Assembly: GCF_000745455.1 (NCBI RefSeq)
Contig: NZ_JQJI01000025.1
Span: 1 to 34,725 of the forward strand
Source: Mesoaciditoga lauensis cd-1655R = DSM 25116
GTDB taxonomy: Bacteria; Thermotogota; Thermotogae; Mesoaciditogales; Mesoaciditogaceae
DNA: 34,725 bases
Direction: 5' to 3'
In this document: piece after piece, positions 1 through 34,725 of the stretch
Position numbering within the stretch: position 1 is the stretch's first letter
How the letters are laid out: every line of letters starts with the position of its first letter
The notes under the pieces: generated by a model
The model's input: the letters and a program-made list of their open reading frames with translations, nothing else
Databases searched by the model: none
What the model was told of the DNA's origin: nothing
Translations under genes and position numbers: made by a program

Positions 1-154
1 TATGGATGTATTTTGAAATGTTCGATTCGTTGACATGCTTTGGCATAGACAAGCCAAGAGTATAAGCCATAATTCTGAGACGTTGGTCTTTTCTTGAAAA
101 CATATTTGGCTTTAGGATAGAAGACAGAATTTGTGGTATATTTGTTGTGGGCAT
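1..154 (-). CDS. N-terminal 51 residues of an ORF running off the left edge; possible transposase
   Basis: Reading the minus strand from 154 there is an ATG preceded by AAAGGAGTGATTCC, a good ribosome binding site, and then 51 codons without a stop to the window edge. The product begins MPTTNIPQILSSILKPNMFS and continues with a basic stretch (RKDQRLR). I do not recognise a catalytic motif in this short piece. The right edge of the window also holds a minus-strand insertion-sequence gene, and this piece has the look of a transposase N-terminus, but that is a guess. The coding call rests on the ribosome binding site and the open frame. Confidence 0.45.
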   Translation of the reverse strand, partial: MPTTNIPQILSSILKPNMFSRKDQRLRIMAYTLGLSMPKHVNESNISKYIH

Positions 155-269
155 GGAATCACTCCTTTGAGTTTGTTTGTCCACAACGATTATAGGAGGA
201 TTTCATGCCTTTTTCAATGACCTTGTTATCCAATATTTATCTCTTTAACTCGACTTGCATAATTTGAGT

Positions 270-316
270 GTATGGCGTCTTCATATGTTTTGACAGAAAC
301 TTCAAAAAAGGAGAGA
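270..316 (+). repeat. Fragment of the structured repeat, right-arm subtype
   Basis: About 47 bp are nearly identical to 11026-11073. The core CATATGTTTTGACAGAAACTTC resembles the right inner arm of the full repeats (CATATGTTCTGACAAGTACTTC at 2073-2094). It is a solo arm with no left partner. The rest of 155-501 holds no gene that I can see; it is the leader of the transporter gene that follows. Confidence 0.5.
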
Positions 317-433
317 GAAAGGTGAAGAAAAACGTAATTAGTCTGAAACTCAGTTAGCACAAATTCACATACATACAAGGTTACACACTTCTAACTGTTT
401 TTTAATAGAAAAAGCACAGGTATATCTTGTTTC

Positions 434-462
434 TTTACATAAGGAAGCGTAAAATTTATTTT
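434..462 (+). promoter_or_regulatory. Possible promoter of the transporter gene
   Basis: TTTACA at 434-439 and TATTTT at 457-462 are separated by 17 bp, about 40 bp before the start codon. The match to the sigma-70 consensus is only fair. Confidence 0.3.
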
Positions 463-501
463 GAGCATATGACAAAAATACTTTAAAGGTAGGTGAGAAA
501 A

Positions 502-1566
502 GTGAAAAGAGAGATAGGAAAAATGGAGAAATTCAAAAAGCATCTTGATAAATTCATTCCAGTTTATGTTCCAATCGCTATGGTGGTAGGACTTCTGTTG
601 GGATTGCCTTTGCAACATCAAATAGCGGCAAGCAAATCCATTTTTAGCGTTTTGAACCTTGTCGTGGTTTTGGTGATGATCTATCCTATGATGGTTGGAT
701 TGAATATGGGTGAGATGAGAAACTCCTTTAAGATGTGGAAACTTCTCCTCTTTGGTCTGATAATGGGATTGATCTACCCACCTGCTATCATGTACTTGCT
801 TTCCCTAATCATACCTGTGAATTCTTATCTGGCATTCGGACTTATCTTGGCGGTGGCCGTTCCATGTTCCTCGATGTCGATCGCTTACACGGGCTTGTCC
901 AAGGCAAATACGGAGTTGGCAACCATCCTGGTTGCTATATCCTTTATCCTTGCTCTGGTAACAGTCCCAATGTGGCTTTCAATTTTTGGAAGCAGTTACA
1001 ACGTTCCAGCGCCTATGTTTCAAATCTTGAAAACCATAATAATGATCGTCGTTATACCGATGACGTTAGGATATGCCACGAGAGAATCGATACTCTTAAA
1101 AGGCGGAAAGAAGGCATTTTCCAAAGCTAAAGCATCATTTCCTGTGATGTCGTTGCTTGGAATGTACGCGATCATCTTTTTGATATTCATGGAGAAGGCA
1201 ACGATGATAGTTGGAAAATGGCATGCCATCCTTATAGCTCTAGCGCCCTTGTCGCTTTACTACGCTATAACGTTGATACTTCTTACGCTTGTGGACGTGG
1301 CTTTCAGGGTAAGATACAGGGATCATATGGCAATAACGTTCACATCTGTTGGTAAAAACGAAGGGACCGCGATGGCCATAGCACTCGGTGCTGGAATAGG
1401 TTTGGCGGCGGTTCCGGCAGCTATAACGCCACTTCTCCAAATACCGTTCTTGGTAACATACATGAAGTTGCACTGGAAGATCGCGGCGCGCTTTGCAAGA
1501 AGGTCCACAAATCTTGTCAATGAATATGAACTTCATGAAGTTGAAGAAGAAATCGAAGAAGCTTGA
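502..1566 (+). CDS. ACR3 / bile acid:sodium symporter superfamily transporter
   Basis: An integral membrane protein of about 354 residues with roughly ten hydrophobic segments, a basic N-terminus and an acidic C-terminal tail (EVEEEIEEA). The fold family is that of ACR3 arsenite exporters and BASS symporters. Visible landmarks are GLLLGL in the first membrane segment, a Cys at about residue 122 in VPCSSMSIAYTG (ACR3 proteins have an essential Cys in this region), and the SVGKNEGTAMAIALG segment, which matches the discontinuous-helix region of the family. The substrate could be arsenite or an organic anion; no arsR or arsenate reductase gene lies nearby, so I do not assign one. I chose the GTG at 502 because AGGTG at 491-495 lies at good spacing; a GTG at 493 and an ATG at 523 are in frame. 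A hairpin follows the stop codon. Confidence 0.75.
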   Translation: MKREIGKMEKFKKHLDKFIPVYVPIAMVVGLLLGLPLQHQIAASKSIFSVLNLVVVLVMIYPMMVGLNMGEMRNSFKMWKLLLFGLIMGLIYPPAIMYLLSLIIPVNSYLAFGLILAVAVPCSSMSIAYTGLSKANTELATILVAISFILALVTVPMWLSIFGSSYNVPAPMFQILKTIIMIVVIPMTLGYATRESILLKGGKKAFSKAKASFPVMSLLGMYAIIFLIFMEKATMIVGKWHAILIALAPLSLYYAITLILLTLVDVAFRVRYRDHMAITFTSVGKNEGTAMAIALGAGIGLAAVPAAITPLLQIPFLVTYMKLHWKIAARFARRSTNLVNEYELHEVEEEIEEA

Positions 1567-1590
1567 TTCCAATCCAGACTTTCAATCTCG

Positions 1591-1625
1591 CTTCCCCAGC
1601 TTTTCTAAAGTTGGGGAAGTTTTAG
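1591..1625 (+). terminator. Hairpin after the transporter gene
   Basis: CTTCCCCA (1591-1598) pairs with TGGGGAAG (1612-1619), extended internally by CTTT/AAAG, and TTTTAGTT follows. It is a plausible rho-independent terminator with a short T-tract. It lies just before the duplicated 3' gene end. Confidence 0.5.
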
Positions 1626-1629
1626 TTGC

Positions 1630-1728
1630 AACGTACATGAAGTTGCGTTGGAAAATGGCAATGCGTTTCTCAAGCAAGAGGATATACAAATCTTGTAAAT
1701 AGGTGCGAACGTCATGAAGCTGAAGAGG
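1630..1728 (+). pseudogene. Decayed duplicate of the 3' end of the upstream transporter gene
   Basis: The DNA from ACGTACATGAAGTTGCGTTG onward aligns along about 95 bp with the last part of the transporter gene (about 1458-1553). Shared blocks include TACATGAAGTTG, ACAAATCTTGT and a CATGAAG-TGAAGA tail. The translated copy reads TYMKLRWKMAMRFSSK where the intact gene has TYMKLHWKIAARFARR, then runs into stop codons. It looks like a leftover of a tandem duplication or of a second, deleted transporter copy. No start codon or ribosome binding site supports expression. Confidence 0.6.
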
Positions 1729-1759
1729 CGTGTTAAACCGAATTCATGGTACACTCATT

Positions 1760-1791
1760 AAAAGGACGATGAAAATTTATCGCCCTTTTTA
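1760..1791 (+). terminator. Rho-independent terminator
   Basis: AAAGGACGAT and ATCGCCCTTT form a 10-bp stem with one mismatch and an AT-rich loop, followed by T residues. It lies just before the left end of the repeat element starting at 1796 and probably ends read-through from the transporter region. Confidence 0.65.
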
Positions 1792-1795
1792 AAAA

Positions 1796-2151
1796 CTCAT
1801 GTTGTGCGTGAACATTACGAAAAGTATTACGAGAGACAAAAATTTCTATGAGAACATGCAAGCAACATTTGACAACAATTTTTGATTTAAAACCCGCTTT
1901 CCAAGCGGTAAAGGTAATTTTTTTCGAAGTCCTGTCAGAACGGATTCGCTCTTCTTTCCGTCTTTTAATTCAAAATATGAGGCACGCTCAGACACTCATC
2001 CATGAGTGCTTCGCTTTCTCGGCACGTCCTGTGCCTCTCAACCTCATATTTTGAATCTTCAGCCGGAGAGCTCATATGTTCTGACAAGTACTTCGAGGGT
2101 GGGATTTAACCCCTTCTTGAAATGCTTTGTAACATTGACGCACAGGTTGAG
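1796..2151 (+). mobile_element. MITE-like structured repeat, copy A (356 bp)
   Basis: A non-coding element with imperfect terminal inverted repeats. The left end reads CTCATGTTGTGCGTGAACAT; the right end, read inward, is CTCAACCTGTGCGTCAATGT. It is flanked by TTAAAAA on both sides (1789-1795 and 2152-2158), a probable target duplication, although A-rich. Inside are nested stems: 1925-1941 with 2078-2095, a perfect 14-bp stem 1969-1982 with 2042-2055, and two inner hairpins, CACTCAT/ATGAGTG (1993-2008) and GGCAC/GTGCC (2021-2035). A small hairpin CCGCTTTCCAAGCGG lies near the left end. No transposase is encoded, so mobility would depend on another element. It ends 39 bp before the osmC-like start codon. 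Confidence 0.75.
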
Positions 2152-2190
2152 TTAAAAAGTCTCTAAAAAACCAAAAAGAGGTGCCCAAAA

Positions 2191-2592
2191 ATGGAAAAAT
2201 ACGAATTAGAAGAAAGATTGATCGAAGAAGGTTTAGCTTTAACAAGTGCAAGAGGCATAAAACAGCTTACCGATGCTGTCCCAATGGGCGAACACGTCTA
2301 CGGTTATTCGCCAGCTGAGATAGTTATGAATTCATTGGCATCGTGCTTGATGGTGAATATACAAAAAATTTCCAAGAAGATGAGATTAGTCATTGATGGA
2401 ATAGATGTAAAAATTACGGCATACCGCAGGTCAAATCCTCCTAAAATACTTAAGATGGAATATCTTGTTTCCCTTCAAACAAATGTGGAAAGGGAAAAGA
2501 TAGATCGCCTTATGGAATACGCCCTTAAATACAGTACCGTTTACAACACTTTAAAAGATGCCGTGGAGATTACTGGAAAGGTAGAAATTTAG
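2191..2592 (+). CDS. OsmC/Ohr-family protein lacking the second active-site Cys
   Basis: A protein of 133 residues, the usual length for this family of small dimeric enzymes that reduce organic hydroperoxides. After a lost N-terminal strand it shows the signature helix PAEIVMNSLASCLMVNI with Cys52, the first conserved Cys. The second position, normally CPV before NTL, is here STV (Ser115-Val117) followed by YNTL, so the resolving Cys is Ser. A two-Cys peroxidase cycle would not work as usual. Some OsmC paralogues of unknown role also lack a Cys. The ribosome binding site AGAGGTG precedes the ATG at good spacing. The gene stands alone between repeat copies A and B, and its promoter is not evident. 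Confidence 0.85.
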   Translation: MEKYELEERLIEEGLALTSARGIKQLTDAVPMGEHVYGYSPAEIVMNSLASCLMVNIQKISKKMRLVIDGIDVKITAYRRSNPPKILKMEYLVSLQTNVEREKIDRLMEYALKYSTVYNTLKDAVEITGKVEI

Positions 2593-2594
2593 TT

Positions 2595-2912
2595 CTCTGC
2601 GAATTTGTGTGGATAACATATTTCGAATAATAGCATCCTTTGGCATTTTAATACCGCTTTCCGAGCGGTCAAGGTGACTTTTCTCGAAGTCCTGTCAGAA
2701 CGGATTCGCTCTTCTTTCCATCTTACAATTCAAAATATGAGGCACGCTCAGACACTCGTCCGTGAGTGCTTCGCTTTCTCGGCACGTCCTGTGCCTCTCA
2801 ACCTCATATTTATGAATTTCCAGATGGAGAGCTCATATGTTCTGACAAGTACTTCGAGGGTGAAGTTTAATCCTTTTTTGAAATACTTTGTAACATTGAC
2901 GCACAGGTTGAG
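2595..2912 (+). repeat. MITE-like structured repeat, copy B
   Basis: Same orientation as copy A and very similar from the CGCTTTCC hairpin to the right terminal repeat (GTAACATTGACGCACAGGTT). The left end is degraded: TTGTGTGGATAACAT at about 2604-2618 corresponds to TTGTGCGTGAACAT of copy A, but about 40 bp are missing after it. No matching target duplication is visible. It starts only a few bases after the osmC-like stop codon. All nested stems of copy A are retained. Confidence 0.7.
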
Positions 2913-3019
2913 TAATGAAATCATATAGTATTAACACCTTGATTCCGCTCTGCAATGGGATTTGATGTTGAAAAACCAAGAAAAAATGAATGGAAGACAA
3001 AGCCTAATCCTACAAAATG

Positions 3020-3048
3020 TTGATAAAATCATCACGATCTTGTATAAT
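3020..3048 (+). promoter_or_regulatory. Sigma-70 promoter of the BMP-family gene
   Basis: TTGATA at 3020-3025 and TATAAT at 3043-3048 with exactly 17 bp between them, 60 bp before the start codon. The stretch 2913-3019 between repeat copy B and this promoter shows nothing else recognisable. Confidence 0.8.
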
Positions 3049-3107
3049 TCAATTGACGTTAAGAACTTCGTTTGGAAGTTTCAAAAAATTGAAGAGGAGG
3101 TTATGGG

Positions 3108-4121
3108 ATGAAGAAATATCTTGTTTGGATAGGGGTACTTATTCTTGTAATTGGAACCATTGGGCTTTCACTAAGCGTAACTTTTGTTACAGACACCGGA
3201 GGTCTTGGAGACAAATCATTCAACGACAGTGCGTGGGCTGGCGTTCAAATGGCTGTTAACAAACTTGGTGTAACGGCAAATCTTATTCAATCTTACGAAC
3301 AATCAGACTACATACCTAATTTAACGGCAGCCGCACAAATTTCTGATGTTGTTGTAGCGGTGGGATTTCTTATAAAGGATGCTGTTGAAAAAGTTGCTCC
3401 ACAATTTCCAAACACGAAATTCATATTCATAGACGGTTCCATTCAAGGAATTCCAAATGTCGAAAGTTTTATATTCGATCAACAACAAGGCGGATTTTTA
3501 GTTGGATACATCGCAGCGGCAATGTCCAAAACCGGCAAAGTAGGGGTTGTTGGAGGAATTCCGATACCCCCCGTTGAAAGTTACATGTACGGTTACAAAG
3601 CTGGTGTAAAAACTTACAACGTTCTCCACGGAACTAATGTACAGGTTATTTCTGGGTATGTTGGAAGTTTCGACGATCCGTCTGCAGGTAAGTCGCTAAC
3701 GGAAAGTCAGATTTCCCAGGGAGCAGATATAGTATTCCAGCTTGCGGGCTTAAGCGGTCTTGGCGTTATAGATGCGATGAAAGATGCTCCAAGAGGACAT
3801 TTTGCGATCGGCGCAGATCAAGACCAAGATTACCTTGCTCCAGGTCACGTTTTGGTGAGCGCCATAAAGAGAGTTGATATAGGTGTTTTCGATGGTATAA
3901 AGTCTGTTTACGATGGAACTTTCGTGGGAAAAACGAAGGTGCTTTCTCTCAAAAATGGTGGCATCGGTATAAGCCCAATGACCTACACCAAACAGCTCGT
4001 TCCTCAGTCTGTTTTCTCTGAATTAAAAGTTCTCAAAGAAATGATAGAATCCGGAAAACTCAAAGTTCCTCAAACAAAAGAAGAATTTGCTTCTTTCCAA
4101 GTTCCAATGATAAAATTCTGA
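3108..4121 (+). CDS. BMP-family (PnrA/Med-type) substrate-binding protein, probable nucleoside binder
   Basis: A protein of 337 residues. An N-terminal hydrophobic segment (residues 4-25) works as a signal or anchor but has no lipobox Cys, unlike most members of this ABC-transporter binding-protein family. The mature part shows family landmarks: TDTGGLGDKSFNDSAWAG after the signal, DQQQGGFLVGYIAAAMS, KVGVVGGIPIPPVESY, ADIVFQLAGLSG and IGADQDQD. Homologues bind purine nucleosides outside the membrane for uptake. Here no permease or ATPase gene is adjacent, so it is an orphan component, serving a transporter encoded elsewhere. Ribosome binding site GAGGAGGTTATGGG; strong promoter and terminator make it a single-gene unit. 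Confidence 0.88.
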   Translation: MKKYLVWIGVLILVIGTIGLSLSVTFVTDTGGLGDKSFNDSAWAGVQMAVNKLGVTANLIQSYEQSDYIPNLTAAAQISDVVVAVGFLIKDAVEKVAPQFPNTKFIFIDGSIQGIPNVESFIFDQQQGGFLVGYIAAAMSKTGKVGVVGGIPIPPVESYMYGYKAGVKTYNVLHGTNVQVISGYVGSFDDPSAGKSLTESQISQGADIVFQLAGLSGLGVIDAMKDAPRGHFAIGADQDQDYLAPGHVLVSAIKRVDIGVFDGIKSVYDGTFVGKTKVLSLKNGGIGISPMTYTKQLVPQSVFSELKVLKEMIESGKLKVPQTKEEFASFQVPMIKF

Positions 4122-4130
4122 ATTTCTTAT

Positions 4131-4171
4131 AAAAAGGTCAATCGCCAGCGATTGACCTTTTTTGTTTTTTT
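4131..4171 (+). terminator. Strong rho-independent terminator of the BMP-family gene
   Basis: A perfect 14-bp stem, AAAAAGGTCAATCG (4131-4144) with CGATTGACCTTTTT (4149-4162), a CCAG loop and a long T-tract. Confidence 0.95.
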
Positions 4172-4180
4172 ATAAATACC

Positions 4181-4254
4181 CCTCGTGCATCAATTTTACA
4201 AAGTATTTCAAAAAGGGATTAAATCTCACCCTCGAAGTACTTGTCAGAACAAAT
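4181..4254 (-). repeat. Solo right-end fragment of the structured repeat
   Basis: In reverse orientation this matches the right end of the element: a terminal part (CGTGCATCAATTTTACAAAG), then CACCCTCGAAGTACTTGTCA and GAAC. Compare 34005-34080. The remaining three quarters of the element are absent. It sits between the BMP terminator and the 3' end of the hydrolase gene. Confidence 0.65.
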
Positions 4255-4280
4255 GTTTGTGCACAAGATAAGACCACTAC

Positions 4281-5222
4281 TCATTCATTAAAAAACTTCA
4301 AACTTCTTCGAGCAATAGGTCTTTTGAAAACTATGGAATAAAAGTGCCCTGAAGGGATGGTATAAAGTTTGGGCTTCCTAAAAGCTTCCCAGAGCTGCAT
4401 TGTTGAATTTAAAGGCATTATCTTATCGAAGGCCGCTTTAAACATGATAACTTTTCCTTTAAAGAGGGGCGCAAAAGGGATCGGATCGTACGTGAAACAT
4501 CTCCATGGTGCCTTGTACACATCCGCTTGGGATTTAATTCTTTTCACAAAGTCCATGTAATTTTCGTGGGCTTTTATGCACTTTTCTAACGTCCCACATC
4601 CATCATGATTTTCTCCCCTTTTGTATTTGATTCTCACTTCTTCAGTTAGGGGAGAAAGCCAATTTATATACCTGAAATTCCCACCAGTTATGGCAAGAGA
4701 TAGTTTGTCTATTCTTTCATCCACACCGGCGGCAATAGTCGCTATCATTCCACCGAATGATATACCCATAACATGGGTATGTGAAAATTTTGGAAACCTT
4801 TCATCCAACAGATCCAACGTACTTCTCGCATCCATTACAGCATGTCGAAAGCGTTCAACTGCTTTCGCCGTATCCGCTTCCATGTAGTAAGAGCCAGCGG
4901 GATATTCTCTCGAAGCCCTTACGTGATTATATGGCATGATCATAAAAGCGGCGATAAGTCCATGAGAAGCGAAATACTGTGCAAACCACATGAGATATCT
5001 TACATTTCTATCACCTAACCCATGCAAAAACAAAACTTTTCCTATTGGCTCTGAAAGAGGCAGATGCAAAAAAACATGAACTTTTTTCGCTTCTTCCACG
5101 TCCGTTGGATAAGGCGAAGGAAAAACAATGTGTTCGACGGTATACGTCTCTCTCTTTTCAACTGAAATAACTTTTGCCCCTGAGATGTCAATTTTATCGT
5201 AATCGTACAACATTCGTGTCAT
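4281..5222 (-). CDS. Alpha/beta hydrolase
   Basis: A protein of 313 residues with the full catalytic set of the alpha/beta hydrolase fold. LFLHGLGDRN (64-73) forms the oxyanion region, GISFGG (153-158) carries nucleophile Ser155, Asp266 lies in AAFDKIMP and His293 in IPSGHFYS. There is no signal peptide, so it is cytoplasmic. Esterase, deacetylase or lipase activity is possible; the substrate cannot be told from sequence. The ATG overlaps the stop of the upstream sugar-kinase gene in an ATGA junction, with GGAGG inside the kinase 3' end, so the two are translationally coupled. That suggests the hydrolase frees or deacylates a sugar or polyol that the kinase then phosphorylates (inference). 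Confidence 0.8.
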   Translation of the reverse strand: MTRMLYDYDKIDISGAKVISVEKRETYTVEHIVFPSPYPTDVEEAKKVHVFLHLPLSEPIGKVLFLHGLGDRNVRYLMWFAQYFASHGLIAAFMIMPYNHVRASREYPAGSYYMEADTAKAVERFRHAVMDARSTLDLLDERFPKFSHTHVMGISFGGMIATIAAGVDERIDKLSLAITGGNFRYINWLSPLTEEVRIKYKRGENHDGCGTLEKCIKAHENYMDFVKRIKSQADVYKAPWRCFTYDPIPFAPLFKGKVIMFKAAFDKIMPLNSTMQLWEAFRKPKLYTIPSGHFYSIVFKRPIARRSLKFFNE

Positions 5223-6775
5223 TCCTCCTGTTTTGGGTATTTCACATGGCTTTTCATTTTTTTGTAGAGTGGCTTAAGATGATCGTACATATGCCTGTAG
5301 ATTTCATTGAATATCTTGGAATAGATTTCGGCATTTTTCTCGTTAGGGTTGAATATTTTGGCATATCTTACCATTTTTCCCACCCCTTCTTGAAATGTGG
5401 AATGCACTCCAAGACCCACAAAGGCATCTATTGCCGCTCCCAAACTTGAAGATTCGTGAGTTTCCCCTCTGTAAACTGGTAAGTTGAATATGTCAGATAT
5501 TATTTGACACACCTGATTACTTTGCGCTCCACCTCCAGAAACTGCCAGCTTTTTTATCTTTATCTTTCCTACTCTCTCTATCTTAAGTTTCCCATCAAGC
5601 AAGGCATATCCCAATCCTTCAACTATTGCCTTGTAAACATGTGCCCTTGTATGCATGCTTCCAAAACCTACAATTGCTCCCTTGGCCTCTGGCATTTTCA
5701 ATCCAGGAGTCCAATAAGGTTGAACTACGAGTCCCAAAGAACCTGGCGGAACTTCTCTTAAAAAATCATCCATAAGCTCCTCTGGGTTTACGCCTTTTTC
5801 CATCGCTTTTTGCACTTCTTCCGAACCAAATTCTTCCTTGAACCATTTCACCATCCAGAAACCTCTGAATATTTCCACCTCCGGATTGTAATATCCCGGA
5901 ATAGCTGCTACATAGGACGGCATGTACTTTATCGGTTCAAAGTATTTTTGAGTGGTAACCTGTATTGTGGCGGTCGTCCCGAAACTCAAACTTGCAAAGT
6001 CTTCTGTGATGGCTCCCACACCAAGGGTTTCGCAACTTTTATCTGATGCCGATGCAATTACCGGCATCTTTGAAGGAAGATGAAGAATGTCTGCAGCATC
6101 GTTTTTTAGCTCTCCAAGGATTTGGGATGGTTTGACCAGATCAACTAATTTTCCTCTTGAAACTGGAAATATCAAAGATTTTATGTCATTTGGATCCGCC
6201 CATGTGCCTTTCTTATGATCGAAAGGAAGGTATCCAACTTGAGAAGCGTTTGAATCCACAAACCGGCCGGTTAATTTATATATCAAGTATCCTGATAGGA
6301 ATAAAAACTTGTGTGCTTTTCTGAAAATATGTGGCTCATTTTGCCTTATCCAATTTATCTTTGCCTCACTTTGCGCTATCTTAATCGCTTCGTCCATGCC
6401 AACCAATTTGTATCCAACATTTTTCAAAAAGGGGATATGCACATCAAAGTTGGCCCTTCTTTGATCTAACCAAACTATTGCGTCTCTTAAAGGTTCACCA
6501 TTTTCATCTACCACGACCATTGTTGCACGCTGGGATGTTACGGTTATGGCTTGAATGGAATGAATTTCATTCGGCTCGGCACTGTCTACTATGCTTCTGA
6601 CAGATTTTACAAATGCGTTCCAATAAACCAGCGGATTTTGCTCCGCCCAACCAGGCTTTTTGCTGAAATAGGGCTTATACGCCATCTGGGCCTTTTTCAA
6701 GATTTTCCCATGCTCATTTATCAAAAAAGCTCGTAAACTTTGTGTTCCACAATCCACAGAAAGAACGTTTTTCAC
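5219..6775 (-). CDS. FGGY-family carbohydrate kinase
   Basis: A protein of 518 residues, the usual length for xylulokinase/glycerol kinase relatives that transfer phosphate from ATP to a sugar or polyol. The N-terminal ATPase motif is SVDCGTQSLRA, followed by TVTSQRATMVVVD and the substrate-side segment AIVWLDQRR. SASDKSCETLGVG carries the probable catalytic Asp. The C-terminal FGGY motif region is VSGGGAQSNQVCQI, with GETHESSSLGAA after it. The exact substrate is not determined. The start is a GTG, since a stop lies in frame just upstream and AAGAGGTG stands at suitable spacing. It is the first gene of a two-gene operon with the hydrolase. Confidence 0.85.
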   Translation of the reverse strand: MKNVLSVDCGTQSLRAFLINEHGKILKKAQMAYKPYFSKKPGWAEQNPLVYWNAFVKSVRSIVDSAEPNEIHSIQAITVTSQRATMVVVDENGEPLRDAIVWLDQRRANFDVHIPFLKNVGYKLVGMDEAIKIAQSEAKINWIRQNEPHIFRKAHKFLFLSGYLIYKLTGRFVDSNASQVGYLPFDHKKGTWADPNDIKSLIFPVSRGKLVDLVKPSQILGELKNDAADILHLPSKMPVIASASDKSCETLGVGAITEDFASLSFGTTATIQVTTQKYFEPIKYMPSYVAAIPGYYNPEVEIFRGFWMVKWFKEEFGSEEVQKAMEKGVNPEELMDDFLREVPPGSLGLVVQPYWTPGLKMPEAKGAIVGFGSMHTRAHVYKAIVEGLGYALLDGKLKIERVGKIKIKKLAVSGGGAQSNQVCQIISDIFNLPVYRGETHESSSLGAAIDAFVGLGVHSTFQEGVGKMVRYAKIFNPNEKNAEIYSKIFNEIYRHMYDHLKPLYKKMKSHVKYPKQEE

Positions 6776-6820
6776 TACTAATTAATCACCTCTTATTCTT
6801 TGCTGCTTCCTTCATGATCC

Positions 6821-6858
6821 AAAAACAAAAAATAGAGACCCTCTGCGGGGTCTCTATT
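6821..6858 (-). terminator. Rho-independent terminator of the radical SAM gene
   Basis: On the minus strand AATAGAGACCC and GGGTCTCTATT form an 11-bp stem with a short loop, followed by TTTTTTGTTTTT. It separates the radical SAM unit from the downstream FGGY kinase unit. Confidence 0.9.
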
Positions 6859-6881
6859 ATACATTATGCGTTTTTAAGTTC

Positions 6882-8426
6882 TTACTTCACATCTGCTTCG
6901 GAAAGCTCATCAATTTTCTTTATGGCTTCCTGCAAAAAGTCGTATTCAAGAATGAATGGATATCTTTCTGCCCAGTGTTTTATTTCTTCTGGATGATTTT
7001 GAAGCCACAGTCTGTCCAAACCTTCACCATGAGTGGTACCCTTTTCCTTTATCTCTTCGATTTGATCTTTGAATTTCTCTTCCCACACAGGGTCAAGCTC
7101 TTTGTGAACTTCATTGGCATATTCATCCAACACTGGCGCCAATTTGTCTATTATCTTACCTTCACTGTCGTCCGTTGCAACAGCATTGTGTTTTTTAACA
7201 ACTTCTCTCAGTATCCAGGGATTGTCTATGATCATACATGGAGTTAACAAATTATCTGAATGGGGCTGATGGAACCTGATATCAGCCAAGAACGGTGATT
7301 GAAGTGCTTCTACGAGGCTTTTCTCATAAAGGTTATCAGTGGAGAAATGCGCAAATATACAAGGCTCAACGTCTCCTTTGTTGTTTATGTGAACGTAACG
7401 CCTTCCGCCGGCAATACATCCACCAACACTTGGAGCGTCATTCCAGAAGTCCATCAAGAAGTATGGTTTCCTTGCCCTAAGATCTCTAACGAAGTCTCCC
7501 ATCTTTCTTCTTTGTTCTGGCAAAGGCATCAATTCTGGAATTGGATCTCTGCCAACAGGCATGAACAGGAAGAGCCAACCGAAGAAAGCTCCCTTGTCTA
7601 TCCAGAAATCGTAGAGTTCGTCAGATGTCAACGTTTCAAAATTGTCTCTCATGAAAACAAAAGAATTTCCGTAAATGACTCCTCTTTCTTTCAACTTGTC
7701 AGCTGCAGCAAGAATCTTCTTGTAAGCGCCCTTTCCTCTCGTTTCGTCAGTTTCCTTTTCCCATCCATTAACACTCAAAACTGGATAAACGTTTCCGAGC
7801 TCTTTGATCTGATCTGCAACTTCATCCGTTATAAATGTGGAGTTTGTAAATATCTGGAAAAGGCAATCATCGTGTTTTTTGAAAAGAGGATACAATTCGT
7901 TCCATCTGATGAATGGTTCCCCACCTAAGAATGTGTAGAAGTAAGTTCCAATTGCCTTACCCTGTTGAATTATGTCATCCACTTTTTCAATAGGCATGTC
8001 ATCGTTTTTCGTGTAATTTGCAGAATAACAACCTTTACAAGCCAAATTACATCTCATTGTAGGACTTATCAAAATGGTGTAAGGAGCAGCAAAACCGTTC
8101 TTTTTAACGGTTTCCTCTTTGTTGTATTTCATCCATGCCAAGTTGACGTTGACAAGGAAATTTATGAAGAATTTCTTGACGATCTCTGTATCTTTTTTGA
8201 AGAGGCTTATTATCCATGCTCTTGAACCGGGATTTTTCTCCGTCCATTTCGCAAATTTGGAGAGGTTATTAGTTCCTCCTATCGTTTTTTCAAGTTTTAT
8301 CAAAGATTCTATGGCTTTATCAAAATTATTTTCGGGATCTTTTGCAATGTAATTTATGTACTTGTTAACCGCAGCAGATATTGCTAACTTAGTAGCCTTA
8401 TCTTTGATGGTGCTTCCTATGCCCAT
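6882..8426 (-). CDS. Radical SAM protein with Cys-rich C-terminal region, function unknown
   Basis: A protein of 514 residues. Residues 1-110 are mostly helical and lysine-rich with no recognised domain. The radical SAM core follows: TMRCNLACKGC holds the CxxxCxxC cluster ligands Cys126, Cys130 and Cys133, and FLGGEP (166-171) is the SAM-binding motif. A second Cys set (Cys337 in GGCIAGGRR, Cys356 in DVEPCIF, Cys397) looks like a twitch/SPASM-type auxiliary cluster site. The last 90 residues are helical and charged. Radical SAM proteins with such clusters often modify peptides, but no peptide gene is visible next door. It is a single-gene unit with its own promoter, operator-like palindrome and terminator. 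Ribosome binding site GAAAGGAGAGATAACG before the ATG. Confidence 0.85.
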   Translation of the reverse strand: MGIGSTIKDKATKLAISAAVNKYINYIAKDPENNFDKAIESLIKLEKTIGGTNNLSKFAKWTEKNPGSRAWIISLFKKDTEIVKKFFINFLVNVNLAWMKYNKEETVKKNGFAAPYTILISPTMRCNLACKGCYSANYTKNDDMPIEKVDDIIQQGKAIGTYFYTFLGGEPFIRWNELYPLFKKHDDCLFQIFTNSTFITDEVADQIKELGNVYPVLSVNGWEKETDETRGKGAYKKILAAADKLKERGVIYGNSFVFMRDNFETLTSDELYDFWIDKGAFFGWLFLFMPVGRDPIPELMPLPEQRRKMGDFVRDLRARKPYFLMDFWNDAPSVGGCIAGGRRYVHINNKGDVEPCIFAHFSTDNLYEKSLVEALQSPFLADIRFHQPHSDNLLTPCMIIDNPWILREVVKKHNAVATDDSEGKIIDKLAPVLDEYANEVHKELDPVWEEKFKDQIEEIKEKGTTHGEGLDRLWLQNHPEEIKHWAERYPFILEYDFLQEAIKKIDELSEADVK

Positions 8427-8459
8427 TCGTTATCTCTCCTTTCAAAAAAATGAATTTTT

Positions 8460-8469
8460 ACCGTTCGGT
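8460..8469. promoter_or_regulatory. Palindrome resembling a TetR-family operator
   Basis: ACCGTTCGGT is a perfect 10-bp palindrome, with flanks that extend it (TTTTACCG / CGGTCAAAA). It lies between the -10 box and the ribosome binding site of the radical SAM gene. TetR-family operators often have this ACCGnnCGGT core. No TetR gene is in the window. Confidence 0.4.
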
Positions 8470-8487
8470 CAAAACTTTTTCTTCCTA

Positions 8488-8516
8488 ATTGTACATTAAT
8501 TGATTTTAAATGTCAA
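8488..8516 (-). promoter_or_regulatory. Sigma-70 promoter of the radical SAM gene
   Basis: On the minus strand TTGACA (8511-8516) and TACAAT (8488-8493) are separated by exactly 17 bp, about 60 bp before the start codon. Confidence 0.85.
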
Positions 8517-8546
8517 GAAGTGCACAAAAAATTCTTTTTTTTGAAA

Positions 8547-8579
8547 CGATTTTTTGTTATCATTGTTTTGAAAAATCGT
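8547..8579 (+). other. Inverted repeat upstream of the zinc-ribbon gene
   Basis: ACGATTTTT (8547-8555) pairs with AAAAATCGT (8571-8579) across about 15 bases. It may be an operator or a leader hairpin; no T-tract follows, so it is not a terminator. Confidence 0.35.
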
Positions 8580-8604
8580 AGAACGCAAGAATGGAGGCGA
8601 TTTT

Positions 8605-8820
8605 ATGCCATTGTACAAATATGTGTGTCCAAAGTGTGGTCATGAAGTGACGTTGCTTAAAAAGATCTCAGATGCTGATAACGTTGTATGTGATGTATGT
8701 GGAAGTAAAATGGTAAGACAAATAGGAAACGTGGGTGTTGTATTTAAAGGAAATGGTTACTACGTTACCGACAGCAAAAAAACTTCATCCAAAAAGGAAG
8801 CGGTCAAATCTAAATCATAA
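8605..8820 (+). CDS. FmdB-type zinc-ribbon protein
   Basis: A small protein of 71 residues. The N-terminal zinc ribbon has two CxxC knuckles, Cys9-Pro-Lys-Cys12 and Cys29-Asp-Val-Cys32, in the arrangement YKYVCPKCGHEV ... VVCDVCGSKM typical of the FmdB putative regulatory domain. An FKGNGYYVTD segment follows, also typical of the family, then a lysine-rich tail. The role is unknown; some members are annotated as regulators of amidase genes, which cannot be supported here. Ribosome binding site ATGGAGGCGATTTT. The gene is alone, followed by the promoter of the tRNA. Confidence 0.85.
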   Translation: MPLYKYVCPKCGHEVTLLKKISDADNVVCDVCGSKMVRQIGNVGVVFKGNGYYVTDSKKTSSKKEAVKSKS

Positions 8821-8825
8821 AGGTA

Positions 8826-8854
8826 TTGAAAATATTTCTTTTTTATGATATCCT
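8826..8854 (+). promoter_or_regulatory. Promoter of the tRNA-Pro gene
   Basis: TTGAAA (8826-8831) and TATCCT (8849-8854) are 17 bp apart. Transcription would start some 8 bp before the mature tRNA 5' end. Confidence 0.7.
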
Positions 8855-8868
8855 AAGGATGTGTGTGC

Positions 8869-8945
8869 CGGGGCGTGGCGCAGATGGCTAGCGCGTCTGC
8901 ATGGGGCGCAGGAGGTCGCTGGTTCAAATCCAGTCGCCCCGACCA
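8869..8945 (+). tRNA. tRNA-Pro (anticodon GGG)
   Basis: The full cloverleaf can be traced. The 7-bp acceptor stem is CGGGGCG/CGCCCCG, the D-arm is GCGC/GCGC, and the anticodon stem TCTGC/GCAGG has loop ATGGGGC, giving anticodon GGG at 8903-8905. The variable loop is AGGTC and the T-arm GCTGG-TTCAAAT-CCAGT. Discriminator A and an encoded CCA end at 8945. The first base C and discriminator A fit bacterial proline tRNAs. Confidence 0.95.
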
Positions 8946-8947
8946 AT

Positions 8948-8975
8948 AAACCCACCATTACTGGTGGGTTTTGAT
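8948..8975 (+). terminator. Hairpin terminator after the tRNA
   Basis: AAACCCACCA (8948-8957) and TGGTGGGTTT (8962-8971) form a 10-bp stem with a TTAC loop, followed by TGATTTGTC. It can end the tRNA transcript. Partial read-through would feed the Nudix-queF-yhhQ genes, for which I see no other clear promoter. Confidence 0.8.
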
Positions 8976-9015
8976 TTGTCTTTATCACCCAATTACTTTA
9001 AAAATGGAGGATGAT

Positions 9016-9639
9016 ATGCTTTCAGAAGAAAAATACAATGAAGTTATAAGATTTGTACTGAGAAAAGAATTAGAAGAGGTTATTGGAAAACCTCAGGGTT
9101 TTATCAAAGGAGAAAAAGACGAAAACCTGAAAATAGAGATACACTTTGCCAAACGCGGTGAATTAGAAGACGATGAATCCAAACTACAGGTTATTCCATA
9201 TGTTGTTTTTGAAGTCTTCGATAATAACACCTTCAAGGGAATATTGGCCTACGTTAGAAAGGGAAGTGAAGACAGGCTTCTGAACAAATTGTCGGTTGGA
9301 TTTGGTGGACATTCCAACATTGAAGACAAAAACATTCAAGAAACCGCATGCCGTGAAATAAAAGAAGAAATAGGCTATCCCATAAAATCATCTGAATTGA
9401 GGTTTGCCGGATACATATTCAGCAATAACGATGCCGTTTCACGCGTTCACGTGGGTTATGTTTACATCGCAAGAATGAACATGAAAACTTTTGAAAATCT
9501 CGAGATTTCGGATGAAATAAAGGAAGTTTGTTTGTACACGCCAAAAACGGAAAAACCACAAGAATGCGAGGGCGTTTTCGAAAATTGGTCTTCAATCATC
9601 TTGAATGATGATAGTTTTATAAATGAACTGATGAGGTGA
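9016..9639 (+). CDS. Nudix-like hydrolase
   Basis: A protein of 207 residues. The centre has a Nudix-type box, [18 protein letters not shown] followed by EIKEEIGY. The REIKEEIG part matches the catalytic REUxEExGU pattern, whereas two extra residues separate the upstream Glu from the Arg compared with the canonical GX5EX7RE. Nudix enzymes split nucleoside diphosphates linked to another moiety; the substrate is unknown. I chose the ATG at 9016 because GGAGG (9006-9010) is 5 bp before it; an in-frame ATG at 9004 has no good site. The stop overlaps the beginning of the queF translation-initiation region. Location with queF and a YhhQ transporter suggests a deazaguanine-related or nucleotide-cleanup role (inference). 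Confidence 0.7.
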
Positions 9640-9644
9640 ATAGC

Positions 9645-10046
9645 ATGCCAGAAGCTGAAGGGAGAACTTACAATTTTTCGGATGAAAGTGCGATAGAAAC
9701 TGATGTTTTAGAAACTATACAATTCGAGAACAAAGATGGGGAGATCGTTAAGTACGAAACTGACGAATTTTCAGCAGTTTGCCCTTTTTCTGGATTGCCA
9801 GATATTGCAAAGATCTCCATTGAATACATTCCCACAAATAAGATCGTGGAATTGAAATCTCTGAAATACTATTTCATATCCTTTAGAAACGTTGGGATTT
9901 ACCAAGAAAGAGCAACTCAAAGAATATTCGACGATCTTTATGATCTGTTAAAACCAAGATGGATGAAAATTACGGTGATCTACAACACAAGAGGTGGCAT
10001 AGATGCTACGACGATCATAGAAAAAGGAGAGAAAGAAAAGAAATGA
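9645..10046 (+). CDS. queF: QueF, NADPH-dependent 7-cyano-7-deazaguanine (preQ0) reductase
   Basis: A protein of 133 residues, the length of the short unimodular QueF type. It reduces the nitrile of preQ0 to the amine preQ1 on the way to queuosine in tRNA. Catalytic Cys46 lies in FSAVCPFSG and Asp53 in LPDIAK. The QueF signature [15 protein letters not shown] (68-82) binds NADPH and substrate. GAGGTG just before, at good spacing, favours the ATG at 9645 over a GTG at 9636. The gene overlaps the yhhQ-type gene by ATGA. Family assignment is firm. No preQ1 riboswitch is recognisable upstream. Confidence 0.95.
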
Positions 10047-10738
10047 ATTCATCTAAGCAAAAGAAAATCACTCCTCTCTACGTTGGATTAGCGGTATCTT
10101 TTGTTGCATGTTTGTTGGTGGCTAACGTTACGGCAGGAAGACTCGTGAACTTTTGGGGAATCACCTTGCCGGGTGCCGTTTTGATATTCCCCATCTCTTA
10201 CATATTTGGTGATATATTAACCGAAGTATATGGGTTCAAGAGATCACGACTTGTTATATGGTTGGGCTTAGGAGCAAACGTTTTTATGGCGCTTTTTTTC
10301 TTACTTGTCAACGCTTTGCCGGCACCTATTTGGTGGCAATCGCAAGCGAAATCTTACAGCCTTGTCTTGGGACTAGCGCCAAGAGCCGTGTTGGCTTCTA
10401 TTACTGCTTATTTCATAGGAGAGTATTTGAACTCCATGGTGCTAAGCAAGATGAAAATACTTACCAAAGGAAAATGGTTGTGGACAAGAACGATAGGTTC
10501 AACTGTCGTAGGGGAAGGTGCCGATACGACAATTTTCATCACGATCGCTTTTGCTGGCCTTATGTCAACGCATAACCTCTTGTTTCTTATGATGGCACAA
10601 TATCTCTTCAAGGTGATATATGAAGTAATTGCAACACCTTTAACTTACTTTGTTGTCTTCAAAGTGAAAAAGATAGAAGGCATAGACACATACGATTACG
10701 GAGAAAAATACAATCCACTTGGATTGAAGATCGATTAG
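10043..10738 (+). CDS. YhhQ/VUT-family queuosine precursor transporter
   Basis: A membrane protein of 231 residues with about six hydrophobic segments and a short basic N-terminus. Family landmarks are [28 protein letters not shown] and, late in the protein, [16 protein letters not shown]. YhhQ homologues import preQ0 and preQ1. The ATG lies in an ATGA overlap with queF, with AAGGAGAG 5' of it, so translation is coupled. Having both the importer and QueF suggests the cell can salvage preQ0 and reduce it itself. queC, queD and queE are not in the window. Confidence 0.92.
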
Positions 10739-10754
10739 AAACTTTCATAATAAC

Positions 10755-11075
10755 CCCCGATGTGCGTTAAAAATCAGTACGAAAAGGTGATCGTTGAAAA
10801 TATTTATCGAACACATGCCAGCACGGATTCACTCTTTTATCCATCTTACGACTCAAAAAACGAGGCACGCTCAGACACTCGTCCATGAGTGCTTCGCTTT
10901 CTCAACACATCCGTGTGTTTCCCAACCTCGTTTTTAGAGTCTTCAGATGGCGAGTTCATAAGTGCTGGCAAGTGTTTCAATAAAGGAGAAGGGGAAGAAG
11001 AAAAAACTCTGTTATTTCGCATCTTGTATGGCGTCTTCATATGTTTTGACAGAAACTTCAAAAAAGGAAAGAGTA
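10755..11075 (+). repeat. Divergent copy D of the structured repeat, plus a second right arm
   Basis: The core 10818-10985 follows the plan of the full elements but with many changes. Stem 1 is TGCCAGCAC/GTGCTGGCA where copy A has TGTCAGAAC/GTTCTGACA. Stem 2 is GACTCAAAAAACGAGG (10850-10865) with CCTCGTTTTTAGAGTC (10926-10941). The hairpin CACTCGTCCATGAGTG is kept. A degraded left end (TGTGCGTTAAAAATCAGTAC) starts near 10760. At 11026-11073 a further right-arm fragment matches 270-316 almost exactly. Changes on one side of a stem are matched on the other, which points to a conserved structure. Confidence 0.65.
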
Positions 11076-11103
11076 AAAGCGAAAAAATCCAAGAATTACG
11101 GCC

Positions 11104-11250
11104 CTGTATTTTTGCCGAATAGGAAGCTCAAATATATATTTTGGAGCTTAGAGAAACTCCTATTTGCCAGCCTTTACTCGTTCTTCATTTTTTACGACGC
11201 ACCGTTTACTGCTCACTGTTAACTTTTTACTTATCACTATTCATTACATG
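11104..11250. other. Non-coding stretch with an AT-rich hairpin and low-complexity sequence
   Basis: Around 11118-11158 there is a nested inverted repeat: ATAGGA ... TCCTAT outside AGCTCAAA ... TTTGGAGCT. It is followed by degenerate short units resembling TTACT, TCACTGT and TTCATT. No gene is visible. Confidence 0.35.
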
Positions 11251-11257
11251 TAGGTAC

Positions 11258-11286
11258 TTGACAGCCTTTTTAAACGGTGTTATACT
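11258..11286 (+). promoter_or_regulatory. Sigma-70 promoter of an orphan short transcript
   Basis: TTGACA (11258-11263) and TATACT (11281-11286) with exactly 17 bp between them. It is one of the best promoter matches in the window, yet the next gene starts more than 330 bp downstream and has its own promoter. Confidence 0.8.
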
Positions 11287-11291
11287 AAAGG

Positions 11292-11375
11292 GAGCGGAGT
11301 AGAAATTACTCGCAGGGTGGATTGGGGGACGCGATGTCCCCTAATTTGTTATTAAGCTTAATTTTTCTTCAGAAT
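11292..11375 (+). ncRNA. Candidate small RNA or structured leader
   Basis: Directly after the promoter two hairpins appear: GAGTA/TACTC within GCGGAGTAGAAATTACTCGC (11294-11313), and a 10-bp stem ATTGGGGGAC/GTCCCCTAAT around a GCGAT loop (11321-11345). The palindrome ATTAAGCTTAAT followed by TTTTCTTC may end the RNA. I could not match it to a riboswitch or RNA family that I know. There is no short ORF with a ribosome binding site. It may be a stand-alone RNA or the start of a long leader to the sugar operon. Confidence 0.5.
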
Positions 11376-11541
11376 TTCTTCTTGAGAAACCTATTCTTTT
11401 GTCTTTTATCTCTCTTCAAAAACAGAGTTAAATATTTTGAAAATTAGGTAAAACCAGGAAAGACAAAGGAAAACCCTCTTGAGTATCATAGTCATATCTG
11501 TCATATAAATAGAAATAGAAGTTGACGAACGGAGAACCATT

Positions 11542-11570
11542 TTGGCAAGAAGTTATAGTTGTCCTATAAT
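11542..11570 (+). promoter_or_regulatory. Promoter of the fucU-like sugar operon
   Basis: TTGGCA (11542-11547) and TATAAT (11565-11570), 17 bp apart, about 50 bp before the start codon. A short palindromic AACGGTT lies immediately downstream (11574-11580); with its central CG it could be a weak half of a LacI-type operator, since a LacI gene ends the operon. Confidence 0.8.
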
Positions 11571-11621
11571 TGGAACGGTTGTTTTAGATCAAGTTAGAGA
11601 GAAATGGAAAGGAGAATTGAA

Positions 11622-12050
11622 ATGTTAAAGGGAATTCCAGAGGTTTTATCGCCTCAACTTCTTAAGATACTCGATGAGATGGGCCATGGAGATGAAATTC
11701 TTCTTGCAGATGCAAACTATCCCGTTGAATCAGCTGGAATGAAAAATGGCTCTTACGTTGTAAGAGCAGATGGAATTGGAATGGTTGAAATATTAGAAGC
11801 TATTTTAAAACTCTTTCCATTGGACACCTTTTCGGATTACAACATCGCCTTAATGACCCCGGAAAAAGGGGAGCCCGAAATATGGAAAGAATACGAAAAG
11901 ATTTTTATCTCTTCATCCGAAGAGGTAAAATTCAAAAAGTTTTCACGTTTTGAATTTTATGATTTGGCCGCTAAATCGTATGCAATAGTGGCAACTGGAG
12001 AACGTGCTTTGTATGCAAATATAATAATGAAAAAAGGTGTTATAAAATGA
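11622..12050 (+). CDS. RbsD/FucU-family sugar mutarotase
   Basis: A protein of 142 residues, the family length. The start MLKGIPEVLSPQLLKILDEM and the motif GHGDEILLADANYP (21-34), with His22 and Asp30, are those of FucU, the L-fucose mutarotase, more than of RbsD. The enzyme interconverts alpha and beta anomers of a sugar in the cytoplasm. AAAGGAG (11608-11614) decides for the ATG at 11622 over one at 11604. It is the first gene of an operon with an aldolase, a PfkB kinase and a LacI regulator. It overlaps the next gene by ATGA. The true sugar is unknown, as no fucose isomerase is present. Confidence 0.85.
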   Translation: MLKGIPEVLSPQLLKILDEMGHGDEILLADANYPVESAGMKNGSYVVRADGIGMVEILEAILKLFPLDTFSDYNIALMTPEKGEPEIWKEYEKIFISSSEEVKFKKFSRFEFYDLAAKSYAIVATGERALYANIIMKKGVIK

Positions 12051-12706
12051 AATTTTACATCGATGAAGCAAACGTTGCATCTATCCAAACTATATTCAAG
12101 TTGGGGATTTTTTCTGGTATAACAACCAACCCAACCATATTGAAAAACAACGGAGGTTCTCCTCTTCAAACGATAAAATCCCTCTTAGAGAAATTCGAAG
12201 GAGACGTGTTTGTCCAGTGTACAAGTGAAGATGTCTCGGATATTGTAAAAGAGGGTAAGGCGTTGAACAGTCTTGAACCTAAAAAGGTGATCCTAAAAAT
12301 ACCCTTTTATCCAGATGGAATAAGGGCGGCAAAAACGCTTGTGGATAAAGGCATTCGCGTCACTTTAACTGGTATTCATACGTTCTCTCAGACTGTCGTT
12401 TCCTCTGTTGTTGGCGTCGATTACATAGCTCCTTACGTAAACAGAATGGAAAACGGTGGCATAAGCATAGAAACGGTTCTAAAGATGCAAAAATTTCTTG
12501 AAGATGAAAAGAGTAAGACGAAAATCATAGCAGCCAGTTTTAAGAATCTTCAACAATTAGAAAAAGTCATGTCCTATAATGTTTACGCCGTTACGGCTCC
12601 TGTTGCTCTTTACAAATTGTTATTTGAAAATGCCCTTACGGAAAAGGCGATAAGAAACTTCAACAGTGATTGGAAGCAAATAGACAAAAAAGAATGGGTA
12701 ATTTAA
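12047..12706 (+). CDS. Transaldolase-family protein, fructose-6-phosphate aldolase-like
   Basis: A protein of 219 residues, typical of the short transaldolase group (TalC/FSA type). Family motifs are FSGITTNPTILKN (23-34), VILKIPFYPDGI with Schiff-base Lys84, LTGIHTFSQ and YIAPYVNRMENGG. Tyr130 in the last is the position where fructose-6-phosphate aldolases have Tyr and true transaldolases Phe, so it leans to the aldolase type. Such enzymes cut or transfer a dihydroxyacetone unit. It is coupled to the fucU-like gene by ATGA and precedes a sugar kinase, so the product of that kinase may be its substrate (inference). Confidence 0.85.
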   Translation: MKFYIDEANVASIQTIFKLGIFSGITTNPTILKNNGGSPLQTIKSLLEKFEGDVFVQCTSEDVSDIVKEGKALNSLEPKKVILKIPFYPDGIRAAKTLVDKGIRVTLTGIHTFSQTVVSSVVGVDYIAPYVNRMENGGISIETVLKMQKFLEDEKSKTKIIAASFKNLQQLEKVMSYNVYAVTAPVALYKLLFENALTEKAIRNFNSDWKQIDKKEWVI

Positions 12707-12722
12707 TTTCTAATCTTTGAAA

Positions 12723-13664
12723 ATGAGAAGGGGAGTGAACAGAATAAAGATCGCAGTTGTAGGGGAAAATCTTGTGGACATTTTTAAAATGAATGATAAA
12801 TTCGAAGCACATCCGGGGGGGTCGCCTTTAAACATTGCGGTGGGTCTTGCAAGATTAGGAGCAAACGTGAGTTATATCACGAAGTTTTCAAACGATTTCT
12901 TTGGAGCGATGCTAAAAGACGTTTTGAAATCTGAGAAGATCGATATCTCAAACTGTCCTGTAGACGATCAACTGCATACGACATTGGCATTTGTCTTCAT
13001 AGGTAAGGACAAAGTCCCAAATTTTGAGGTATGGAATCAATGTACAGCGGACAGTTCTATAACCTGGAACGATTTGTCAAAAATAGAATTGAGAGAATTC
13101 AGCGCTGTTCATTTCGGTTCAATTCTGCTGGCGACACCGGCAGCAGAAGCTGTTTTGGAATTTGTGAAAAGATCAAAAAACGTTGGAATTTTCATAAGTT
13201 TCGATCCGAACTATCGTTCAAAAGTCGCCCTTGATGAAAAAGCGTATGTCAAAAATCTTCTAAAAGGATGGGAATTGGCAAACGTGGTAAAATGTAGTTT
13301 GGAAGATGCAAAGGCCATATTCGGTGTGTCGAATTTTGAAGATGCTGTAAAAGCCATAAAAAAAATTAAAATTCCAACCGTTATCACAATGGGAGAAAAA
13401 GGATCTTATGTTGTAAACAACAAGTTGACGCATATTCCCGTTTATCCAACAACGGTGGTTGATACAACAGGATGTGGCGATGCTTTTGCAGCAGGAATGA
13501 TTTACGCTCTTTCAAAACGCGCTTTTTCCATTGAGAACGATGAATTGACAGAGGCTGCCAAAGTTGGCAGTGTAACAGCTGCATTTGCGGCCCAAAAAAT
13601 TGGAGCCATTTCTTCGTTTGCCTATGTTGACAGCATCGAAAAAATTTTGAAAGGGACGAGTTAA
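12723..13664 (+). CDS. PfkB-family carbohydrate kinase
   Basis: A protein of about 313 residues in the ribokinase/fructokinase family, which phosphorylates a sugar with ATP. HPGGSPLNIAVGLARLG is the N-terminal glycine-rich substrate region and SFDPNYRS a mid-domain motif. DTTGCGDAFAAG near residue 250 is the second PfkB signature with catalytic Asp253; it has GCGD in place of the usual GAGD. Sequence features are closest to fructokinases, but the substrate is open. The start is uncertain: the ATG at 12723 has no clear ribosome binding site, while AAGGGGA (12728-12734) would serve a start near 12744. LacI follows after 5 bp. Confidence 0.85.
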   Translation: MRRGVNRIKIAVVGENLVDIFKMNDKFEAHPGGSPLNIAVGLARLGANVSYITKFSNDFFGAMLKDVLKSEKIDISNCPVDDQLHTTLAFVFIGKDKVPNFEVWNQCTADSSITWNDLSKIELREFSAVHFGSILLATPAAEAVLEFVKRSKNVGIFISFDPNYRSKVALDEKAYVKNLLKGWELANVVKCSLEDAKAIFGVSNFEDAVKAIKKIKIPTVITMGEKGSYVVNNKLTHIPVYPTTVVDTTGCGDAFAAGMIYALSKRAFSIENDELTEAAKVGSVTAAFAAQKIGAISSFAYVDSIEKILKGTS

Positions 13665-13669
13665 AAGCG

Positions 13670-14701
13670 ATGAAATCGAACATAAAAGACATAGCAAAAA
13701 GCCTTGACGTTTCGATTGCAACTGTTTCTAAAGCATTGAACAACAAACCTGGCGTAAGCCATGAAATGCGCTTGAAGGTTTTGAAAAAAGCTGAAGAGCT
13801 TGGGTATGTTGTGAACAGCCTGGCGAGGGGAATGAAAATTTCGCGAACCTTTACAATAGGCGTTCTAATTTCGGATATAAAGAACCCGTATTTCAGTGAG
13901 GTTATCTCCTCTATGGAAAGGGTACTTTACGCGAAAAAGTACAATCTTATCATATGCAACGTTGGTGAAAGTTCCGTAAAAGAGCGGGAATATTTGGAAC
14001 TGTTGGTATCAAAAAAGGTAGATGGCATAATTGCCGCACCAAGTGCGGAAAGGAAAAATTTATCCATTTACAGAAATTTGATTCGTCATGGCATGAAAAT
14101 AACGTTGTTCGATAGGCTTATAGAATCAATAGAAGTCGACTCTGTGGTTGTGGACAACAAAGCTGCCACTTACGAAGCCGTGAGATATCTTAGCAACCTG
14201 GGGCATAAGAAAATCGGAGCGATATATGGAATAGAAAAAAGTTATACAGGTAGCGAAAGGTTGAAAGGCTTCATGGAAGCGGTGAAAGACTTTAAGGTAG
14301 AATGCAGACCTGAATGGCTTCAAAATGGAGAATTCAGTGAAGAAAAATCACATGAACGCGCTTTGGATATTTTGAAGCAAAAGAATCGGCCAACCGCTCT
14401 GATAGCCATGAACAACTTTATGACTTTAGGCATAATGAGAGCAATTAAAGATTTGAAGTTGAAAGTTCCTCAAGATATATCTATAATAGGATTCGATAAC
14501 GCAGAATGGATGAAAGTTTGTTCTCCAACTGTTACCACCGTTGCTCAGCCTACAGAAGCCATTGGTATGACCGCAGCAACGCTTTTATTAGACGCCATTG
14601 AGAGCGAGACGCCCCGAGCTCCACATCATTTTGTGCTGAAGACTTCTCTGTTAAAGAGAGAGTCTGTTGCTTCTTTGAAAAAAGAAAGAGCTACTCCATA
14701 G
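13670..14701 (+). CDS. LacI-family transcriptional regulator
   Basis: A protein of 343 residues. The N-terminal helix-turn-helix is NIKDIAKSLDVSIATVSKAL (4-23) followed by the hinge (YVVNSLARGMKISRT). The rest is a periplasmic-binding-protein-like sensor domain: FTIGVLISDIKNPYFSEV, VDGIIAAPS, DSVVVDNKAATYEAVRYL, GFMEAV and ISIIGFDNAEWM, all typical. It is the last gene of the sugar operon and most likely represses it until a sugar or sugar phosphate binds (inference). The stop codon lies inside the stem of the following terminator. Confidence 0.92.
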   Translation: MKSNIKDIAKSLDVSIATVSKALNNKPGVSHEMRLKVLKKAEELGYVVNSLARGMKISRTFTIGVLISDIKNPYFSEVISSMERVLYAKKYNLIICNVGESSVKEREYLELLVSKKVDGIIAAPSAERKNLSIYRNLIRHGMKITLFDRLIESIEVDSVVVDNKAATYEAVRYLSNLGHKKIGAIYGIEKSYTGSERLKGFMEAVKDFKVECRPEWLQNGEFSEEKSHERALDILKQKNRPTALIAMNNFMTLGIMRAIKDLKLKVPQDISIIGFDNAEWMKVCSPTVTTVAQPTEAIGMTAATLLLDAIESETPRAPHHFVLKTSLLKRESVASLKKERATP

Positions 14702-14748
14702 ACGTTAACCGGTATTGATCGTCATATGGAGTAGTTTACTTTTTCCCT
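14691..14748. terminator. Bidirectional terminator between lacI and the ATPase operon
   Basis: CTACTCCATA-GACG (14691-14704) pairs with CGTC-TATGGAGTAG (14720-14734, one bulge). TTTACTTTTT follows on the plus strand, and runs of A precede the stem and serve as a T-tract for the minus strand. The lacI stop codon lies within the stem and the atpD stop codon just beyond it. Confidence 0.8.
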
Positions 14749-15347
14749 TTCAAGCGTTTCATCCTAAAGAAGTCGTCTCTCTCTGTTTCTTCTATGTAAG
14801 ATTCTATGAATTTCACCGTTTCTTCGTATTGCGGAATGAGAATATTTTCCAAAGCGTTAACCCTTCTCTGGGTTTTCTTTATTTCTCGAGCCAATCGATA
14901 AACCTTTGTTTCTATTTCTGCAAGCCTTGCTATCAAGGAAAGCGCTTTCTTAAAAGATTTGTATGCTCTATCCAAATTAGCATTTGTTTTCACGAACCCA
15001 TAAGAAGGCTCTATTCCTTCAGAGATTTCATCTATTTCCGGTATTTCAACACCCATTATGCTTTTGAGTCTTATCGAAAGCGTGGAAACCTCTTCAACTG
15101 CTATTCCCACTTCTTGAACATGTTCTATTCCTATGCTTAAATTAGCTTTTTGAAGGCTTTCGTACGCTTCGGCAAAAATCGTTTCCATATCTTCTTGAAC
15201 CTCTTTTGCCGAATCTATGAGACGCATCATTTCCCTCACGAGAACATTCCTCTTTTTGTCCAAAAGAGTATGTCCTTCTTTCGCCAACGCAAGCGATCTT
15301 TTCGTTTCTATGAGTTTGCTTTTGGTTGGAGAAACGTTTACGCTCAT
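14736..15347 (-). CDS. atpD: V/A-type ATPase subunit D (central rotor shaft)
   Basis: A protein of 203 residues forming the long coiled-coil shaft that turns inside the A3B3 head. The start [29 protein letters not shown] is the family hallmark, and the C-terminal part is again helical with [12 protein letters not shown], the conserved C-terminal helix. It is the last gene of the operon. The ATG overlaps the stop of subunit B by ATGA, and AGGGAAG lies upstream. Its stop is in the shared terminator. Confidence 0.95.
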
Positions 15348-16732
15348 TTTGTTTCTTCCCTCGCCTTGTAATGCTCTTTGATTTCCTCTTCACTAACACG
15401 GGTAAGTTCAGCGGGTGGCAAATAACCCAACACTTTCCAACCAATATCCAACGTTTCTTCTATTGTTCTGTCTTCGTTTTCTCCCTGAGACAAGAATTCG
15501 CGCTCAAAAGCTTCACCAAATTTGAGGTATCTTTTGTCTATATCTGTTAACTCTTCCTCACCAATTATCGAAGCCAACGCTCTTATCTCTTGCACATGGC
15601 TGTAAGCGGCAAAAAGCTGACTTGAAACGTGAGGATGATCTGCGCGTGTGTAACCTTCACCTATCCCATCTTTCATCAAACGAGAAAGAGAAGGAAGTAT
15701 CCCTATTGGGGGATATACACCCTTTCGCTCAAGTTCCCTGCTAAGCACTATTTGACCTTCTGTTATGTATCCGGTAAGGTCTGGAATGGGATGGGTTATA
15801 TCGTCATTTGGCATTGAAAGAATAGGGATTTGCGTCACAGAACCTTTTCTTCCCTCTATCATACCGGCCCTCTCATAAATGGTGGCCAAATCACTATAAA
15901 GGTATCCAGGGTATCCTTTCCTTGAAGGCACCTCACCACGAGCACTCGAGAGTTCCCTCAAAGCCTCGCAGTAGTTCGTCATATCGGTTAAGATAACCAA
16001 AACATGCATGTTCTTTTCAAACGCAAGGTATTCAGCTGCCGTTAGTGCCACACGTGGGGTGGCTATTCTTTCGATCGTTGGATCATCAGCTAAGTTAAGG
16101 AAAGTAACGACATTTCTTATAGCACCAGATTTTTCAAAGTTCGAAAGTATGTATTGAGCATCATCGTGTTTTATCCCCATGGCGGCAAAAACGATGGCAA
16201 AGTTTCCACTTTCTTCGCCTTTCAATTTTGCCTGCTTTGTTATTTGAACGGCCAACTTATTATGGGGAAGTCCATTTCCAGAAAATATGGGAAGCTTTTG
16301 CCCACGAATAAGCGTCATAAGGCCATCAATAGCGGATATTCCCGTTTGGATGAAATTTCTGGGATACATCCTTGACGCCGGGTTTATCGGCGACCCATTT
16401 ATGTCACGATACGTGCCATTAACTATGTCAGTTCCCCCATCTATAGGCCTTCCTATCCCATTAAACGTCCTTCCCAGGATTTCTTCTGAGACTTTTATCT
16501 GAAGGGTTTTTCCCAGAAACTTTACCTTAGTTTCATTTAAGTTTAGCCCTTGTGTCCCTTCAAAAACTTGGACAACTGCCATATCTTCACTTACTTGAAC
16601 AACCTGTCCAAGTCTTTTCATCCCTTTAAACGTGAGTTCAACAACTTCGTTGTATCCAACGTTTTCAACGTTCTCTATGAAAATAAGTGGCCCATTTATT
16701 TGAGACAATCCAACGTATTCTTTAAGCGGCAT
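15344..16732 (-). CDS. atpB: V/A-type ATPase subunit B (non-catalytic nucleotide subunit)
   Basis: A protein of 462 residues, normal length. It alternates with subunit A in the A3B3 head. The P-loop position reads [12 protein letters not shown], the degenerate form of non-catalytic B subunits. Other landmarks are [46 protein letters not shown] and [20 protein letters not shown], all diagnostic. It follows subunit A by 3 bp with AGGGAGG as ribosome binding site and overlaps subunit D. Confidence 0.97.
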
Positions 16733-16735
16733 CCC

Positions 16736-18523
16736 TCACGCCTCCCTTGCTTTTGCGTACTTTTGATCTAAAGAATCAAAAAATGATTTAAGATCCTTTT
16801 CTATTTTTTTCAACTCATCGAGTTTGTCATTTGGAACTTTTTCTTTCATTCTCATGAGGGTGCTTACTACATCTTCATTTGTGACTTCAGAAATGGCAAC
16901 GCCTTTTGAAACCAATGTCATTGCGCGATCGTAATACATGAGAATAAGCTTCAACATTTCATACTGCTTCTTCAAATCACAAAAAGCATCCACGTCACTG
17001 AAAGCGCTTTGTTGCAAGTATCCTACTTTCAATATTCTAGCCACACGAACGATGAGCTTTTGATCGTCGGGAAGTACATCTTCACCAACGAGTTTTATTA
17101 TCTGCTGAAGATTATCGTCTTCACTAAATATGTTCATCGCTTTCTTGATAAGCAATACAAAATCAGGATGCACGTTCTTTTCAAACCACTCTTCCAGTTC
17201 GCCTACATATTCACTGTAACTGTTCAGCCAACTTATGGAAGGGTAATGCCGAGCATTTGCCAGTGATTTATCCAGAGCCCAGAAACACCTTATGAATCTC
17301 TTCGTATGCGTTGTAACCGGCTCTGAAAAATCTCCCCCTGGTGGTGAAACAGCGCCTATTATGGAAACAGAGCCAATCTTTTCCTCATTCCCCAACACCT
17401 CGACTCTTCCTGCTCTTTCGTAGAATTCCGCCAATCGCGATGACAGATACGGCGGAAATCCTTCTTCAGCCGGCATTTCTTCCAACCTTCCCGATATTTC
17501 CCTAAGAGCTTCTGCCCACCTTGAAGTTGAGTCTGCCATCAAAGCAACGTTGTAGCCCATATCTCTGAAATATTCGGCCATCGTAACGCCGGTGTATATT
17601 GAAGCTTCACGGGCAGAAACCGGCATATTAGAAGTGTTGGCTATAAGAATCGTTCTTTCCATCAAAGGGCGTCCATTTCTAGGATCTTTCAACTGTGGAA
17701 ATTCCTCTAAAACTTCTGTCATCTCATTTCCACGTTCTCCACATCCTATATACACCACAACGTCGGCATCCGACCACTTTGCAAGCTGGTGCTGCGTTAT
17801 CGTTTTGCCGGTTCCAAATCCACCAGGAATTGCTGCCGTTCCTCCTTTGCTTAAAGGGAAAAAGGTATCTATAACTCGTTGGCCTGTGATCAATGGTTCA
17901 GAAGGGGCTAACCTTTTTTTTACAGGTCTGGGAAGCCTTACAGGCCATTTTTGATACATCTTAACTTCCTTATCACCGCTAGAAGTCTTTACCATGAACA
18001 AAACCGTGTCCAATCTGTATCTTCCCGATTTGACCACGTTTGTGGCTTTACCGGATACATCTGGGGGAACCATTATCCTGTGTTCGATGGATTCAGTTTC
18101 CTTTACCTTTGCCACAACCTGACCGGGAATGACTTCTTCCCCTTCTTTTACAAGAACTTCAACTTCCCATTCTTTCTTCATATCCAATGCGTCCGCGCTT
18201 ATTCCTCTTTCAAGAAAGTCGCCGGACTTACTTCTCAGAACGTTCAAAGGGCGCTGTATTCCATCAAAAACACTTTCGATGATACCCGGACCTAACGTCA
18301 CTGATAAAAGCTCACCTGTTCCTTCAACTGGTTCGCCAGGTTTTAGTCCAGAAGTTTCTTCGTAAACTTCTATTGTCACCAGATCTTCATCCAGTGAAAT
18401 CACTTCGCCCATCAGTTTCAAATTCCCAACCTTTACAACTTCATGCATCATAACACCTGTCATGTTCTTTGCTTTAACGACAGGGCCATTTATCATGTAT
18501 ATTTTCCCTATTGCCTTATCCAT
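16736..18523 (-). CDS. atpA: V/A-type ATPase subunit A (catalytic)
   Basis: A protein of about 595 residues. The P-loop GGFGTGKT is at about 234-241, the catalytic Glu lies in GERGNEM (262-268), and [19 protein letters not shown] and [20 protein letters not shown] are typical of the A subunit. The region 110-200 is the non-homologous insert that separates A from F-type beta. It hydrolyses or makes ATP at the A/B interface. I take the ATG at 18523, preceded by GGGTGA at good spacing; a GTG at 18532 overlaps the stop of subunit E and is also possible. Confidence 0.97.
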
Positions 18524-18528
18524 TGTCA

Positions 18529-19143
18529 TCACCCATTAACGTTTAATTTTGAAAACAAAACTCTTAGAAAAGCATCTTTCATTTCCTCGAATTTGTTTTC
18601 AAGCGTGTTTTCCACTTCAACACGCCCATCTTTTGATGAAACTATCACGCCTCCACTTATTTCCGCGTATTTATCTGAGAGGGTGATGTTCACACCAAGT
18701 GCTTTTTCAAATTTCTTGGCCAATTCCAAAACCTTTTCTTTGTCTTCTTTCCTGAAACGGATTACGATTTCTTTTTCTGCCAACGTCTCAATAGCTTCTT
18801 TCATAAGCTTTTCAAGAAGTTTGTCATATCTTTTATCGGAACTTAAAGAGCAAATTCTCTCTCTTAGCTCGTTGGACGCTGAAGTCAATATTCCATTTTT
18901 GGCATCAAGCAACATCTTTGAAGATTTAGCGTCAGATTGAGCTTTTTCTCTCTTTTCGAAATCTTCCGCTTTCTTTTTCGCATCGTCCAATATGCGGGCG
19001 TAAATATCCTCTGCCTTTTTCTTGTATTCTTCTTCTATTTCCTTTGAACGTTTTTCTGCCTCTTTTAACAATTTTTTTGCTTCGGACATGGACTTTGATT
19101 TCACATATTCCTTTAAAGAGCCCATTTTTTTCTCGACGTTCAT
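18529..19143 (-). CDS. atpE: V/A-type ATPase subunit E (peripheral stalk)
   Basis: A protein of 204 residues. The first 110 are a long charged helix (KKLLKEAEKRSKEIEEEYKK), expected to pair with subunit G/H as the peripheral stalk. The C-terminal head carries the family pattern YAEISGGVIVSSKDGRVEVE and ends with NTLENKFEEM. The start overlaps the stop of subunit F (ATGA), with GGGGTGAAG upstream. Confidence 0.92.
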   Translation of the reverse strand: MNVEKKMGSLKEYVKSKSMSEAKKLLKEAEKRSKEIEEEYKKKAEDIYARILDDAKKKAEDFEKREKAQSDAKSSKMLLDAKNGILTSASNELRERICSLSSDKRYDKLLEKLMKEAIETLAEKEIVIRFRKEDKEKVLELAKKFEKALGVNITLSDKYAEISGGVIVSSKDGRVEVENTLENKFEEMKDAFLRVLFSKLNVNG

Positions 19144-19451
19144 TCCAACTTCACCCCTATCGCTTCTTTGACGTAACGAGTTATGAAATCCTTCGGACGC
19201 TTTGTTCCATGTCTGTCTGGAATGATCGTCAAAAGCGGCAAAGATTTTGACGTTCTCAACTCATAAACAATTTCCGGAACCTTGTCTGCTATTTTTTCCG
19301 TCATCAGTATTACCCCAATGTCTTTCATTTTTTTAGCTTTCTTAACAGCATCTAAAATTTCTTCCCTTTTGTGAACAACAATACCCTTTATCCCTACAAG
19401 GCGCAATCCTATTTGGGTATCTATGTTGTCACTTATTAGGAAGAACTTCAT
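19140..19451 (-). CDS. atpF: V/A-type ATPase subunit F (central stalk)
   Basis: A protein of 103 residues with the Rossmann-like fold of subunit F, which binds subunit D in the rotor. Landmarks are FFLISDNIDTQIGLRLVGIK, then IGVILMTEKIADKVPEIV and PLLTIIPDRHGTKRP. It lies 4 bp downstream of a K subunit gene with GGAAGGATC as ribosome binding site. Confidence 0.92.
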   Translation of the reverse strand: MKFFLISDNIDTQIGLRLVGIKGIVVHKREEILDAVKKAKKMKDIGVILMTEKIADKVPEIVYELRTSKSLPLLTIIPDRHGTKRPKDFITRYVKEAIGVKLE

Positions 19452-19455
19452 TTTT

Positions 19456-19914
19456 TCAGATCCTTCCCATTATCATTATCGATATGATCAAACCATAAAT
19501 GGCAACACCTTCGGCCAGACCAACGTAGATGAGGGTTTTCCCAAGCATTTCCGGTTTTTCGCTTATAGCTCCTATTCCGGCCGCTCCTGCTATTCCAACA
19601 CCTATACCGGCTCCCATAGAAGCCAAACCGGTTGAAAGCCCTGCACCTATGTAACCTAATCCTGGGTTTATATTTGCCACTGCGGATGTTGCTGCAGTGC
19701 TAGCACTTTGAGCAAAAGCATGGCCACTGGGAAACATAGTCACAAGTGCGAAAGTGATAAGACCAAACAGCGACACCATATTAGTACCCAAAACTTTTTC
19801 CCCTGTTTTCGTTGGAGAGATCAATCGATTGAATACCTTACGGTTATTAAAAATCACTCCTAACGTAATGGTAACGAATATTACAGAAGACATTAAAATG
19901 AATGAAACTAACAT
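19456..19914 (-). CDS. atpK: V/A-type ATPase rotor subunit K with the ion-carrying Glu
   Basis: A protein of 152 residues. The C-terminal helical hairpin is a standard c/K unit: YIGAGLSTGLASMGAGIG (88-105), the polar loop AISEKPEM, then LIYVGLAEGVAIYGLIISIM with the conserved Glu135 that carries H+ or Na+ through the ring. The N-terminal half has two hydrophobic segments (1-22, 46-67) not like a normal c hairpin, so there seems to be one carboxylate per four helices. The helix lacks the Gln of the GxGQG Na+ site and the Ser/Thr after Glu, which favours H+ (inference). A close paralogue without the Glu lies directly upstream. Ribosome binding site AAAGGAGG. Confidence 0.92.
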   Translation of the reverse strand: MLVSFILMSSVIFVTITLGVIFNNRKVFNRLISPTKTGEKVLGTNMVSLFGLITFALVTMFPSGHAFAQSASTAATSAVANINPGLGYIGAGLSTGLASMGAGIGVGIAGAAGIGAISEKPEMLGKTLIYVGLAEGVAIYGLIISIMIMGRI

Positions 19915-19929
19915 TTCTCTTTCCTCCTT

Positions 19930-20382
19930 TCAAATTTTGCTCATTATCAATATTGAAACTATAAGACCATAAGTTGCAACACCATTGGCTAAACCAGCGT
20001 AGATCATGGACTTTCCTAGCATTTTTGGATTTATATTTCCGACCTTTATTGATGTACTTCCAACTATGCCTGTGCCCCATCCAGCACCAACAGAAGCCAA
20101 TCCTGTTGCCAGTCCAGCTCCTATGTAACCCAGTCCTGTCGAAAGGAGTTCTTTTGATGAGAATATGTGCACATTTGCTATTTGAGCTATAGCTTTGTCT
20201 GGGCTTAAAAAGAGTGCCAACACCGTCATTCCTATGATCACGTTTCCACCAAGTGCTGCATAACTGAAAGCTTTTGCAGAAGAATTTTCCTTTTTTCTTT
20301 TGAAAGGAATTCCTCTCAGCGCCACAAAAGAAACTAAAAACATGCTAAAAATAACAACCACAACGAATTGTAATACAGTCAT
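19930..20382 (-). CDS. Second rotor subunit K paralogue, ion-site Glu replaced by Asn
   Basis: A protein of 150 residues. The C-terminal hairpin is nearly the same as in the next gene: YIGAGLATGLASVGAGWG, loop KVGNINPKM, then IYAGLANGVATYGLIVSILI. At the essential carboxylate position it has Asn133 (codon AAT) where the paralogue has Glu135 (GAA). The N-terminal half again has two hydrophobic segments (3-22 and 40-60) and a basic patch FKRKK. With no carboxylate the subunit cannot carry an ion as normal. It may dilute the ring and change its ion/ATP ratio, or have an assembly role. The frame is intact, with a ribosome binding site (GGAGGGAG) and an ATGA overlap with subunit I, so it is not a pseudogene. 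Confidence 0.88.
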   Translation of the reverse strand: MTVLQFVVVVIFSMFLVSFVALRGIPFKRKKENSSAKAFSYAALGGNVIIGMTVLALFLSPDKAIAQIANVHIFSSKELLSTGLGYIGAGLATGLASVGAGWGTGIVGSTSIKVGNINPKMLGKSMIYAGLANGVATYGLIVSILIMSKI

Positions 20383-22313
20383 TTTTCTCCCTCCATAAAT
20401 GTGAATGGATGGAAATCTTTTCCACTTGCTTCAAAGAATTTAGTGAAAAACTCGTAGTATATAAGCCTTAAATCCTGAATGAAAACAACCAATCCTTCCA
20501 GCCCAACAAGTACCAGCTGTCCAAGTAAGAAAACGATCGTTGCCCATATTCCTCCGCCAACAGTTGGAAGAACCATCAACGTAAGTATCCAAAAGGCCAT
20601 AAACAAAGCTTCATGTGTTAATGCGAACGCCGCAAGCCTCACAAAGGAAATGGTATTGCTCAAATAAGATAGCAACGTTTCGAACATGCCAAATCCCGTC
20701 TCAACCCAAAATCCATTCGGTAAAGACAATTTTTGATGAGTGACTATTTGAGCTAAAGGTTTTTTTAAAAGCATGCATATAAAAGTCACGCCAAGCAAGA
20801 TCTCCCAAAACATAGGGGATAAGGGAATAGGTTTTTTCATAAAATACAATGTCACGATATACACCGATGGGAGGTAAAAGAGAAGACCGGCTATACCTTC
20901 CGCGCTGAAAAGCGCTTTCTCCATATCCTTTTGAAAGAAGCCATTTATCACGTTTAAAATCATACCTAATATAAGCATTCCAATGCCGTAAAAAACAGAT
21001 ATGACGAGAAGCTGGTTTATTTGGAGCGTTGGTTTTAGCCAAAGCGCTGGTATCCAATCGAATCCAAAAACAGATCCGTACATAAAGCCGAAAAATACAG
21101 ATGATAACGCTGAGCTCATCATCACTACGCCAAATTTTCCGGATCCTTTCCTGTACAAAAGATATCCGAACAGGAAAAGTATCAAACCGTGCCCTACATC
21201 TCCTAACATGAATCCATACATGAATATGAAAAAGGCCGTGATGAAAGGTGTAGGATCTATTTCTCCATAACGAGGTACACCGAACATCCTCGTTATAAAT
21301 TCAAAAGCCTGGATTACCTTTCCTCTGTTTATCAATTTTACAGGTACACTTATCGACGGATTTTTTTGAGTTATCTCATTTGGTGAGTTTTCAGCTATCA
21401 AAGCTTTTTCTTCGAGTTCATCACGAATTTTATCAAGTTCATTTTCTGGCATCCAGCCACTCACAAAGTGAATGCTCTTTTGCGGTGTTGAAGAGTTAAA
21501 TTTCTCCAAATCATAAATTCTCTTGTGGGAAACTATCGTAGAATAAACGTTGTCCACAAATTCTTTACTTGCGTAAAGAACTTTATCTACCGCGCTTTCA
21601 TACTCTTTGATCGATATTTTTGTCATTTCAATAAGAGATTCTATTCTCTTCTTTATTTCTTTAGGCGTACCCTGATAACCCACTGGAAGCTTGTCTTCTT
21701 CAAAATAAGCCGATTTCAATATCTTGTGAGCATCATCGACAAAATCTGGCGTGGTAAACACGAATATCCAAAAGTTGTCTTTATCCCTATTCACTTCAAG
21801 TACCAAAATAGGCACGTTCAGTGATGACTCAACTAACGGTTCGTAATGCCTTATAGGCACCCTCCCAAAGAACATCTTTATTCTTCTTATTTCTTCCAAA
21901 TTTTCCAGCTCCACGTTTAAATTTGCCAACACGCTAACGTAGAACAACGCTTTGTTATACTCTTGCAGTTTCTTACTCAATTCATTTTTTCTTTCAAAAG
22001 AGTGTTTTATGCTTTTGTTTAGAAGCGAAAATCTTTTCAGCGTTTTTTGAATGTCTAATCGTTCTTCGATCTTAGATTCATCAAAGCGAGGAGTGTAATC
22101 CGTCATTTTCAAAAAACGCATCATTTCGTTGTAAACTTCCTGATAAGGATTCTTATCCTCAACTGGAAGAAGATCCGAATGTACTTCTTCGGATACAATA
22201 TTCTTAATGTTCAGCGGTTCGAATGCTTGAGATGAAAGTAATTTGAGGTTCACATCTTCTATCCCTTCATCTGGAAAAGCGAGCGTAACATTTTTCATTT
22301 TCGCTAACGGCAC
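20379..22313 (-). CDS. atpI: V/A-type ATPase subunit I (membrane stator)
   Basis: A protein of 644 residues. The N-terminal half (1-345) is soluble and rich in coiled coil, with the usual opening PLAKMKNVTLAF. The C-terminal half has about seven or eight membrane helices starting at GEIDPTPFITAFFIFMYGFM, including the conserved GDVGHG. The half-channel Arg559 lies in SFVRLAAFALTHEALF, and the family ending is QDLRLIYYEFFTKFFEASG. It provides the ion path against the K ring. The start is GTG, supported by GAGGTG and by the alignment of its N-terminus with the family. The stop overlaps the first K gene. Confidence 0.95.
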   Translation of the reverse strand: MPLAKMKNVTLAFPDEGIEDVNLKLLSSQAFEPLNIKNIVSEEVHSDLLPVEDKNPYQEVYNEMMRFLKMTDYTPRFDESKIEERLDIQKTLKRFSLLNKSIKHSFERKNELSKKLQEYNKALFYVSVLANLNVELENLEEIRRIKMFFGRVPIRHYEPLVESSLNVPILVLEVNRDKDNFWIFVFTTPDFVDDAHKILKSAYFEEDKLPVGYQGTPKEIKKRIESLIEMTKISIKEYESAVDKVLYASKEFVDNVYSTIVSHKRIYDLEKFNSSTPQKSIHFVSGWMPENELDKIRDELEEKALIAENSPNEITQKNPSISVPVKLINRGKVIQAFEFITRMFGVPRYGEIDPTPFITAFFIFMYGFMLGDVGHGLILFLFGYLLYRKGSGKFGVVMMSSALSSVFFGFMYGSVFGFDWIPALWLKPTLQINQLLVISVFYGIGMLILGMILNVINGFFQKDMEKALFSAEGIAGLLFYLPSVYIVTLYFMKKPIPLSPMFWEILLGVTFICMLLKKPLAQIVTHQKLSLPNGFWVETGFGMFETLLSYLSNTISFVRLAAFALTHEALFMAFWILTLMVLPTVGGGIWATIVFLLGQLVLVGLEGLVVFIQDLRLIYYEFFTKFFEASGKDFHPFTFMEGEK

Positions 22314-22322
22314 ATTTTCACC

Positions 22323-23408
22323 TCAAATCCACGTTATCAAGTAGTTCTTTATTTCGCTTTTTTCTAAGTTATATCTCACACCTTCTATTATGGTGATCAC
22401 ATCCATGATCTCATACTCTTTCAAAAAGAGATAATGAAAAAATGAAGCTATGGAAAAACCACCATATGTTGATATAGCCTCTTTTGAACTTTCGTAAAGA
22501 TATCTTTTCATGCTCAACGTAAGCATTTCAGGCACTACATTCGTTGTCTTTTCAGACACGCTTCTTATAAGCTCATCATAAGGTCCCTCACTTGCGATAT
22601 TCAAAAGACTTTCTAAATCTTTTGCATCGCACAAAGTGTGGAGATAAGTTGAACTCAGCCTAAATCCCATTGGGATCAACGAGTTGTACAACTCTTCACT
22701 TCCCAACGAATAAAAAGCCTTTGCCCTTATTATCCATTCCATGTTGATAAGATCTATTTTTTCACCTATGATGCTTTTGATAACAAGGTAATCATCATAG
22801 TCTAAACTTTTGGCAGCTCTCAAAAAGCCAAAGAACAACCAGCGATCTAGTCCGTTTTCAATACTTTGGATCAAATTTGCTGTTTTTCTTTCATAACTTG
22901 CAAAAGCATTTCTTACGACTTCATAATACGGAGTGTCTTCCAAAGAAGTGAGTATTTCATCTCTTGACGAACACGAGGCAACTTCTATTGGATCGATGAT
23001 GGCCTTTTTACCCAGATCGTAAAACTTTCCATTTAATTCTTCCAAATTTTTCTTGTATTCTTTTTCAACCAACGCATTTCTTAAGGCCAATTTAAGGTTT
23101 TCTACTTCATACATTCTCATGATGTAATAAGCAAAATGGCGATTCAAGGTCACAAAGAAAGCAAATATTCTTTTAACATCTTCTACAAGGTCTACCTTTA
23201 AACGCATCTCAAGATCCCTTCTGTGAAGTTCTTCAGGTTTGGCATCTTTGAGGATATTTGCGTACATCTTGCTTCCTTTAAGGTAAGCAGTTATCTCCGG
23301 AACGCTCTTTTTGCTCATAAGCGTTTCGTAATCACTTTTCGTCAGAAAGCGACTTGCCATGCTCGCCAATTTCGCTTGTACACCCGCATAAAGGAGCACT
23401 TTGCTCAT
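22323..23408 (-). CDS. atpC: V/A-type ATPase subunit C (rotor socket)
   Basis: A protein of 361 residues, the usual length. It is an all-helical protein that sits as a funnel on the K ring and holds the D/F shaft. Segments ASMASRFLTKSDYETLMSKK, YIMRMYEVENLKLALRN and the closing VITIIEGVRYNLEKSEIKN match the family. It overlaps the upstream stalk gene by ATGA. Its position before subunit I, between stalk and membrane genes, differs from the more usual I-K-E-C-F-A-B-D order that I know from other bacteria. Confidence 0.9.
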   Translation of the reverse strand: MSKVLLYAGVQAKLASMASRFLTKSDYETLMSKKSVPEITAYLKGSKMYANILKDAKPEELHRRDLEMRLKVDLVEDVKRIFAFFVTLNRHFAYYIMRMYEVENLKLALRNALVEKEYKKNLEELNGKFYDLGKKAIIDPIEVASCSSRDEILTSLEDTPYYEVVRNAFASYERKTANLIQSIENGLDRWLFFGFLRAAKSLDYDDYLVIKSIIGEKIDLINMEWIIRAKAFYSLGSEELYNSLIPMGFRLSSTYLHTLCDAKDLESLLNIASEGPYDELIRSVSEKTTNVVPEMLTLSMKRYLYESSKEAISTYGGFSIASFFHYLFLKEYEIMDVITIIEGVRYNLEKSEIKNYLITWI

Positions 23409-23731
23409 CTTTTTTCTACCTCTAAGAAGTCAGATATAAAACTCTCAATGGTATCGTCTTTCACGTTTAGATACGTTTCGCGCATTTTCATGATTTGAGC
23501 ACGGGTTTCGCTTAAAATATTTTCTTCATTTATTCTCATTCTTTCTTCTGATTCCTTCAACATCTTTCTGGCTATTTCATTTGCTTCATCTGTTTTCGAC
23601 TCGATAAGCTTTTTTCCTTCTTTTTCGGCTTTGCTTATCATCTCTTCGCTTTTGCGCTTTGCATCTTGGACGATATTTCTCGATTCCTTTTCGGAGGCCA
23701 CAAGTTCTCTTATTATGTCTTCTATCTCCAT
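23405..23731 (-). CDS. V/A-type ATPase subunit G/H (peripheral stalk coiled coil)
   Basis: A protein of 108 residues, almost entirely a charged coiled coil (EKESRNIVQDAKRKSEEMIS), with no other domain. That composition and its place as first gene of the operon mark it as the partner of subunit E in the peripheral stalk. The ribosome binding site AAGGAGGAG lies at good spacing. Position and coiled coil support the assignment more than any strict motif. Confidence 0.85.
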   Translation of the reverse strand: MEIEDIIRELVASEKESRNIVQDAKRKSEEMISKAEKEGKKLIESKTDEANEIARKMLKESEERMRINEENILSETRAQIMKMRETYLNVKDDTIESFISDFLEVEKR

Positions 23732-23774
23732 TTTTACAGCTCTCCTCCTTCCCTTTTCTTGATACTGTTCTTTT

Positions 23775-23783
23775 ATTATACCA
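23775..23783 (-). promoter_or_regulatory. Extended -10 promoter of the ATPase operon
   Basis: On the minus strand TGGTATAAT is an extended -10 element about 45 bp before the first gene. No good -35 is present at 16-18 bp, as is common for extended -10 promoters. Confidence 0.6.
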
Positions 23784-23882
23784 CTTGCAAAAATGGAGAA
23801 TGCTTTCTTCGACGATTTTCCAATACTTTTTCAAAAGATATTAACGAATTAAAATTTGTGAGGTCCCACTCAAAAAAGTTCT

Positions 23883-24116
23883 TTAACTTTGTTCTTCAAG
23901 CAATTCCGAGATTTTGTTAACCTCGTCTATTTTTTCATTCAAATCTTCAACAGCCTTTTTCACATCTATTTGGTTATCCTTTGCAAAAGATTCCAAACTG
24001 CTCATTTTTGAGCAACATGCATTAAAGCCTAATTTGAATAATTCACTTTCTAACAAAGGATTTCTTTCCATTATCTCCTTGAGTGTCATTTTCTCGTTAA
24101 TGTGATCGAATTTCAT
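23883..24116 (-). CDS. DUF1858-like small redox protein
   Basis: A protein of 77 residues. The pattern MTLKEIMERNPLLESELFKL then GFNACCSKMSSLESFA and a Leu/Glu-rich tail fits the DUF1858 (hybrid-cluster-protein-associated, ScdA N-terminal-like) domain. Family members have one or two Cys at this loop, here an adjacent Cys-Cys pair. The pair may bind a metal or form a disulfide. The ATG at 24116 is 9 bp after AGGAGG; the ATG at 24125 is too close to it. It is the last gene of the DUF302-copA operon, which suggests a role in copper handling (inference). Confidence 0.7.
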   Translation of the reverse strand: MKFDHINEKMTLKEIMERNPLLESELFKLGFNACCSKMSSLESFAKDNQIDVKKAVEDLNEKIDEVNKISELLEEQS

Positions 24117-24132
24117 CGCAATCATCCTCCTT

Positions 24133-26574
24133 TCAATCGATAGGACGTTTTTTAAGTCTCAGAGAATTCGTAACAACATTCACTGAGCTGGATGCCATTG
24201 CTATTTCAGCTATAATGGGATGCAAAAGTCCCATGCCGGCAAGTGGTATAGCCACAACGTTGTAGAAAAAAGCCCAAAACAAATTCTGGCGTATTTTCTG
24301 GAAGGTGGCTTTAGAAAGCTTTATAGCTTTAACAACACCCATCAGTTCACCTTTGACCAAAGTTATATCGCTGGCTTCTTTTGCTATATCTGTTCCGGTC
24401 CCTATGGCAATTCCAACGTTGGCTTGTTTCAAAGACGGGGCATCGTTTATTCCGTCTCCAACCATGGCAACAATTTTAGATTGCGATTGAAGTTTCTTTA
24501 TCTCTTCTATCTTGTCAGAAGGCAGTAAATTGTATCTTACGTCGTCGATGTCCATCTGGTGGGCAACAGATTTAGCCGTGAACTCGTTATCTCCCGTAAG
24601 CATAACTGTTTTTATTCCCATTTCCTTAAGTGTTCTTATCGCTTCACGTGCACCATCTTTTATGGTATCTGCCAACGCTATCATTCCAAGATACTTTCCC
24701 TTCTCTTCAAAAGCCACTATCATGGTTTTTCCTTCTGCTCCATACCTCTGGAAATCTAAAGGAACCGTGATCCCTTTTGAAGATGCAAAACGAGGACTTG
24801 TGACGAAGATCCTCTTACCATTTATAATCCCCTCTATGCCAAATCCTGGATGGACTAGAAGATCTTCCACTTTTTCAAACTTCACGCCCTTAGATTTAGC
24901 ATATTCTACGATTGCTTTTCCCAAAGGATGTTCAGAGTAATTTTCAATAGAGCCAACTATTTTGAGAAACTCATTTTCATTTACTTTCGATTCGAGATCT
25001 GTAACATGAGGAACACCATTGGTTATCGTACCCGTTTTATCGAAGACAACAGTATCAACATCTTTGGCAGTCTGCAAAGCTTCACCGGATCTGATCAGTA
25101 TTCCTTCTGAGGCGCCTTTACCTGATCCGACCATTAGAGCCGTTGGAGTTGCCAATCCAAGCGCACATGGGCAAGCTATGACAAGAGTTGCAACTGCTGC
25201 AAATATTGCTGCGGAAAGCGCATCAAGGTTGGGATCAACCCAGGGAAGAAAAGAGGAAGCCCAAACCATCATTCCGTGGCCTGCCGCAGGATTAAGAAGC
25301 CAAAAGATAAAAACTGACGCTGCGGTAAGAAGCACGACCGGTACGAAAATACCAATTATTTTATCCGCAAAGGCTTGTATGGGAACTTTAGTTCCTTGTG
25401 CTTCGTCAACTAGCTTTATCACTTGAGAAAGAAAGGTATCTTCGCCAACTCGTGTAACCCTTACCTTGATTGTGCCTAATTGGTTAACGGTAGAACCTAT
25501 TACTTCATCTCCAATAGAGCGCCTTACAGGCATCGATTCACCAGTTGCCATTGATTCGTCCACTGTGGTATCTCCATCCAATATCACGCCATCTGTTGGA
25601 ATCTGCTCTGATGGTTTTACGATCATGATATCTCCCACCGCAAGAGATTCTGTTGGTATCTCAATTTCTTTGCCATCATCGTCAAGAATACGTGCGTTTT
25701 TCGCACTCATTTGAAGAAGCTTTTTAATAGCTTCTGATGCTTTACCTTTTGCCGCAGTTTCAAGATATTTCCCCACCAAGAAGAATCCCATGATCATTGC
25801 ACCAACAGCCGAATAATCAGCTATTTTCATACCGGCAAGTGACAAAATTCCTGTTGTAAAAGATGCCGTAACTCCTAGCAAAATGAGGACATCCATATTT
25901 GTACCACGATGAATTAGCGCCACTAATCCACTTCTTATTGGGCCATATCCTATTATAAAGATAACAGGAAATGATACGATCACGCTTATCCAATCGAAAT
26001 AAGGTATTTTCAGTCCTATCATATCGACGATCATCATGATGGCAAGAGGTCCTGTGATTGCCCATGCCCAAATCATTTTTGTCTTTGCCGATTTTACTTT
26101 TTTGGCAAAATCGTCCGTGCGAGAAGTTTGTTTTTCTCGTGATATCACGAGTTCGTAGCCAGCGTTCGAAACCGCTTTTGCCATTTCGCGTTCGGAAACA
26201 ACGTTAGGATCTATCACAACGGTCGCCTTTTCTGTGGCAATGTTAACAGACACATCCGTAACCCCAGGTACTTTTTTTAACGTTTTTTCAACGGTTATTG
26301 CGCAAGAGGCGCAAGTCATACCGTTAACTTTATAAGATTTCTTCGCATTGGCATCTTCTTCTTCTATTTTGATAAGCGACGCATCATAACCTGTATTTTT
26401 AACGATGGTTATCAACTCATCAGGATCTATGTCTTCCCCTTCAACAATAGCTCTTTCCACCGCGAAATTCACGACCGCTTTGGCACCTTCAGCTTTTTTG
26501 TTTAGGGCCTTCTCAATCGTTATGGCACAAGATGCACAAGTCATTCCTTTAAGATCCAAAATTACTTTTTTCAT
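24133..26574 (-). CDS. copA: Copper-exporting P1B-type ATPase
   Basis: A protein of 813 residues. Two heavy-metal-binding domains lie at the N-terminus, each with GMTCASC (Cys13/Cys16 and Cys88/Cys91). Membrane helices follow; the ion-pathway motif CPC is at 468-470 (VIACPCALGLATPTA), TGES at 344-347, phosphorylated Asp512 in DKTGTIT, the SEHPLG motif and GDGINDAPSL. CPC with two CxxC domains is typical of Cu(I) export. The ATG at 26574 is preceded by GGAAGGAAG; an in-frame GTG at 26592 overlaps the DUF302 stop. The middle gene of a three-gene operon with a CsoR-like operator. Confidence 0.96.
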   Translation of the reverse strand: MKKVILDLKGMTCASCAITIEKALNKKAEGAKAVVNFAVERAIVEGEDIDPDELITIVKNTGYDASLIKIEEEDANAKKSYKVNGMTCASCAITVEKTLKKVPGVTDVSVNIATEKATVVIDPNVVSEREMAKAVSNAGYELVISREKQTSRTDDFAKKVKSAKTKMIWAWAITGPLAIMMIVDMIGLKIPYFDWISVIVSFPVIFIIGYGPIRSGLVALIHRGTNMDVLILLGVTASFTTGILSLAGMKIADYSAVGAMIMGFFLVGKYLETAAKGKASEAIKKLLQMSAKNARILDDDGKEIEIPTESLAVGDIMIVKPSEQIPTDGVILDGDTTVDESMATGESMPVRRSIGDEVIGSTVNQLGTIKVRVTRVGEDTFLSQVIKLVDEAQGTKVPIQAFADKIIGIFVPVVLLTAASVFIFWLLNPAAGHGMMVWASSFLPWVDPNLDALSAAIFAAVATLVIACPCALGLATPTALMVGSGKGASEGILIRSGEALQTAKDVDTVVFDKTGTITNGVPHVTDLESKVNENEFLKIVGSIENYSEHPLGKAIVEYAKSKGVKFEKVEDLLVHPGFGIEGIINGKRIFVTSPRFASSKGITVPLDFQRYGAEGKTMIVAFEEKGKYLGMIALADTIKDGAREAIRTLKEMGIKTVMLTGDNEFTAKSVAHQMDIDDVRYNLLPSDKIEEIKKLQSQSKIVAMVGDGINDAPSLKQANVGIAIGTGTDIAKEASDITLVKGELMGVVKAIKLSKATFQKIRQNLFWAFFYNVVAIPLAGMGLLHPIIAEIAMASSSVNVVTNSLRLKKRPID

Positions 26575-26588
26575 TTTACTTCCTTCCT

Positions 26589-26978
26589 TCACGAAGAGGA
26601 CAATGCCATGGAAATTCTCTCTAAGGCATCTCCAACATCCTTTAAAATTTCCAACATTTCTGAAGAGGCGCTTTCAATGAAAGATGTTGGCTGCACATAG
26701 ACCACTTTGTATGCTCCATTTTCTTCAAAGATCCCCATTTTACATGGAAGGTATATGCCAATTGATGTGTCTAACAAGAGTATTTTCTCAGCATTAGATG
26801 GATTACATATATCCACAACGTAGACATTACTATCGCATTTTTTACCTTTCGAAGTTAGTATTTTTTTGAAATCGTACTCTGCCAAAATTGAAAAACCTTC
26901 TGTTTCAATTGCATTTTTGAAATCTTCCTTCAAAGATTCAAAATCCTTTCCTTTCAGAGTTTTCTTTATCATTTTCAT
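26589..26978 (-). CDS. DUF302-family protein
   Basis: A protein of 129 residues. The sequence has the DUF302 pattern: a lysine-rich start, GFSILAEYDFKKIL, VYVVDICNPSNAEKIL, GIYLPCKMGIFEENG and VVYVQPTSF. Members are often found with copper or other redox stress genes, with no settled function. The single conserved LPC Cys could be a ligand. AAGGAGG lies 8 bp before the ATG. It is the first gene after the CsoR-like operator, in an operon with copA. Confidence 0.8.
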   Translation of the reverse strand: MKMIKKTLKGKDFESLKEDFKNAIETEGFSILAEYDFKKILTSKGKKCDSNVYVVDICNPSNAEKILLLDTSIGIYLPCKMGIFEENGAYKVVYVQPTSFIESASSEMLEILKDVGDALERISMALSSS

Positions 26979-27000
26979 ATTCTAGTACCTCCTTATGTTA

Positions 27001-27024
27001 TTCCCTCCCACCCGGGGGGGCTAC
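27001..27024. promoter_or_regulatory. CsoR-like operator of the copA operon
   Basis: On the minus strand the block reads GTAGCCCCCCCGGGTGGGAG plus GGAA, a GC-rich pseudo-palindrome of C-run then G-run with TA-rich edges, in an otherwise AT-rich intergenic region. It lies just downstream of the promoter and upstream of the DUF302 gene. Known CsoR sites have the same form. A matching site is at 33915-33935. Confidence 0.65.
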
Positions 27025-27028
27025 TTAT

Positions 27029-27056
27029 ACAATACACCTTTGCCGTTTCCGACCAA
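27029..27056 (-). promoter_or_regulatory. Promoter of the DUF302-copA operon
   Basis: On the minus strand TTGGTC (27051-27056) and TATTGT (27029-27034) are 16 bp apart. The surrounding TTAATTGGTCGGAAAC is almost the same as at the second copper operon (TTAATTGTTTGGAAAC). Confidence 0.5.
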
Positions 27057-27117
27057 TTAACTTTAGATAACAAAATGTTTACAGAGTTCTCTTACGGTCT
27101 TCTTTACATTTTTTCTC

Positions 27118-27146
27118 TTGAAATCTATACCAAAAAGGTATAAAAT
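27118..27146 (+). promoter_or_regulatory. Promoter of the suf operon with embedded palindrome
   Basis: TTGAAA (27118-27123) and TAAAAT (27141-27146), 17 bp apart. The spacer holds the perfect palindrome TATACC-AAAAA-GGTATA (27126-27142), which reaches the -10 box. Just downstream the 10-mer TAGGATTAAA is repeated in tandem (27152-27161, 27162-27171). Both are candidate regulator sites, for example of an Rrf2/IscR-type protein that is not encoded here. Confidence 0.65.
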
Positions 27147-27198
27147 ATAGTTAGGATTAAATAGGATTAAAATAGTTGACTTTTGAAAGGAGGCAACA

Positions 27199-27936
27199 AT
27201 GACATTATTAGAAATAGAGAATCTTCATGCTGAAGTTAGGGGAAGAGAAATTATAAAAGGACTTGATTTAAAAATCAATTGTGGTGAAGTACATGCTGTA
27301 ATGGGGCCGAACGGTGCGGGAAAAACAACATTGGCTAATTTGATAATGGGAAACCCAAACTATAAAATTACAGCTGGCAAGATTTTGTTTAAAGGGAAAA
27401 ACATTGTTGGTCTGCCTGTAAACGAGCGAGCAAAACTTGGTGTTTTTCAATCTTTTCAATATCCAGAAGAAATACCCGGTGTAACTGTGAGAAACTTTTT
27501 AAAACTTGCCTACGACATTTTGCATCCAAATGAAAAGAAAAGTGTTTTTGATTTCGGCGATATGTTGTTGAGGGTGGCAAACAAATTGAAAATTGATAGT
27601 TCTTTTTTGGATAGAGATATAAATGTTGGTTTTTCAGGTGGGGAAAGGAAAAAAATAGAAATACTACAGTTAAATATTCTCAAACCCCAACTTGCTGTAT
27701 TGGACGAAACAGATTCCGGACTTGATATAGATGCTTTAAAAATTGTTGCTAAAGGCGTAAACAACATTTTGAGTTCAGGAGTTAGTGTTTTGCTTATAAC
27801 GCATTACAACAGAATACTTGAATACATCAATCCGAATTTTGTGCATGTTTTTGTGAATGGAAGGATAGTAAAAACAGGGGGTCCAGAGATCGCCAAAGTA
27901 CTTGAAGCCAAAGGATATGAATCGTTTGCATATTGA
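27199..27936 (+). CDS. sufC: SufC, ABC-type ATPase of the Fe-S assembly scaffold
   Basis: A protein of 245 residues. Walker A is GPNGAGKTTLANLIMGNP (35-52), the signature FSGGERKKIEILQL and Walker B LAVLDETDSGLDIDAL, where ETDSGLDID is characteristic of SufC. It is a soluble ATPase that works with SufB and SufD to build Fe-S clusters. AAAGGAGG precedes the ATG. First gene of sufCBDSU with 10 bp to sufB. Confidence 0.96.
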   Translation: MTLLEIENLHAEVRGREIIKGLDLKINCGEVHAVMGPNGAGKTTLANLIMGNPNYKITAGKILFKGKNIVGLPVNERAKLGVFQSFQYPEEIPGVTVRNFLKLAYDILHPNEKKSVFDFGDMLLRVANKLKIDSSFLDRDINVGFSGGERKKIEILQLNILKPQLAVLDETDSGLDIDALKIVAKGVNNILSSGVSVLLITHYNRILEYINPNFVHVFVNGRIVKTGGPEIAKVLEAKGYESFAY

Positions 27937-27946
27937 GGAGGTTATC

Positions 27947-29320
27947 ATGAGAAAAAAAGTGGATAGAGAGCAAAGTTCAAATGTCATCCTCAAAAATTCA
28001 AATGAATTAAGCAAAAAGCTTATAGAAGAAATATCGTATAACAAAGGAGAACCTCTTTGGATGAAAGAACTTAGACTTAAATCCCTTGACATTTTTTTAA
28101 ACAAACCGAATCCAAATTTTGGAGTCGATCTTTCAAAATTAGATATCAATGAAATTATTCCATATCTTAAACCGAATGCTGAAAAAAGCAGAAGTTGGGA
28201 TGATGTTCCTGAAAACATAAAAGAGACATTTGAAAAGCTTGGCATTCCAGAAGCCGAGCGAAAGGTTCTTTCTGGCGTCGGCGCACAATACGATTCAGAA
28301 ATAGTCTATCAAAATATAAAAGAGCATCTTTCAAAATTGGGAGTCATATTTTTAGATATGGAAAGCGCGGTCAGAGAATATCCTCAATTAGTCAAGAAGT
28401 ACTTCATGCAAGCGGTTCCGCCGACAGATCATAAATTTGCTGCTCTTCATGGTGCTGTTTGGAGCGGAGGATCTTTCGTTTATGTACCCGAAAACGTTGA
28501 GGTGCCGATGCCATTGCAAGCTTACTTTATGATGGCATCACCAGGCATAGGTCAATTCGAACATACTCTTATCATTTTAGAAAGAGGAGCAAAACTTCAT
28601 TTTATAGAAGGGTGTTCTGCTCCAAAATATAGCGTTTCAAACCTTCATAGCGGCATGGTAGAAATATTTGTTGGTGAAGGAGCTACAATGCGCTACAGCA
28701 CTATCCAAAATTGGTCAAAAAATACTTACAATTTAAACACAAAACGTGCGCTCGTCAATAAAGACGCCACTATGATTTGGGTTTCAGGCTCTATAGGTTC
28801 ATCTAAAACCATGCTTTATCCAACAAGTATTTTAAAGGGAAATGGAGCGCGTGCAGAACATTTGAACATTACCTATGCTGGGAGAGAACAACATTTGGAT
28901 ACAGGTTCAAAAGTCATTCATCTTGCTCCTTATACTTCTTCAAAAATTGATGCACGAAGCATAAGCTCCAATGGAGGATGGTCTTTCTATCGAGGACTCT
29001 TGAAAGTCTCGCAAGATGCTCTTCATGTCAAATCAAGTGTTGAATGCTCTGCATTAATGTTAGATGGTGAATCAGCGTCTGACACATTACCAATCATGGA
29101 GATCATGAATAATGAGGCCGATGTGGGTCACGAGGCACGCGTTGGAAGAATAAAAGAAGAACAAATTTATTACCTCATGAGTCGGGGATTGAATGAGAAC
29201 GATGCTAAGGCAATGATAGTTCGGGGATTCATGGCACCTATTGTTAAACAGTTGCCGTTGGAATACGCAATAGAATTCAACAGACTTGTAAGTATGAACT
29301 TCGAGTCTAGCTTGGGGTGA
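27947..29320 (+). CDS. sufB: SufB, Fe-S cluster scaffold subunit
   Basis: A protein of 457 residues. Family landmarks run through the protein: AALHGAVWSGGSFVYVPENV, FEHTLIILERGAKLHFIEGC with its CSAPKYS segment, NWSKNTYNLNTKRA, and near the end DVGHEARVGRIKEEQIYYLM with SRGL. These are SufB-type, not SufD-type. GAGGAGG sits just before the ATG at 27947. The stop is TGA overlapping the sufD start as TGATG. Confidence 0.96.
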   Translation: MRKKVDREQSSNVILKNSNELSKKLIEEISYNKGEPLWMKELRLKSLDIFLNKPNPNFGVDLSKLDINEIIPYLKPNAEKSRSWDDVPENIKETFEKLGIPEAERKVLSGVGAQYDSEIVYQNIKEHLSKLGVIFLDMESAVREYPQLVKKYFMQAVPPTDHKFAALHGAVWSGGSFVYVPENVEVPMPLQAYFMMASPGIGQFEHTLIILERGAKLHFIEGCSAPKYSVSNLHSGMVEIFVGEGATMRYSTIQNWSKNTYNLNTKRALVNKDATMIWVSGSIGSSKTMLYPTSILKGNGARAEHLNITYAGREQHLDTGSKVIHLAPYTSSKIDARSISSNGGWSFYRGLLKVSQDALHVKSSVECSALMLDGESASDTLPIMEIMNNEADVGHEARVGRIKEEQIYYLMSRGLNENDAKAMIVRGFMAPIVKQLPLEYAIEFNRLVSMNFESSLG

Positions 29321-30477
29321 TGAAGATGGAAATGACGATGGTCAAACCTGAAGTGAAAACTTTTCGCCCCCTTTACGATTATGATGAGAAAGAAGCGAAA
29401 AGGCTTGGACTTTTCAAATGGAGAAAACCTTTCATAAAAAAATATGCACGAATTGGTTTTCCCACATGGAAACGCTTAAAACTCTCACAAGTGCCTCTGG
29501 GAAAGTTAAAAACGTACAAAGGAAATTTTTTAGAGGGAAATGCAAGCATCCTTGAAACTTTTACTAACGCGGTTCGGAAAAATATCGTCAAGGAATTTCA
29601 AGAGATGCCTCACTATGGAGCTCATCCCAAATTCACGCTAATGTCCCAAGCATTTTTCACCACTGGCTTTTTTATTAAATCTCTTGATCGTAGCAAGGTA
29701 TATGCACACTATGATCTCGAACTCAATCCCAATACGATAGAAAATTCATTTGTCGTTGTTAAAAGCGGATCGGAACTCACGCTGGTGCGTGAGATCACAG
29801 GGAAGGGAAACATGAGGGTCTCTTCTACAAAATTTTTAGTAGAAGATGGAGCAAAACTGAATTTCTTTAACATATTCATCTCTCCTGACACATCTTTTTC
29901 AATAGATTCAAATATATACAATATAGGAAAAGACGCCAATGTGAAAGTTTATGACGTACTCTTAGGTGGAAAGAAAGTTGCATCAAATCACGAATTCAAT
30001 CTTGTTGGAATGAACGCTGCTGCAAATCTTTCCTCTTTTTACTTCGAGACAGGACAAGAACGAGCCGATCTGGAATATAAATTAATTCACGATGCGCCAG
30101 AAACAACAGGTTACTTGGAGGGAAATGGTGTGGTTAATGAAGAATCTTATGTGGTATTTAGGGGAAATATATGGATCCCCGCGAAATCATATGGAGTAAA
30201 ATCACGAGAAAAAAGTCATGCCATTAATTTGTCCCCTAAAGCACGAGTAGATGCTATTCCTTCGTTAAGCGTTAGAAACAATGCCGTAAATGCCGAACAT
30301 GCTGCATCAATTGGTAATTTAGACGATAAAAAACTTTATTACATGATGTCACGAGGTCTCAGCAGAGAAGAAGCGTTAAAAACCATCATAGAGGGTATGT
30401 TTGAACCCCTTATGAGAATGATTCCAATAAAATCTGTAAAGAAGGATGTCAAAAATGGAATCATCAGTAGGATCTAG
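29320..30477 (+). CDS. sufD: SufD, Fe-S cluster scaffold subunit
   Basis: A protein of about 385 residues, a paralogue of SufB. The N-terminal part is unlike SufB (KTFRPLYDYDEKEAKRLGLF), and the C-terminal half has the shared beta-helix with AINLSPKARVDAIPSLSV, NAEHAASIGNLDDKKLYYMM and SRGLSREEA. It forms the SufBCD complex. The start is one of several close ATG codons; I take the TGATG overlap at 29320, with ATG 29326 a good alternative since GGGGTGA lies before it. The end overlaps the sufS start region. Confidence 0.95.
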   Translation: MKMEMTMVKPEVKTFRPLYDYDEKEAKRLGLFKWRKPFIKKYARIGFPTWKRLKLSQVPLGKLKTYKGNFLEGNASILETFTNAVRKNIVKEFQEMPHYGAHPKFTLMSQAFFTTGFFIKSLDRSKVYAHYDLELNPNTIENSFVVVKSGSELTLVREITGKGNMRVSSTKFLVEDGAKLNFFNIFISPDTSFSIDSNIYNIGKDANVKVYDVLLGGKKVASNHEFNLVGMNAAANLSSFYFETGQERADLEYKLIHDAPETTGYLEGNGVVNEESYVVFRGNIWIPAKSYGVKSREKSHAINLSPKARVDAIPSLSVRNNAVNAEHAASIGNLDDKKLYYMMSRGLSREEALKTIIEGMFEPLMRMIPIKSVKKDVKNGIISRI

Positions 30478-31684
30478 AATAAAAGCGGATTTTCCAATCT
30501 TATCGACTATATTCGAAGATGGGCAAAAATTGGTCTACCTCGATAACGCAGCAACGACTCAAAAACCAAAATGTGTGATCGAGAGAATCAATCATTTTTA
30601 CACTTTTGAAAATGCTAACGTTTCAAGAGGCGCACATCGATTGGGAAACATTTCTACTGTAGAATACAAAAATGCAAGAAAAAAAGTGGCAAAATTCATA
30701 AACGCTCAGCCATCGGAAATAACATTCACTTCTGGCACGACCGAATCTATAAATGCCGTTGTTTACATTTGGGGAGAGGAAAACATTCATGAAAATGATG
30801 AAATTCTTGTTTTAGAAAGTGAACATCACAGCAACTTTGTTCCATGGCAGCAGTTAGCGAAAAGGAAAAAAGCCGTTTTTAAAGTTTTGAAGGTAGAAGA
30901 TGATGGAACGATTGATCTAAAAAAGTTCAAAATGGCCGTTACACAAAGAACGAGAGTGGTAGCTTTTGCTCATGCCACCAATACTTTTGGAGTGATACAT
31001 CCTATTCATGAAATGATAGAAATCGCGCATTCACGGAGAGCGATAACTGTTGTTGATGGAGCACAATCTGTACCTCATATTCCAACAGATATAAAAGAAA
31101 TGGGTGCGGATTTTCTGGCTTTTTCAGGTCATAAAATGCTTGGCCCGATGGGTATAGGTGTGTTGTACGTGTCAAAGAATAGAATGAATGAACTTAGGCC
31201 ATTTCTAATGGGAGGTGGCATGATCGATGAAGTAAAAAATGACTTTACAAAATTCGCGCTGCCACCTGAAAAATTCGAAGCCGGAACTCCAAATGTTGCG
31301 GGCGCAGTGGGATTGGCGACAGCCATTGAATATTTGGAAAAAATTCAAATGAAAAATGTACTTTCTCATGATCATGAACTCTTGGAATACGTTTACAAAA
31401 GGTTGACAGAGGTGAAAGATTTAAAACTATATGGACCACGAAAACTTAAAGATCGCGTTGGTGTTCTTTCATTTAACATAAAGGACATTCATCCTCATGA
31501 TGTTGCGACTATTTTAGACGCTCAAGGAGTTGCTATTAGAGCAGGTCATCACTGTGCCCAACCGTTGCTGGCACAACTTAAAATATATTACACTGCACGT
31601 GCAAGCTTTTACATTTACAATACTAAAGAAGATATTGATTCCCTTGTAAATGCTGTAGAAGAGGTAAAAAGGAGGTTTGCATGA
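30455..31684 (+). CDS. sufS: SufS, cysteine desulfurase (group II)
   Basis: A protein of 409 residues. It is a PLP enzyme that takes sulfur from cysteine. The start is like SufS: YLDNAATTQKP; then SRGAHRLG, FTSGTTESIN, VDGAQSVPH and FSGHKMLGPMG with PLP Lys227. Active-site Cys367 is in IRAGHHCAQP, the group II pattern. The ATG at 30455 has GAAGG 9 bp before it and overlaps the sufD end by 23 bp. An ATGA overlap follows with sufU, its sulfur acceptor. Confidence 0.96.
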   Translation: MESSVGSRIKADFPILSTIFEDGQKLVYLDNAATTQKPKCVIERINHFYTFENANVSRGAHRLGNISTVEYKNARKKVAKFINAQPSEITFTSGTTESINAVVYIWGEENIHENDEILVLESEHHSNFVPWQQLAKRKKAVFKVLKVEDDGTIDLKKFKMAVTQRTRVVAFAHATNTFGVIHPIHEMIEIAHSRRAITVVDGAQSVPHIPTDIKEMGADFLAFSGHKMLGPMGIGVLYVSKNRMNELRPFLMGGGMIDEVKNDFTKFALPPEKFEAGTPNVAGAVGLATAIEYLEKIQMKNVLSHDHELLEYVYKRLTEVKDLKLYGPRKLKDRVGVLSFNIKDIHPHDVATILDAQGVAIRAGHHCAQPLLAQLKIYYTARASFYIYNTKEDIDSLVNAVEEVKRRFA

Positions 31685-32109
31685 TGGATATATCGGATCT
31701 CTATACAGAAATCATAATGGATCATCAAAAAAATCCAAGAAATTATGGAATGATCGAAAATAAAGATAGGGAAGTTCATCTTACCAATTCTTCGTGTGGA
31801 GATGAAATATTCCTCCAAGTAAAATTAAATAGAGAGAAAATACAAGACATAGCTTTCTATGGTCATGGATGTGCAATATGCACTGCTTCCGCATCGATAA
31901 TGACTGATCTTGTAAAAGGTATATCCCGCGAAAAAGCTCTGGAATTTTATGAAGAATTTATCCAAATGGTTAGAAGTGGAAAGAAACCTTCTTCTTTTCT
32001 AAAAGATGCGCGCGTTTTCGAAGGGGTATCTCAATATCCTCTAAGGGTGAAATGCGCCACTCTTGCGTGGCATGCTTTAAAAAAAGCTATTACAATCGAA
32101 GAAAAATAA
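31681..32109 (+). CDS. sufU: SufU, sulfur acceptor of SufS
   Basis: A protein of 142 residues. Three or four Cys of the SufU/IscU-like zinc site are present: Cys39 in SSCGDE with Asp41, Cys64 and Cys67 in HGCAICTAS, and Cys125 in RVKCATLAW. SufU takes persulfide sulfur from SufS, with Zn exchange of ligands. The start is ATG after AAAAGGAGGTTTGC, overlapping sufS by ATGA. It is the last gene; no clear terminator lies in the short gap to the convergent csoR gene. Confidence 0.95.
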   Translation: MMDISDLYTEIIMDHQKNPRNYGMIENKDREVHLTNSSCGDEIFLQVKLNREKIQDIAFYGHGCAICTASASIMTDLVKGISREKALEFYEEFIQMVRSGKKPSSFLKDARVFEGVSQYPLRVKCATLAWHALKKAITIEEK

Positions 32110-32123
32110 TTCCTACCTTAACC

Positions 32124-32435
32124 TCACATGTTAGTTTTTTCCATGTATTTCATGATCTTTTTCAATTCCAACAGTTTTTCCTCTACATTACCAGTTTCTA
32201 CAGCTTCTCTTACGCAAGTTTCAATATGTTTGTTTATCACACTGGTGTTGGCTTTCTTCAAGATTGAAATAACCGCAAGAAGCTGCGTGGAAATGTCCAC
32301 ACAATAACGTTCTTCTTCAATCATCCTTATAATTGCATCCAAATGGCCACGTGCGGTTTTTAAAAGCCTTAAAGCCTCTTCATGTTTATGAACATGTTTC
32401 TTTTCCGATGGTTTTGAATGGGTTTTATGTTCCAT
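32124..32435 (-). CDS. csoR: CsoR-type copper-sensing repressor
   Basis: A protein of 103 residues, all helical (DUF156). The core is LKTARGHLDAIIRMIEEERY, then Cys45 (YCVDIS), His70 (NKHIETC) and Cys74. The spacing of 25 and 4 residues equals that of the Cu(I) ligands Cys36-His61-Cys65 of the known CsoR, so this is a copper type. The N-terminal 20 residues are His- and Lys-rich. Cu(I) binding would release DNA. It is the last gene of the copper operon and likely controls that operon and the copA operon. Ribosome binding site AAAAGGAGAGC. Confidence 0.93.
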   Translation of the reverse strand: MEHKTHSKPSEKKHVHKHEEALRLLKTARGHLDAIIRMIEEERYCVDISTQLLAVISILKKANTSVINKHIETCVREAVETGNVEEKLLELKKIMKYMEKTNM

Positions 32436-32459
32436 TTGTCAGCTCTCCTTTTTTCAAAG

Positions 32460-32490
32460 ACGATTCTCCCTTTATAAAAGGGAGAATCGT
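32460..32490. other. Perfect 14-bp hairpin between copZ-like gene and csoR
   Basis: ACGATTCTCCCTTT and AAAGGGAGAATCGT with a 3-base loop. The minus strand (the operon strand) continues CTTTGAAAAAAGG, with no proper T-tract. So it may be an RNA-stability or processing hairpin, or a weak terminator that lowers csoR expression. Confidence 0.7.
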
Positions 32491-32527
32491 ACATTCTTAT
32501 TTTAACAGATTTGGACATTTTTTGTTT

Positions 32528-32734
32528 TCACAATTCTATCCCTGTAACTTCATAAGCTGTATCCTCTAAAGCTTCGCTGAAAACTTTCTCCGAGATGGGA
32601 GAAGAAGCTTCAACTTCTGCTGTTCCACTTTCAAGATCAACTTTCACTTCGTTAACCCCTTCAATTTTTGAAAAGAGCCTTTTGATGGTTCTTGTACAAT
32701 TATCGCACGTCATTCCTTCTATTTTTACCTTCAT
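32528..32734 (-). CDS. copZ: CopZ-like heavy-metal-binding (HMA) chaperone
   Basis: A protein of 68 residues with one HMA fold. The motif is GMTCDNCTRTIKRLF (Cys10, Cys13 of MTCDNC); after it come VNEVKVDLESGTAEVE and YEVTGIEL, usual in copper chaperones. It would carry Cu(I) to CopA. The ATG at 32734 has GGAGGTGG before it; an upstream in-frame ATG at 32755 overlaps the stop of the SHOCT gene but has no ribosome binding site. Confidence 0.88.
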   Translation of the reverse strand: MKVKIEGMTCDNCTRTIKRLFSKIEGVNEVKVDLESGTAEVEASSPISEKVFSEALEDTAYEVTGIEL

Positions 32735-32751
32735 TTCATCCACCTCCAGAT

Positions 32752-32931
32752 TCATTTCAAAATTTCTTCTTTCATCTCTTGATACTCTTGAAGAGTTATT
32801 TCTCCTTTGGCGTACCTGTTTTTGAGAATTTCTATCGCTTCACTTGATTCAGAGGCTGAATTATTGTTCAAATTTTCCTCTTCCATTTTTCCCATGCAGC
32901 CACGACCACTTTTTCCCATTTTCATGTTCAT
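32752..32931 (-). CDS. Small SHOCT-domain protein
   Basis: About 59 residues. The N-terminus is rich in Met and Gly with one Cys (MNMKMGKSGRGCMGK), a possible metal-binding tail. A SHOCT domain ends the protein: AIEILKNRYAKGEITLQEYQ. SHOCT domains are short C-terminal oligomerisation units. AAAGGAG sits at good spacing before the ATG at 32931; an upstream in-frame ATG exists at 32952. It shares the domain with the first gene in this operon. Role unknown. Confidence 0.75.
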   Translation of the reverse strand: MNMKMGKSGRGCMGKMEEENLNNNSASESSEAIEILKNRYAKGEITLQEYQEMKEEILK

Positions 32932-32979
32932 ATTGTTCACTCCTTTCGTCATTTTTGTTTCTATACACTTTTTACCGAA

Positions 32980-33591
32980 TTAACTTAAGACAATGAACTT
33001 CCCATACATTCCTTTCGAAGCGTGTCCCATTACCTGGCAAATGTAGTAAAAAGTACCAGATATAGAAGTTGCAAAAGTCATGGAAGAACTCGGAAATTTT
33101 CCTTCTTTTTCTTCGGCTAACGGTGGAATGTAAGAACCTGAAAAAGCAGGCCTATCAAACATCATCGTTCCCATATAAAAGTACGGGGGAGCTCCGCTGG
33201 TGACCACAATGCCATGATACATGTCATCATCTAGATTTATAAGTTGAACTCTTACCTGCGCATCCTTGCGAACTATTATTGTTGGGTTTACAAGACCATA
33301 TACTCCGAAAGAGTACATGGAACCGTTTTCTGGACTTGCCACCACTGGAATTACAATGTTTGAACCATAAAATTCAATAGTGTTCGCGTATTTATCTATC
33401 TTAACAGCCGTTGCGGGTGGTAAAACCAAATTTCTGACTTCGGTAGCATTGAGAGATAGAACGGTATTACCTGAATTAAACCCAAAAGGGCTCATGATTT
33501 TTCCACTAAAGGCAAAAAGTATTCCGCCAACTCCTATTCCAACGAGAATCAAACCCACTACTAAAATTCCAATTACGCCTCTTTTAGCCAT
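32980..33591 (-). CDS. Membrane-anchored blue copper protein, rusticyanin/sulfocyanin-like
   Basis: A protein of 203 residues. An N-terminal membrane anchor (residues 6-30) places the rest outside the cell. The C-terminal cupredoxin domain has the type 1 copper ligands: His126 (MYHGIVV), Cys185, His190 and Met195 within YYICQVMGHASKGMYGKF. That segment is very close to the corresponding loops of rusticyanin and sulfocyanin, blue copper proteins of acidophiles. Function could be periplasmic copper binding or electron transfer; no partner oxidase is in the window. ATG 33591 has AGGTGA at good spacing; an in-frame GTG is at 33600. Confidence 0.85.
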   Translation of the reverse strand: MAKRGVIGILVVGLILVGIGVGGILFAFSGKIMSPFGFNSGNTVLSLNATEVRNLVLPPATAVKIDKYANTIEFYGSNIVIPVVASPENGSMYSFGVYGLVNPTIIVRKDAQVRVQLINLDDDMYHGIVVTSGAPPYFYMGTMMFDRPAFSGSYIPPLAEEKEGKFPSSSMTFATSISGTFYYICQVMGHASKGMYGKFIVLS

Positions 33592-33608
33592 CTCATTCAC
33601 CTGCTTTC

Positions 33609-33884
33609 TTAAAAACCTATTTCCCTTTTCATTCTTTCATACTCTTCTTTACTTATCTCACCTTTGGCGTATCTCATCTTCAAAACCTCGAATGCTTCCT
33701 CTTCTGAGCCATATCTTCCACCATATCTTCTCTCATACCTAGGAACTGTGAAGATCCATTTTAAGACGTATACTATTCCAATGGCAAAAAGTATGAATCC
33801 CACTAAACCTATTATCATCATGCCAATTCCTCCTAATCCAAACCATCCTATATTCCAAGCCCACGGGCCACCAAACCACATCAT
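33609..33884 (-). CDS. SHOCT-domain membrane protein
   Basis: A protein of 91 residues. A glycine- and tryptophan-rich start (MMWFGGPWAWNIGW) leads to a membrane helix (about 20-45, MMIIGLVGFILFAIGIVYVL), then a basic linker (RYERRYGGRYG) and a C-terminal SHOCT domain (AFEVLKMRYAKGEISKEEYE). Such small proteins are common beside copper resistance genes but have no known role. AAAGGAGGTAAAC precedes two ATG codons. It is the first gene after the CsoR-like operator. Confidence 0.8.
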   Translation of the reverse strand: MMWFGGPWAWNIGWFGLGGIGMMIIGLVGFILFAIGIVYVLKWIFTVPRYERRYGGRYGSEEEAFEVLKMRYAKGEISKEEYERMKREIGF

Positions 33885-33914
33885 CTTTGTTTACCTCCTT
33901 TTTCTTTTCTTCAT

Positions 33915-33935
33915 CCACCCCCACGGGGTGGGGTA
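33915..33935. promoter_or_regulatory. CsoR-like operator of the second copper operon
   Basis: CCACCCCCACGGGGTGGGGT at 33915-33934 is a GC-rich pseudo-palindrome with TA at its right edge, directly downstream of the -10 box. On the minus strand it reads TACCCCACCCCGTGGGGGTG. This form matches copper-type CsoR sites, and the operon encodes a CsoR, so autoregulation is likely. Confidence 0.7.
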
Positions 33936-33940
33936 ATAAA

Positions 33941-33969
33941 AGTATACTCCTTTTTATGTTTCCAAACAA
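33941..33969 (-). promoter_or_regulatory. Promoter of the second copper operon
   Basis: On the minus strand TTGTTT (33964-33969) and TATACT (33941-33946), 17 bp apart, immediately before the operator-like palindrome. Confidence 0.7.
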
Positions 33970-33997
33970 TTAAAACAAGAATAATATTCTCTAACAT

Positions 33998-34368
33998 CTC
34001 AACTTGTGCGTCGATGTTACAGAGTATTTCAAAAAGGATTAAATCCCACCCTCGAAGTACTTGTCAGAACATATGAGCTCTCCGGCTGAAGATTCAAAAT
34101 ATGAGGTTGAGAAGCACAGGACGTGCCGAGAAAGTGAAGCACTCATGGACGAGTGTCTGAGCGTGCCTCATATTTTGAATTGAAAGAAGGAAAGAAGAGC
34201 GAATCCGTTCTGACAGGACTTCGAAAAAAATCACCTTTACCGCTTGGAAAGCGGATTTTAAATCAAAAAGGATTGTATTTCAATGTGTTGCTCCCACGTT
34301 TTCATGGATTCATAGAATTTTTTAATGTCTCTTGTAATACCTTTCGTAATATTCGTGCACAACGTGAG
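33998..34368 (-). mobile_element. MITE-like structured repeat, copy C (371 bp, complete)
   Basis: The reverse-oriented equivalent of copy A. Terminal repeats are CTCAACTTGTGCGTCGATGT on the left and, read inward, CTCACGTTGTGCACGAATAT on the right. TAACAT lies on both sides (33992-33997 and 34369-34374), a likely 6-bp target duplication. All the nested stems of copy A are present. The remaining 34375-34434 is the 3' non-coding end of the adjacent transposase gene, with GGGACTGCCAGGGCCCC a possible IS end. Confidence 0.8.
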
Positions 34369-34434
34369 TAACATTTAAATCACATAATTAAGCTGGGACT
34401 GCCAGGGCCCCAAGTTAACAAATGAAAGTAAATA

Positions 34435-34725
34435 TTATTTGAAGGCCCTATGAGAAACTCTGAGATTGTTCAGATTCTCAAAGAAAATATCTTTACCCAT
34501 GGTGTAAATCATCTTATTTCTGAATCTCGTGTGAAAAGAATATCTTCCGTCTTTGACAATCCCTTTCGTCATTTCATACATACTCATATACGAAAGCGTG
34601 TATATAGATAACAAAGCAAGCAATCTCTTTCCATCCATCCCATTCGAATATTTCCCAAAGCCCATGCCACTTTTGTAATCTCTGAATGTTTCTTCTATGA
34701 GAAATCTCTTGCGATATGTATCCAC
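34435..34725 (-). CDS. IS4-family transposase, C-terminal 96 residues
   Basis: The frame enters from the right edge of the window and ends at 34435. The visible start YRKRFLIEETFRDYKSG is the YREK signature of IS4-family DDE transposases (Y-x2-R-x3-E-x6-K at Tyr4, Arg7, Glu11, Lys18); Glu11 is the last residue of the catalytic DDE triad. A long helical stretch follows (LLALLSIYTLSYMSMYEM). The protein's N-terminal part lies beyond the window. It might supply the enzyme that moves the nearby repeat elements, but the ends do not obviously match. Confidence 0.85.
   Translation of the reverse strand: MDTYRKRFLIEETFRDYKSGMGFGKYSNGMDGKRLLALLSIYTLSYMSMYEMTKGIVKDGRYSFHTRFRNKMIYTMGKDIFFENLNNLRVSHRAFK

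Follow-up and report, generated by a model that had tools for sequence, protein, structure and literature searches.

The V/A-ATPase operon of Mesoaciditoga lauensis carries, beside an ordinary Glu-type rotor gene (K1), a second K gene (K2) in which the ion-carrying glutamate is replaced by asparagine. This Asn-type K subunit (Asn-K) is real, conserved and restricted to one family, the Mesoaciditogaceae. At a probability of roughly 60%, K2 would be a co-assembled ion-less subunit of a mixed K ring, lowering the H+/ATP ratio for proton export. The analysed window is the whole of contig C21 (34,725 nucleotides) of the 2.17 Mb M. lauensis genome (G000; Thermotogota). K2 sits inside the operon, which lies on the minus strand in the order stalk subunit, C, I, K2, K1, F, E, A, B, D; the order I-K2-K1-F-E-A-B-D also occurs in the closest relative of the window genome (G012) and, with a second Asn-K gene, in G013, G014 and G016. 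The operon features and the K2 and K1 sites are as follows.

23405..23731, minus strand, atpG/H-like peripheral stalk subunit (weak Pfam V-ATPase_G match, just below the cut-off)
22323..23408, minus strand, atpC, rotor-top AC39/d subunit (Pfam vATP-synt_AC39, 2.4e-67)
20379..22313, minus strand, atpI, stator a/I subunit (ORF, Pfam, motifs)
20390..20394, minus strand, K2 ribosome-binding site GGAGG
19930..20382, minus strand, K2, Asn-type K (rotor) subunit gene, 150 aa (intact ORF)
20071..20073, minus strand, K2 Thr104, ion-pocket position (equivalence from spacing to the loop Pro and PMC2359735)
19996..19998, minus strand, K2 Ala129 (site -4), Val/Ile/Leu in all Glu-K (alignment)
19984..19986, minus strand, K2 Asn133 codon AAT, at the position of the ion-carrying Glu (alignment)
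19972..19974, minus strand, K2 Thr137 (site +4), Ile/Leu in all Glu-K (alignment)
19923..19928, minus strand, K1 ribosome-binding site AGGAGG
19456..19914, minus strand, K1, Glu-type K (rotor) subunit gene, 152 aa (intact ORF)
19510..19512, minus strand, K1 Glu135 codon GAA
19140..19451, minus strand, atpF (ORF; same place in relatives by similarity)
18529..19143, minus strand, atpE, peripheral stalk (ORF; similarity in relatives)
16736..18532, minus strand, atpA, catalytic subunit (ORF; similarity in relatives)
15344..16732, minus strand, atpB (ORF; similarity in relatives)
14736..15347, minus strand, atpD, central stalk (ORF; similarity in relatives)

Elsewhere in the window, a two-HMA P-type metal ATPase (24133-26592) lies in the region 23883-26978, flanked by a DUF1858-like protein (23883-24125) and a DUF302 protein (26589-26978). 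The region 27199-32109 on the plus strand is a SUF iron-sulphur cluster operon with an ABC ATPase, two SufB/D-core proteins, a class-V aminotransferase and a NifU-like scaffold.

K2 starts inside the atpI stop codon (ATGA overlap) and is followed by K1 after 15 bases. The initial annotation had contrasted GLANGVATYGL (K2, AAT) with GLAEGVAIYGL (K1, GAA) and described frame, ribosome-binding site and atpI overlap of K2 as intact. Both statements were confirmed, the former at Asn133 and Glu135, the latter by the 150-aa ORF, GGAGG and ATGA. Its description of nearly the same last hairpin fits the last helix and is overstated for the whole hairpin, in which 43 of 69 residues are identical. In K2, a leader of two segments at the N-terminus precedes a c/K hairpin (residues ~83-150); the N-terminal half of the K proteins resembles a leader, with two hydrophobic segments and AxA at its end. 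With a cut-off of 24 bits, the Pfam profile ATP-synt_C (PF00137) matched K2 with the full length of the profile (profile 1-60, K2 residues 87-146; 52.7 bits, 5.3e-14) and the K1 hairpin with 67.8 bits. Each protein contains a single ATP-synt_C stretch, not the two hairpins of V-type c subunits (NtpK, eukaryotic c). The carboxylate in the middle of the outer helix is absent from K2 and replaced by Asn in all eight Asn-K, so that K2 belongs to the K family by homology and is not a canonical ion-carrying K. The confidence of an AlphaFold model of K2 was low (57.5), and the model was silent on ring contacts.

For the coupling ion, Na+ ligand positions were taken from PMC2359735. Na+-type rings have an inner-helix Gln or second Glu and a Ser/Thr after the Glu; these positions hold Val and Gly in K1, and Thr and Gly in K2. 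Since K1 thus has no Na+ ligands besides its Glu (Val at the Gln position, Gly after the Glu), H+ is the likely ion and the V/A-ATPase of M. lauensis is probably a proton pump. The atpI motifs SFVRLAAFALTHEAL and FIQDLRLIYYEFF retain the Arg/Gln/Arg pattern contacting the rotor Glu, as defined in T. thermophilus (PMC7367684).

For the distribution of Asn-K, 103 Thermotogota genomes were searched by similarity. Eight Asn-K genes were found in five genomes of three genera, all Mesoaciditogaceae, which rules out a sequencing error or private mutation. G000 and G012 have one copy each; G013, G014 and G016 have two (N1 and N2), giving three tandem K genes of the types Asn-Asn-Glu (L059, L060 and L058, respectively). 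Asn-K genes always lie between atpI and the Glu-type K gene. The K2 orthologue is 89% identical in G012 and 65-66% in G013, G014 and G016, and the Asn codon varies synonymously (AAT/AAC). An alignment of relatives had been proposed in the initial annotation as the check for Asn conservation, and uniqueness to this genome with decay in relatives as the contrary outcome. The Asn form is not private to M. lauensis, and decay was seen in one relative, G015. A motif scan with a degenerate DNA pattern (K/N/Q/H in place of Glu) returned exactly the eight Asn-K and nothing else from the 103 Thermotogota genomes. The same scan of 399 Bacillota genomes gave no true Asn-K and one unrelated protein; it sees only part of the K genes, as its Glu version matches only 6 of 61 Bacillota genomes. 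In the open-access literature searched, no free-standing conserved K subunit lacking the ion site was found. Four Athalassotoga genomes (G008-G011) have the Glu-K gene only. In one of them (G008, L062), C, I and K stand together and, in contrast to the rest of the family, F, E, A, B and D do not adjoin, so that the operon seems split. In a stator comparison across relatives, no a-subunit residue clearly tracked the presence of Asn-K; position 376 of I (V/I) was the only one common to G015 and the other genomes lacking Asn-K.

Phylogenetically, Asn-K is monophyletic (support 100/100) with two subclades; the N1/N2 duplication therefore predates Mesoaciditoga, where one copy remains. The clade groups with the Glu-K of the Mesoaciditogaceae, with weak support (51/87) for the split. 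Horizontal transfer from eukaryotes, at which the closer match between K2 and eukaryotic c hints, was rejected because of this placement (51/87) and the shared operon place and leader. Around the Asn, N1 and N2 of one genome are more alike (0.89-0.96) than N1 copies of different genomes (0.82-0.84), which suggests local gene conversion between Asn copies; the Glu copy is outside it. The Asn in N1 and that in N2 are consequently not independently kept.

For estimates of selection, dN/dS was calculated between orthologues by the Nei-Gojobori method; synonymous distances were near saturation, so that the following ratios are rough. K2 (G000/G012) gave 0.049, N1 0.073-0.090 and N2 0.104-0.186, and the Glu gene 0.037-0.073 (0.15 for G015). 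For the hairpin only, values were 0.018-0.043 (K2/N1) and 0.03-0.11 (N2). Purifying selection on Asn-K is thus of about the same strength as on the Glu genes, and the sequences support the view that it evolves like a functional rotor subunit. The low ratios, though rough, exclude neutral decay of Asn-K, and a pseudogene was ruled out on the same ground, G015 excepted. The broken Asn-K and absent N2 of G015 are what a functionless, decaying duplicate would predict, but the gene is intact in five other genomes at dN/dS of 0.05-0.09 (K2/N1) and 0.10-0.19 (N2), and the stator gene of G015 is altered as well, the whole enzyme changing there; such a duplicate is extremely improbable.

In G015, Asn-K is disrupted by internal deletions, frame changes and stops (L061:4640-5700), with relics legible as MIFAELANGVATYE. 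Reading frames of the other V/A-ATPase subunits are open. Its stator motif has changed from RLAAFALTHEAL to RLAAFALMHGAL, with conserved T>M and E>G in LTHEAL, and non-synonymous change in I is 0.054 on the G015 branch vs 0.019 in the sister G014; D and B likewise show more on the G015 branch. These stator changes and the faster change indicate drift or re-adaptation of the entire enzyme in this lineage, so that Asn-K was lost along with relaxed or altered constraint on the enzyme as a whole. Asn-K is hence dispensable in at least one lineage.

Hairpin columns of the 8 Asn-K were compared with those of 51 Glu-K (Thermotogota and Clostridia). Nine columns separate the two sets with zero exceptions. 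Numbered from the Glu site and given as Glu-K > Asn-K, they are -29 V>T, -20 G>K/N/R, -19 A>V/I, -17 S>N/R/K, -16 E>I/L/F, -4 V/I/L>A, 0 E>N, +4 I/L>T and +12 M>L. As the Asn-K clade is single, the nine are not independent events, and they may trace to one ancestral event. Site -29, the pocket position, is Thr in 8/8 Asn-K and Val in 51/51 Glu-K. It lies 15 residues before the loop Pro, and the same residue count leads to Gln32 of Ilyobacter c and Gln110 of NtpK, both ligands in Na+ rings (PMC2359735). Sites -4, 0 and +4 form one face of the outer helix; pocket (-29) and ion-site face have thus changed together.

Asn-K retains the glycine packing motif and the loop Lys, as expected for a ring member from the sequence. 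Helix lengths are kept, with no gaps, and conservation is highest in the outer helix, which faces the stator. Instead of being a ring subunit, Asn-K might bind K1 while the ring is assembled, as a membrane chaperone or inhibitor; the strong divergence between the N-terminal leaders of K1 and K2 would accord with this. A chaperone would have no need of a conserved stator-facing helix, and the retained packing motif and gap-free helix lengths also speak against it, so that we consider this role unlikely.

The cytoplasmic loop toward the central stalk is acidic in Glu-K and basic or hydrophobic in Asn-K. This consistent change (the universal Glu at site -16 to Ile/Leu/Phe, Ser at -17 to Arg/Asn/Lys, Gly at -20 to Lys/Asn/Arg) could also fit Asn-K in one or a few fixed places of the ring, serving mainly assembly, central-stalk register, or as a brake or clutch against back-flow and ATP synthesis, and not the setting of the ion/ATP ratio. 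Yeast c' and c'' are single-copy paralogues. In the PS3 enzyme one neutral subunit suffices to block synthesis (PMC8809890). That three genomes have two Asn-K genes for each Glu-K gene, on the other hand, hints at more than a marker. We hold the fixed-place arrangement to be possible but doubtful; its distinction from the mixed ring is a matter of degree, as any ring membership lowers the site number at least slightly.

Asn133 is followed by Gly in K2, and the NG dipeptide is found in 8/8 Asn-K. Asn-Gly is the motif most prone to deamidation. Slow conversion to Asp or isoAsp at the growth optimum of 57-60 °C (PMC7795431) would turn K2 into a delayed or variant ion carrier, which we regard as very unlikely. 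Since Glu-K already has this Gly (EG), it was not selected for, and the surrounding V>T and I>T changes do not suggest an Asp carrier. Rigid helices, moreover, disfavour deamidation.

Among known systems, the V/A-type K/L of T. thermophilus shares operon type, leader-like N-terminus, single hairpin and loop/helix spacing with the proteins described here. K1 matched T. thermophilus K with E 5.9e-11, K2 only with E 0.03. Unlike T. thermophilus, whose c12 ring has one kind of c subunit with Glu63 (PMC7367684), Mesoaciditoga has a second K gene without the Glu. Among proteins of solved structure, K2 matches eukaryotic V-ATPase c subunits best (5e-12). K2 GAGWGT aligns without gaps to GAAYGT of the first, Glu-less hairpin of eukaryotic c, and both have the pocket Thr and an aromatic residue two positions before it; the Glu-bearing hairpin of eukaryotic c has Ile opposite the pocket Thr. 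By alignment, Glu-less hairpins of two lineages thus share the pocket Thr. The Glu-less hairpin of E. hirae NtpK presumably has Val at this position, so that Thr is not universal. In E. hirae NtpK and eukaryotic V-ATPase c, ion-less hairpins stand beside Glu-bearing ones in the ring, as proposed here, and the residue at the missing-Glu site is Gly in these two-hairpin proteins vs Asn in K2. Their hairpins are fused in one protein at a fixed 1:1 ratio; with separate genes, as in Mesoaciditoga, the hairpin ratio is free.

The F/V hybrid rotor of A. woodii (c1 with c2/c3) combines several gene products in one ring, one hairpin lacking an ion site. It differs from the ring proposed here in being F-type and Na+-dependent with one two-hairpin V-type c1 per ring, and none of its subunits is a separate single hairpin whose carboxylate has been replaced. 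As far as the work of Matthies et al. 2014 is reported in PMC7793690, it has 10 Na+ sites. Engineered PS3 c10 rings (E56Q, E56D) also contain subunits without the normal carboxylate. They are artificial, and one E56Q subunit is enough to stop ATP synthesis (PMC8809890); the natural Asn-K differs in having further changes around the site. The PS3 result means that a rotary motor can be halted by a neutral position, and it counts against a naive mixed ring; a block of synthesis may be compatible with a pump-only enzyme.

In the preferred reading, K2 would be a rotor-ring subunit that lost its coupling-ion site under selection and joins the Glu-type K1 in one mixed ring, each K2 hairpin acting as a tooth that is always neutral when it passes the stator. 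The place of the protonated Glu would be taken by Asn133, probably hydrogen-bonded to Thr104 of its own hairpin. With such neutral hairpins in the K1:K2 stoichiometry, protons per turn would be fewer than hairpins, and at 3 ATP per turn the H+/ATP ratio would be lowered, favouring export against a large gradient. The acidic ion-binding residue had initially been ascribed to all rings, which needs qualifying: V-type K/c hairpins without a carboxylate exist (PMC2359735). Since ion-less hairpins have this precedent in V-type rings, a mixed ring with fewer sites is a reasonable analogy. The occurrence of two or three K genes within a single operon accords with such a ring. In a V-ATPase, Na+/ATP follows site number (3.2 measured vs 10/3; PMC12018189), and fewer protons per ATP allow pumping against a larger gradient, an argument of Cross and Taiz on eukaryotic V-ATPases as related in PMC2359735. 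Proton export would be driven by ATP in a thermoacidophile (M. lauensis grows at pH 4.1-6.0, optimally at 57-60 °C; PMC7795431), leaving ATP synthesis to a separate enzyme with a Na+ signature. A complete F1Fo operon is present on contig C1 (L080:2473-8803); its c subunit shows a Na+ motif of a described type (PMC3692424), with AEST and two carboxylates, the second of them in the inner helix. Against the mixed ring stand the loss of Asn-K in G015 and its lack in the four Athalassotoga genomes, despite the acidophily of A. saccharophila (PMC7163026).

The ion-less hairpin of V-type rings is known; its form as a free-standing gene appears to be new, as far as the open-access literature searched shows. 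Ion/ATP ratios are thought to evolve by ring size, or by hairpin fusion and carboxylate loss as in eukaryotic V-ATPases. Asn-K would represent the same step as a conserved free-standing subunit without carboxylate, and the ratio could vary by gene dosage. That separate rotor genes, with and without an ion site, determine the gear ratio through their dosage is a tentative idea, which we would not favour at present. If true, the number of protons carried per turn would be fixed or tuned by the proportion of K1 to Asn-K (the genes stand at one Glu to one or two Asn) and could fall to about one site for every two or three hairpins, as in a dedicated high-force proton exporter. Asn-K would also test how a rotary motor passes a neutral position that stops an engineered F-type ring, and Mesoaciditoga with and Athalassotoga without Asn-K offer a natural, culturable comparison.
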